From an uncultured Lachnospiraceae bacterium (lineage in GTDB: Bacteria; Bacillota; Clostridia; Lachnospirales; Lachnospiraceae), in NCBI GenBank assembly GCA_902766955.1, contig CACXFM010000141.1, positions 1 to 34,051 on the forward strand: a stretch of DNA of 34,051 nt, written 5' to 3'. Positions 1 to 34,051 of this stretch are shown piece by piece. Each line of letters begins with the position of its first letter. Within the stretch, counting starts at the first letter, position 1. The position numbers and the translations under genes were made by a program. The notes below the pieces were generated by a model. The model worked only from the letters and a program-made list of their open reading frames with translations. It had not been told where the DNA came from and ran no database searches.

Positions 1-791
1 AGTGCGTACTGCTCTTCCGGATAGTTGATGGTGAGCTTGCCGTCGTGGACTTCCAGCTCGCCTTCCATGCCGCAGAGGCAGCAGATCGCATGTGTGGTGC
101 CGGGCTCGATATAGAAGTTATTCATATGGCAGTGCGGGCACACACCTTCGGGACCCTGCCACTTCGCATTCGGAATATCGTTTGCCGCATTGCCCAGATT
201 GACGCCGATCTGATGGGCTCTGGCCAGTGCTGCGTCGTCCATCAGGATGGTCTTGGACCACTGGAATCTGTCGTTGTCAATGATCTTCCACATGGGGCTC
301 ATGGCCAGAACGCCGTGTCCGAGCTGTACGAGTGTGCCCCAGTCGGATCCGCCGACGCCGATGAAGGAAATGACCTTGTCCTTTAAGAGTCTCGGGTCGA
401 CACCCGGGCCGCCGTGCTCTTTGCTGAGCTTGTCTGCAATGAAGAGGTTGCCGCGGTCCATGGAGGGGCCGAAGCGGTCACAGATCGTGTGGATGATGCC
501 GGGGACGCCCATCTCGAAAATGGGGGACGCCATAATGATGCCGTCCGCGTCCAGCATTTTGTTGAGCAGCCACATGAAATCATCTTTCTGCACGCAGATG
601 CGGCCTTTGCCGCCCATCATGGCCTTGACGCAGGCGATACAGCCGGTACAGGGCTTGATTTCAACCTTGTGGTGCAGGTTGATGAACTCGATTTCGGCGC
701 CGGTTTCCTGCGCGCCCATCAGAGCTTCCTTGCACATGGCGTCATTGGCGCCGTTAAAAGTTCCTGATGAAATGCCGAGAATCTTTGCCAT
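1..791 (-). CDS. Flavodoxin-fold NAD(P)H-dependent FMN reductase-like protein with C-terminal zinc ribbon (partial)
   Basis: The gene reads leftwards from ATG at 791, with the RBS GGAGGT 5 bases upstream, and leaves the window before its stop; 263 residues are visible. The N-terminus (MAKILGISSGTFNGAND) is a flavodoxin-like beta strand and phosphate loop of the WrbA/NADPH-dependent FMN reductase superfamily, expected to bind FMN. Residues 48-66 hold C48-x2-C51-x2-C54-x11-C66, resembling the cysteine motif of iron-sulfur flavoproteins but with a longer last gap, so a cluster is possible but not shown. Near the C-terminus C218-P-H-C221 and C237-C-L-C240 form a zinc-ribbon-like pair, unusual for this family. 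It is the last visible gene of the redox cluster, 58 bases after the NuoF-like gene. A one- or two-electron carrier or flavin reductase for the cluster is inferred; the substrate is unknown. Confidence 0.8.
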   Translation of the reverse strand, partial: MAKILGISSGTFNGANDAMCKEALMGAQETGAEIEFINLHHKVEIKPCTGCIACVKAMMGGKGRICVQKDDFMWLLNKMLDADGIIMASPIFEMGVPGIIHTICDRFGPSMDRGNLFIADKLSKEHGGPGVDPRLLKDKVISFIGVGGSDWGTLVQLGHGVLAMSPMWKIIDNDRFQWSKTILMDDAALARAHQIGVNLGNAANDIPNAKWQGPEGVCPHCHMNNFYIEPGTTHAICCLCGMEGELEVHDGKLTINYPEEQYA

Positions 792-849
792 TTGTTACCT
801 CCTTTTCAATCGCTGTGATTCCATCCTGTTCCGCAGACAGGGAGAGCGT

Positions 850-2139
850 TTAAAATTTTCCTACCTTGGTGAGTTTCTTCGGAACTTTGACCGATCCGTT
901 ATTGACGACAATCGCCTCTTCATCGCAGGCGGAGACGCATTTTCCGCAGCTGGTACACATATCCTGGTCGATCATGTGGATAAACTTGCGTTTTCCTTCG
1001 ATTGCCATCTCGTCACATTCGTCGATACAGTCGCCGCAGGCGGTGCACTTCGCCGGATCAATCACATACGTCTTCTTCGAGAATGCGCTGCACACGCCGG
1101 CTGGACACTTCTTTTTGACGATATGGGTCAGCAGTTCTTCGCGGTTACATTCCACGGAAGACACCGCGCATGCGGCCATGTTCTGCCCGAAGGAACAGAA
1201 TGCCCCGGCCGTAATCAGCGGACCGATGTCCATGACCATATCCAGGTCTTCTTTTTTGCCTTTTCCTTCCGTGATTCCCTTGAAAATCTCTGCCATGTGC
1301 CAGCTGCCCTCGCGGCAGAGGACACATTTCCGGCAGGACAGATCCAGCGCCTGCTTCATGAGCCGGGCCGTCTGATCCGCCATGCAGTCCTTTTCTCCGA
1401 AGGCTCTGACGGAATCAAACATGGATCCGGTGCCGATGGCGCAGCTTTCCGGGTTCCGGGTAAAGGTGCCTGTCACCCCGCCGGCCAGCACGCCTTTGGG
1501 TGCGTCGGCTCCGGCTGCCTTGAGAAGCTCACCGACGGTCGTGCCCGTGGGAACCTCCGCGACGGATGCGCCGTCACCGGTTCTGATGATCACGATCTTT
1601 GTCTCGGTGTACCCCGGTTCAGCCATGGCACAGAGCCTCAGCAGGTCTTCCGCTCCCACGGTGACCGTGGGGAGACCCTTATATCCCTGTGAAGGGAAGG
1701 CCCTGTCCAGGGGACATGATCTGAGTTCGCCTGTTTCAAGTATATGGAAGAGGGCCGAGTCCTCCCGGAGGACGGGAGAACATTCGAGCCGGACGATCTC
1801 CGCGCCTTCCGGAGCCCAGCTGATGTCTTCCGGCGCGGCGACGATGATTTTCTCCGCGCCGATCGCACCGGCCAGCGCTGCCGCTGCGGCTTTCATTCTC
1901 TCTCCTGCTCTCTCCGTGAGTTCGGCGTTGAATCCGGACCCCGGTTCTTCCGAGACCAGGTCGATGATCAGAACGGCTTCTTCCCTGGAAGCGGCGTCTT
2001 CGATCTGCTTTTTAAGATTCTGCCCGTGTCTGTTGAGAAAGTCCGCTTTCTTTGCGGATTCCGGACTCAGGTCCGGTGCGGGGGCGTCTGTCAGCATAAT
2101 CCATGCCGCCAGATCCCTGAGGTCTGCAGTCTTCATCAT
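850..2139 (-). CDS. NuoF-like iron-sulfur protein with degenerate FMN/NADH domain and two C-terminal 4Fe-4S motifs
   Basis: 429 residues from ATG at 2139 (a second ATG follows directly; GGAGG lies 10 bases upstream). From about residue 120 it follows the 51-kDa NADH dehydrogenase/HydB fold: an ED-S-A-L segment, a G-L-P-T-V strand near 155, an SLBB-like domain (about 180-225) and the NuoF 4Fe-4S domain with C269, C272, C275 and C315. The tail adds C365/C368/C371/C375 and C395/C398/C401/C405, two ferredoxin-type 4Fe-4S motifs, as in HydB and HylB. The first 120 residues do not show the glycine-rich FMN/NADH-binding motifs of NuoF, and no thioredoxin-like 2Fe-2S domain precedes them. It therefore looks like an Fe-S relay subunit and not an NADH dehydrogenase (inference). 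It lies 3 bases after the NuoG/GltD-like gene, so the two are almost certainly co-translated. Confidence 0.85.
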   Translation of the reverse strand: MMKTADLRDLAAWIMLTDAPAPDLSPESAKKADFLNRHGQNLKKQIEDAASREEAVLIIDLVSEEPGSGFNAELTERAGERMKAAAAALAGAIGAEKIIVAAPEDISWAPEGAEIVRLECSPVLREDSALFHILETGELRSCPLDRAFPSQGYKGLPTVTVGAEDLLRLCAMAEPGYTETKIVIIRTGDGASVAEVPTGTTVGELLKAAGADAPKGVLAGGVTGTFTRNPESCAIGTGSMFDSVRAFGEKDCMADQTARLMKQALDLSCRKCVLCREGSWHMAEIFKGITEGKGKKEDLDMVMDIGPLITAGAFCSFGQNMAACAVSSVECNREELLTHIVKKKCPAGVCSAFSKKTYVIDPAKCTACGDCIDECDEMAIEGKRKFIHMIDQDMCTSCGKCVSACDEEAIVVNNGSVKVPKKLTKVGKF

Positions 2140-2142
2140 GCC

Positions 2143-4284
2143 TTATACGCCTCCTTCCGTGTAGTCATTCCAGAATTTCTGCGGTTTCAGGTCACATCTC
2201 AGATCGCACTGCAGACATCTGGCCGCCTCGCAGGAGGCCAGGGTATCGTCAAAACCGAGATCCATGGGCCCGCATGTCTGCCAGTCACGAACCCGCTCGG
2301 GAACGGGCACAACCCTGGGAGCGGTTCTCTTAAGTTCGCCGAAGTTTTCGATCACGCCGATGTGCGGGTCACGGACCTGCTCATCCGCCAGGTGTTCCTC
2401 TATGCAGCCGTCGCCGCCCAGATATACATCAATGGCCGAAATGGCCTCTCTCGCAAATGCAATGGCAGAAATCACGGAACGGGTTCCGGTGACAGCGTCT
2501 CCGACTGCCCAGACTCCTTCCACGGATGTCTCGCCGTGATCGCCTTTGGATGCAATATAATTTCCGTGTGTCAGTTCCAGACCGAAAGCCTCGGGATCCA
2601 TGGGGATCGTGGGGCGCTGGCCGACCGCAAAAATCACGGTGTCCGCGGGAAGCACTTCCTCCGTGCCTTCCAGTTTGTCAAATACCATGCGGCCGTTTTC
2701 CTTGCGGAAGTTGCCGACCTTCTGGATCACGACACCGCTGACATGTCCGTTCTCCCCCTGAATCTCGGGGAACGTCCGGGAGTTGTGAAGCACAACGCCC
2801 TCCTCTTCGGCCCAGGCGCGCTCTTCGTCGGTTGCCGTCATGGCGTCGTAGGCTTCCAGACATGCCATGTCGACGGTTTCCGCACCCAGACGGAAAGCTG
2901 CGCCGGCACAGTCGACGGCCACGTTTCCGCCGCCCAGGATGACGACATGTTTCCCGACGGAAGCTTCTCCCGTCTCAAAGCGGCGGAGGAAATCCGTATT
3001 GACCTGAACGCCGTCCAGATCATTTCCGGGGATCGGGAGCCTCACTCCGTCATGCGTGCCGACGGATACGAATACAGCATCAAACCCTTCCTTCAGGAGC
3101 GACGGCGCATTGGCGACTTCCGAGCCGGTTTTGACGGTGATGTCGTTTCCTTCCAGAATATCCGCGATTTCCCTGTCCAGAGTCTCCCTGGGCAGGCGGT
3201 AGGACGGGATGCCGTAGCGGAGCTGTCCGCCCAGTTTTTCGCGCGCTTCGAAGACCGTGACGGAATGTCCCAGCTTCGCGCCGTAATATGCGGCCGTGAG
3301 GCCTGCAGGCCCTCCGCCGATCACGGCAATCTTTTTGCCTGTTGCAGGCTTATGGAAAGCTCTCTTCTTCCACTCTCCGTCGTCATGTTCCGCCGCAAAG
3401 CGCTTCAGATTGCGGATGGAGACCGGTTCATTCAGATAAGCATGCTTGCACTCGGATTCGCAGTCGTGAACGCAGATGTATCCCAGTGAATGCGGGAACG
3501 GAACCTTCTCCCGGACCGTCGCGTTTGCCTGTGCGTAATTTCCCTGCTTAATGAAGCGGATATAGCGCGGCACATCAATATGAGCCGGACATCCGAAGCG
3601 GCAGGGCACATATCCGTCCTCTCTGGTGCGGCCCTCGATTCTGTCCATGATCTCCTTGTGTTCGCGGATGGAACCGGTCGGACAGACTTCCACGCAGGCC
3701 GTGCAGAATCTGCAGTTTGCATGAATAAGGGAATCCCCGTTGACGACGACCCGGAGCCGGCCGTCCACTTTATCAAATTTAATTGCTCCGACGCCTCTCA
3801 GCTCTTCGCAGGCTCTCACGCACCTGCCGCAGAGAATGCAGCGGTACATCTCATGAAGAATAATCGGATTCTCCGTATCCGCTTTCACATTGATCGGATT
3901 GGCCTTCAGCTTTCTTCCCGTGTCCCCGACGTACTGGGAAATGGATGCCAGCTGGCATTTTCCGTACTTCGGACATCCGGTGCACTCCGCCGGGTGTGTT
4001 TTGAACATAAAATCACAGCTCAACTTACGCACGTTTTCCGCTGTCTCGTCATGTGTGTCAATGACCATCCCGTCTTCGCATTTTGTGATGCATGACGTCA
4101 CGAGTCCTTCGACGCCTTCCTGTCTGACGACGCACATGCGGCAGGAACCGGTGGGATGAAGGTTGTCATGGCTGCAGAGGTGCGGAATATAGATTCCGTG
4201 GTCCAGGGCAGCCTGGAGAATCGTCTGCTCCGAATCGGCGGTGATGACCCTGCCGTCGATTGTCAGTGTGACTTTTTCACCCAT
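2143..4284 (-). CDS. NuoG-like/GltD-like fusion: Fe-S NAD(P)H-dependent flavoprotein oxidoreductase
   Basis: 713 residues from ATG at 4284 (AGAGG upstream). Domain order: 2Fe-2S ferredoxin (C37, C48, C51, C65); NuoG-type His-Cys 4Fe-4S motif (H97, C101, C104, C110); two 4Fe-4S motifs (C149/152/155/159 and C191/194/197/201); then a GltD/NfnB-type half. That half has an N-terminal Fe-S region (C228, C232, C270, C274, C278), an FAD loop GGGPAGLTAA near 322, an NAD(P) loop ILGGGNVAVD near 448, a C-terminal GVWAVGDA FAD motif, and a closing CEAARCLQC segment. Known relatives sit in NAD(P)H-dependent formate dehydrogenases, hydrogenases and glutamate synthase small subunits, where they pass electrons between NAD(P)H and Fe-S partners. 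Here it is the obvious pyridine-nucleotide module, since its NuoF-like neighbour lacks that site. NADH or NADPH preference cannot be told. It is cytoplasmic, with no signal peptide. Confidence 0.92.
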   Translation of the reverse strand: MGEKVTLTIDGRVITADSEQTILQAALDHGIYIPHLCSHDNLHPTGSCRMCVVRQEGVEGLVTSCITKCEDGMVIDTHDETAENVRKLSCDFMFKTHPAECTGCPKYGKCQLASISQYVGDTGRKLKANPINVKADTENPIILHEMYRCILCGRCVRACEELRGVGAIKFDKVDGRLRVVVNGDSLIHANCRFCTACVEVCPTGSIREHKEIMDRIEGRTREDGYVPCRFGCPAHIDVPRYIRFIKQGNYAQANATVREKVPFPHSLGYICVHDCESECKHAYLNEPVSIRNLKRFAAEHDDGEWKKRAFHKPATGKKIAVIGGGPAGLTAAYYGAKLGHSVTVFEAREKLGGQLRYGIPSYRLPRETLDREIADILEGNDITVKTGSEVANAPSLLKEGFDAVFVSVGTHDGVRLPIPGNDLDGVQVNTDFLRRFETGEASVGKHVVILGGGNVAVDCAGAAFRLGAETVDMACLEAYDAMTATDEERAWAEEEGVVLHNSRTFPEIQGENGHVSGVVIQKVGNFRKENGRMVFDKLEGTEEVLPADTVIFAVGQRPTIPMDPEAFGLELTHGNYIASKGDHGETSVEGVWAVGDAVTGTRSVISAIAFAREAISAIDVYLGGDGCIEEHLADEQVRDPHIGVIENFGELKRTAPRVVPVPERVRDWQTCGPMDLGFDDTLASCEAARCLQCDLRCDLKPQKFWNDYTEGGV

Positions 4285-4310
4285 CTTTATGCCTCTTATA
4301 TAATATGCTG

Positions 4311-4339
4311 GCGTCTCCCGGATGAAGCCCGGGAGACGC
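4311..4339 (-). promoter_or_regulatory. Strong intercistronic hairpin inside the redox operon
   Basis: A perfect 11-bp stem (4311-4321 with 4329-4339) and 7-base loop fill most of the gap between the FAD oxidoreductase stop and the NuoG/GltD-like start. On the minus strand no T-run follows it (CAGCATATTATATAAG), so a simple intrinsic terminator is unlikely. An RNA stability or processing element that sets the ratio between the first cistron and the rest is more plausible (inference). Confidence 0.65.
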
Positions 4340-4350
4340 TGTGGTTATGA

Positions 4351-5805
4351 TCAGTTTTCGTCTGCGTATTCCGCGGCACCCGAGCCTGCGAAACGGCCCG
4401 TGTTGAGGCAGTAGCCCATCGTGTTGCCCGGCAGAAGGAACATATAGGAGTCCCCGTAGATCGTGCAGGTGTCGGTTCCGGCCGCATACAGTCCCGGAAT
4501 CGGTTCCCAGTCAGCCGTGAGGACCTGGCAGTCTTCGTTGATCTTGATGCCGCCGAGTGTGCCGTATGCGCCGGGACGGAACTTCGCCGCATAGAAGGGC
4601 GCTTTCTCGATCGGCTTCATATATTTGGAGGGCTTATAGAACAGGGTGTCGGACGAGTCGCACATGTCGTTGTACTCGTCGATCGTCTCTTCCAGCTGCT
4701 CCGGATCAATGTCGCACAGTTCGGCGAGTTCTTCGATCGTATCTGCCTTTACCACATCCGGATTGCCGTTTGCGATGGAGTTTTCGATCGCTTCAAGCAG
4801 ATCCGAGACGTCATCCGGATGATGGACGAAGTTGGTTACATCCACGCCCTTCTTCATGTAGTATTTAGCGATCTTGGAATCGATGATGGAGAAGCCGATG
4901 GCATCCTTCTGGAAGGAAATCGCGTTTCCGCAGAAGGTGGTGTTCTGCATCTCTTCTTCGTTGATGAAGCGCTTGCCGAGTTTGTTAACCATGAGGTTGG
5001 GCTGCATGAATACGGCGGGAATGCAGTCCGGGCCGGCATCGGAATTCGGCAGAATATACATCATTTCAACGTTCATCGGCGTGGAACCCGCACCGGCTTC
5101 CTCGGCCATATGGATGCCGTCGCCCTTGAGTCCGGGAATCGCGAAGTTGAACATGTCTCCCTGGAATGTGTAGCCGGTCCGCTCCTTGATCATCTGCGGG
5201 TTATCGCCGCATCCGCCGGTGGCGATGACGACGGCTTTGCAGTTGCACTGGACTTCCTCTCCCGTGCTGTCAACGCCGATGACGCCGCAGACTTTGCCCT
5301 CCTCATCCTTGAGGATTTTCTTGGCGGGAGTTTCCATGAGGAATTCGGCTCCGTTTTCCGCTGCGTAGTCGCGGATGGCTTTATTCATAATGGCGCCGCC
5401 GTTGCGTCCGATGCCGCCGTTGACGGCCACGATGTGCCAGCTGGCATTGGACTTGGGGAAATACTTGTAAGCACCGGCAAATTCGACGCCGCAGGATTCC
5501 TCCAGCCACTTAATGGTGCCGGCAGAATTTTCGAAATACTTCTTGACCATGCGGGCGTCGCTTCTCCAGTGTGTATACTCCATGAACTGCTTAAATGCAG
5601 TTTCAAGATCGATGTCGACCATCATATCCATCTGCTGCTTGGTTCCGATTCCTAAGGGGCCCATGCCCATATTGGCGGCACCGCCGGAAACATTGGCTTT
5701 CTCAAAAACAACTACTTTTGCACCATCCTCTGCAGCCTGTGCGGCAGCAGCAAGTCCGGACGGGCCCGACCCGATGACGACAACGTCAGCTTCAAATGTT
5801 TTCAT
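4351..5805 (-). CDS. FAD_binding_2 family oxidoreductase (fumarate-reductase/3-ketosteroid-dehydrogenase fold), substrate unknown
   Basis: The start is taken at ATG 5805, which gives 484 residues opening MKTFEADVVVIGSGPSGLAA, the FAD-binding Rossmann motif; in-frame codons further upstream have no RBS and no conserved sequence. Other family marks are GGAANMG near 41, VVIATGGCGDNP near 192, GKRFINE at 277-283 and IPGLYAAGT near 436. There is no signal peptide, heme motif or FMN-attachment domain, so it is cytoplasmic and must get electrons from partner proteins. By remembered alignment with flavocytochrome c3 fumarate reductase, H365, R402, H504 and R544 correspond to L252, Q287, Y414 and L457. 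Dicarboxylate binding and the arginine proton donor are therefore absent. Tyrosines at 414, 450 and 454 could act instead, as tyrosines do in 3-ketosteroid dehydrogenases (inference). As first gene of the cluster it is the likely catalytic subunit for reducing an unsaturated organic compound. Confidence 0.88.
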   Translation of the reverse strand: MKTFEADVVVIGSGPSGLAAAAQAAEDGAKVVVFEKANVSGGAANMGMGPLGIGTKQQMDMMVDIDLETAFKQFMEYTHWRSDARMVKKYFENSAGTIKWLEESCGVEFAGAYKYFPKSNASWHIVAVNGGIGRNGGAIMNKAIRDYAAENGAEFLMETPAKKILKDEEGKVCGVIGVDSTGEEVQCNCKAVVIATGGCGDNPQMIKERTGYTFQGDMFNFAIPGLKGDGIHMAEEAGAGSTPMNVEMMYILPNSDAGPDCIPAVFMQPNLMVNKLGKRFINEEEMQNTTFCGNAISFQKDAIGFSIIDSKIAKYYMKKGVDVTNFVHHPDDVSDLLEAIENSIANGNPDVVKADTIEELAELCDIDPEQLEETIDEYNDMCDSSDTLFYKPSKYMKPIEKAPFYAAKFRPGAYGTLGGIKINEDCQVLTADWEPIPGLYAAGTDTCTIYGDSYMFLLPGNTMGYCLNTGRFAGSGAAEYADEN

Positions 5806-6043
5806 TTCCCTTATGACTCCTTTCATTTCTGTAAGTCTATTATGTCCCGCCGCGTTTGAGAGCAGGATGATAATACATGTAAATAAACCAGATGGATCAT
5901 GAGGCAGGGATATAGTAAGTGGCATCTGTCAGCGGATGCCTGCTATATGATTGTGTGATAACACAGACTCTGCCGGTGAAAAGGAAGCGGATAATGTCAA
6001 AATATTTTTGCAGAGATGAGATAGCTTGACATATATATAGAAA
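5806..6043 (-). promoter_or_regulatory. Long 5' leader of the redox operon with several inverted repeats
   Basis: About 230 bases separate the predicted start point (near 6037) from the ATG at 5805. On the minus strand this AT-rich leader contains a hairpin GGCATC-8-GATGCC (5921-5940), a palindrome TGTGT-4-ACACA (5952-5965), and AAAGGAG 11 bases before the ATG. It matches no riboswitch class that I recognise. A regulatory leader is inferred from its length and structure; no other gene is supported between 5806 and 6207. Confidence 0.4.
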
Positions 6044-6072
6044 ATTATATTTGTTTCATGGATGCCAGACAA
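6044..6072 (-). promoter_or_regulatory. Sigma-A-type promoter of the redox operon
   Basis: On the minus strand -35 TTGTCT (6067-6072), a 17-base spacer and a perfect -10 TATAAT (6044-6049). It is the only strong promoter pattern in the gap and lies downstream of the HD-gene terminator, so the cluster is probably its own transcription unit. Confidence 0.65.
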
Positions 6073-6207
6073 TGTGATATAGTTTAATTCAGACGGCGTA
6101 TTTGCCTGTTCTATTGTGCATTTACACAAGGTTGTAGCAGGCATAAAAAAGGGCTGCTTAAACGGCTCTTTACGCGCTTATCTCGCGCCTGCGCGGGCAG
6201 ACAACTG

Positions 6208-6252
6208 AAAAACGCATACAGGAGAACTTGAGGTTCTGCCTGTATGCGTTTC
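6208..6252 (-). terminator. Rho-independent terminator of the HD-hydrolase gene
   Basis: A 13-bp stem (6210-6222 with 6239-6251) is extended by a 5-bp inner stem (6223-6227 with 6233-6237). On the minus strand it is followed by TTTTT. It lies 36 bases past the stop of the HD gene. Confidence 0.85.
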
Positions 6253-6288
6253 TATAGAAAGAATGAAATAAAAAAGATTGTCCGCCGA

Positions 6289-6711
6289 TCACATGGTATT
6301 CGCGAAGGAAGTCTCGAGCATATCCAGCGCTGCATTGTATCTGGCCCGCAGCTTCTCCGGGCAGCCGTCTCTCAGATTGTCGCGCAGATCCGCCAGTTTG
6401 ACCGTGACGGCATCGGGATGCCTGCGGATGCTCTGAATATAATCATAATACGATGTGTCAGGCTTTCTGGTCAGAATCGTGACAATATCGACATATCTGC
6501 GTTCGATACCGGCATTCAGCAGTTCTTCTTCCGTGGTGTCGGTATCCTCAATTACGTCATGCAGAATGCCTGCGATCCGCAGGCCCCCGCTCAGAGAATT
6601 CATAACACGGATGGGATGATGAATATAATCAACTCCCTGCTTGTCGACCTGTCCCGCGTGTTTCTCCTCGGCAATTTTAAGCGCAATCTCAAGCTGCTTT
6701 TCTTCTGTCAA
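6289..6711 (-). CDS. Small HD-domain hydrolase, MESH1/SpoT-hydrolase type
   Basis: 140 residues from TTG at 6711, preceded by AGAGGG about 7 bases upstream; no nearby ATG would keep the conserved N-terminal helix. The HD fingerprint of (p)ppGpp hydrolases is complete: HHP (H31/H32), ILHDVIEDTD (H51, D52 metal ligands; E55, D56 catalytic pair) and VKLADLRDN (D108 metal ligand). There is no synthetase, TGS or ACT domain, so this is a stand-alone small alarmone hydrolase or a related nucleotide phosphohydrolase acting in the cytoplasm. It is monocistronic, between its own weak promoter and the terminator at 6208-6252. The window also holds a synthetase-only protein at 24798-25625, so alarmone making and breaking may be split between single-domain enzymes. 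Its true substrate cannot be told from sequence. Confidence 0.85.
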   Translation of the reverse strand: MTEEKQLEIALKIAEEKHAGQVDKQGVDYIHHPIRVMNSLSGGLRIAGILHDVIEDTDTTEEELLNAGIERRYVDIVTILTRKPDTSYYDYIQSIRRHPDAVTVKLADLRDNLRDGCPEKLRARYNAALDMLETSFANTM

Positions 6712-6784
6712 AGCGGTACCCTCTTTAAGTGGATGTTCATTGCTTCCGAGTCATCTTGATTTCGACTATCCTTCGCTTAAAAAG

Positions 6785-6821
6785 AGTATAACTCACGGAA
6801 TCTTTAGAATCTACGTAGATT
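6785..6821 (-). promoter_or_regulatory. Candidate promoter of the HD-hydrolase gene with an upstream palindrome
   Basis: Minus-strand -10 TATACT (6785-6790) with a poor -35 (TAGATT at 17 bases). The perfect 14-base palindrome AATCTACGTAGATT (6808-6821) covers the -35 position and could be a regulator site. Confidence 0.35.
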
Positions 6822-6874
6822 TCTTGAATAAATTTTGAACAATCAGTCAATTGTCACAAAACTGTCACACTGAC

Positions 6875-8371
6875 TCACATTTCATTGCGGTCATAAATGA
6901 CCACGGGCGTGCCGTCCTCGATGAGATCGTACAGCTCAACGACCTGGTCAAACGGCGTATTGATGCAGCCGTGACTGCCGTTATTGTAGTAGATCGATCC
7001 GCCGTATGAGGACCTCCACGAGGAATCGTGGATGTAGACACCGTCTTCATTCAGCATAATCGCATAATTCACGAACGTGGAACCGTAGCTCCCGTACATG
7101 GTGTAATCCGTGAGTTTGCCGATTACGTAGAGAATTCCGGTCGGCGAACGCCGCTCCGGTGTCATCATGCCGGTCACGACGTCCGTCGAGACCATGAGTT
7201 CCCCGTCCTGATAGTACCACATGTGCTGCTGGTCAATACTGATCTCAATGTATGTCGATCCGATATCATCGCCGTCGGGGGTGATCCGTCTGCCGGTCCG
7301 CTCCCAGACTGATTCGATTTCCTGCGACTGACCGCTCAGGATGGCGTTTCGGATTGCTTCTCTCGTGTCGTGCGGCTCCAGGATGAATCCGTATGTGTCG
7401 TCATCTCCTCCGCCGAGCGTGAGCGTGTCCCCTGCACTTGTGGTGAACGAACGCGGTTTCTTATAGGTATCGTATTTTTGAGCCAGGCCGTCCACGTAAC
7501 TGTTCAGCGCATCCTCAGAGAGCGTGACGGTGCCGTCGGAGGGATTAAACTGAAGCCAGTCAAAGAACGTCTTTTTGTCGATCTGTATGGAAGACCCGTA
7601 AAGATCCATGGTGATGACGGCGTTCTGTATATCGTTGATGGTTTTATAGGCCTTCTGGATGGACTCATCCTTCGTGTGGACCAGCGCTCTTTTGTAACAG
7701 CCCTGTCCCGCGAGGTCGATCTCCGTCTCCCCACTCTCCACCGCGTCTCTCACGGCCGTCAGAACGGCCTCCGGATCGAGGCGGTTTCCGTCGTCGGAAG
7801 GAACCAGGACGTACTTTTTTTTCTTTTTGCTTTTGACGATGGCTGCATCCTTCGGGTCCCTGATGCCGTCCCCGGAAATACATTTGAGCCCCAGAATTTT
7901 CTCGCGGAGCTTTTCCTCGCTGTATGTAAAACCTTCGCCGATTTCGAGTTCTTCCGGACGGAACAGATTCACCGCCCACAGCCTGTGATCCTGCGACTGC
8001 TGCAGTTCTTCCGGTGTCCGGGCCCAGATGTGCCTGTAGTCGAGGTCCTTATACGCAATTGTTTCCGTCGAGCCGTCCAGTGTTTTCAGCGTGATGACCT
8101 TGTCCGTATCAATCTTCTCCACAGAGGCGGTGACCTCCTGCGGAGTCAGGCGGCTGATGTCCTGACCGTTGACCGTTGTGTTGGGCAGAAACACTCCGTC
8201 CAGTTTCTGATACTGGTAATAGTATGTGACGCCGGCGGCAGCAACTGCCGCCGTCACCAAAACAACACACGCAGCGGCTTTTTTCCCCCTGCGTGCTTTT
8301 ACGGACGGGTCCTTCCCGGCAGCACCGGACCGTCTGTCCGGCGCCGCAGATCCGCCATTTTTTTTCTTCAT
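6875..8371 (-). CDS. Membrane-anchored L,D-transpeptidase (YkuD domain) with peptidoglycan-binding-like N-terminal region
   Basis: 498 residues from ATG at 8371 (GGGGAG about 10 bases upstream). A short basic cytoplasmic tail with several lysines and arginines precedes one transmembrane segment at about 33-50, so the rest lies outside the cell. The middle (about 55-350) resembles the PG_binding_4-type repeats that precede clostridial YkuD domains. The YkuD domain starts near 374 (YIEISIDQQHMWYY) and has H448 in VYIHDSS and the SHGCIN catalytic motif with H467 and C469. The family forms 3-3 peptidoglycan cross-links or attaches proteins to the wall, and is insensitive to most penicillins. The gene lies 44 bases after an SGNH hydrolase that also acts on the cell surface, probably in one operon. 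It should be a functional enzyme, since all catalytic residues are present. Confidence 0.93.
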   Translation of the reverse strand: MKKKNGGSAAPDRRSGAAGKDPSVKARRGKKAAACVVLVTAAVAAAGVTYYYQYQKLDGVFLPNTTVNGQDISRLTPQEVTASVEKIDTDKVITLKTLDGSTETIAYKDLDYRHIWARTPEELQQSQDHRLWAVNLFRPEELEIGEGFTYSEEKLREKILGLKCISGDGIRDPKDAAIVKSKKKKKYVLVPSDDGNRLDPEAVLTAVRDAVESGETEIDLAGQGCYKRALVHTKDESIQKAYKTINDIQNAVITMDLYGSSIQIDKKTFFDWLQFNPSDGTVTLSEDALNSYVDGLAQKYDTYKKPRSFTTSAGDTLTLGGGDDDTYGFILEPHDTREAIRNAILSGQSQEIESVWERTGRRITPDGDDIGSTYIEISIDQQHMWYYQDGELMVSTDVVTGMMTPERRSPTGILYVIGKLTDYTMYGSYGSTFVNYAIMLNEDGVYIHDSSWRSSYGGSIYYNNGSHGCINTPFDQVVELYDLIEDGTPVVIYDRNEM

Positions 8372-8415
8372 AATAATAAAACTCCCCTTTTAACCCCTTG
8401 AAAAAAACGGTTCTT

Positions 8416-9702
8416 TTACGAAGCCTTTTCCGCTTCGGGCTTTTTCCCGCGGATGACCTCAAGCAGTTCTCCCGTATCGGCGAATCTGTACTCCCCGCCA
8501 TCGAGCACGGTGTCCCCTTCGGCCATCTTGCCGATGTCGTCAAAATAGTAAATCTGACCGTCAATCTCGTACCAGCCGGTGAGGGCGTGCCCGTCTCCGG
8601 CGAGATAGAAGGTGCCGGTGTCGGGATCCGTGTACCAGCCGCTGTCGATGATACCGTCGTCGCCGGCGTGATACCGCCTGCCGTCAGCCCTGAACCACCC
8701 GTGTACCAGTATACCGCTTTCATCCGCATAATACCAGTACCTGCCGTCAGATATCCAGCCGGTATGAATGACGCCTTCCCCGTCAGCCGCGTAGGTATTG
8801 CCGCCGTCATGAATCCATCCGGTCATGACTTCGCCCTCCGGATTAAAGAAATAGAGCGTGCCGTCTATATTCTGCAGACCGGATGCAGGTTCCCCGTCAA
8901 CATAATAGATTTTTGTATCCTGCAGAGCCTGCCATCCCGTATAGCCCGGAACCTCCTCTCCGGATTCCGCCTCTGATTCCGTCCCGTCATTCCATGCCGT
9001 GTCGGCGGGCAGCTCGGCGGCAGACACCTCTCCCTCCGTGTCGGCGGCCGTCAGGGTCGTTCTGGGGAGGCCATCATCTTCATAGTCCTCTTCGGAGTAA
9101 GGATAATAGCCCGCCGCCTCGACGCCGGAAATAATCAGGTCAAAGATCGTTCTGTACGTATCGCCCGTATAATGAAGCCCGTCTACCGTGGCAAAATTGC
9201 CGATGATGGCGGAATACAGATCCAGGTAATAGACATCCTGCGAAAGCAGCGGCTGAATCGTGTTATTCCAGTAGACAATGTCGGAATTATGTTCCTCGTG
9301 GTTCAGGGCATCATCGACAGGTGTGATGGACGCATAGAATGTCTGGGCCCCTCTCGCTCTCCATTCCGCCGCTTTCTCGTTGATGGCGGCGGCATACTGG
9401 GGCACACGGAACTGGTCGACGACGTCATTGACGCCGAGCGTGATGACGACTGCCGTGCCCGGCCCCACATCTCCGTCAATCGTGGGGAACCCCTCCGACA
9501 TCATCCAGAGATACCCCATGCCGATTTTGTAGCACCAGGACACTCCGGCATCGCCGACAAACTGGTGCATCTCTTCGGCCCTGGAATCACCCAGGATAAT
9601 AATACCGGCGGGTGCCGCGGAAACAAAACGGGTGCCGAATCCCGCTGCCGCAATCAGGGCGGCAAGATAAAGATAAATTTTCAGAATCGCTGTCTTTTTC
9701 AT
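8416..9702 (-). CDS. Secreted SGNH/GDSL-type hydrolase with C-terminal cell-wall-binding repeats
   Basis: The start is ATG 9702, giving 428 residues, because a signal peptide (basic MKKTAILK, hydrophobic 8-22, cleavage near 29-31) follows directly. The SGNH residues are GDS (S40), a GVND block (N92) and DGLHY (D174, H177), consistent with an esterase or deacetylase that removes acyl groups from surface polysaccharide or peptidoglycan. Residues about 180-235 are an acidic, low-complexity linker. From about 240 to the end come roughly eight aromatic repeats of the choline/cell-wall-binding type, for example GWYEIDGQIYYFDDIGKM. These hold the enzyme on the wall, as in LytA-like proteins. It precedes the L,D-transpeptidase and is divergent from lexA. 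The actual ester substrate is unknown. Confidence 0.9.
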   Translation of the reverse strand: MKKTAILKIYLYLAALIAAAGFGTRFVSAAPAGIIILGDSRAEEMHQFVGDAGVSWCYKIGMGYLWMMSEGFPTIDGDVGPGTAVVITLGVNDVVDQFRVPQYAAAINEKAAEWRARGAQTFYASITPVDDALNHEEHNSDIVYWNNTIQPLLSQDVYYLDLYSAIIGNFATVDGLHYTGDTYRTIFDLIISGVEAAGYYPYSEEDYEDDGLPRTTLTAADTEGEVSAAELPADTAWNDGTESEAESGEEVPGYTGWQALQDTKIYYVDGEPASGLQNIDGTLYFFNPEGEVMTGWIHDGGNTYAADGEGVIHTGWISDGRYWYYADESGILVHGWFRADGRRYHAGDDGIIDSGWYTDPDTGTFYLAGDGHALTGWYEIDGQIYYFDDIGKMAEGDTVLDGGEYRFADTGELLEVIRGKKPEAEKAS

Positions 9703-9754
9703 GAAGCAAAGTCCCTTCGGAAACAACTTAAAAACGTCTGCTGTCTCAACAGTG

Positions 9755-9785
9755 ATTGTAACACGAAAAGGCGCGTACAAACGCG
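9755..9785 (-). promoter_or_regulatory. Extended -10 promoter of the SGNH hydrolase gene with overlapping inverted repeat
   Basis: The minus strand shows TGTTACAAT, an extended -10 (9755-9763), with no good -35. A perfect inverted repeat CGCGT-ACAA-ACGCG (9772-9785) covers the -35 position and is a candidate operator. Confidence 0.45.
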
Positions 9786-9827
9786 AAGATTTTGTGAACA
9801 GCTTATCAGCCGGAACGGGAAATTGAT

Positions 9828-9857
9828 TTGTCGAAAGCCTCACCGGCATGGTAAACT
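9828..9857 (+). promoter_or_regulatory. Candidate promoter of lexA
   Basis: TTGTCG (9828-9833), 18 bases, TAAACT (9852-9857), with a TG extension before the -10. No Bacillus-type SOS box (GAAC-4-GTTC) was seen between 9703 and 9902. Confidence 0.4.
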
Positions 9858-9902
9858 GGAAAAAAAGAAAGACCGGAACAATCGGGTAGAGGAACGGTGC
9901 AT

Positions 9903-10523
9903 ATGGACTGCGAAAATATTTCAGCGAGACAGAGAGCGATACTTGACTATCTTAAGCGGACTATTTCGGAAAAGGGCTATCCGCCCTCCTTCCGGGATAT
10001 CTGTGAGGCGGTGAACTTAAAATCCACGGCCTCCGTACACAAACACCTGACGGAGCTTGAACAAAAGGGCTATATCAGGAGGGACCCCCTGAAGCCCCGC
10101 GCGATCGAGATCGTGAAAGACGAAGAGCCGCCCCGCCGGACAGAGGAGATCGCGGACATCCCGCTTCTGGGCCGTGTGGCGGCCGGCACTCCCCTGCTTG
10201 CGGCAGAGAATATAGAAGAATACTTCCCCCTGCCCGTCAGTTATCTGCCGGACCGGGAAGTCTTTATGCTGTCCGTGAAGGGCGACAGCATGATCAAGGC
10301 GGGCATCCTTGACGGAGACCGGATCATTGTCGCCAGACAGGAAACCGCGACCAACGGGGATATCGTGGTGGCGCTGATCGAAGATTCCGCGACAGTCAAG
10401 AGATACTACCGGGAGTCCGGATATATCAGGCTTCAGCCTGAAAACGACCTGCTGGAACCGATCATTGTCAGAGATCAGATCCGAATCCTGGGAAAAGTAA
10501 TCGGCGTGCTCCGTCTGCTCTGA
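9903..10523 (+). CDS. lexA: LexA repressor of the SOS response
   Basis: 206 residues from ATG 9903. A GTG at 9897 is in frame, but only 4 bases from the AGAGGA ribosome site, against 10 for the ATG. The N-terminal winged helix (about 1-65; RQRAILDYLKRTISEKGYPP and the ASVHKHLTELE recognition region) binds DNA. The C-terminal S24 peptidase half has the self-cleavage bond A94-G95 in RVAAGTP, the nucleophile S129 in VKGDSM and the general base K166 in ATVKRYY, so RecA-stimulated autocleavage should work. LexA represses DNA-damage genes and usually itself, but the operator is not recognisable here. It is divergent from the SGNH gene and followed by an exported WG-repeat protein about 100 bases on. 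Confidence 0.97.
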   Translation: MDCENISARQRAILDYLKRTISEKGYPPSFRDICEAVNLKSTASVHKHLTELEQKGYIRRDPLKPRAIEIVKDEEPPRRTEEIADIPLLGRVAAGTPLLAAENIEEYFPLPVSYLPDREVFMLSVKGDSMIKAGILDGDRIIVARQETATNGDIVVALIEDSATVKRYYRESGYIRLQPENDLLEPIIVRDQIRILGKVIGVLRLL

Positions 10524-10623
10524 CTTAATGTCCGACGATTTATGGACAATGCCGGGCGTATGTAGTATATTTGATATAACTTTTTAATAAAATCATACGA
10601 TTTTCAACAGGAAGGAGATGCTT

Positions 10624-12165
10624 ATGATGAGAAAACGCATTGGGGTTGTCTGCCTGACTGCATTCATGCTGCTGCAGGGATGTGTGCCGGCCGCGGCCGA
10701 TTCAACAGTGACCCAGCTGTCAGCCCGGGATCTGATCCTCAACCGGTATACCGACGTACTCGGCTTCCGCGGAAAGGACTCGAATCTGTACGGCCTCATT
10801 GACGCGGAAGGGAATCCGGTTACGGAAGCGAAATATTCCTATCTGTCCACAGTCTCCCAGATGCCGTATTTCAAAGTGGAGGTTCCGGATTCTGCTGACG
10901 GGATCCACAACAACGGTCTGATTGATGATCAGGGGAATACGATCATTCCTCCCGAATATGCGGATATTTCCGTCATATCGGACCGCTGGTCCGTCGGCAT
11001 CATGCTGACGCCGTCGGGCGCGGATGAGAAGGACTATACATACTCGGATCTCAGTTCCGGCGATAAATCCTTCTACAGAATCGATACGGTTGATTTTTAT
11101 TTCAGAGGAGAAAAAGTCGGCACCTTGTCGCGCTCCGAATATGACGGTTCCGTGACAGCGCACGGAGACTATATCTGCGTCGCCGACCGCAAAAAGGCCA
11201 GGCATTTCTACAACAGCAGCTTTGAGGAATCGCCTGTGGCAGCCGAGTCTTCTTCGGAATATGAGACCAAATACAAGAACGGCAAGACCTTCTATACCCA
11301 TAACGGAAGCGGCGAGGCCGCGTTTACCGAAGGCTGCCCTCTGACACCTGAGGAAGTGGACTCTGCCTTTATCTATCGGGAGGGAGCCGTTTACGATCTG
11401 CAGGGAACCGAAGTCTTTAAGACGGCTCAGAATTATGATTCTATGAGAGACTTCACAGGCGGCTACGCGGTCGTTTCCATGAACGGACTGAAGGGTCTGA
11501 TCGATCAGGAAGGGAATGAGGTGATTCCCGTCGAATACGACGAACTCGGCTACTACGGGGTTCAGCCGTTCCAGAACGGCTATATCAGCGCGGTGAAAGA
11601 CGGCAAGTTCGGATTCCTTGACGAAAACGCACAGGTAAGCTGTGATTTCGTATACAGTAAGGATGCCGTCCGCGATTATTCGCCCTTCGCGAAGATCCAG
11701 AACCTTGACGGCTCCGTCATCGTCTTAAGCGCCGCCGTCGGGGAACTACCCGAGCATTACAAGGAAGTGACATTCCCGGCTTCTTCCGGCAGCGTCTGCT
11801 TCATCGGACAGAACGACGCCAACGAATATTCGCTCGTGGACCTGTACGGAAATACGATCATTCCCTACAGCGATAATTATATCGACGTCAATGCGGCCGG
11901 AACGGTCGCTACCGTGAGGACGGATTACGGTGAGTATGAAATCCACCGCCTGGATCCCGCGGCGGGAAATCCGGATTCCGCAGCCGAAACTGCCGAAGAC
12001 GAGTCCGGAAGCTGGACCTGCGTAAACGGCCATGAAGGAAATACCGGCAACTTCTGCTCGGAATGCGGTGCGCCGAGACCGGCCGTGTGTCCGTCCTGCG
12101 GATACGAATTTGAGGGAGAAAAGCCGAACTTCTGCCCCAACTGCGGAGCAGACTTAAGCGAATAA
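10624..12165 (+). CDS. Exported WG-repeat protein with C-terminal double zinc ribbon
   Basis: The start is ATG 10624 (or the adjacent ATG 10627), because AAGGAG ends 6 bases before it; the ATG at 10618 overlaps the ribosome site. The 513-residue protein opens with a signal sequence containing LLQGC (possible lipobox, C20) and PAAAD (possible signal peptidase I site near 25). At least five WG-type repeats follow, such as GLIDDQGNTIIPPEY and GLIDQEGNEVIPVEYDEL, which fold as small beta units of unknown ligand. The last 50 residues hold two zinc knuckle pairs: C466/H470 with C478/C481, and C489/C492 with C504/C507. That ribbon type is common in cytoplasmic proteins and odd outside the membrane. 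An inverted repeat AAAATC-4-GATTTT (10589-10604) lies just before the RBS. The function is not known; a surface binding role is inferred. Confidence 0.85.
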   Translation: MMRKRIGVVCLTAFMLLQGCVPAAADSTVTQLSARDLILNRYTDVLGFRGKDSNLYGLIDAEGNPVTEAKYSYLSTVSQMPYFKVEVPDSADGIHNNGLIDDQGNTIIPPEYADISVISDRWSVGIMLTPSGADEKDYTYSDLSSGDKSFYRIDTVDFYFRGEKVGTLSRSEYDGSVTAHGDYICVADRKKARHFYNSSFEESPVAAESSSEYETKYKNGKTFYTHNGSGEAAFTEGCPLTPEEVDSAFIYREGAVYDLQGTEVFKTAQNYDSMRDFTGGYAVVSMNGLKGLIDQEGNEVIPVEYDELGYYGVQPFQNGYISAVKDGKFGFLDENAQVSCDFVYSKDAVRDYSPFAKIQNLDGSVIVLSAAVGELPEHYKEVTFPASSGSVCFIGQNDANEYSLVDLYGNTIIPYSDNYIDVNAAGTVATVRTDYGEYEIHRLDPAAGNPDSAAETAEDESGSWTCVNGHEGNTGNFCSECGAPRPAVCPSCGYEFEGEKPNFCPNCGADLSE

Positions 12166-12185
12166 AAGATCACCTGAGCAACGGG

Positions 12186-12219
12186 AAACGGGGCTGTCAC
12201 ATCGACAGCCCCGTTTTTT
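12186..12219 (+). terminator. Rho-independent terminator shared by convergent genes
   Basis: AAACGGGGCTGTC-ACATC-GACAGCCCCGTTTTTT: a GC-rich stem of about 12 bp followed by a T-run on the plus strand. The minus-strand gene ends 4 bases away, and the hairpin is probably used in both directions. Confidence 0.92.
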
Positions 12220-12222
12220 GGT

Positions 12223-13713
12223 TCAGATATGATTTTTCAGATCGGCCACCGTCACGTTCTTTGTATAAAGCATGGAGGCAAGCCACTTGTTTTTATTTGC
12301 CGGCGAGATGGACGACGCTCTCGAAAATGCCGAGGGCTTCGTGATCTTTGTCAGGACGCCTCTGTAGATGGCGGATGCCCGGCAGCTGGCAATCCCGTAC
12401 CCTCTCCTTGAGTCTCTGGAGGAGGAACCGGTCGATGACCAGTAATAAATGATGTCATCCCGCTTTCCGGAACTGTTGGTGGCATATTTGGAGCCGATAA
12501 AGACAACCATGTGGCCGCGTTCCACTGCGCCGATGGCATCAGAGCGGAAGATCTTCAGGAAATCCCCGGGTTCGGCCTTGGCCCATGTGTTCCAGTAAGC
12601 AGTCGAGGAACTGTATTCCGAGCGGTTTCCGATATAGATATTCTTTCCGGCTCCCAGCTCTTTGATCAGAACGGCCATTCCCGGACCGTTGGCATTGGCT
12701 CTGCCCCAGCAGCCAACCCCGTCTTCCTGCGGGGCATACCGCAGACCGCTGACGGTGTAGGGTCTCAGCGCGGTCCACGCGGAACTGCCGATGCTGCTGC
12801 CGTTATAATCGGAAATTGTCTTCAGGAGAAGCATATAGCAGGCGGAGGAACAGAAAGACGGACGCGCCTTGTCCATATTAATGACGGCTCTGCCTCCGCT
12901 CATTTTAAAGGCCGCATTCATGCCCTGGTACGTGCTCTGGCTGTAAGGACCTCCGGAACCTGATGTATAATAGCCCCCGAAATCCGCTACCTCGGAGATT
13001 TCCCTCAGGACCAGCGAGTTCCAGCTCCTGGGTTTGCCCAGTCCCTTTGTGTAATTGGGAATCAGCTTGTGGAGGTTATAGAGCATCTGGACGCCTTCGG
13101 AGCGTCTGATCGATGCCTTGGGTTTAATGGCGGATGAAGAACCGGGCATGACCACCTTCGCCTTGATGCACCACTTAAAAGCAGTCTTTGCATGGGACGG
13201 CAGTGAGGATGCATCGCTGTAGGAACCGAGGCTGGCTGCTTTGTTCATGTTGCAGCCGCGGTATTTCGCAAAGCGGTACAGGTAGACGGCACAGTTCTGG
13301 CGCGTCGCCGCATAGGTCGGGTAGAATTTTTTGGCTTTGACGACAATGCCCTTCTCATAAGCCCAGGCAACCGCCTTTTTACAGGACGATGACATGGCGG
13401 AGGTATCCGAAAACGGCAGAACCGCGGACGAATACGGCTTGCCCGCCATTCTCCAGATCGCTTTCAGCAGGGCGCCTCTCGTCAGGTATCTGTTGGGACC
13501 GAACGTGCCTTTGGCGACGCCGGGGAGAATGCCGCTGACATTGGCCCAGTCCGCCGCCGTGCGCTCCTTTGCATAGGTGCCCAGATCCGAATAATCAATC
13601 ACGCCCCTGTAAGATGCGGCGGATACCGCCGCGGCCTGAAACGGCGCGGCAAAAAGGATCAGAGCCGTCAGCAGACAGAGGAATTTCCGCAGAGATACGA
13701 TTCGTCGCTCCAT
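12223..13713 (-). CDS. Secreted SLH-domain protein with putative papain-like (NlpC/P60 or CHAP-like) C-terminal domain
   Basis: 496 residues from ATG 13713 (AAAGGAG 7 bases upstream). Signal peptide about 1-33 (RKFLCLLTALILFAAPFQAA). Three S-layer-homology-like repeats follow at about 40-220, with typical pieces such as GTFGPNRYLTRGALLKAIWR and AVAWAYEKGIV; they bind pyruvylated wall polymers in Gram-positive bacteria. Residues about 225-460 are less familiar: FCSSACYMLLLKTI (C288), GDFLKIFRSD, RGHMVVFIG (H401) and IIYYWSST. This order of cysteine, histidine and a following polar residue resembles papain-fold peptidoglycan amidases. It would be a wall-bound hydrolase, but that assignment is tentative. 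It lies 64 bases after the radical SAM/DUF2344 operon and could share its transcript, since no terminator is visible between them. Confidence 0.8.
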   Translation of the reverse strand: MERRIVSLRKFLCLLTALILFAAPFQAAAVSAASYRGVIDYSDLGTYAKERTAADWANVSGILPGVAKGTFGPNRYLTRGALLKAIWRMAGKPYSSAVLPFSDTSAMSSSCKKAVAWAYEKGIVVKAKKFYPTYAATRQNCAVYLYRFAKYRGCNMNKAASLGSYSDASSLPSHAKTAFKWCIKAKVVMPGSSSAIKPKASIRRSEGVQMLYNLHKLIPNYTKGLGKPRSWNSLVLREISEVADFGGYYTSGSGGPYSQSTYQGMNAAFKMSGGRAVINMDKARPSFCSSACYMLLLKTISDYNGSSIGSSAWTALRPYTVSGLRYAPQEDGVGCWGRANANGPGMAVLIKELGAGKNIYIGNRSEYSSSTAYWNTWAKAEPGDFLKIFRSDAIGAVERGHMVVFIGSKYATNSSGKRDDIIYYWSSTGSSSRDSRRGYGIASCRASAIYRGVLTKITKPSAFSRASSISPANKNKWLASMLYTKNVTVADLKNHI

Positions 13714-13777
13714 GACAGTCTCCTTTCATGAAAAACATAAGAACGTGGTGTGGTTTCGGGATTGCCTCCGCGCAGAA

Positions 13778-14593
13778 TCAGAAACTGCTTCCCAGAGACA
13801 ACAGCGTTTCCAGATTTTCATTATAAGTTTCCCGGCGCACCGTCCGGAACCCGTTGGGATCAGACGTGCGGCCGGTGTACCTGCAGAAAGCGTCCATGAC
13901 GGCGGCCGGCTTCAGATTCACACTGCTCCCCGCGGAGCAGGTGACAAGGACGGACCGCACACCAGCGGACTCTTCGGAAGAAAGAGCTCCGGGATGCGGC
14001 AGATCTGCGGCCGACATCGAGCGGATCATGGGACGGATGTCCACCTCCTTCTCCGATTTCTTCGTCTTCTTATGTATCATGATATGATCTTCCGCCAGAA
14101 AACACAACACCATATCGTTGAGTTCCTCTGCCGGCAGGCCGGACAGAAACGAATCTTTAAGCAGAAGCTGCCAGGACGCATACCGGACCAGGGACATGGC
14201 CTTGCTGTCTCTGGTCTGGCCCACCCTCGCGGCACCCGTGATCCGGACACCCGGCGGCATGGCCGCATTCAGCTGCCCGCAGAAGACGGAGACCGGCGGA
14301 GGCAGCGGCAGCGCGTCATTGTCCAGACCGATATCCTTCATTCTGTAGAGATCATGCTCGCTCAGAGGCGCCATATCGCGGAAGGCAAATTCAATATCCG
14401 CATAGTCTCCGGCCGTCTCCTCTCCCACGCCCAGAGGCGCGGCGAAACTGAGCAGCATGTGCGGATTAAATCCGGATGTATAGACAGCGGGAAGCCCGCT
14501 CTTTTTGACCGCCTTCTGAAAGGTCCTCATAAAATCGAGGTGACCGACAAAGCGGATAGATCCTGTTTTGGTAAAACGCAGACGGATTTTCAT
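13778..14593 (-). CDS. Radical SAM-associated DUF2344 protein (TIGR03936 family)
   Basis: 271 residues from ATG 14593, overlapping the end of the radical SAM gene by four bases (ATGA). The opening MKIRLRFTKTGSIRFVGHLD and the GLPAVYTSGFNPHMLLSF segment are the hallmarks of the DUF2344 family, which is nearly always encoded next to or fused with a TIGR03960 radical SAM protein. Homologues are thought to serve RNA or cofactor modification with that partner, but no reaction is established to my knowledge. Length is normal. The C-terminal third (about 180-271) is less conserved and includes a lysine-rich linker (HKKTKKSEKE). Confidence 0.9.
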   Translation of the reverse strand: MKIRLRFTKTGSIRFVGHLDFMRTFQKAVKKSGLPAVYTSGFNPHMLLSFAAPLGVGEETAGDYADIEFAFRDMAPLSEHDLYRMKDIGLDNDALPLPPPVSVFCGQLNAAMPPGVRITGAARVGQTRDSKAMSLVRYASWQLLLKDSFLSGLPAEELNDMVLCFLAEDHIMIHKKTKKSEKEVDIRPMIRSMSAADLPHPGALSSEESAGVRSVLVTCSAGSSVNLKPAAVMDAFCRYTGRTSDPNGFRTVRRETYNENLETLLSLGSSF

Positions 14594-16542
14594 GTCTCTC
14601 CTCCCGGCATCTCTCCTGCCTTCCCGGACGCTCCTCCAAGAGACTGCTTTCCGATATAAGCCGGATTATTATTATCCCGTTCCTCAAAACAGACTCCGCA
14701 CCCGAAGCTGCGGGCACCGCAGCCCGAGCAGGCGGAACGGCAGTGCAGGGTCACATCCCCGCTGCCCACGGCCTTTTCCCACTCGCGCAGCAGAAATGCG
14801 CGGCTGACGCCGACGTCGATAAAATCCCAGGGGAAGATTTCATCCGCTTTCCGCGGGCGTTTCGTGTAGAAATCGACGTCGATTCCGGCTTCGCGGTATG
14901 CTTCCTTCCAGATGCCGTAATTGAAATAATCTGTCCAGGAATCAAACACGGCGCCTTTTCTGTACGCCAGTTCGATCACGTCTGCAATCCGTCTGTCGCC
15001 CCTGGCCAGCAGGCCCTCCAGTTCGGTTCCGTCTGCTTCATGCCATTTGTAGTGAATTCTCTTCTGATTGTTCATCGTCCGGATCTCATCGCGGACCGTA
15101 TGGGCATAATTTACATACTCTGCCGGCGCGGACATGGAAGCCCACTGGAAAGGCGTGAATGGCTTCGGCACCAGGAACGAGGTGCTGACCGTGACATCGA
15201 CGGCTCCCTGTCTCTTTTCTTTGGGGACTTCGTCGTAATACGCTTCACATATCTTCTGGGCCAGGTGGGCGATGCCTTTCCGGTCTTCGTCCGTCTCCGT
15301 CGGAAGGCCGAGCATAAAATACAGCTTCACCTTGTTCCAGCCGCCCCTGAATGCCTGGGAGGCCCCTGCCAGAATCTCCTCTTCCGTCAGGCCCTTGTTG
15401 ATCACGTCGCGGAGTCTCTGCGTGCCGGCTTCCGGCGCAAAGGTGAGCGAACTCTTGCGGACGTCCTGCACCTTGTTCATGACATCCAGCGAAAAGTTGT
15501 CGATGCGGAGAGACGGCAGCGAGATGTTGACATGCTGTTTCTGGTATGTATCGATCAGGTGCGTCAGCAGCTCCGGCAGGCAGCGGTAGTCGCTGGAGCT
15601 CAGGGAACTCAGCGAGATCTCCTCATAGCCGCTCTGCGAGAGCATGGATTCCGCATACCGCTTCAGGGTCTCAATACTGCGCTCCCTGAGCGGCCTGTAA
15701 ACAATACCCGCCTGGCAGAAGCGGCATCCCCTGATGCAGCCCCTCTGAATTTCCAGTACAACCCGGTCCTGGACCGGCCTGATATAGGGAACGACGGGCT
15801 TTTCGGGATACGGAGCCGCGTCGAGATCCGTGCAGACCTGGCGGCAGATGACGGAAGGAGCTTCTTCATCGAGCTTAACAAACTCTCCGACCGTGCCGTC
15901 TTCGCGGTAGACCGCTTCATAGAGTGAGGGTGCATAGATCCCCGGGATCCGTGCCGCGGCGCGGATGAAACTTTCGCGGCTGCAGCCGCTCTCTTTCATC
16001 TGCAGGTAGAGATCCATGAGCCGGTCCATGACCACTTCGGATTCCCCGATATAAAACAGGTCAAAAAAAGCGGCGACGGGTTCCGGATTGTAGGTGCACG
16101 GCCCTCCGCCGATGACGACCGGGTCCTCTTCCGTCCGCTCCGCGCTGCGCAGGGGGATGCCCGAGAGGTCAAGAATCTGAAGCACATTCGTATAGCACAA
16201 TTCATATTGCAGGGTGATTCCCAGAAAATCAAATGATTTCACCGGGTCCTGGGATTCGAGCGCAAACAGCGGGATTCCCTTCTCCTTCATGATCGATGAC
16301 AGATCCGGCCAGGGAGAATAGACGCGCTCGCACCAGGTGTCTTCCCGTCTGTTCAGCTGTTCATAAATGATCTGGATGCCGAGATGAGACATGCCGATCT
16401 CATAGACGTCCGGGAAACACATGGCAAAGCGCAGCTTCACGGAGGCAGGGTCCTTGACGACTGCATTGACTTCCTGTCCGATATAGCGCGCGGGTTTCTC
16501 GACCTGCATCAATATTTCATCGCTTAAAGCCTGTTTATACAT
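14590..16542 (-). CDS. Radical SAM protein, TIGR03960/YgiQ-like family with N-terminal B12-binding-like region
   Basis: The start is ATG 16542, 5 bases after the K+-channel stop, giving 650 residues; the reading frame further upstream shows no conservation. The N-terminal part (about 20-240) has the cobalamin-binding-like arrangement with FAMCFPDVYEIGMSHLGIQI and VVIGGGPCTYNPEP. The SAM domain carries CIRGCRFC (C269, C273, C276), binding the 4Fe-4S cluster that cleaves S-adenosylmethionine. The C-terminal region ends with a cysteine-rich tail (CRSACSGCGARSFGCGVC) that may bind another metal centre. The substrate is unknown. In many Firmicutes the pair with DUF2344 precedes rng and rplU; here it follows histidine genes and a K+ channel instead. 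Confidence 0.92.
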   Translation of the reverse strand: MYKQALSDEILMQVEKPARYIGQEVNAVVKDPASVKLRFAMCFPDVYEIGMSHLGIQIIYEQLNRREDTWCERVYSPWPDLSSIMKEKGIPLFALESQDPVKSFDFLGITLQYELCYTNVLQILDLSGIPLRSAERTEEDPVVIGGGPCTYNPEPVAAFFDLFYIGESEVVMDRLMDLYLQMKESGCSRESFIRAAARIPGIYAPSLYEAVYREDGTVGEFVKLDEEAPSVICRQVCTDLDAAPYPEKPVVPYIRPVQDRVVLEIQRGCIRGCRFCQAGIVYRPLRERSIETLKRYAESMLSQSGYEEISLSSLSSSDYRCLPELLTHLIDTYQKQHVNISLPSLRIDNFSLDVMNKVQDVRKSSLTFAPEAGTQRLRDVINKGLTEEEILAGASQAFRGGWNKVKLYFMLGLPTETDEDRKGIAHLAQKICEAYYDEVPKEKRQGAVDVTVSTSFLVPKPFTPFQWASMSAPAEYVNYAHTVRDEIRTMNNQKRIHYKWHEADGTELEGLLARGDRRIADVIELAYRKGAVFDSWTDYFNYGIWKEAYREAGIDVDFYTKRPRKADEIFPWDFIDVGVSRAFLLREWEKAVGSGDVTLHCRSACSGCGARSFGCGVCFEERDNNNPAYIGKQSLGGASGKAGEMPGGET

Positions 16543-16547
16543 ATGAG

Positions 16548-17495
16548 CTAAACGTCCTTCTGTTCTATGTGAACAGCCAGAACATCCCCGAGCTGGAGAA
16601 TGTAGGTATTCTCCGGGATGAACTGGCGGTTGTGATGTCTGACCATGGCGATGTGCGCGCCGAATCTGTCTCTGACTTCGGTCACGGATAAGCCGAGCCA
16701 TGCACTGTCCAGATCAAGAATGATGGTCTGCAGGCCCAGGGCGAGATCCGCACTGCCGTCCTGCTTCTGCGCCAGTGTGTACTGCTCCACAAAGCCGGCG
16801 GAAATGATACCTGTCGGGATCGCGACGGCGCCCACGCCGATAAAGGCGATCAGGATGGCCATGGCTTTGCCTACGATGGTAACCGGATAAATATCGCCGT
16901 ACCCCACGGTCAGAAGCGTGGAGACGCTCCACCATAATCCCGAGAAGGCATTCCGGAAGGCCTGCGGCTGCGCTTCGTGTTCAGCGCTGTACATGCAGAG
17001 AGAAGACGCAAGCAGAAGTATAAAAATGATCGCGAGGGATGAGAGCAGCTGGTTCCGCTTATCATAGAGAACCGCCTTGATCACGTGGAAGGAATCATAC
17101 GAGGCGTTGATGCGGAACAGGTGGAAAATCCGCACGACCCGGAGGATCCTGAAGGCGACAAAACCGGAGAGAAAGAAAAAGGGCAGGATGGTAAACAGTT
17201 CGATGATTCCGTCGAAGGAAAGCATGAAACCGATCACGGCACCGGCCTTTGACCGCTCCGGAAACAGATAGCAGGACGTCCAGATCCGCAGTGCATATTC
17301 CACGATAAAAACAATGACCGTGACGGATTCCAGGACACTCAGAAGGTCTCTCCAGGGCTCCATGCTCTCAAATGTCTGCAGAAAGAGCACAATAATATTG
17401 ACCGCGATCGCAGCGACCAGAATAATGTCAAACAGCCTGCTCACGAAATCTTTCTGATTGCCGATCTGAATGATGTCGAAAACCCTTCGCTTCAT
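16548..17495 (-). CDS. Six-transmembrane voltage-gated-type potassium channel with C-terminal TrkA-C-like domain
   Basis: 315 residues from ATG 17495, whose first base is also the last base of the HisIE stop (TAATG), so translation is likely coupled. Transmembrane helices are seen at about 20-42, 54-73, 88-110, 112-130 (S4-like, with R116, R119, R122 and R128), 148-168 and 207-232. Between the last two lies the pore helix and the K+ selectivity filter TVGYGD (196-201). After S6 a soluble region (about 250-315; LGLSVTEVRDRFG, FIPENTYILQLGDVL) looks like a TrkA-C/RCK-C ligand domain. This gives a complete K+ channel, opened by voltage or by a ligand bound to the C-terminal domain. Its position at the end of a histidine operon is unusual and may only reflect transcription from a shared promoter. 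Confidence 0.95.
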   Translation of the reverse strand: MKRRVFDIIQIGNQKDFVSRLFDIILVAAIAVNIIVLFLQTFESMEPWRDLLSVLESVTVIVFIVEYALRIWTSCYLFPERSKAGAVIGFMLSFDGIIELFTILPFFFLSGFVAFRILRVVRIFHLFRINASYDSFHVIKAVLYDKRNQLLSSLAIIFILLLASSLCMYSAEHEAQPQAFRNAFSGLWWSVSTLLTVGYGDIYPVTIVGKAMAILIAFIGVGAVAIPTGIISAGFVEQYTLAQKQDGSADLALGLQTIILDLDSAWLGLSVTEVRDRFGAHIAMVRHHNRQFIPENTYILQLGDVLAVHIEQKDV

Positions 17496-18775
17496 TACCG
17501 CCTCGCCAGTTCTTCCGTAATATCTTCCCAGCTGATTCCTTTGTCCGCCATCAGTACCATCAGGTGATACAGATAATCGGAGATCTCATACTTGATTTCT
17601 TCCGGATTCGGGTTTTTGGCGGCAATGATGATTTCCGTATTCTCTTCGCCGACCTTCTTGAGGATTTTGTCGATTCCCTTGTCAAACAGATAGTTTGTAT
17701 AGGAACCTTCCTTCGGGTGCTCTCTTCTGTCAAGAATGATATTCATGACGTTCTCAAACACGTGGTACGGGTTCGTGTAGCGGGAGTCCGAGGACGCGAG
17801 TTCCGTGTAGAAGCAGCTCCTGTTCCCCGTGTGGCAGGCGGCGCCCACCTGGGAGACTTTTGCGAGCAGGGTATCCCTGTCGCAGTCGACCGAGAGCGAT
17901 TTGACATACTGAAAATGGCCGGAGGTCTCGCCCTTCGTCCACAGCGACTGGCGGCTTCTCGAAAAATAGGTCATTCTCCCCGTCAGAAGAGTCTTTTCAA
18001 AGCTCTCCCGGTTCATCCAGGCCATCATCAGCACTTCATCGGTCCTGTAATCCTGTACAATACAGGGGATGAGTCCCGCCTCATTGGTTTTGAATTCGCT
18101 GAAGGGAAGCGAACTGGTCATGATATTCATCCGGAGTCCCCTGTCTGCCAGAGCTGCTTTCAGCTCCGTCAGGCTGATGTCCGTCCGGCTCATGAAATAT
18201 CCCGTCAGTCCGGAGACCGCTTCTCCCTTAAGGAGGTCCGCCGCCGCGTCAATTCCGCTCTCGGAAGAATGCAGAACGAGATGCAGCGAAGTCTGCCCGC
18301 GGAAGGGCGACGCATCGCCGTCGAGCAGAATGATGGTATTGGCGTATGCTTCTATGGATTCCCGCGCAGGCGCATATTCGGAATAATCCGAGAGACTGAC
18401 AGCCAGCCGGTCCTTTCCGAATCTGGCGGATGCCTCGGCAAGCAGTTCGATGTTGCTCTGCTTGGAGCCGTTCAGGACGGCTTCGGAGCAGCCCGCATAG
18501 AGGAGCTTTTTGACATCCTCCAGCCGCTTGATATTGCCGGCAGTTGAAACCGGGATCCGGGATGCGCTGCAGATCTCCCTGATGCAGTCGATCGCGGCGT
18601 CATGCTCGTCATCGGATTTGGAAAAATCGAATATCAGAAGCCTGTCTGCCCCGTTGTCACTGTAAAATGCGGCCAGCTTCTTGGGATCACCGTCCGAAAA
18701 CAGGTTTTTCTGTCCGAAGCCGGTGACGGCCTTTCCGTTTAAGAGATAGATACATGGGATCAGATTATGAATCAT
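17495..18775 (-). CDS. hisIE: HisF-like pseudoenzyme fused to bifunctional HisIE
   Basis: The start is ATG 18775 (AAAGGA about 11 bases upstream); an in-frame TTG at 18805 is less likely. 426 residues. Residues 228-330 are HisI, phosphoribosyl-AMP cyclohydrolase, with zinc cysteines C298, C314 and C321. Residues 337-426 are HisE, phosphoribosyl-ATP diphosphatase ([29 protein letters not shown]). These carry out steps 2 and 3 of histidine synthesis. Residues 1-215 align with His[20 protein letters not shown] matches its GDP-FY block and [15 protein letters not shown] its final helix. However, Y10 stands where HisF has catalytic D11, S129 stands for D130, and the barrel is about 40 residues short. 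The N-terminal part is therefore very probably inactive in HisF chemistry and may be structural or regulatory. The gene follows hisB and runs into the K+-channel gene. Confidence 0.93.
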
Positions 18776-18817
18776 GGCGGACTTATTCCTTTCGGTCTGT
18801 TTCAAAAAACGGCATTT

Positions 18818-19426
18818 TCAGCCGAGGCTGCCTTTTGTGGAGAGCACGTCGGTCAGGCGGGGATCAAACGAGACGGCCTGGTCGAGCGCTCTGGCAAAGG
18901 CCTTGAATGACGCTTCCGCTATATGGTGGCAGTTTGTCCCTCCCAGATTGCGGAAATGAAGATTCATCATGGCATTTGAAGCGACGGCGGTAAAAAACTC
19001 GTCGAATGTCTCTGTTTCAAAACTGCCGATTCTCTCTGCGGTAAAGCTTATGTCGCTGCGGTAGCAGGCGCGTCCGCACAGATCCAGAGAACACAGCACA
19101 AGCGCGTCATCCATGGGCAGCGCAAAGCTCCCGTAGCGGCGGATTCCTTTCTTTCCGCCGACGGCTTCCGCGATCGCCTGTCCGAGCACGATGCCGGTGT
19201 CTTCTACCGTATGATGCGTGTCGACCTCAAGATCGCCCTTCACATGGGCAGTCAGATCAAAAAATCCGTGCCGGGCAAAGGCTGTCAGCATATGGTCAAA
19301 GAAGCCGATCCCGGTGGCAATCTCCGACTGTCCTCTTCCGTCCAGATCGAGCGTGATGTGGATATCCGTTTCCGCGGTAGTGCGCCTGATTTCGGAAAAG
19401 CGGTCTTTCGGACCTCTGTCTGTCAT
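18818..19426 (-). CDS. hisB: Imidazoleglycerol-phosphate dehydratase
   Basis: 202 residues from ATG 19426, overlapping the hisD stop by four bases. It dehydrates imidazole glycerol phosphate to imidazole acetol phosphate, step 6 of histidine synthesis, using manganese. The metal-binding motifs are intact: GFFDHML near 41, DTHHTVEDTGI near 69 and NCHHIAEASFKA near 164. It is the monofunctional form without a histidinol-phosphatase domain, so the phosphatase must be encoded elsewhere. Length is typical for Firmicutes. The following hisIE fusion starts 42 bases on, in the space where many operons carry hisH, hisA and hisF. Confidence 0.97.
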   Translation of the reverse strand: MTDRGPKDRFSEIRRTTAETDIHITLDLDGRGQSEIATGIGFFDHMLTAFARHGFFDLTAHVKGDLEVDTHHTVEDTGIVLGQAIAEAVGGKKGIRRYGSFALPMDDALVLCSLDLCGRACYRSDISFTAERIGSFETETFDEFFTAVASNAMMNLHFRNLGGTNCHHIAEASFKAFARALDQAVSFDPRLTDVLSTKGSLG

Positions 19427-20724
19427 ATTTCCTCCTCTCCGAAGCGCACCTGGATCGAATTGGCGTGGGCGGTCAGTCTCTCCGCTTTGGCAAAGCGGAT
19501 GACATCTCCGTGCAGCTCCTCAAGCGCTTCCCGGGAACTGTAGATAATACTGGTCTTCTTGACAAAGTCATCGACCGACAGAGCGGAAAAGAACCTGGCG
19601 GTTCCGTTTGTCGGAAGGACATGGTTGGGTCCCGCAAAATAGTCTCCCAGAGGCTCCGAGGACCAGGGACCGACAAAAATGGCTCCGGCGTTTCTGATGC
19701 GGGTCATCAGGAGGAAGGGATCCCTCGTCTGGATCTCCAGGTGCTCCGGCGCGATCGCATTGACGGCCCGGACCGCGTCATCCATATTCTCCGCCACGAG
19801 AATATGGCCGAATTCATCGAGCGAACTCCGGATGATATCCCGTCTGGACAGCGCGCTGCAGAACCGCTCGGTTTCGGCCAGAACCTGTTCGGCCAGCTCC
19901 CGCGAAGTCGTGACGAGCACCGCCGAGGCCAGTTCATCATGTTCTGCCTGTGAGAGCAGATCCGCGGCGACAAAGCGGGGATCCGCCGTCTCGTCGGCCA
20001 GAACCGTTATTTCGGAGGGACCTGCCACGGAATCGATGGAGACGTGGCCGTAGACCGCCCGCTTGGCGAGCGCGACATAGATATTTCCCGGTCCCGTAAT
20101 CTTGTCGACTTTGGGGATGCTCTCCGTTCCGAAGGCCATGGCGGCAATCGCCTGTGCCCCGCCGGCCTTGAAGATGACATCCGCGCCGGCTTCTCTGGCG
20201 GCCACGAGCGTGACGGGATCAACCGTCCCGTCTCGGCCGGGAGGCGTACACATAATCACTTCCTTCACGCCGGCTACTTTGGCAGGAATGATATTCATGA
20301 GAACGGAGGAAGGATAGGCTGCTTTGCCGCCGGGCACATAGACGCCCGCGCGCTCGAGCGGTGTCACTCTCTGCCCGAGCACCATGCCGTTGTCCTCCGT
20401 CATAAACCAGCTTTTCTGCTTCTGCTGCTCGTGAAACTGACGGATCCGTCCGATGGCTCTGCGGATGATGCCGGTCAGTTCTTCGGGAACTTTCGCATAG
20501 GCCTCCTTCTCTTCCTGTTCGGAGACCCGGATTGTTTCAGCCGTCAGCGTGCACTTGTCAAATGTTTTCTCATAGTCGAAGAGCGCCGCGTCGCCTTCTT
20601 GCCTCACGCGCTGCAGGATCGCGGCCACGGCCTTCTCTTCGGACGGATAACTGTCCGTACTCCTTTTCAGAAGCTTTTTCTGCATATCCTTAAAGGACTC
20701 AGAGTTAAGCAATTCTATTTTCAT
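19423..20724 (-). CDS. hisD: Histidinol dehydrogenase
   Basis: The start is ATG 20724, overlapping the hisG stop by four bases (ATGA), giving 433 residues, which is the normal length. It oxidises histidinol to histidine in two NAD-dependent steps with zinc. Recognisable parts are the GVYVPGG motif, DKITGPGNIYVALAKR, the SVAGPSE nucleotide-site segment, the QAEHDE zinc ligands (Gln, His), PEHLEI and GPNHVLPT, whose histidines are the catalytic and zinc-binding ones. All expected residues appear present. It sits in the order hisZ-hisG-hisD-hisB, typical of Firmicutes. Confidence 0.97.
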   Translation of the reverse strand: MKIELLNSESFKDMQKKLLKRSTDSYPSEEKAVAAILQRVRQEGDAALFDYEKTFDKCTLTAETIRVSEQEEKEAYAKVPEELTGIIRRAIGRIRQFHEQQKQKSWFMTEDNGMVLGQRVTPLERAGVYVPGGKAAYPSSVLMNIIPAKVAGVKEVIMCTPPGRDGTVDPVTLVAAREAGADVIFKAGGAQAIAAMAFGTESIPKVDKITGPGNIYVALAKRAVYGHVSIDSVAGPSEITVLADETADPRFVAADLLSQAEHDELASAVLVTTSRELAEQVLAETERFCSALSRRDIIRSSLDEFGHILVAENMDDAVRAVNAIAPEHLEIQTRDPFLLMTRIRNAGAIFVGPWSSEPLGDYFAGPNHVLPTNGTARFFSALSVDDFVKKTSIIYSSREALEELHGDVIRFAKAERLTAHANSIQVRFGEEEI

Positions 20725-21365
20725 GATTCGTTCAGAGCCTCCTTCAGGCGGGTAATGAGATCGTTGATTCGTTCGCTCTCCATCTTCATGCTGACCTGGT
20801 TTACGACAACGCGGGCCGAGATGGGGCACACTTCTTCCAGAACGGCAAGGCCGTTCTCTCTGAGCGTCGAACCTGTCTCTACTATATCACAGATGACTTC
20901 GGACAGACCGACGATCGGAGCCAGTTCGATGGAGCCGTTGAGCTTGATGATTTCGACCGTCTGATGGCGGCGGTTCAGAAAATAATCCTTTGCGATATTC
21001 GGGTATTTGGTTGCCACCCGGATCTGGTCGCCGGAATTCAGCGCTTCCCGCGCGCTCTCGGGTCCGCATATGCACATTCTGCAGCGGCCGTAGCCGAGGT
21101 CAAGCACCTCATAGATTTTTCTGCCCTCTTCGAGAATTGTATCGCGCCCGACAATGCCGAGATCCGCTGCGCCGTATGCCACATAGGTCGGGACGTCCGG
21201 CCCTTTTGCCATAAAGAAGCGGATGCCGAGCTCCTCGTTGGAGAAGATGAGTTTTCTGGTGCGGCTGTCATCCGCCCCCTCGGCCCGGATCCCGATCCGC
21301 TCAAAGAGATCCAGCGTCTGTCTGGCCAGCCGGCCTTTGGTCAGAGCTACCGTAATATAACGCAT
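20721..21365 (-). CDS. hisG: ATP phosphoribosyltransferase, short form
   Basis: 214 residues from ATG 21365. This is the short HisG lacking the C-terminal regulatory domain; it condenses ATP with PRPP in step 1 of histidine synthesis and is active only in a complex with HisZ, encoded 5 bases upstream. Conserved pieces are LTKGRL at the start, DLGIVGRD in the middle and the PRPP-loop region around LVETG-type DIVETGSTLRENGL near 160-173. Feedback by histidine would act through HisZ (family knowledge). No attenuator or T-box was seen in front of this operon part. Confidence 0.97.
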   Translation of the reverse strand: MRYITVALTKGRLARQTLDLFERIGIRAEGADDSRTRKLIFSNEELGIRFFMAKGPDVPTYVAYGAADLGIVGRDTILEEGRKIYEVLDLGYGRCRMCICGPESAREALNSGDQIRVATKYPNIAKDYFLNRRHQTVEIIKLNGSIELAPIVGLSEVICDIVETGSTLRENGLAVLEEVCPISARVVVNQVSMKMESERINDLITRLKEALNES

Positions 21366-21370
21366 TTCTC

Positions 21371-22375
21371 TTAAGATCTCCTTTCCCTGGGCTTCTGGCG
21401 CGAAATCGCATTCATCAGCTGATCGATTGTGAACCCGACTCCCACGGCCGGGGCGTCTGTTCCGAAATGGGCGAGCAGTCTGTCATAGCGTCCGCCCTTG
21501 GCAATCGGTTCTCCGGTTCCGTAGGTATAAGCGGAGAAGATCATGCCCGTATAATAGTTGAATTTGCTGAGCAGTCCGAAATCATAGGAAATATATCTGG
21601 AGCAGCCCGATTCGTCCGTACAGCGGCCGATTTCACGCAGCCTCTTTACGGAAGCTGCCGCGCCGTCGTTAATCGCATAAGCTTCCGCCTCGTCGAGAGT
21701 GTCGGTCCCGCCGAAGAGCTTGGGCAGGCGGATGAAGGCATCCCTGATCGAAGAAGGGATGTGCTCCGATTCGAGAAGTTCCCCGACGCCGAAGAAATTC
21801 TTATTGGAGATCAGGCGGCGGATTTCCTCCAGGCGGTCCGGCGCAAGACCCGAGTCTTCAGCCAGAGCCCTGAAATAATTGTTGTCGCCCACACTCACCT
21901 GGAAATCGGTCAGCCCGGCTTCCTTCAGTGCATTGCAGGTGAGTGAAAGGATCTCCGCGTCTGCTTCGGCCGAGCCGTCGCCGATCAGTTCGACGCCCAT
22001 CTGCGTCTGCTCTTTCAGATGCAGCTGGTATTCCTGGGAATTGACATACGTATTTCCCGCATAGCACAGGCGCAGCGGCAGCGCGGTCGGCGGAAAATGC
22101 ATGGCCACGGCCCTCGCTACGGAAGGCGTGAAGTCCGGGCGGAGCACAAGCGTATTGCCGTCCCGGTCAAAAAACTTATACAGTTCATTGGAGGGAGTCG
22201 TCCCGACCTCATTGCCGAAGACGTCGAAATATTCCACGGCCGGCGTCTCGATGTCGTCATAGCCGAAGTCTTTGAACACACTTCGCACCGCACCCATCAG
22301 ATCTTTCTTGCGGATGATTTCTCCGCCGTACAGGTCCCGGAATCCCTCCGGTGTGTGAATGATCAGATTTTTCAA
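21371..22375 (-). CDS. hisZ: ATP phosphoribosyltransferase regulatory subunit
   Basis: 334 residues from TTG 22375, with AGAGGT about 8 bases upstream and no in-frame ATG nearby that keeps the conserved start (HTPEGFRDLYGGE). HisZ is a catalytically inactive paralogue of histidyl-tRNA synthetase. It keeps the class II fold, with VLRPDFTPSVARAV near 76 as the motif-2-like strand and AKGGRYDRLL near 293 as the late motif, but lacks the anticodon-binding domain. It assembles with short HisG into an active, histidine-regulated complex. It lies 30 bases after recU in the same direction, so a promoter of its own is not obvious and the histidine genes may be read from further upstream. Confidence 0.95.
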   Translation of the reverse strand: MKNLIIHTPEGFRDLYGGEIIRKKDLMGAVRSVFKDFGYDDIETPAVEYFDVFGNEVGTTPSNELYKFFDRDGNTLVLRPDFTPSVARAVAMHFPPTALPLRLCYAGNTYVNSQEYQLHLKEQTQMGVELIGDGSAEADAEILSLTCNALKEAGLTDFQVSVGDNNYFRALAEDSGLAPDRLEEIRRLISNKNFFGVGELLESEHIPSSIRDAFIRLPKLFGGTDTLDEAEAYAINDGAAASVKRLREIGRCTDESGCSRYISYDFGLLSKFNYYTGMIFSAYTYGTGEPIAKGGRYDRLLAHFGTDAPAVGVGFTIDQLMNAISRQKPRERRS

Positions 22376-22405
22376 AACTTGTTACCTCTCGTGATATGCT
22401 CGGAT

Positions 22406-22957
22406 TTATGAAAGACTCCCGCCCGCGTCCCGCACATTCAGGTCTTTCTGAATGCCTTCCAGGATGGGGAGAAAACTGTCGTTTGTGACGTCCAGGTAAT
22501 AGGACGGATCCAGCTCAGAAATCAGGAAACTCTTTCTGCCGCCCCTCTCCATCCTGTTCCAGAACTCCATCATTTCCGAATATGGCATGTAATAAAATTC
22601 CTGCCTGGAAGAAAAATAGAGAAGAAGAAAAGACACTCCCTGCTGTTTCTCAAAATCCGTCATGAATGCCACCTGGTGCGGATGCAGGTTGGCCAGCGGA
22701 AACGTGTCCGCCGCGCACTCCTTGGCATCGAAGCAGACCGGAATCCCCTGTACGACGCCGATATAGTCAACCGTACTCTTCTGGTCAAAATATGCCAGCG
22801 TAATATGGCGCGACTGCTTGTCAATCGTAATGGGGGTGATCGGTGTCGGAATCTTCTGGATCAGTGCCAGCCCCTTGTCCCGCAGACTTTCGATCGTGCG
22901 GTTAATCATCTCCTCCAGTACGGAACCGCGCAGTCCGCGTGAGTTCCATGTGGCCAT
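22406..22957 (-). CDS. recU: Holliday junction resolvase RecU
   Basis: 183 residues from ATG 22957. The RecU/type II restriction-like nuclease fold is shown by STVDYIGVVQGIPVCFDAKE (about 61-80), which has the catalytic Asp-x(n)-Asp-x-Lys pattern, and by FPLANLHPHQVAFM (about 86-99), typical of the family. It resolves four-way junctions in recombination and repair and helps chromosome segregation. In bacilli recU precedes the ponA penicillin-binding gene; here it lies between an RluA-type synthase (26 bases upstream) and hisZ (30 bases downstream). Length is slightly shorter than the roughly 200 residues in Bacillus, mostly because the N-terminal region is short. Confidence 0.93.
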   Translation of the reverse strand: MATWNSRGLRGSVLEEMINRTIESLRDKGLALIQKIPTPITPITIDKQSRHITLAYFDQKSTVDYIGVVQGIPVCFDAKECAADTFPLANLHPHQVAFMTDFEKQQGVSFLLLYFSSRQEFYYMPYSEMMEFWNRMERGGRKSFLISELDPSYYLDVTNDSFLPILEGIQKDLNVRDAGGSLS

Positions 22958-22983
22958 CTTGTGTTCCTCGTTTCATGTCGGGC

Positions 22984-23991
22984 TCACGCACCGGGATGCG
23001 CAAAGCCCTCCGGTATGATCATGCCCTCCCCTTTAAGGACCCGCAGAAAGTCGCCGGGCAGCGGTGCCCGCACCCTTCCGCCGGGAGGGAATTCGCACTT
23101 CTCCGCCGCCTCCGGGGGAAATACCGCCTCGCAGGCGTGCAGCAGCTGCCTGCTCACCCCGTAAGCAGAGGCCAGTTTTCTGTTCAGCGGCGCGCTGCCG
23201 TACTTCCGGTCTCCCGCCACAAAGGCTCCCAGATGTCCCAGATGCGCGCGGATCTGGTGCGTGCGTCCGGTGATCAGCTCGATGCGCAGAAGTGACAGAG
23301 AGCGCCCGTGACAGACGGCTGTCAGTCCGGTGACCATCCGGGCATATCCGGGTTCCGGAGCGTCCTTCACTTCCATCATGTTCCCGGCGGCTTTTTTTCT
23401 GGCCCAGGCGGTGTAGACACCGTCTTTTAAATCCGTTTTTGCCGTCAATACGAAATATGACTTTTTCAGGGCTCCGCTCCGTATGATCTCCGACAGAACG
23501 CGGAGACCCGCATAAGACGTGCCGCACAGGACGATACCGCTGGTATTCCGGTCGATCCGGTTTGCGGGCGCCGGCCGGAAAGCGCGCAGTTCCTCTTCGG
23601 AGAGATAGCCGTGCTCCAGCATCCATCCCGGCAGATGGTCGGCGACGGACGGCTCCGATGTGTTTCCGGGCTGCACGAGCATGCCGGCAGGTTTATTGAG
23701 AACCAGGATATCGCTGCTGCGGAACAGAACATCCGGCACAAATGTGCCGGGCTCTTCCGTCCGGACGGACACTCCCCGGAACTTGCGGATGGTCTCGTCC
23801 GACATAAAGACGGCAATCTCGTCCGCTTCTTTCAGGATCTCGCTGCCGGCTGCTTTCCGCCCGTTCAATGTGATGTTTTTCTTCCTGAGCATTTTATACA
23901 GGAATCCGGCGGATGCGTCGCGGAAATACTTTCCCAGAAATTTGTCAAAACGCTGTCCGGCCTCCCCGGCAGAAATGATAAGCGTCTGCAT
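22984..23991 (-). CDS. RluA-family 23S rRNA/tRNA pseudouridine synthase
   Basis: 335 residues from ATG 23991. An S4 RNA-binding domain at about 12-70 (QRFDKFLGKYFRDASAGFLY) is followed by the catalytic domain. The signature NRIDRNTSGIVLC (near 143) holds the nucleophilic aspartate; the usual HRLD is NRID, as in a clostridial subgroup. ELITGRTHQIRAHLGHLG near 240 is the second conserved RluA block. It isomerises uridine to pseudouridine in structured RNA. Subfamily (RluC, RluD or another) and target position cannot be decided by eye. The gene lies 10 bases after the membrane-protein gene and upstream of recU. Confidence 0.93.
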   Translation of the reverse strand: MQTLIISAGEAGQRFDKFLGKYFRDASAGFLYKMLRKKNITLNGRKAAGSEILKEADEIAVFMSDETIRKFRGVSVRTEEPGTFVPDVLFRSSDILVLNKPAGMLVQPGNTSEPSVADHLPGWMLEHGYLSEEELRAFRPAPANRIDRNTSGIVLCGTSYAGLRVLSEIIRSGALKKSYFVLTAKTDLKDGVYTAWARKKAAGNMMEVKDAPEPGYARMVTGLTAVCHGRSLSLLRIELITGRTHQIRAHLGHLGAFVAGDRKYGSAPLNRKLASAYGVSRQLLHACEAVFPPEAAEKCEFPPGGRVRAPLPGDFLRVLKGEGMIIPEGFAHPGA

Positions 23992-24001
23992 AAAGCTCCC
24001 G

Positions 24002-24604
24002 TTATAAAGAAATATTGAGAGCGCAGTGCCGGATCATGTCTTCTCTGCCGTAGCCCTCGTATCCGCTCTGCGGTTCAAAGCTGATTCCGCTGCGGAGTTC
24101 GTCGGCGTGCGCGTTCAGACTGTCCATGCGCTCGATAAAACGTTTTCTGTCCCCGAGCATGCGGACGGCCACTTTAAAGCCGTCTGCCCGGAGCATATTC
24201 TGCAGATGGTCCTGGGCAAAGCGGACATCCGTTTTGGGATCGCTGACATATCCGACGACTTCATTGCCGCATATGACCAGACAGTCCACCAGTGCATTCC
24301 GCTTCTCCGAGGTCATATATAATTCATAGGCGACCGTCAGTGAACCCTCGTGGGCGCTCAGTTCCCGGTATTCTTCCTCCGGCAGAGATTTCCGCATCAG
24401 AAACATGATTACGCTGACCAGGGACATACTGGCCGGAATCATCCCCACCATGGCAACGACGGTGAGAACATTCTTCTGTGTTCTGAAATACAGAAAGCTC
24501 GTGGATAAGATCAGCAGAGGGATACAGAACAGAATAACTGTCTGGGCAATTTTCCGCTTCTTCTCGGAATTAAAATAACCCCATTCGCCTTTTTTTGCAT
24601 TCAT
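24002..24604 (-). CDS. Uncharacterised two-helix membrane protein
   Basis: 200 residues from ATG 24604, chosen because AAAGG lies 9 bases upstream and the hydrophobic part starts soon after. I do not recognise the family. A basic N-terminus (MNAKKGEWGYFNSEKKRK) precedes two transmembrane helices at about 20-40 (TVILFCIPLLILSTSFLYF) and 46-69. The remaining 130 residues are probably cytoplasmic, with alternating strands and helices (EGSLTVAYELYMTSEKRNAL, VVGYVSDPKTDV). No catalytic motif is visible. It is the first gene of the long minus-strand array, so it is co-transcribed with RNA-modification, recombination and histidine genes; that says little about its task. Confidence 0.75.
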   Translation of the reverse strand: MNAKKGEWGYFNSEKKRKIAQTVILFCIPLLILSTSFLYFRTQKNVLTVVAMVGMIPASMSLVSVIMFLMRKSLPEEEYRELSAHEGSLTVAYELYMTSEKRNALVDCLVICGNEVVGYVSDPKTDVRFAQDHLQNMLRADGFKVAVRMLGDRKRFIERMDSLNAHADELRSGISFEPQSGYEGYGREDMIRHCALNISL

Positions 24605-24684
24605 AGATGATAGCCTTTCCTTAAAGGTACGGGGATTTCCGGGGATTTTTGCCGGACTGCCCGCAAGTACGCACATTTTATCAC

Positions 24685-24765
24685 ATCATGGGCATGATTG
24701 TACAGCGGGGCCGCTACAGGTTATAAACCTGTAACAGCCCCGTATCTGTCTTTGTATTCTGCCAT
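24685..24765 (-). promoter_or_regulatory. Leader region with long hairpin, upstream of the histidine-containing gene array
   Basis: The dominant element is an imperfect hairpin: CGGGGC (24706-24711) pairs with GCCCCG (24737-24742), and TACAGGTT (24715-24722) with AACCTGTA (24726-24733). No T-run follows on either strand. Downstream on the minus strand is a perfect palindrome ATCATG-2-CATGAT (24685-24698) and a possible -10 TAAAAT near 24676-24681. It could end the pepD operon, process the message, or regulate the next gene. Confidence 0.45.
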
Positions 24766-24797
24766 GTGAGAGACCGCCCTGTGAAAAGAAGGCCTCT

Positions 24798-25625
24798 TCA
24801 GGGGTTTTTGTGATTGACGGCAGGATCAACTGCCTGCGCTCTGGATCCTTCGGCAATGATGTCAAGCTGCCTGTGAAACCGCTCCAGCTCTTCAAGATTG
24901 TGCATGGAAAAGATCCTGTAAAATTCGTTCTGAATTTTGATGACCTCACGCTTATTGTCAAGTCTGTAGAGGTTCTCGATATTCCGGAGGATATCCTTGA
25001 CCAGATTCGTCTCGATCTGGCTGTCAATCTGCGCGTCCATGATCTCGGAGCGCACCTGTGACATTTCGTTGTCCAGCATTTCAATCGCTTCGGATGCCCG
25101 CGTGAGCTGCTGGGAAATGTGGGCCGGAATCTCTCCCTTATATTTATACTGAAGAGAATGCTCCGTGGTCGCCCAGAAATTCATGGCCATGGTCCGGATC
25201 TGGATCTCGACCTGAACCCGCTTGGGGCCGTCGATTGTCTGAACCACATACCAGACTATCAGGTGGAGTGAGCGGTAGCCGCTGTCCTTCTGATTGCGGA
25301 GATAATCTTTCGTATTGCGGATCTCCATATCGGTGCGTTTCTCGATCAGGGAGACGACCTTCTCGATATCTTCCACAAACTGGCAGATAATCCGGATCCC
25401 CGCGATATCCTCCAGCGCTTCTTCGAGGGATTCGAACGGAATATTCTTCCGCTGCATTTTTTCGAGAATACTTGCCACCGTCTTTACGCGGCCCCTGACA
25501 CTTTCGATCGGAGAATAGAGATTCTTCTTCCGGTGTTCCTCCTTCAGATTATGAAACTTTTGCAGTAATTCGGATACCGCCTGTTCATATGGGTCAAGCA
25601 GTTCTTTCCAAAGCTGGATTTCCAT
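24798..25625 (-). CDS. Small alarmone synthetase (RelQ/YjbM-type GTP pyrophosphokinase)
   Basis: 275 residues from ATG 25625. The RelA/SpoT synthetase domain spans about 30-165 with YSPIESVRGRVKTV, LEDIAGIRIICQF (D73 region), KDYLRNQKDSGYRSLH and VEIQIRTMAMNFWATTEHSLQYK-type catalytic blocks, including E140 and W151. There is no HD hydrolase or TGS/ACT domain, so it is a single-domain synthetase that transfers pyrophosphate from ATP to GTP or GDP in the cytoplasm. The C-terminal 100 residues are helical and probably serve tetramer formation. It lies 33 bases after pepD. Alarmone synthesis next to a dipeptidase would fit amino-acid limitation, but the link is only positional. Confidence 0.92.
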   Translation of the reverse strand: MEIQLWKELLDPYEQAVSELLQKFHNLKEEHRKKNLYSPIESVRGRVKTVASILEKMQRKNIPFESLEEALEDIAGIRIICQFVEDIEKVVSLIEKRTDMEIRNTKDYLRNQKDSGYRSLHLIVWYVVQTIDGPKRVQVEIQIRTMAMNFWATTEHSLQYKYKGEIPAHISQQLTRASEAIEMLDNEMSQVRSEIMDAQIDSQIETNLVKDILRNIENLYRLDNKREVIKIQNEFYRIFSMHNLEELERFHRQLDIIAEGSRAQAVDPAVNHKNP

Positions 25626-25658
25626 AATTCAATTCTTTCCTTAAAGGTTGACCCGCAA

Positions 25659-27107
25659 TTACTTCAGGCTGGCAAGGACCTGCTTCAGATAATCCCAGGT
25701 TCTGGCGGTTGAAGAAATACTGAGCTTCTCTGCCGGAGTATGAATGTTGAGCACGGTGCAGCCCATGGATACGGCGTCCAGTCCGCGGACGGCGGATGTA
25801 AAGAGCCCGCACTCAAGTCCTGCGTGGATGGTGACGATGGCCGGTGCCTTGCCGTACATCTCTTCATAGACGCTGCTCATGGTGTCACGCAGCGCCGAAT
25901 TCTCGCGGAATTCCCAGGCGGGGTAGGCGCTTTCCGTTCTGACCGCCGCACCGAACATTTCCGCAAGTGCCCTGATCTGCAGTTCGAGAGCAGATCTGCC
26001 GGACAGGACGGAACTCCTTGCACCGATGGTGCAGACGAACTCCGTTTCGCCGGTTCTGACGACACCGAGGTTGCAGGAAGTCTGCACCATTCCGGGAGTC
26101 GTACCGCTCATATTGAAGATGCCGTTCGGGAGGCAGAGCAGAAGTCCGAAGACTTTGTCCTGGCTGTCCATGGACAGCACGTCCACTTTGTGAACCGTAC
26201 CGCGTTCGAGCTTCACGCGGATGCCATCGTCGATCCCGCGGAATTCGCGGCGGACGGATTTCTCAAAGGATTCCACAGCCTTGACGATGGGCTGATAGTC
26301 TTCTTCATCGATCACAAGACGGATCCTGGCTTCCGTCGGGATAGCATTGTCTTTCTCTCCGCCCGAAATACTCTCGAGCGAATAGGCGGCAACACTCTGG
26401 ATCTCATTGAGGAGCCGCGCGGCAAGCTTGTTGGCGTTGGCTCTCCAGCAGTGAATCTCCGCTCCCGAATGTCCTCCCTTGAGGCCGCTGATCGTAATGA
26501 CGACCGGCAGGCCTTTCATCCGGATCTTTTCGACCGGAAGCACACAGAAAATGGTTTCGCCGCCCGCGCATCCGCAGGTCAGTTCGCCTTCTGTTTCGGA
26601 ATCAAGATTAATCATTCTGCGCCCTTTGAACACGGAGGCGTCGAATCCGGCCGCACCCAGCAGGCCGATTTCTTCGTCGTTCGTGAAAAGCGCTTCAATG
26701 GGCGGATGTGCCAGACTGTCGTCATCCAGCACGGCCAGGATCATGGCCATACCGATGCCGTCGTCAGCACCCAGCGTAGTTCCGTTGGCATAAAGCATAT
26801 CGCCTTCCACAAAGAGGTCCAGTGCGTCCTTCGTGAAATCGTGATCCGACTCCGGTGTCTTTACGCAGACCATATCCATATGGGCCTGCAGAATCACTGC
26901 CGGGGATGCCTCGTATCCCTCAGAGGCCGCTTTCCGGATCAGCACATTTCCGGCATCGTCGGTGACAGCCTCCAGGCCGCGCTCTTCCGAAAAACGAACG
27001 AGAAAATCACGAACCCCTTCTGTCTGGCCTGATCCTCTCGGGATATCTGAAACAGCTTCGAAAAAATAAAAGACTCTGTCCGGTTCAAGTCCTGTCAATA
27101 AATCCAT
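25659..27107 (-). CDS. pepD: Aminoacyl-histidine dipeptidase (M20C, PepD/carnosinase-like)
   Basis: 482 residues from ATG 27107 (AAGGGAG upstream). It is an M20-family zinc dipeptidase that hydrolyses Xaa-His and other dipeptides in the cytoplasm. The metal and catalytic residues are visible: H76 and D78 in LQAHMDMV, D115 in LGADDGIGM, E145/E146 in TNDEEIG, a later aspartate in INLDSETEG, and the C-terminal histidine in VTIHAGLECG. GLKGGHSGAEIH lies in the lid (dimerisation) domain. Length matches the roughly 485 residues of E. coli PepD. The gene releases histidine and other amino acids from peptides; histidine synthesis genes follow a few kilobases downstream. Confidence 0.95.
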   Translation of the reverse strand: MDLLTGLEPDRVFYFFEAVSDIPRGSGQTEGVRDFLVRFSEERGLEAVTDDAGNVLIRKAASEGYEASPAVILQAHMDMVCVKTPESDHDFTKDALDLFVEGDMLYANGTTLGADDGIGMAMILAVLDDDSLAHPPIEALFTNDEEIGLLGAAGFDASVFKGRRMINLDSETEGELTCGCAGGETIFCVLPVEKIRMKGLPVVITISGLKGGHSGAEIHCWRANANKLAARLLNEIQSVAAYSLESISGGEKDNAIPTEARIRLVIDEEDYQPIVKAVESFEKSVRREFRGIDDGIRVKLERGTVHKVDVLSMDSQDKVFGLLLCLPNGIFNMSGTTPGMVQTSCNLGVVRTGETEFVCTIGARSSVLSGRSALELQIRALAEMFGAAVRTESAYPAWEFRENSALRDTMSSVYEEMYGKAPAIVTIHAGLECGLFTSAVRGLDAVSMGCTVLNIHTPAEKLSISSTARTWDYLKQVLASLK

Positions 27108-27140
27108 AATAAGAATCTCCCTTCAGATTTCGTTCTTTAT

Positions 27141-27175
27141 GAAGAAAAAGGGACGCTCTGACGAACATCCCTTTT
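27141..27175 (-). terminator. Rho-independent terminator after the coiled-coil gene
   Basis: On the minus strand AAAAGGGA (27168-27175) pairs with TCCCTTTT (27146-27153) across a 14-base loop and is followed by TTCTTC. It closes the mgsA-rsmD-coaD operon just upstream of pepD. The stem is AT-flanked, so read-through is possible. Confidence 0.65.
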
Positions 27176-27194
27176 ACCGGCTATTTATTCAGGA

Positions 27195-27881
27195 TCAGTC
27201 CTCCTCATCATCGAGATCGCTGAAATCCACATCGGAATCAAGATCGAAATCATCGTCATAATCCGATTCGTCTTCTTCATCGTCCAGATCCGGAGCCGGA
27301 GCCGATGATGAATAGCTCTCTTCCCGTATCGGCTGGCCCTGTGTCTGCGGAGCCAGTTCCTGACGATTCTGCTTGACGGTATTAAAAGCGGACTGCAGAG
27401 ACTGCATCAGTGCGTTATACTTTGATCCCGCATCGTCGATTGTTGCACCGAGGATATTTCCGAGGTTTGCAAGCATATCGTCGGTATAAGTCAGAGCCGA
27501 ATAACGGATGTTGTTGGCATCCTGTGTTGCCGAATCAAGAATGGCCTGTGCCTGCTGGTTGGACTTGTTGATCGTGTCGTTGGCCTGTGCGTAAGCCTGC
27601 TGCATGACCTCATGCTGGCTGACGAGCTCCTTTGCTCTGGCTTCCGCGCTGGCGACAATTCCGTCGGCCTTGGCCTGTGCATCGGCGAGAATTGCATCCT
27701 TATTTGAAATGATCTTCTGATAGCGCTTGATTTCATCCGGTGTCTTCAGACGCAGCTCTCTGAGAAGCTCTTCGAGTTCTTCTTTGTTCACCACGATCTT
27801 TGTGGTGGACAGAGGCTGAAATTTGCAGCTGTCTATATACTCTTCGATTTCTTCAATGATCTGCTCGATTCTGCTGGCCAT
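27195..27881 (-). CDS. Coiled-coil protein with acidic C-terminal tail, encoded after coaD
   Basis: 228 residues from ATG 27881 (AAAGG upstream). Residues about 1-180 are almost all helical, with long heptad-like stretches (KDAILADAQAKADGIVASAE, ELVSQHEVMQQAYAQAND) that resemble DivIVA or ATP-synthase b/H subunits. Annotated relatives are often called ATPase or V-type ATPase subunit H, probably because of coiled-coil similarity alone. The last 30 residues are strongly acidic (DDEEDESDYDDDFDLDSD). No membrane segment or catalytic motif is visible. A gene of this type follows coaD in many Lachnospiraceae (remembered, not checked). The function is unknown; scaffold or cell-division roles are conceivable. 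Confidence 0.85.
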   Translation of the reverse strand: MASRIEQIIEEIEEYIDSCKFQPLSTTKIVVNKEELEELLRELRLKTPDEIKRYQKIISNKDAILADAQAKADGIVASAEARAKELVSQHEVMQQAYAQANDTINKSNQQAQAILDSATQDANNIRYSALTYTDDMLANLGNILGATIDDAGSKYNALMQSLQSAFNTVKQNRQELAPQTQGQPIREESYSSSAPAPDLDDEEDESDYDDDFDLDSDVDFSDLDDEED

Positions 27882-27895
27882 CGCACCTTTTCTCC

Positions 27896-28390
27896 TTATT
27901 TAATACTCGAATTTGTTCTGATCTTTTTGCGGATCTCTTCCGCCACAAAGGGTGGAACGAACTTTTCGACATCAGCACCGAAAGCCGCCACTTCTTTGAC
28001 CGTCGTGGAGCTTAAATAGGCAAATTCCAGATTCGTAAACAAGAACATTGTTTCGATATCCGGTGCCAGTACACTGTTTGTCTGTGCCATATGAAGCTCA
28101 TATTCAAAGTCAGTAATAGCGCGCAGACCACGGATGATCACCTGCGCGCCGCACAATCTGACAAAGTCCACGGACAGGCCCTCAAACGACTTAACGACGA
28201 CGTTCGGGATATCTTTCGTCACTTCCTTAAGTATATTAACACGTTCCTCAGTAGAAAACAACGGAGTTTTTGCCGAATTACACAAAACCCCCACAATGAC
28301 TTCATCAAAATGTCTGGCCGACCTGGAAATAATATCCAGATGTCCGTAGGTGACCGGGTCAAACGTCCCGGGATATACTGCTCGTCTCAT
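27896..28390 (-). CDS. coaD: Phosphopantetheine adenylyltransferase
   Basis: 164 residues from ATG 28390. It transfers AMP from ATP to 4'-phosphopantetheine, the fourth of five steps from pantothenate to coenzyme A. The nucleotidyltransferase motif is [14 protein letters not shown] (T/HxGH class, H17), the central [17 protein letters not shown] binds phosphopantetheine and ATP, and the ISS-type motif is YLSSTTVKE near 130. Length is standard. The gene lies 14 bases after rsmD, the usual partner in Firmicutes. Confidence 0.97.
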
Positions 28391-28404
28391 ACCTGTCCTT
28401 ATCT

Positions 28405-28956
28405 TTATGTTTCGGAGAGAAAAAGATGCATGCTCTGCCCGTATATTTTCTCTTTGTCAATCTGATACGGGAGCTCGCCGAGAAAAGAAAAATCCGTTTT
28501 CGGCGCCGCTTCCACCACGATCAGTCCGCCTTCCCGCAGCAGATGAAGTCCGGGCAGCGCCATCAGCGTGTCCTTTTCCAGCCCCTGTCCGAAGGGAGGA
28601 TCCATGAAAATGATGTCAAACGGGCCCTCTTTCGTGAGAAGCGGCAGTGCTGCCCTGACATCCCCTCTCACGATTTCTCCTCTGTCGGCGAGTTTTGTGT
28701 GCTCCAGATTCTCCGCTATCAGTTTCTGTACCCTGCGGTCCTTTTCAACGAAGAAAGCCCGTCCGGCTCCCCTGCTCAGCGCCTCGATGCCGATAGAACC
28801 GCTGCCCGCATAGAGATCAAGAAATCTGCATCCGGGTATTCTGAACTGAAGAATATTAAAGAGAGTCTCCTTTGTCCGGTCGGTCGTGGGCCGCACATCC
28901 ATGCCCTTCAGTGTGCGAAGCGGTACTGACCTGGCCGTGCCCGCGATCACTCTCAT
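28405..28956 (-). CDS. rsmD: 16S rRNA (guanine-N2)-methyltransferase RsmD
   Basis: 183 residues from ATG 28956, overlapping the stop of the upstream mgsA-like gene by four bases (ATGA). RsmD methylates G966 (E. coli numbering) of 16S rRNA with SAM. Seen are [14 protein letters not shown] at the start, the SAM loop [17 protein letters not shown] near 48-64, and the [15 protein letters not shown] catalytic loop near 117. Length and gene order before coaD are normal. Confidence 0.95.
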
Positions 28957-29363
28957 GTGATATCACTGCTCCGCATGCCGATTCTCCAGTCGAGGTCGCC
29001 TCTGCCGAGGCCGAGAGTCAGCATTTCCGCGGTCGCGATATTGGTGGCAACCGGAATCGTATTCTGATCACAGGCTGTCACAACCGTCAGTACATCGGGA
29101 TCCTTCGGGTCGATCATGGACGGATTATAGAAAAAGATAACCATATCCATGGCGCCGCGCTGGATCATTTCCGTAAACTGTTTTTCTCCGCCCAGAGAGG
29201 CCGGCAGGAACTTGTGGACATGCAGGGAAGTCACTTCCTCGATTCTGCGTCCCGTTGTTCCCGTTGCGTATATATCATGTTTTGACAGGATGCCCTTATA
29301 GGCAATACAGAAGTCTTCAATCAGCGTTGCCTTGCTGTTGTGAGCAATTATACCGATATTCAT
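28953..29363 (-). CDS. Methylglyoxal synthase-like protein with altered active site
   Basis: 136 residues from ATG 29363. The MGS fold is clear: MNIGIIAHNSK, YATGTTGRRIEEVT (phosphate loop), MVIFFYNP, DPDVLTVVTACD and IPVATNIATAEMLTLGL. MgsA makes methylglyoxal from dihydroxyacetone phosphate. Against remembered E. coli and B. subtilis sequences, the catalytic-base aspartate of GGDQQ is E60 (GGEKQ), the aspartate after AH is N9 (AHNSK), and the histidine of the PHDPDV/PHEPDV block is K87 (DPKDPDV). D90 and the phosphate-binding threonines remain. It may be weak, altered in substrate, or a sensor that binds a phosphate ligand. It leads the operon with rsmD and coaD behind an extended -10 promoter. 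Confidence is high for the family, low for the reaction. Confidence 0.82.
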   Translation of the reverse strand: MNIGIIAHNSKATLIEDFCIAYKGILSKHDIYATGTTGRRIEEVTSLHVHKFLPASLGGEKQFTEMIQRGAMDMVIFFYNPSMIDPKDPDVLTVVTACDQNTIPVATNIATAEMLTLGLGRGDLDWRIGMRSSDIT

Positions 29364-29418
29364 TCAATACCCCGCACTTTCAAAGACTGGTCTATCTCCG
29401 ATGAAATACTTTCACCCT

Positions 29419-29427
29419 ATTGTATCA
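29419..29427 (-). promoter_or_regulatory. Extended -10 promoter of the mgsA-like/rsmD/coaD operon
   Basis: The minus strand reads TGATACAAT: -10 TACAAT (29419-29424) with the TG extension. The -35 region is poor. It lies about 55 bases before the mgsA-like ATG. Confidence 0.5.
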
Positions 29428-29461
29428 CATCGAATTGACGTTTTACACAAAAAAAACATTT

Positions 29462-31513
29462 CTAAAGCGTGATATTTCGCTCATTTGACCTGTGGTATAT
29501 CTGCAGTTCTTCTCTGAGCGCACCGTATTCCTCCGAAAGAAGCAGCGGATCGTCCGCCATGACGGCCGCCGCAGCCTCTCCCGCCGCTTTCAGTTCCTCC
29601 GCATCCCTGGTGACATCCGCAAGCCGGAACATGGCGTCCCCGCTCTGGCGGATACCGAGCAGGTCACCCGGGCCCCGCAGGGCCAGATCCTTTTCCGCAA
29701 TTTCAAATCCGTCATTTGATTTGCCGAGTATCCGCAGCCTGTCCATCACCTCTTCCGACTTCCTGCCGGACATGAAAATGCAGTATGATTGCAGGCTGTT
29801 TCTGCCGACTCTGCCCCTGAGCTGGTGGAGCTGGGCGAGCCCGAACCGCTCTGCGTTTTCGATCATCATGACGGTTGCATTCGGCACATCCACACCGACT
29901 TCGATGACCGTGGTGGATACAAGCAGATCTGTTTCGCCCTTGAGAAAGGCATTCATGATCCTGTTCTTTTCCTCGGGCTTCATCCGGCCGTGCAGCATGG
30001 AAATCCTGTATTCCGGGAATTCCTTTTTGAGGGCGGCCGTTTCTTCCGTCACATTCGCAAGCGGCATCTCCTCCGACGGCTCGATCATGGGGCAGATCAC
30101 GTAGACCTGGCGGCCCTCCGCCATCTGTTCCCTGAGAAATTTGAGGGCCTGCGGGCGGTAAGAGCTGTCCACAACGGCATTTTTGATCTTCTTTCTGCCT
30201 GACGGCAGTTCGTCTATCACGGAGACTGACAGATCGCCGTACCAGACGACGGCCAGTGTCCTCGGGATCGGTGTGGCACTCATGACCATGGTGTGAGGAA
30301 GGGTGTCTCCCTTGTTGAGCAGGGCCTGCCTCTGTCTGACCCCGAACCGGTGCTGTTCATCCGTGATGACAAGCGAAAGCGACTGATACGAGACGCCTTC
30401 CTGGATCAGGGCGTGCGTCCCGATGATGGCGTTTGCACTGCCGTCCGCGCAGGAGGCGGTCGCCTGTTTCTTTTCGGACGCCTTCATGGATCCGGTCAGC
30501 AGGACGGGACGCAGCGCATCCAGGCCGTACGTCTCCTTCAGCTTCATCAGTTTCTCATAATGCTGGACAGCAAGCACTTCCGTCGGCGCAAGCAGTGCGG
30601 ACTGGAATCCCGCGCAGGCTGTCTGCAGCATGGCCAGAAACGCGATAATGGTTTTGCCCGAACCGACGTCGCCCTGAATCAGCCTGGACATCGGCACATC
30701 TTTCGCGAGATCGGCTTCAACCTCCCGCCAGACCCGCATCTGCGCTCCCGTAAGTCTGTAGGGCAGCTTGTCGGTCAGTTCCTCCGTGTCCCAGCAGGGA
30801 GGAAGCGGAAACGCCCTGCCGGCTTCTCCTTCCGATTCCCTGAGCATGCGCAGAGACAATATAAATAGAAAGAACTCATCAAAGACCAGACGTTTTCTGG
30901 CCCGGTAAAACTCCTCCATACTTCCGGGAAAATGAATAGCCCTGAGCGCAAACGGCTCGTCCATCAGATTCAGGAGATGAATCATGGATTCGGGCAGATA
31001 TTCGCGGCAGCTACTCCGCGCGGCATCCAGAGCCTGATGCGCCGCTTTGGCGACAGTCTTGCCCGTGAGCCCTTTGGTCAGGCCGTAGATCGGAAGAATC
31101 CTGCCTTCCAGCGTCCGGTACCTGTCCTTTGTATAGATCTCGGGATGATCCATCACGCGTATTCCTTTGCGGATATGGAATACCCCTCTGAAGACAAAAA
31201 CGGTGCCGGGCATAAGCTGTTTCTGCAGAAACAGCGCATTATACCAGTTCAGCCGGACGGGCCCTTCCGGACATGCTATCTGTGCTGTCAGGATAACAAG
31301 ACGGCCGTGCCTTCTGACAGAGGGGCGGCCGCTTAAAACGCCTTCCACGGCAAGCTTTCTGCCGTCGTCATTCTCCCCGGGTGAGCAGGGAGGGAGAAAT
31401 ACATCATATCCCACAGGATAATAGCGGATCAGTTCTTCCGCGGAATGTACGCCGATCCGTTCGAACAGCTCTTCTGTCTTAGGACCGATGCCTTTCAGTT
31501 CCGTAAGCTTCAT
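29462..31513 (-). CDS. recG: ATP-dependent DNA helicase RecG
   Basis: The start is ATG 31513 (AGGG about 8 bases upstream; MKLTELKGIGPKTEELFERI is the usual RecG opening), giving 683 residues. The wedge/OB domain spans about 1-160. Helicase motifs follow: GDVGSGKT (Walker A, 281-288), a DEQH box in place of DEAD (385-388, VITDEQHRFG), SATPIPRT, the second RecA-like domain with STTVIEVGVDVPNA and QLRGRVGR, and the C-terminal TRG segment. It unwinds branched DNA and rescues stalled forks. The gene follows fakA after a terminator-like hairpin. Confidence 0.97.
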   Translation of the reverse strand: MKLTELKGIGPKTEELFERIGVHSAEELIRYYPVGYDVFLPPCSPGENDDGRKLAVEGVLSGRPSVRRHGRLVILTAQIACPEGPVRLNWYNALFLQKQLMPGTVFVFRGVFHIRKGIRVMDHPEIYTKDRYRTLEGRILPIYGLTKGLTGKTVAKAAHQALDAARSSCREYLPESMIHLLNLMDEPFALRAIHFPGSMEEFYRARKRLVFDEFFLFILSLRMLRESEGEAGRAFPLPPCWDTEELTDKLPYRLTGAQMRVWREVEADLAKDVPMSRLIQGDVGSGKTIIAFLAMLQTACAGFQSALLAPTEVLAVQHYEKLMKLKETYGLDALRPVLLTGSMKASEKKQATASCADGSANAIIGTHALIQEGVSYQSLSLVITDEQHRFGVRQRQALLNKGDTLPHTMVMSATPIPRTLAVVWYGDLSVSVIDELPSGRKKIKNAVVDSSYRPQALKFLREQMAEGRQVYVICPMIEPSEEMPLANVTEETAALKKEFPEYRISMLHGRMKPEEKNRIMNAFLKGETDLLVSTTVIEVGVDVPNATVMMIENAERFGLAQLHQLRGRVGRNSLQSYCIFMSGRKSEEVMDRLRILGKSNDGFEIAEKDLALRGPGDLLGIRQSGDAMFRLADVTRDAEELKAAGEAAAAVMADDPLLLSEEYGALREELQIYHRSNERNITL

Positions 31514-31534
31514 GTCGTTACCCTGGTGAACAAA

Positions 31535-31577
31535 AAGCGCGGATGCATGAGCGATCTCTGTCACCATGCAGTCCGCG
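31535..31577 (-). terminator. Terminator-like hairpin between fakA and recG (possible attenuator)
   Basis: On the minus strand CGCGGA-C-TGCATG (31577 to 31565) pairs with CATGCA-TCCGCG (31549 to 31538), 12 bp with one bulged base and a 15-base loop, followed by CTTTTTG. It sits directly upstream of the recG ribosome site, so partial termination would lower recG relative to fakA. Confidence 0.6.
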
Positions 31578-31585
31578 TTCTGTTG

Positions 31586-33259
31586 TCATTCGACTGAGAG
31601 GATACAGTAATAGATCGGCTGGCCGCCGTAGTTTGCTTCGACATCAATATCACCGTAAGCTTCTTCGACCATGGAGGTCAGAAGTTCGGTTTCCTCATCG
31701 GAGAAATCTGCCCCGTTGTAGATACTGATCAGTTCGGAATCTTCGTCGACCAGTCTGGCGAGTGCCTCCATGGCGACCGCCTTGACTTCGCTTCCGACAG
31801 CAAGGATGCCGTCGTCTCCGATCGCCATGATATCGCCGTTGTGAATCTCGACACCGTCGATCTTTGTGTCGCGCACCGCATAGGTGACCTCGCAGGTGCG
31901 GACCTGGCTAATGGCTTCCTTCATGGCCTCAAGATTTTCTTCGGCCGACAGGCCTTCCGAAAAGTTGATCATGGCCGTGATGCCCTGCGGGACGGTTGTC
32001 GTCGGCACAACGATGACCCGGCAGTCCTTCACGAGATCCTGCGCCTGATTGGCTGCAAGGATGACGTTTTTATTATTGGGAAGGATATAAACCGTGTCGG
32101 CGTGCACTTCGCTGATGGCCTTCAGCATATCATCCGTGCTGGGATTCATGGTCTGGCCGCCTTCGATCAGGTAGTTGACACCGAGTTCCCTGAAAATGCC
32201 GCTCATGCCCTCTCCGATTGTGACGGAGATGAATCCGTTGGGCTTCCGGGGACGGTCCTTCTTCTGCGCCTCGGCCTCTCTGGCGGCCTTCATTTCGGAT
32301 TCTTTAAACAGTTTTTCCTGGTGTTCGATGCGCATGTTATCAACCTTCATGCGCGAGAGGCTTCCGTACTCAAGACCTTTTTCGAAGGCCTGCCCCGGAT
32401 GATTCGTGTGGACGTGGATCTTGATGATCTCTTCGTCTGCCACGAATACGAGGCTGTCGCCGAGGGAGGTGAAGAACTCCTTCAGTTTATCTTCCTCCTC
32501 CTCTGAAACAGGTCTCTCGAGATTGATAATGAATTCCGTACAGTATCCGTACTTGATGTCATCCGTGCTGATTCCCGTGCCGGCACTGCTTTCGACGGTC
32601 TGCGGCGCAGACGGCACTTCGAAAGTGAGATCCAGCTCTCTTCCGTTGAATGCATCCACACAGCCTTCCAGGACTGTCATCAGTCCCTGGCCGCCCGAAT
32701 CCACCACGCCGGCTTCTTTCAGGACAGGAAGCAGCTCGGGAGTCCGTTCCAGTGCTTCATGACCTTCGTCAAGGATTCTGTCAAAAAAAGTACCAAGATC
32801 CGTTTCGGGATCTTCGATCGCCGCCGCGGCCTCTGCCATACATCTGGCCACCGTCAGGATCGTGCCCTCTTTCGGTTTCATGACGGCCTTGTAAGCCGTT
32901 TCGACTGCGCGCGCCATGGCGGACGTGATCAGTTCGCGGTCCAGGGTTTCGTGATCCCGGATCGATTTGGCAAAGCCCCTGAAAAGCTGGGACAGAATCA
33001 CGCCCGAATTGCCGCGGGCTCCTCGCAGCGATCCCCCGGACAATGCCTTTGCCATGTCATCGATTGTCGCGTTCTCGCCCAGAGCCGCCACTTCGCCGGC
33101 TGCGGACATGATCGTCAGCGTCATATTTGTGCCGGTGTCCCCGTCCGGGACGGGAAACACATTCAGCTGGTTAATCCACTCTTTCTTTAACTCGAGATTC
33201 TTCGCGCCGGTGAGAAACATTCGGCGGAACATCTGTGCGTCGATCGTATATATTGCCAC
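31586..33259 (-). CDS. fakA: Fatty acid kinase ATP-binding subunit FakA (DAK2/YloV family)
   Basis: 557 residues from GTG 33259, supported by GGAGG 7 bases upstream. The N-terminal DhaL/DAK2 domain (about 1-200) has the magnesium/ATP signature VFPVPDGDTGTNM (D39, D41) and GGSLRGARGNSGVILSQ near 75. The middle domain and the DegV-like C-terminal part (about 280-557; NNKNVILAANQAQDL, VVPTTTVPQGI) complete a normal FakA. With a FakB carrier protein it phosphorylates exogenous fatty acids for membrane lipid synthesis; no fakB is in the window. It is 16 bases after the Asp23 gene, the standard Firmicutes arrangement. Confidence 0.95.
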   Translation of the reverse strand: MAIYTIDAQMFRRMFLTGAKNLELKKEWINQLNVFPVPDGDTGTNMTLTIMSAAGEVAALGENATIDDMAKALSGGSLRGARGNSGVILSQLFRGFAKSIRDHETLDRELITSAMARAVETAYKAVMKPKEGTILTVARCMAEAAAAIEDPETDLGTFFDRILDEGHEALERTPELLPVLKEAGVVDSGGQGLMTVLEGCVDAFNGRELDLTFEVPSAPQTVESSAGTGISTDDIKYGYCTEFIINLERPVSEEEEDKLKEFFTSLGDSLVFVADEEIIKIHVHTNHPGQAFEKGLEYGSLSRMKVDNMRIEHQEKLFKESEMKAAREAEAQKKDRPRKPNGFISVTIGEGMSGIFRELGVNYLIEGGQTMNPSTDDMLKAISEVHADTVYILPNNKNVILAANQAQDLVKDCRVIVVPTTTVPQGITAMINFSEGLSAEENLEAMKEAISQVRTCEVTYAVRDTKIDGVEIHNGDIMAIGDDGILAVGSEVKAVAMEALARLVDEDSELISIYNGADFSDEETELLTSMVEEAYGDIDVEANYGGQPIYYCILSVE

Positions 33260-33275
33260 GATGCAACCTCCTCAC

Positions 33276-33632
33276 TCAATCGATTACACGAATACCTTCT
33301 ACAAGAATGTCAATTCTCTCGACACTTAAACCCGTAAACTGTTCCACTTTGTAGCGGATCGAGGAAATCAGGTTTTCGGATACAGTGAGGATGCTCACTC
33401 CGTAGGCTACGATGCAGTGAATCGTAAGAGCAATCCTGTTGTCTACAATCCTGACATTAATGCCGTGCTTAAGGCTGTCCTTTTTCAGCAGATGAAAAAG
33501 TCCGTCCTTCATGCTGTAAGCAGCCATCCCGACGATGCCGAAACAACCGACTGCAACACTGCCTGTGTAGGTCGCGATGACATCCGTATCTACCAGTATT
33601 TCACCGTATTTTGAAGAAAGATGTCCTTTCAT
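33276..33632 (-). CDS. Asp23/Gls24 family envelope stress protein
   Basis: 118 residues from ATG 33632 (GGAGG 6 bases upstream). The Asp23 domain covers nearly the whole protein: GEILVDTDVIATYTGSVAVG at the start, then GINVRIVDNRIALTIHCIVAYG and a C-terminal VERIDILVEGIRV. It has no membrane segment. Relatives in staphylococci gather at the membrane and respond to cell-wall stress; the version next to fakA (YloU type) is essentially always found there in Firmicutes. Coupling of fatty acid use to the envelope is inferred from that conserved neighbourhood. Confidence 0.93.
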   Translation of the reverse strand: MKGHLSSKYGEILVDTDVIATYTGSVAVGCFGIVGMAAYSMKDGLFHLLKKDSLKHGINVRIVDNRIALTIHCIVAYGVSILTVSENLISSIRYKVEQFTGLSVERIDILVEGIRVID

Positions 33633-33663
33633 ACAGCACCTCCGTTTTTGTGCAATCTCGTTT

Positions 33664-33692
33664 ATTATAACGCCTTTGTCCTGAATTGAAAA
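33664..33692 (-). promoter_or_regulatory. Promoter of the asp23-fakA-recG operon
   Basis: On the minus strand a perfect TATAAT (33664-33669), a 17-base spacer and a weak -35 TTTTCA (33687-33692). It faces away from the rpmB promoter. Confidence 0.6.
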
Positions 33693-33729
33693 GAAGCAAC
33701 ATGAGCTTTCCCCTTTTTAAGAAAAATAC

Positions 33730-33758
33730 TTGCATTGCTAACGGCTATCTGCTAGAAT
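33730..33758 (+). promoter_or_regulatory. Sigma-A promoter of rpmB
   Basis: TTGCAT (33730-33735), 17 bases, TAGAAT (33753-33758). Transcription should start near 33765, just before a short hairpin GCCC-ATTC-GGGC (33771-33782) in the leader. Confidence 0.75.
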
Positions 33759-33811
33759 GTCAATGTTCGGGCCCATTCGGGCTTTAATCTGTTGCAAGGA
33801 GGTGTTTACCG

Positions 33812-33997
33812 ATGGCAGTTTGTTCAGTTTGCGGCAAGGGCGCACACTTCGGAAATAATGTGAGCCATTCTCATAGAAGATCCAACAGAATGTGGAAAGC
33901 CAATATCAGAAGGGTCAAGATCAAAGTGAACGGCACGCCGCAGCATGCATATGTCTGTGCACAGTGCCTCAAGTCCGGCAAGGTTGAGCGTGCGTAA
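33812..33997 (+). CDS. rpmB: 50S ribosomal protein L28, zinc-binding form
   Basis: 61 residues from ATG 33812 (AAGGAGG about 11 bases upstream). The sequence MAVCSVCGKGAHFGNNVSHS and the following SHRRSNRMWKANIRRVK are typical L28. Cysteine pairs C4/C7 and C49/C52 make it the zinc-containing (C+) type, as opposed to the C- paralogue made under zinc starvation. It binds 23S rRNA near the L1 stalk and E site. It has its own promoter and terminator and is divergent from the asp23-fakA-recG operon, as in many Firmicutes. Confidence 0.98.
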   Translation: MAVCSVCGKGAHFGNNVSHSHRRSNRMWKANIRRVKIKVNGTPQHAYVCAQCLKSGKVERA

Positions 33998-34018
33998 TTG
34001 GCATCAGCTGCATATTCA

Positions 34019-34047
34019 GACATTCGGGAAACCGGATGTCTTTTTTT
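34019..34047 (+). terminator. Rho-independent terminator of rpmB
   Basis: GACATTCGG-GAAA-CCGGATGTC (9 pairs with one G-T wobble and a GNRA tetraloop) followed by seven T residues at the window's end. Confidence 0.92.
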
Positions 34048-34051
34048 GTGC

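Follow-up and report, generated by a model that had tools for sequence, protein, structure and literature searches.

The question raised by this locus is what a soluble NAD(P)H relay feeds when it is encoded beside a stand-alone flavoenzyme. At one end of a 34,051-nucleotide stretch of DNA from an uncultured Lachnospiraceae bacterium (hereafter the window), four adjacent minus-strand genes, as described in the initial annotation, are separated by gaps of 66, 3 and 58 bp. They encode an FAD_binding_2 reductase (FAD2, 4351..5805, 484 aa; Pfam FAD_binding_2, E 2e-56), a 713-aa NuoG-GltD fusion protein (2143..4284; Fer2_4, NADH-G_4Fe-4S_3, Fer4_7, Fer4_20 and Pyr_redox_2), a 429-aa NuoF-like/HydB-like Fe–S relay protein (850..2139; NADH_4Fe-4S plus a 4Fe–4S dicluster), and an FMN_red protein homologous to flavone reductase (FLR, 1..791), of which 263 of 315 codons lie in the window. 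The FLR gene crosses the window edge and is completed by contig C188 of that assembly, which overlaps the window by 87 bp; a truncated FLR is thereby ruled out. For FAD2, a second start is possible at 5925; the start at 5805 is favoured because of its Shine–Dalgarno sequence and the family alignment. The single promoter claimed earlier corresponds to a sigma-70-like candidate (6044..6072, minus strand, 10/12 match) situated some 240 bp upstream of where FAD2 starts. However, 7 such sites were found in 9 kb vs. 5.0 (sd 2.6) in shuffles, and because they are no commoner than in shuffles, one promoter for all four genes is plausible at most. The four proteins likely form one soluble enzyme complex.

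The NuoG-GltD protein combines NuoG-type [2Fe–2S]/[4Fe–4S] domains with a GltD-type FAD/NAD(P)H domain. It carries ligands for one [2Fe–2S] cluster, one His-Cys3 [4Fe–4S] cluster and two ferredoxin-type [4Fe–4S] clusters, plus five GltD-type cysteines, and these cofactor ligands, together with Glu477, are invariant in 48/48 sequences. The NuoF-like protein retains the NuoF fold and has ligands for three [4Fe–4S] clusters; short copies of it number ten. The ligands counted thus suffice for 7 to 8 [4Fe–4S] clusters, in agreement with the earlier estimate of up to about eight such sites and a 2Fe–2S site. The FMN/NADH-binding glycine-rich loop, which we take to be the NuoF motif that marks a BfuABC-type bifurcating NADH module, was found in 0/46 NuoF-like copies and is absent from the window's copy too, and Complex1_51K is not among the Pfam matches of the latter. 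This absence, overlooked in the initial annotation along with the FLR homology of the fourth protein, makes the GltD FAD of NuoG-GltD the most likely predicted entry point for NADH.

Flavin-based electron bifurcation, in which NADH would reduce a flavonoid and ferredoxin together, had been called conceivable. Ene-reduction is, in principle, exergonic enough for bifurcation, and among the solved structures most closely related to the electron-transfer subunits are the bifurcating complexes Nfn-ABC, StnABC and HydABC. However, the absent FMN motif rules out bifurcation at NuoF and makes the BfuABC type appear unlikely, and no NuoE-type gene was seen among the ORFs of the window cluster, leaving the GltD-type FAD as the sole possible bifurcating site. 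Overall, bifurcation by this system is considered very improbable.

The AlphaFold2 model of FAD2 (pLDDT 89) matches flavocytochrome c3 fumarate reductase (Fcc3), urocanate reductase and ketosteroid dehydrogenases. In the alignment, Fcc3 Arg402, Arg381 and Glu378 and both histidines of HHTMGG are replaced in FAD2, ruling out a fumarate reductase identity and in keeping with the earlier claim that its substrate is not a dicarboxylate. In Fcc3, we take Arg402-Glu378-Arg381 to be the proton relay and His504/Arg544 to bind the carboxylate; Arg402, Arg381, Glu378 and His505 are also named in PDB titles. The Tyr/Thr pattern of FAD2 presumably resembles that of ketosteroid dehydrogenases. None of the four proteins has an Oxidored_FMN domain (PF00724) among its Pfam matches, and FAD2 paralogues were found in places without the module. 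The nearest named family, far below its cut-off, is vinyl phenol reductase VprA (NF053717), the best NCBIfam match with 326 bits against a cut-off of 600 bits. This match raises the alternative that FAD2 is a VprA-like hydroxycinnamate or vinylphenol reductase, with its flavonoid linkage reflecting general polyphenol islands with esterases. CocE-type hydrolases do occur in a number of loci (12/41 in the locus set, 1/23 among whole-genome module places). However, hydroxycinnamates are carboxylates, yet the Fcc3 carboxylate ligands are replaced, and linkage to phloretin hydrolase, DPGC/TAL and Dgp points to flavonoids, so that the VprA-like alternative is judged unlikely.

The fourth protein, first described as a flavodoxin-fold protein with a zinc ribbon, is encoded by a real gene, but it is more than a carrier, being a homologue of a substrate-reducing flavone reductase. 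It is 57% identical to the crystallised FLR over 307 aligned residues, and the match to PDB 7d38 has E 5e-104 when the window part is used and E 1e-117 with the joined sequence of 315 aa. The FLR paper searched for homologues using minimum thresholds of 30% identity and 80% coverage against Flavonifractor plautii FLR and reported apigenin activity for all 11 additional homologues picked (PMC7862272); the joined 315-aa protein lies within these limits and has the FMN_red fold and C-terminal tail. Equivalents of the substrate and FMN residues Gly106, Trp149, His271 and Ile275 are kept, Met10 is changed to Thr, Ser14 to Ala, Lys92 to Met and Thr279 to Glu, and Lys282 falls in a gap.

The published FLR is unable to draw electrons from NAD(P)H, and the paper states that the electron chain of the enzyme "remains to be explored" (PMC7862272). 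This raises a second alternative, namely that the module chiefly supplies FLR with electrons from NADH, with FAD2 being an accessory or having a different substrate. A motif CX2CX2CX11-12C is kept in 29/29 FLR-like proteins and in the crystallised FLR, and it resembles the compact CX2CX2CX5-7C motif that, in the portion of the source available, ligates a [4Fe–4S] cluster in iron–sulfur flavoproteins (Isf; PMC3164229). A cluster held by this motif could accept electrons from the Fe–S relay. No anaerobic step is mentioned in the section on FLR purification, and a search of the text for cysteine, sulfur and Fe–S terms found none (PMC7862272). However, the crystal paper reports FMN as the sole cofactor, and the cysteine spacer of FLR-like proteins (11-12) exceeds that of Isf (5-7).

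In 392 sampled genomes of the host's order, the FAD gene lies within ~3 kb of NuoG-GltD in 17/17 places, and FAD2, NuoG-GltD and the NuoF-like protein constitute a core of three genes that is conserved among Clostridia of the gut and rumen. In four genomes the NuoF-like protein and FAD2 are fused as one gene; fusion to FLR was not seen in the ORF tables checked. The proposal of a multi-subunit NAD(P)H relay beside a stand-alone FAD_binding_2 enzyme is thus upheld. Of the suggested four-gene neighbourhood, the core is conserved, but linkage to FLR is frequent rather than universal. In the window, as in many relatives, FLR adjoins the core, but an FLR-like gene is missing from the inspected stretch in 6/23 module places. 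Region choice favours the number of places with FLR, since most regions were drawn after the FLR places were known and those of G218, G205, G266, G371 and G506 are long enough to include them. FLR-like genes occur in 14/41 loci of a second set, any flavonoid marker in 17/41, and FLRs of 53-83% identity in 9/41; those that adjoin the module in whole genomes are distant, sharing 28-36% identity with the FLR of the window. At the cut-offs used, FLR is lacking in 7 of the 19 genomes that have NuoG-GltD, although in five of these seven a lower-scoring FLR-like gene, in one case a fragment, lies nearby, and NuoG-GltD is lacking in 7 of the 19 genomes that have FLR. No NuoG-GltD match was found at the cut-off in G350, G187, G481, G535 and G590, which hold FLR plus chalcone isomerase. 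Therefore, FLR there must use another donor, and the module is ruled out as a universal FLR donor. A module serving chiefly FLR is accordingly regarded as rather unlikely.

The neighbouring genes point to a substrate class. Flavonoid and phloroglucinol marker genes (FLR-like, phloretin hydrolase, phloroglucinol-degradation or C-deglycosylation) accompany 20/23 whole-genome module places, the window included, compared with 0/20 control regions, where the regions span 10.8 to 32.4 kb vs. 20 kb for controls, 3/20 controls come from module-free genomes (G350, G481), and rows L001, L002, L025, L031, G308a, G335a and G335b partly match themselves because these loci also supplied the reference proteins. 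These 23 were taken from 24 places (G262:C30 was left out) and are not independent, as G093, G193, G262 and G335 belong to one genus and G205, G218 and G266 to another; two places also recur in the locus set (G392 = L021, G308a = L031). In 7/23 places both FLR-like and phloretin hydrolase genes are present, where the flavanone/flavanonol-cleaving reductase Fcr would be expected. From this linkage, flavonoids can be proposed as the substrate class. Fcr activity could, however, come from Oxidored_FMN genes: G093 has one at 4-5 kb from the module, G193 one at ~4 kb, and G218 and G266 have them in their wider clusters. Such genes occur in 15/17 genomes, a count that did not include G193, G262 and G707 and on which the result rests; in a second search, 2/9 queries (L225, L233) were off-frame ORFs. 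Neither phloretin hydrolase nor chalcone isomerase was found in the window's genome (86% complete), so the pathway there may stop early or differ; phloretin hydrolase was likewise not found in five genomes searched, and a later search proved the family detectable in this way. In some relatives, genes for a thiolase, a DUF35-type protein, an acyl carrier protein, a phosphotransacylase and a butyrate kinase lie beside the module; in the window's own genome a search for thiolase, run without a positive control, found none.

We give about an even chance to the reading that the locus encodes a relay passing electrons from NADH to a reductase of flavonoid C=C bonds (flavanone/chalcone), and perhaps to FLR also. 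NADH would be oxidised at the GltD-type FAD, and electrons would pass through the NuoG-GltD Fe–S centres and the NuoF-like protein without the FMN motif to FAD2, which would reduce a C=C or C-ring bond, converting a flavanone or chalcone to a dihydrochalcone in anaerobic flavonoid breakdown. The FLR homologue would catalyse the preceding step, in which a flavone or flavonol becomes a flavanone, and may take electrons from the same relay, as NAD(P)H cannot serve the published enzyme. A bolder version, which we hold to be rather doubtful, is that FLR is a hidden iron–sulfur flavoprotein with a labile cluster that escaped notice, and that the relay, with a flavin-less NuoF, drives FLR and a new FAD_binding_2 flavanone/chalcone reductase unrelated to Fcr in series, as a second, soluble, respiration-like flavonoid route evolved by gut and rumen anaerobes; in relatives with the thiolase, ACP, Pta and butyrate-kinase genes, the dihydrochalcone would be cleaved thiolytically for ATP, replacing a wasteful phloretin hydrolase.

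Flavones and flavonols are major dietary plant compounds, and the gut enzyme starting their breakdown was published without an electron donor. Since many relatives of the module adjoin homologues of known flavonoid-breakdown genes, the module is a candidate electron source for that enzyme, and an FLR homologue beside a complete predicted NADH-to-flavin relay makes the donor question directly testable. If the preferred reading holds, module carriers, including many rumen and gut Lachnospiraceae, would escape surveys that rely on Fcr homologues to detect flavonoid degraders.

In the portion of the literature covered by the search, no description of the module was found, consistent with its earlier designation as possibly undescribed. 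A dgp operon already holding these genes was also rejected, as PMC8563793 and PMC8398226, in the parts available, mention accessory genes of unclear function and no such module. Among known systems, FLR of F. plautii (PDB 7d38-7d3b; PMC7862272) resembles the window protein over its full length, including the C-terminal tail, but its locus tag adjoins that of chalcone isomerase, whereas the window homologue is encoded with the relay and FAD2. Nfn-ABC, StnABC and HydABC (9bov, 8oh5, 8a6t) share the NuoG-type and GltD-type domains, the NuoF/HydB fold and a C-terminal dicluster ferredoxin domain; here, in contrast, the NuoG and GltD domains are fused, the NuoF-like protein lacks the FMN motif, and the partner is an FAD_binding_2 reductase. 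Unlike flavocytochrome c3 fumarate reductase, urocanate reductase and 3-ketosteroid dehydrogenases, with which it is compared, FAD2 has no haem domain. Fcr, an enoate-reductase-type enzyme described in the available part of PMC11868195 as an NADH-dependent FAD/alpha-beta-barrel oxidoreductase, shares with FAD2 the predicted pathway step and the neighbours phloretin hydrolase and FLR. FAD2, by contrast, lacks the Oxidored_FMN domain and would, by prediction, depend on a relay. It is a candidate for a second way of opening the ring, a step otherwise ascribed to Fcr.

The four adjacent minus-strand genes claimed in the initial annotation were found at bases 1–5805, with intergenic gaps of 66, 3 and 58 bp, and encode a FAD_binding_2 protein (FAD2, 4351–5805), a NuoG-GltD fusion (2143–4284), a NuoF-like protein (850–2139) and an FMN_red protein homologous to flavone reductase (FLR), which runs from 791 to the window edge. 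For FAD2, a predicted start at 5805 is favoured over an in-frame start at 5925, based on a Shine–Dalgarno sequence and the family alignment. A promoter-like site is present at 6072–6044, a single promoter having been proposed for the four genes, but the frequency of such sites does not exceed that in shuffled sequence. The window is the entire contig in an assembly of 294 contigs. Its first 87 bases are shared with contig C188, on which the FMN_red gene is completed (315 aa in total); a small membrane protein comes next and then, as read by eye, a betaine-type ABC transporter. Upstream of the cluster lies a small HD-domain protein (6289–6711) resembling the RelA/SpoT hydrolase domain, and a reading of 6875–12165 gave L,D-transpeptidase-like, SGNH-like (with cell-wall repeats) and LexA-like repressor genes.

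A search for NuoG-GltD loci confirmed 164 stretches, the best 80 of which were kept, giving 79 loci, 41 of them (L001–L041) with at least 50% identity. FAD2 (or its end) and the NuoF-like protein each occur in 38 of these 41, the missing cases lying at contig ends. At E ≤ 1e-150, NuoG-GltD was found at 17 places in 12 of 392 genomes sampled from the window's order, each place with FAD2 within ~3 kb; of 375 genomes sampled from a second order, 7 contained it, and 6 of the 7 regions fetched also held FAD2. The NuoF-like protein and FAD2 form a single open frame in G392 (= L021), G371, G506 and G707. This co-occurrence, together with the fusions, identifies NuoG-GltD, the NuoF-like protein and FAD2 as the core of the module. 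No description of it was found in the literature searched, whose scope mostly excludes subscription journals.

FLR (E ≤ 1e-30) was found in 11/392 and 8/375 genomes of the two orders. Over both sets, 12 genomes possess FLR and NuoG-GltD, 7 one alone, 7 the other alone and 741 neither (Fisher p 3e-17, a guide only, the genomes being related). Marker proteins sought around 23 of 24 NuoG-GltD places were FLR-like (17), phloretin hydrolase family (7), DPGC or TAL (6) and DgpA/B/C-type (10), with any marker at 20/23 places (19/22 without the window) and at 0/20 control regions of 20 kb; these counts are biased in that some references come from the same loci, module regions span 10.8–32.4 kb, and most regions were drawn with FLR places known, favouring the FLR count. 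Thus, of the four-gene neighbourhood first proposed, the three-gene core is conserved in relatives, but the FLR-like gene is present at 17/23 places, in the stretches examined. Counts are lower in L001–L041 (FLR-like 14, DPGC/TAL 2, Dgp 1, any 17), partly because the contigs are short. FLRs 53–83% identical to the window's lie near the module in 9/41 loci, and those near it in whole genomes are 28–36% identical, a distance similar to that between the Clostridium ljungdahlii and Flavonifractor plautii FLRs (29.69%, from an excerpt of a paper that tested deletion of the C. ljungdahlii FLR). The markers fit their families well: one DgpA finds the solved DgpA at E 2e-168, the accompanying DgpB belongs to Pfam CGDB, the accompanying DgpC has matches among C-deglycosidases of solved structure, and the phloretin hydrolases are PF18089. 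The phloroglucinol genes (Pfam SDR, Cyclase, BKACE and 3-hydroxyacyl-CoA dehydrogenase), assigned by family and context without a reference sequence, fit enzymes in the part of PMC10470551 consulted.

In excerpts of PMC11868195, PMC10470551 and PMC11170127, the known pathway runs from flavone via flavanone and dihydrochalcone to phloroglucinol, and the reductive ring opening is assigned to Fcr, also called enoate reductase. Agathobacter ruminis JK623 (L031) has the order SDR-cyclase-BKACE-3HCDH-HxlR-FAD2-NuoGltD-NuoF. In G335 and G093 the order is MFS-DgpA-DgpB-DgpC-FAD2-NuoGltD-NuoF-FLR-like, and in G093 and G193 one strand carries PGR-DPGC-TAL-CoA transferase-phloretin hydrolase-FLR-like-FAD2-NuoGltD-NuoF, portions of which occur in G335 and G262; all four belong to one genus. 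G506 and G707 share FLR-like-NuoGltD-NuoF/FAD2-phloretin hydrolase, with NuoF/FAD2 fused, and in G371 the hydrolase adjoins the fused gene, with an FLR-like gene ~10 kb off. A match to Oxidored_FMN, the domain expected of Fcr, lies 1.2 kb from the phloretin hydrolase match in module-free G481 and G535; none lies on the module contig of G371 or G506, the nearest in G335 is 12–13 kb from the module, and one lies 4–5 kb off in G093 and ~4 kb off in G193. These positions, together with the module arrangements, make FAD2 a natural candidate for the ring opening. Several observations count against the flavonoid reading. FLRs paired with chalcone isomerase (G350, G187, G266, G205, G481, G535, G590) are separate from the module, and NuoG-GltD had no match in five of the seven genomes. 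FAD2 paralogues are also found alone, module places are concentrated in few genera, and neither phloretin hydrolase nor chalcone isomerase was found in the window's genome (86% complete).

In L001, L002, L021, L027, G218 and G205, the same stretch holds a thiolase with a DUF35-type partner (Pfam zf-ChsH2 in the G218 copy), an acyl-carrier-like protein (PP-binding in 3/3 copies tested), and Pta-like and butyrate-kinase-like genes; L004, L007, L008 and G138 hold AcpS-, Pta-, Buk- and CocE-like genes. Thiolase-DUF35 pairs make or break aryl ketones, e.g., PhlACB and BbsAB, and dihydrochalcones are aryl ketones, so thiolase-bearing relatives may cleave dihydrochalcones thiolytically with ATP yield. 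No thiolase of this type was found in the window's genome. A CocE/NonD (S15) hydrolase gene occurs in L001 (1–2298, 2342–5930), L002, L004, L007, L008 and L010. In these loci, Pta- and butyrate-kinase-like genes precede the module, in most cases along with AcpS and a lipase; N-terminal repeats of the L001 hydrolase are acyl-carrier-like by eye and tblastn, with no Pfam PP-binding match at E 1e-5. A small membrane protein, possibly an uptake or membrane partner, recurs near FLR (L091:2673–3134, L001:12619–13197, L002:11477–11956, and the G187 and G266 FLR loci), the L001 copy giving no Pfam match. In module-free genomes, a 464–480 aa protein adjoins FLR (L190:8149–9588, with an LVIVD-repeat match; L167:10564–11955). 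AraC-type regulators of ~800 aa, whose C-terminal half reads by eye as glycosidase-like, are repeatedly found next to the module or FLR (L041:3499–5904; similarly L152, L154, L159, L160).

The gene arrangement and motifs underlie a relay model in which NADH would reduce the GltD FAD, and electrons would pass through NuoG-type and then NuoF-type clusters to the FAD of FAD2, with a flavanone or chalcone as the putative acceptor; donor, docking, direction and substrate are all predicted. A side branch to FLR is plausible. Searched against solved structures, the FMN_red protein matches only F. plautii FLR at E ≤ 0.001 (7d38, E 1e-117; 176/307 aligned residues identical). That enzyme hydrogenates the C2–C3 bond of flavones and flavonols and reportedly cannot use NAD(P)H (PMC7862272). 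The window's homologue retains the equivalents of Gly106, Trp149, His271 and Ile275, which are among the residues whose mutation impairs function (PMC7862272), and differs at Met10, Ser14, Lys92 and Thr279, with Lys282 aligned to a gap. The Trp, His and Ile are invariant across 29 FLR-like proteins from the gathered loci (including the window's), as are a CX2CX2CX11-12C motif and a CxxC-CxxC ribbon, and the crystallised FLR shares these cysteines. The motif resembles, with a longer last spacer, the CX2CX2CX5-7C given for iron–sulfur flavoproteins in the portion of PMC3164229 consulted. FLR may thus carry a labile [4Fe–4S] cluster; a term search of the FLR paper (PMC7862272) found no cysteine, sulfur or Fe–S, and no anaerobic step appears in its account of the purification.

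The nearest named family of FAD2 is vinylphenol reductase VprA (326 bits vs. a cut-off of 600), and the 120 homologues listed of 3651 are named only FAD-dependent oxidoreductase or fumarate reductase flavoprotein subunit. Its Gln287, Tyr414 and Asp452-Ser453-Tyr454 are invariant in 50/50 sequences. FAD2 shares its fold with flavocytochrome c3, urocanate reductase and ketosteroid dehydrogenases. In the alignment, Gln, Pro and Phe stand in place of Arg402, Glu378 and Arg381, the flavocytochrome c3 fumarate proton relay, with Tyr-Gly at the HHTMGG pair and a Tyr where GANR has its Arg; FAD2 thus does not look like the known types of dicarboxylate reductase, in keeping with the non-dicarboxylate substrate claimed at the outset.
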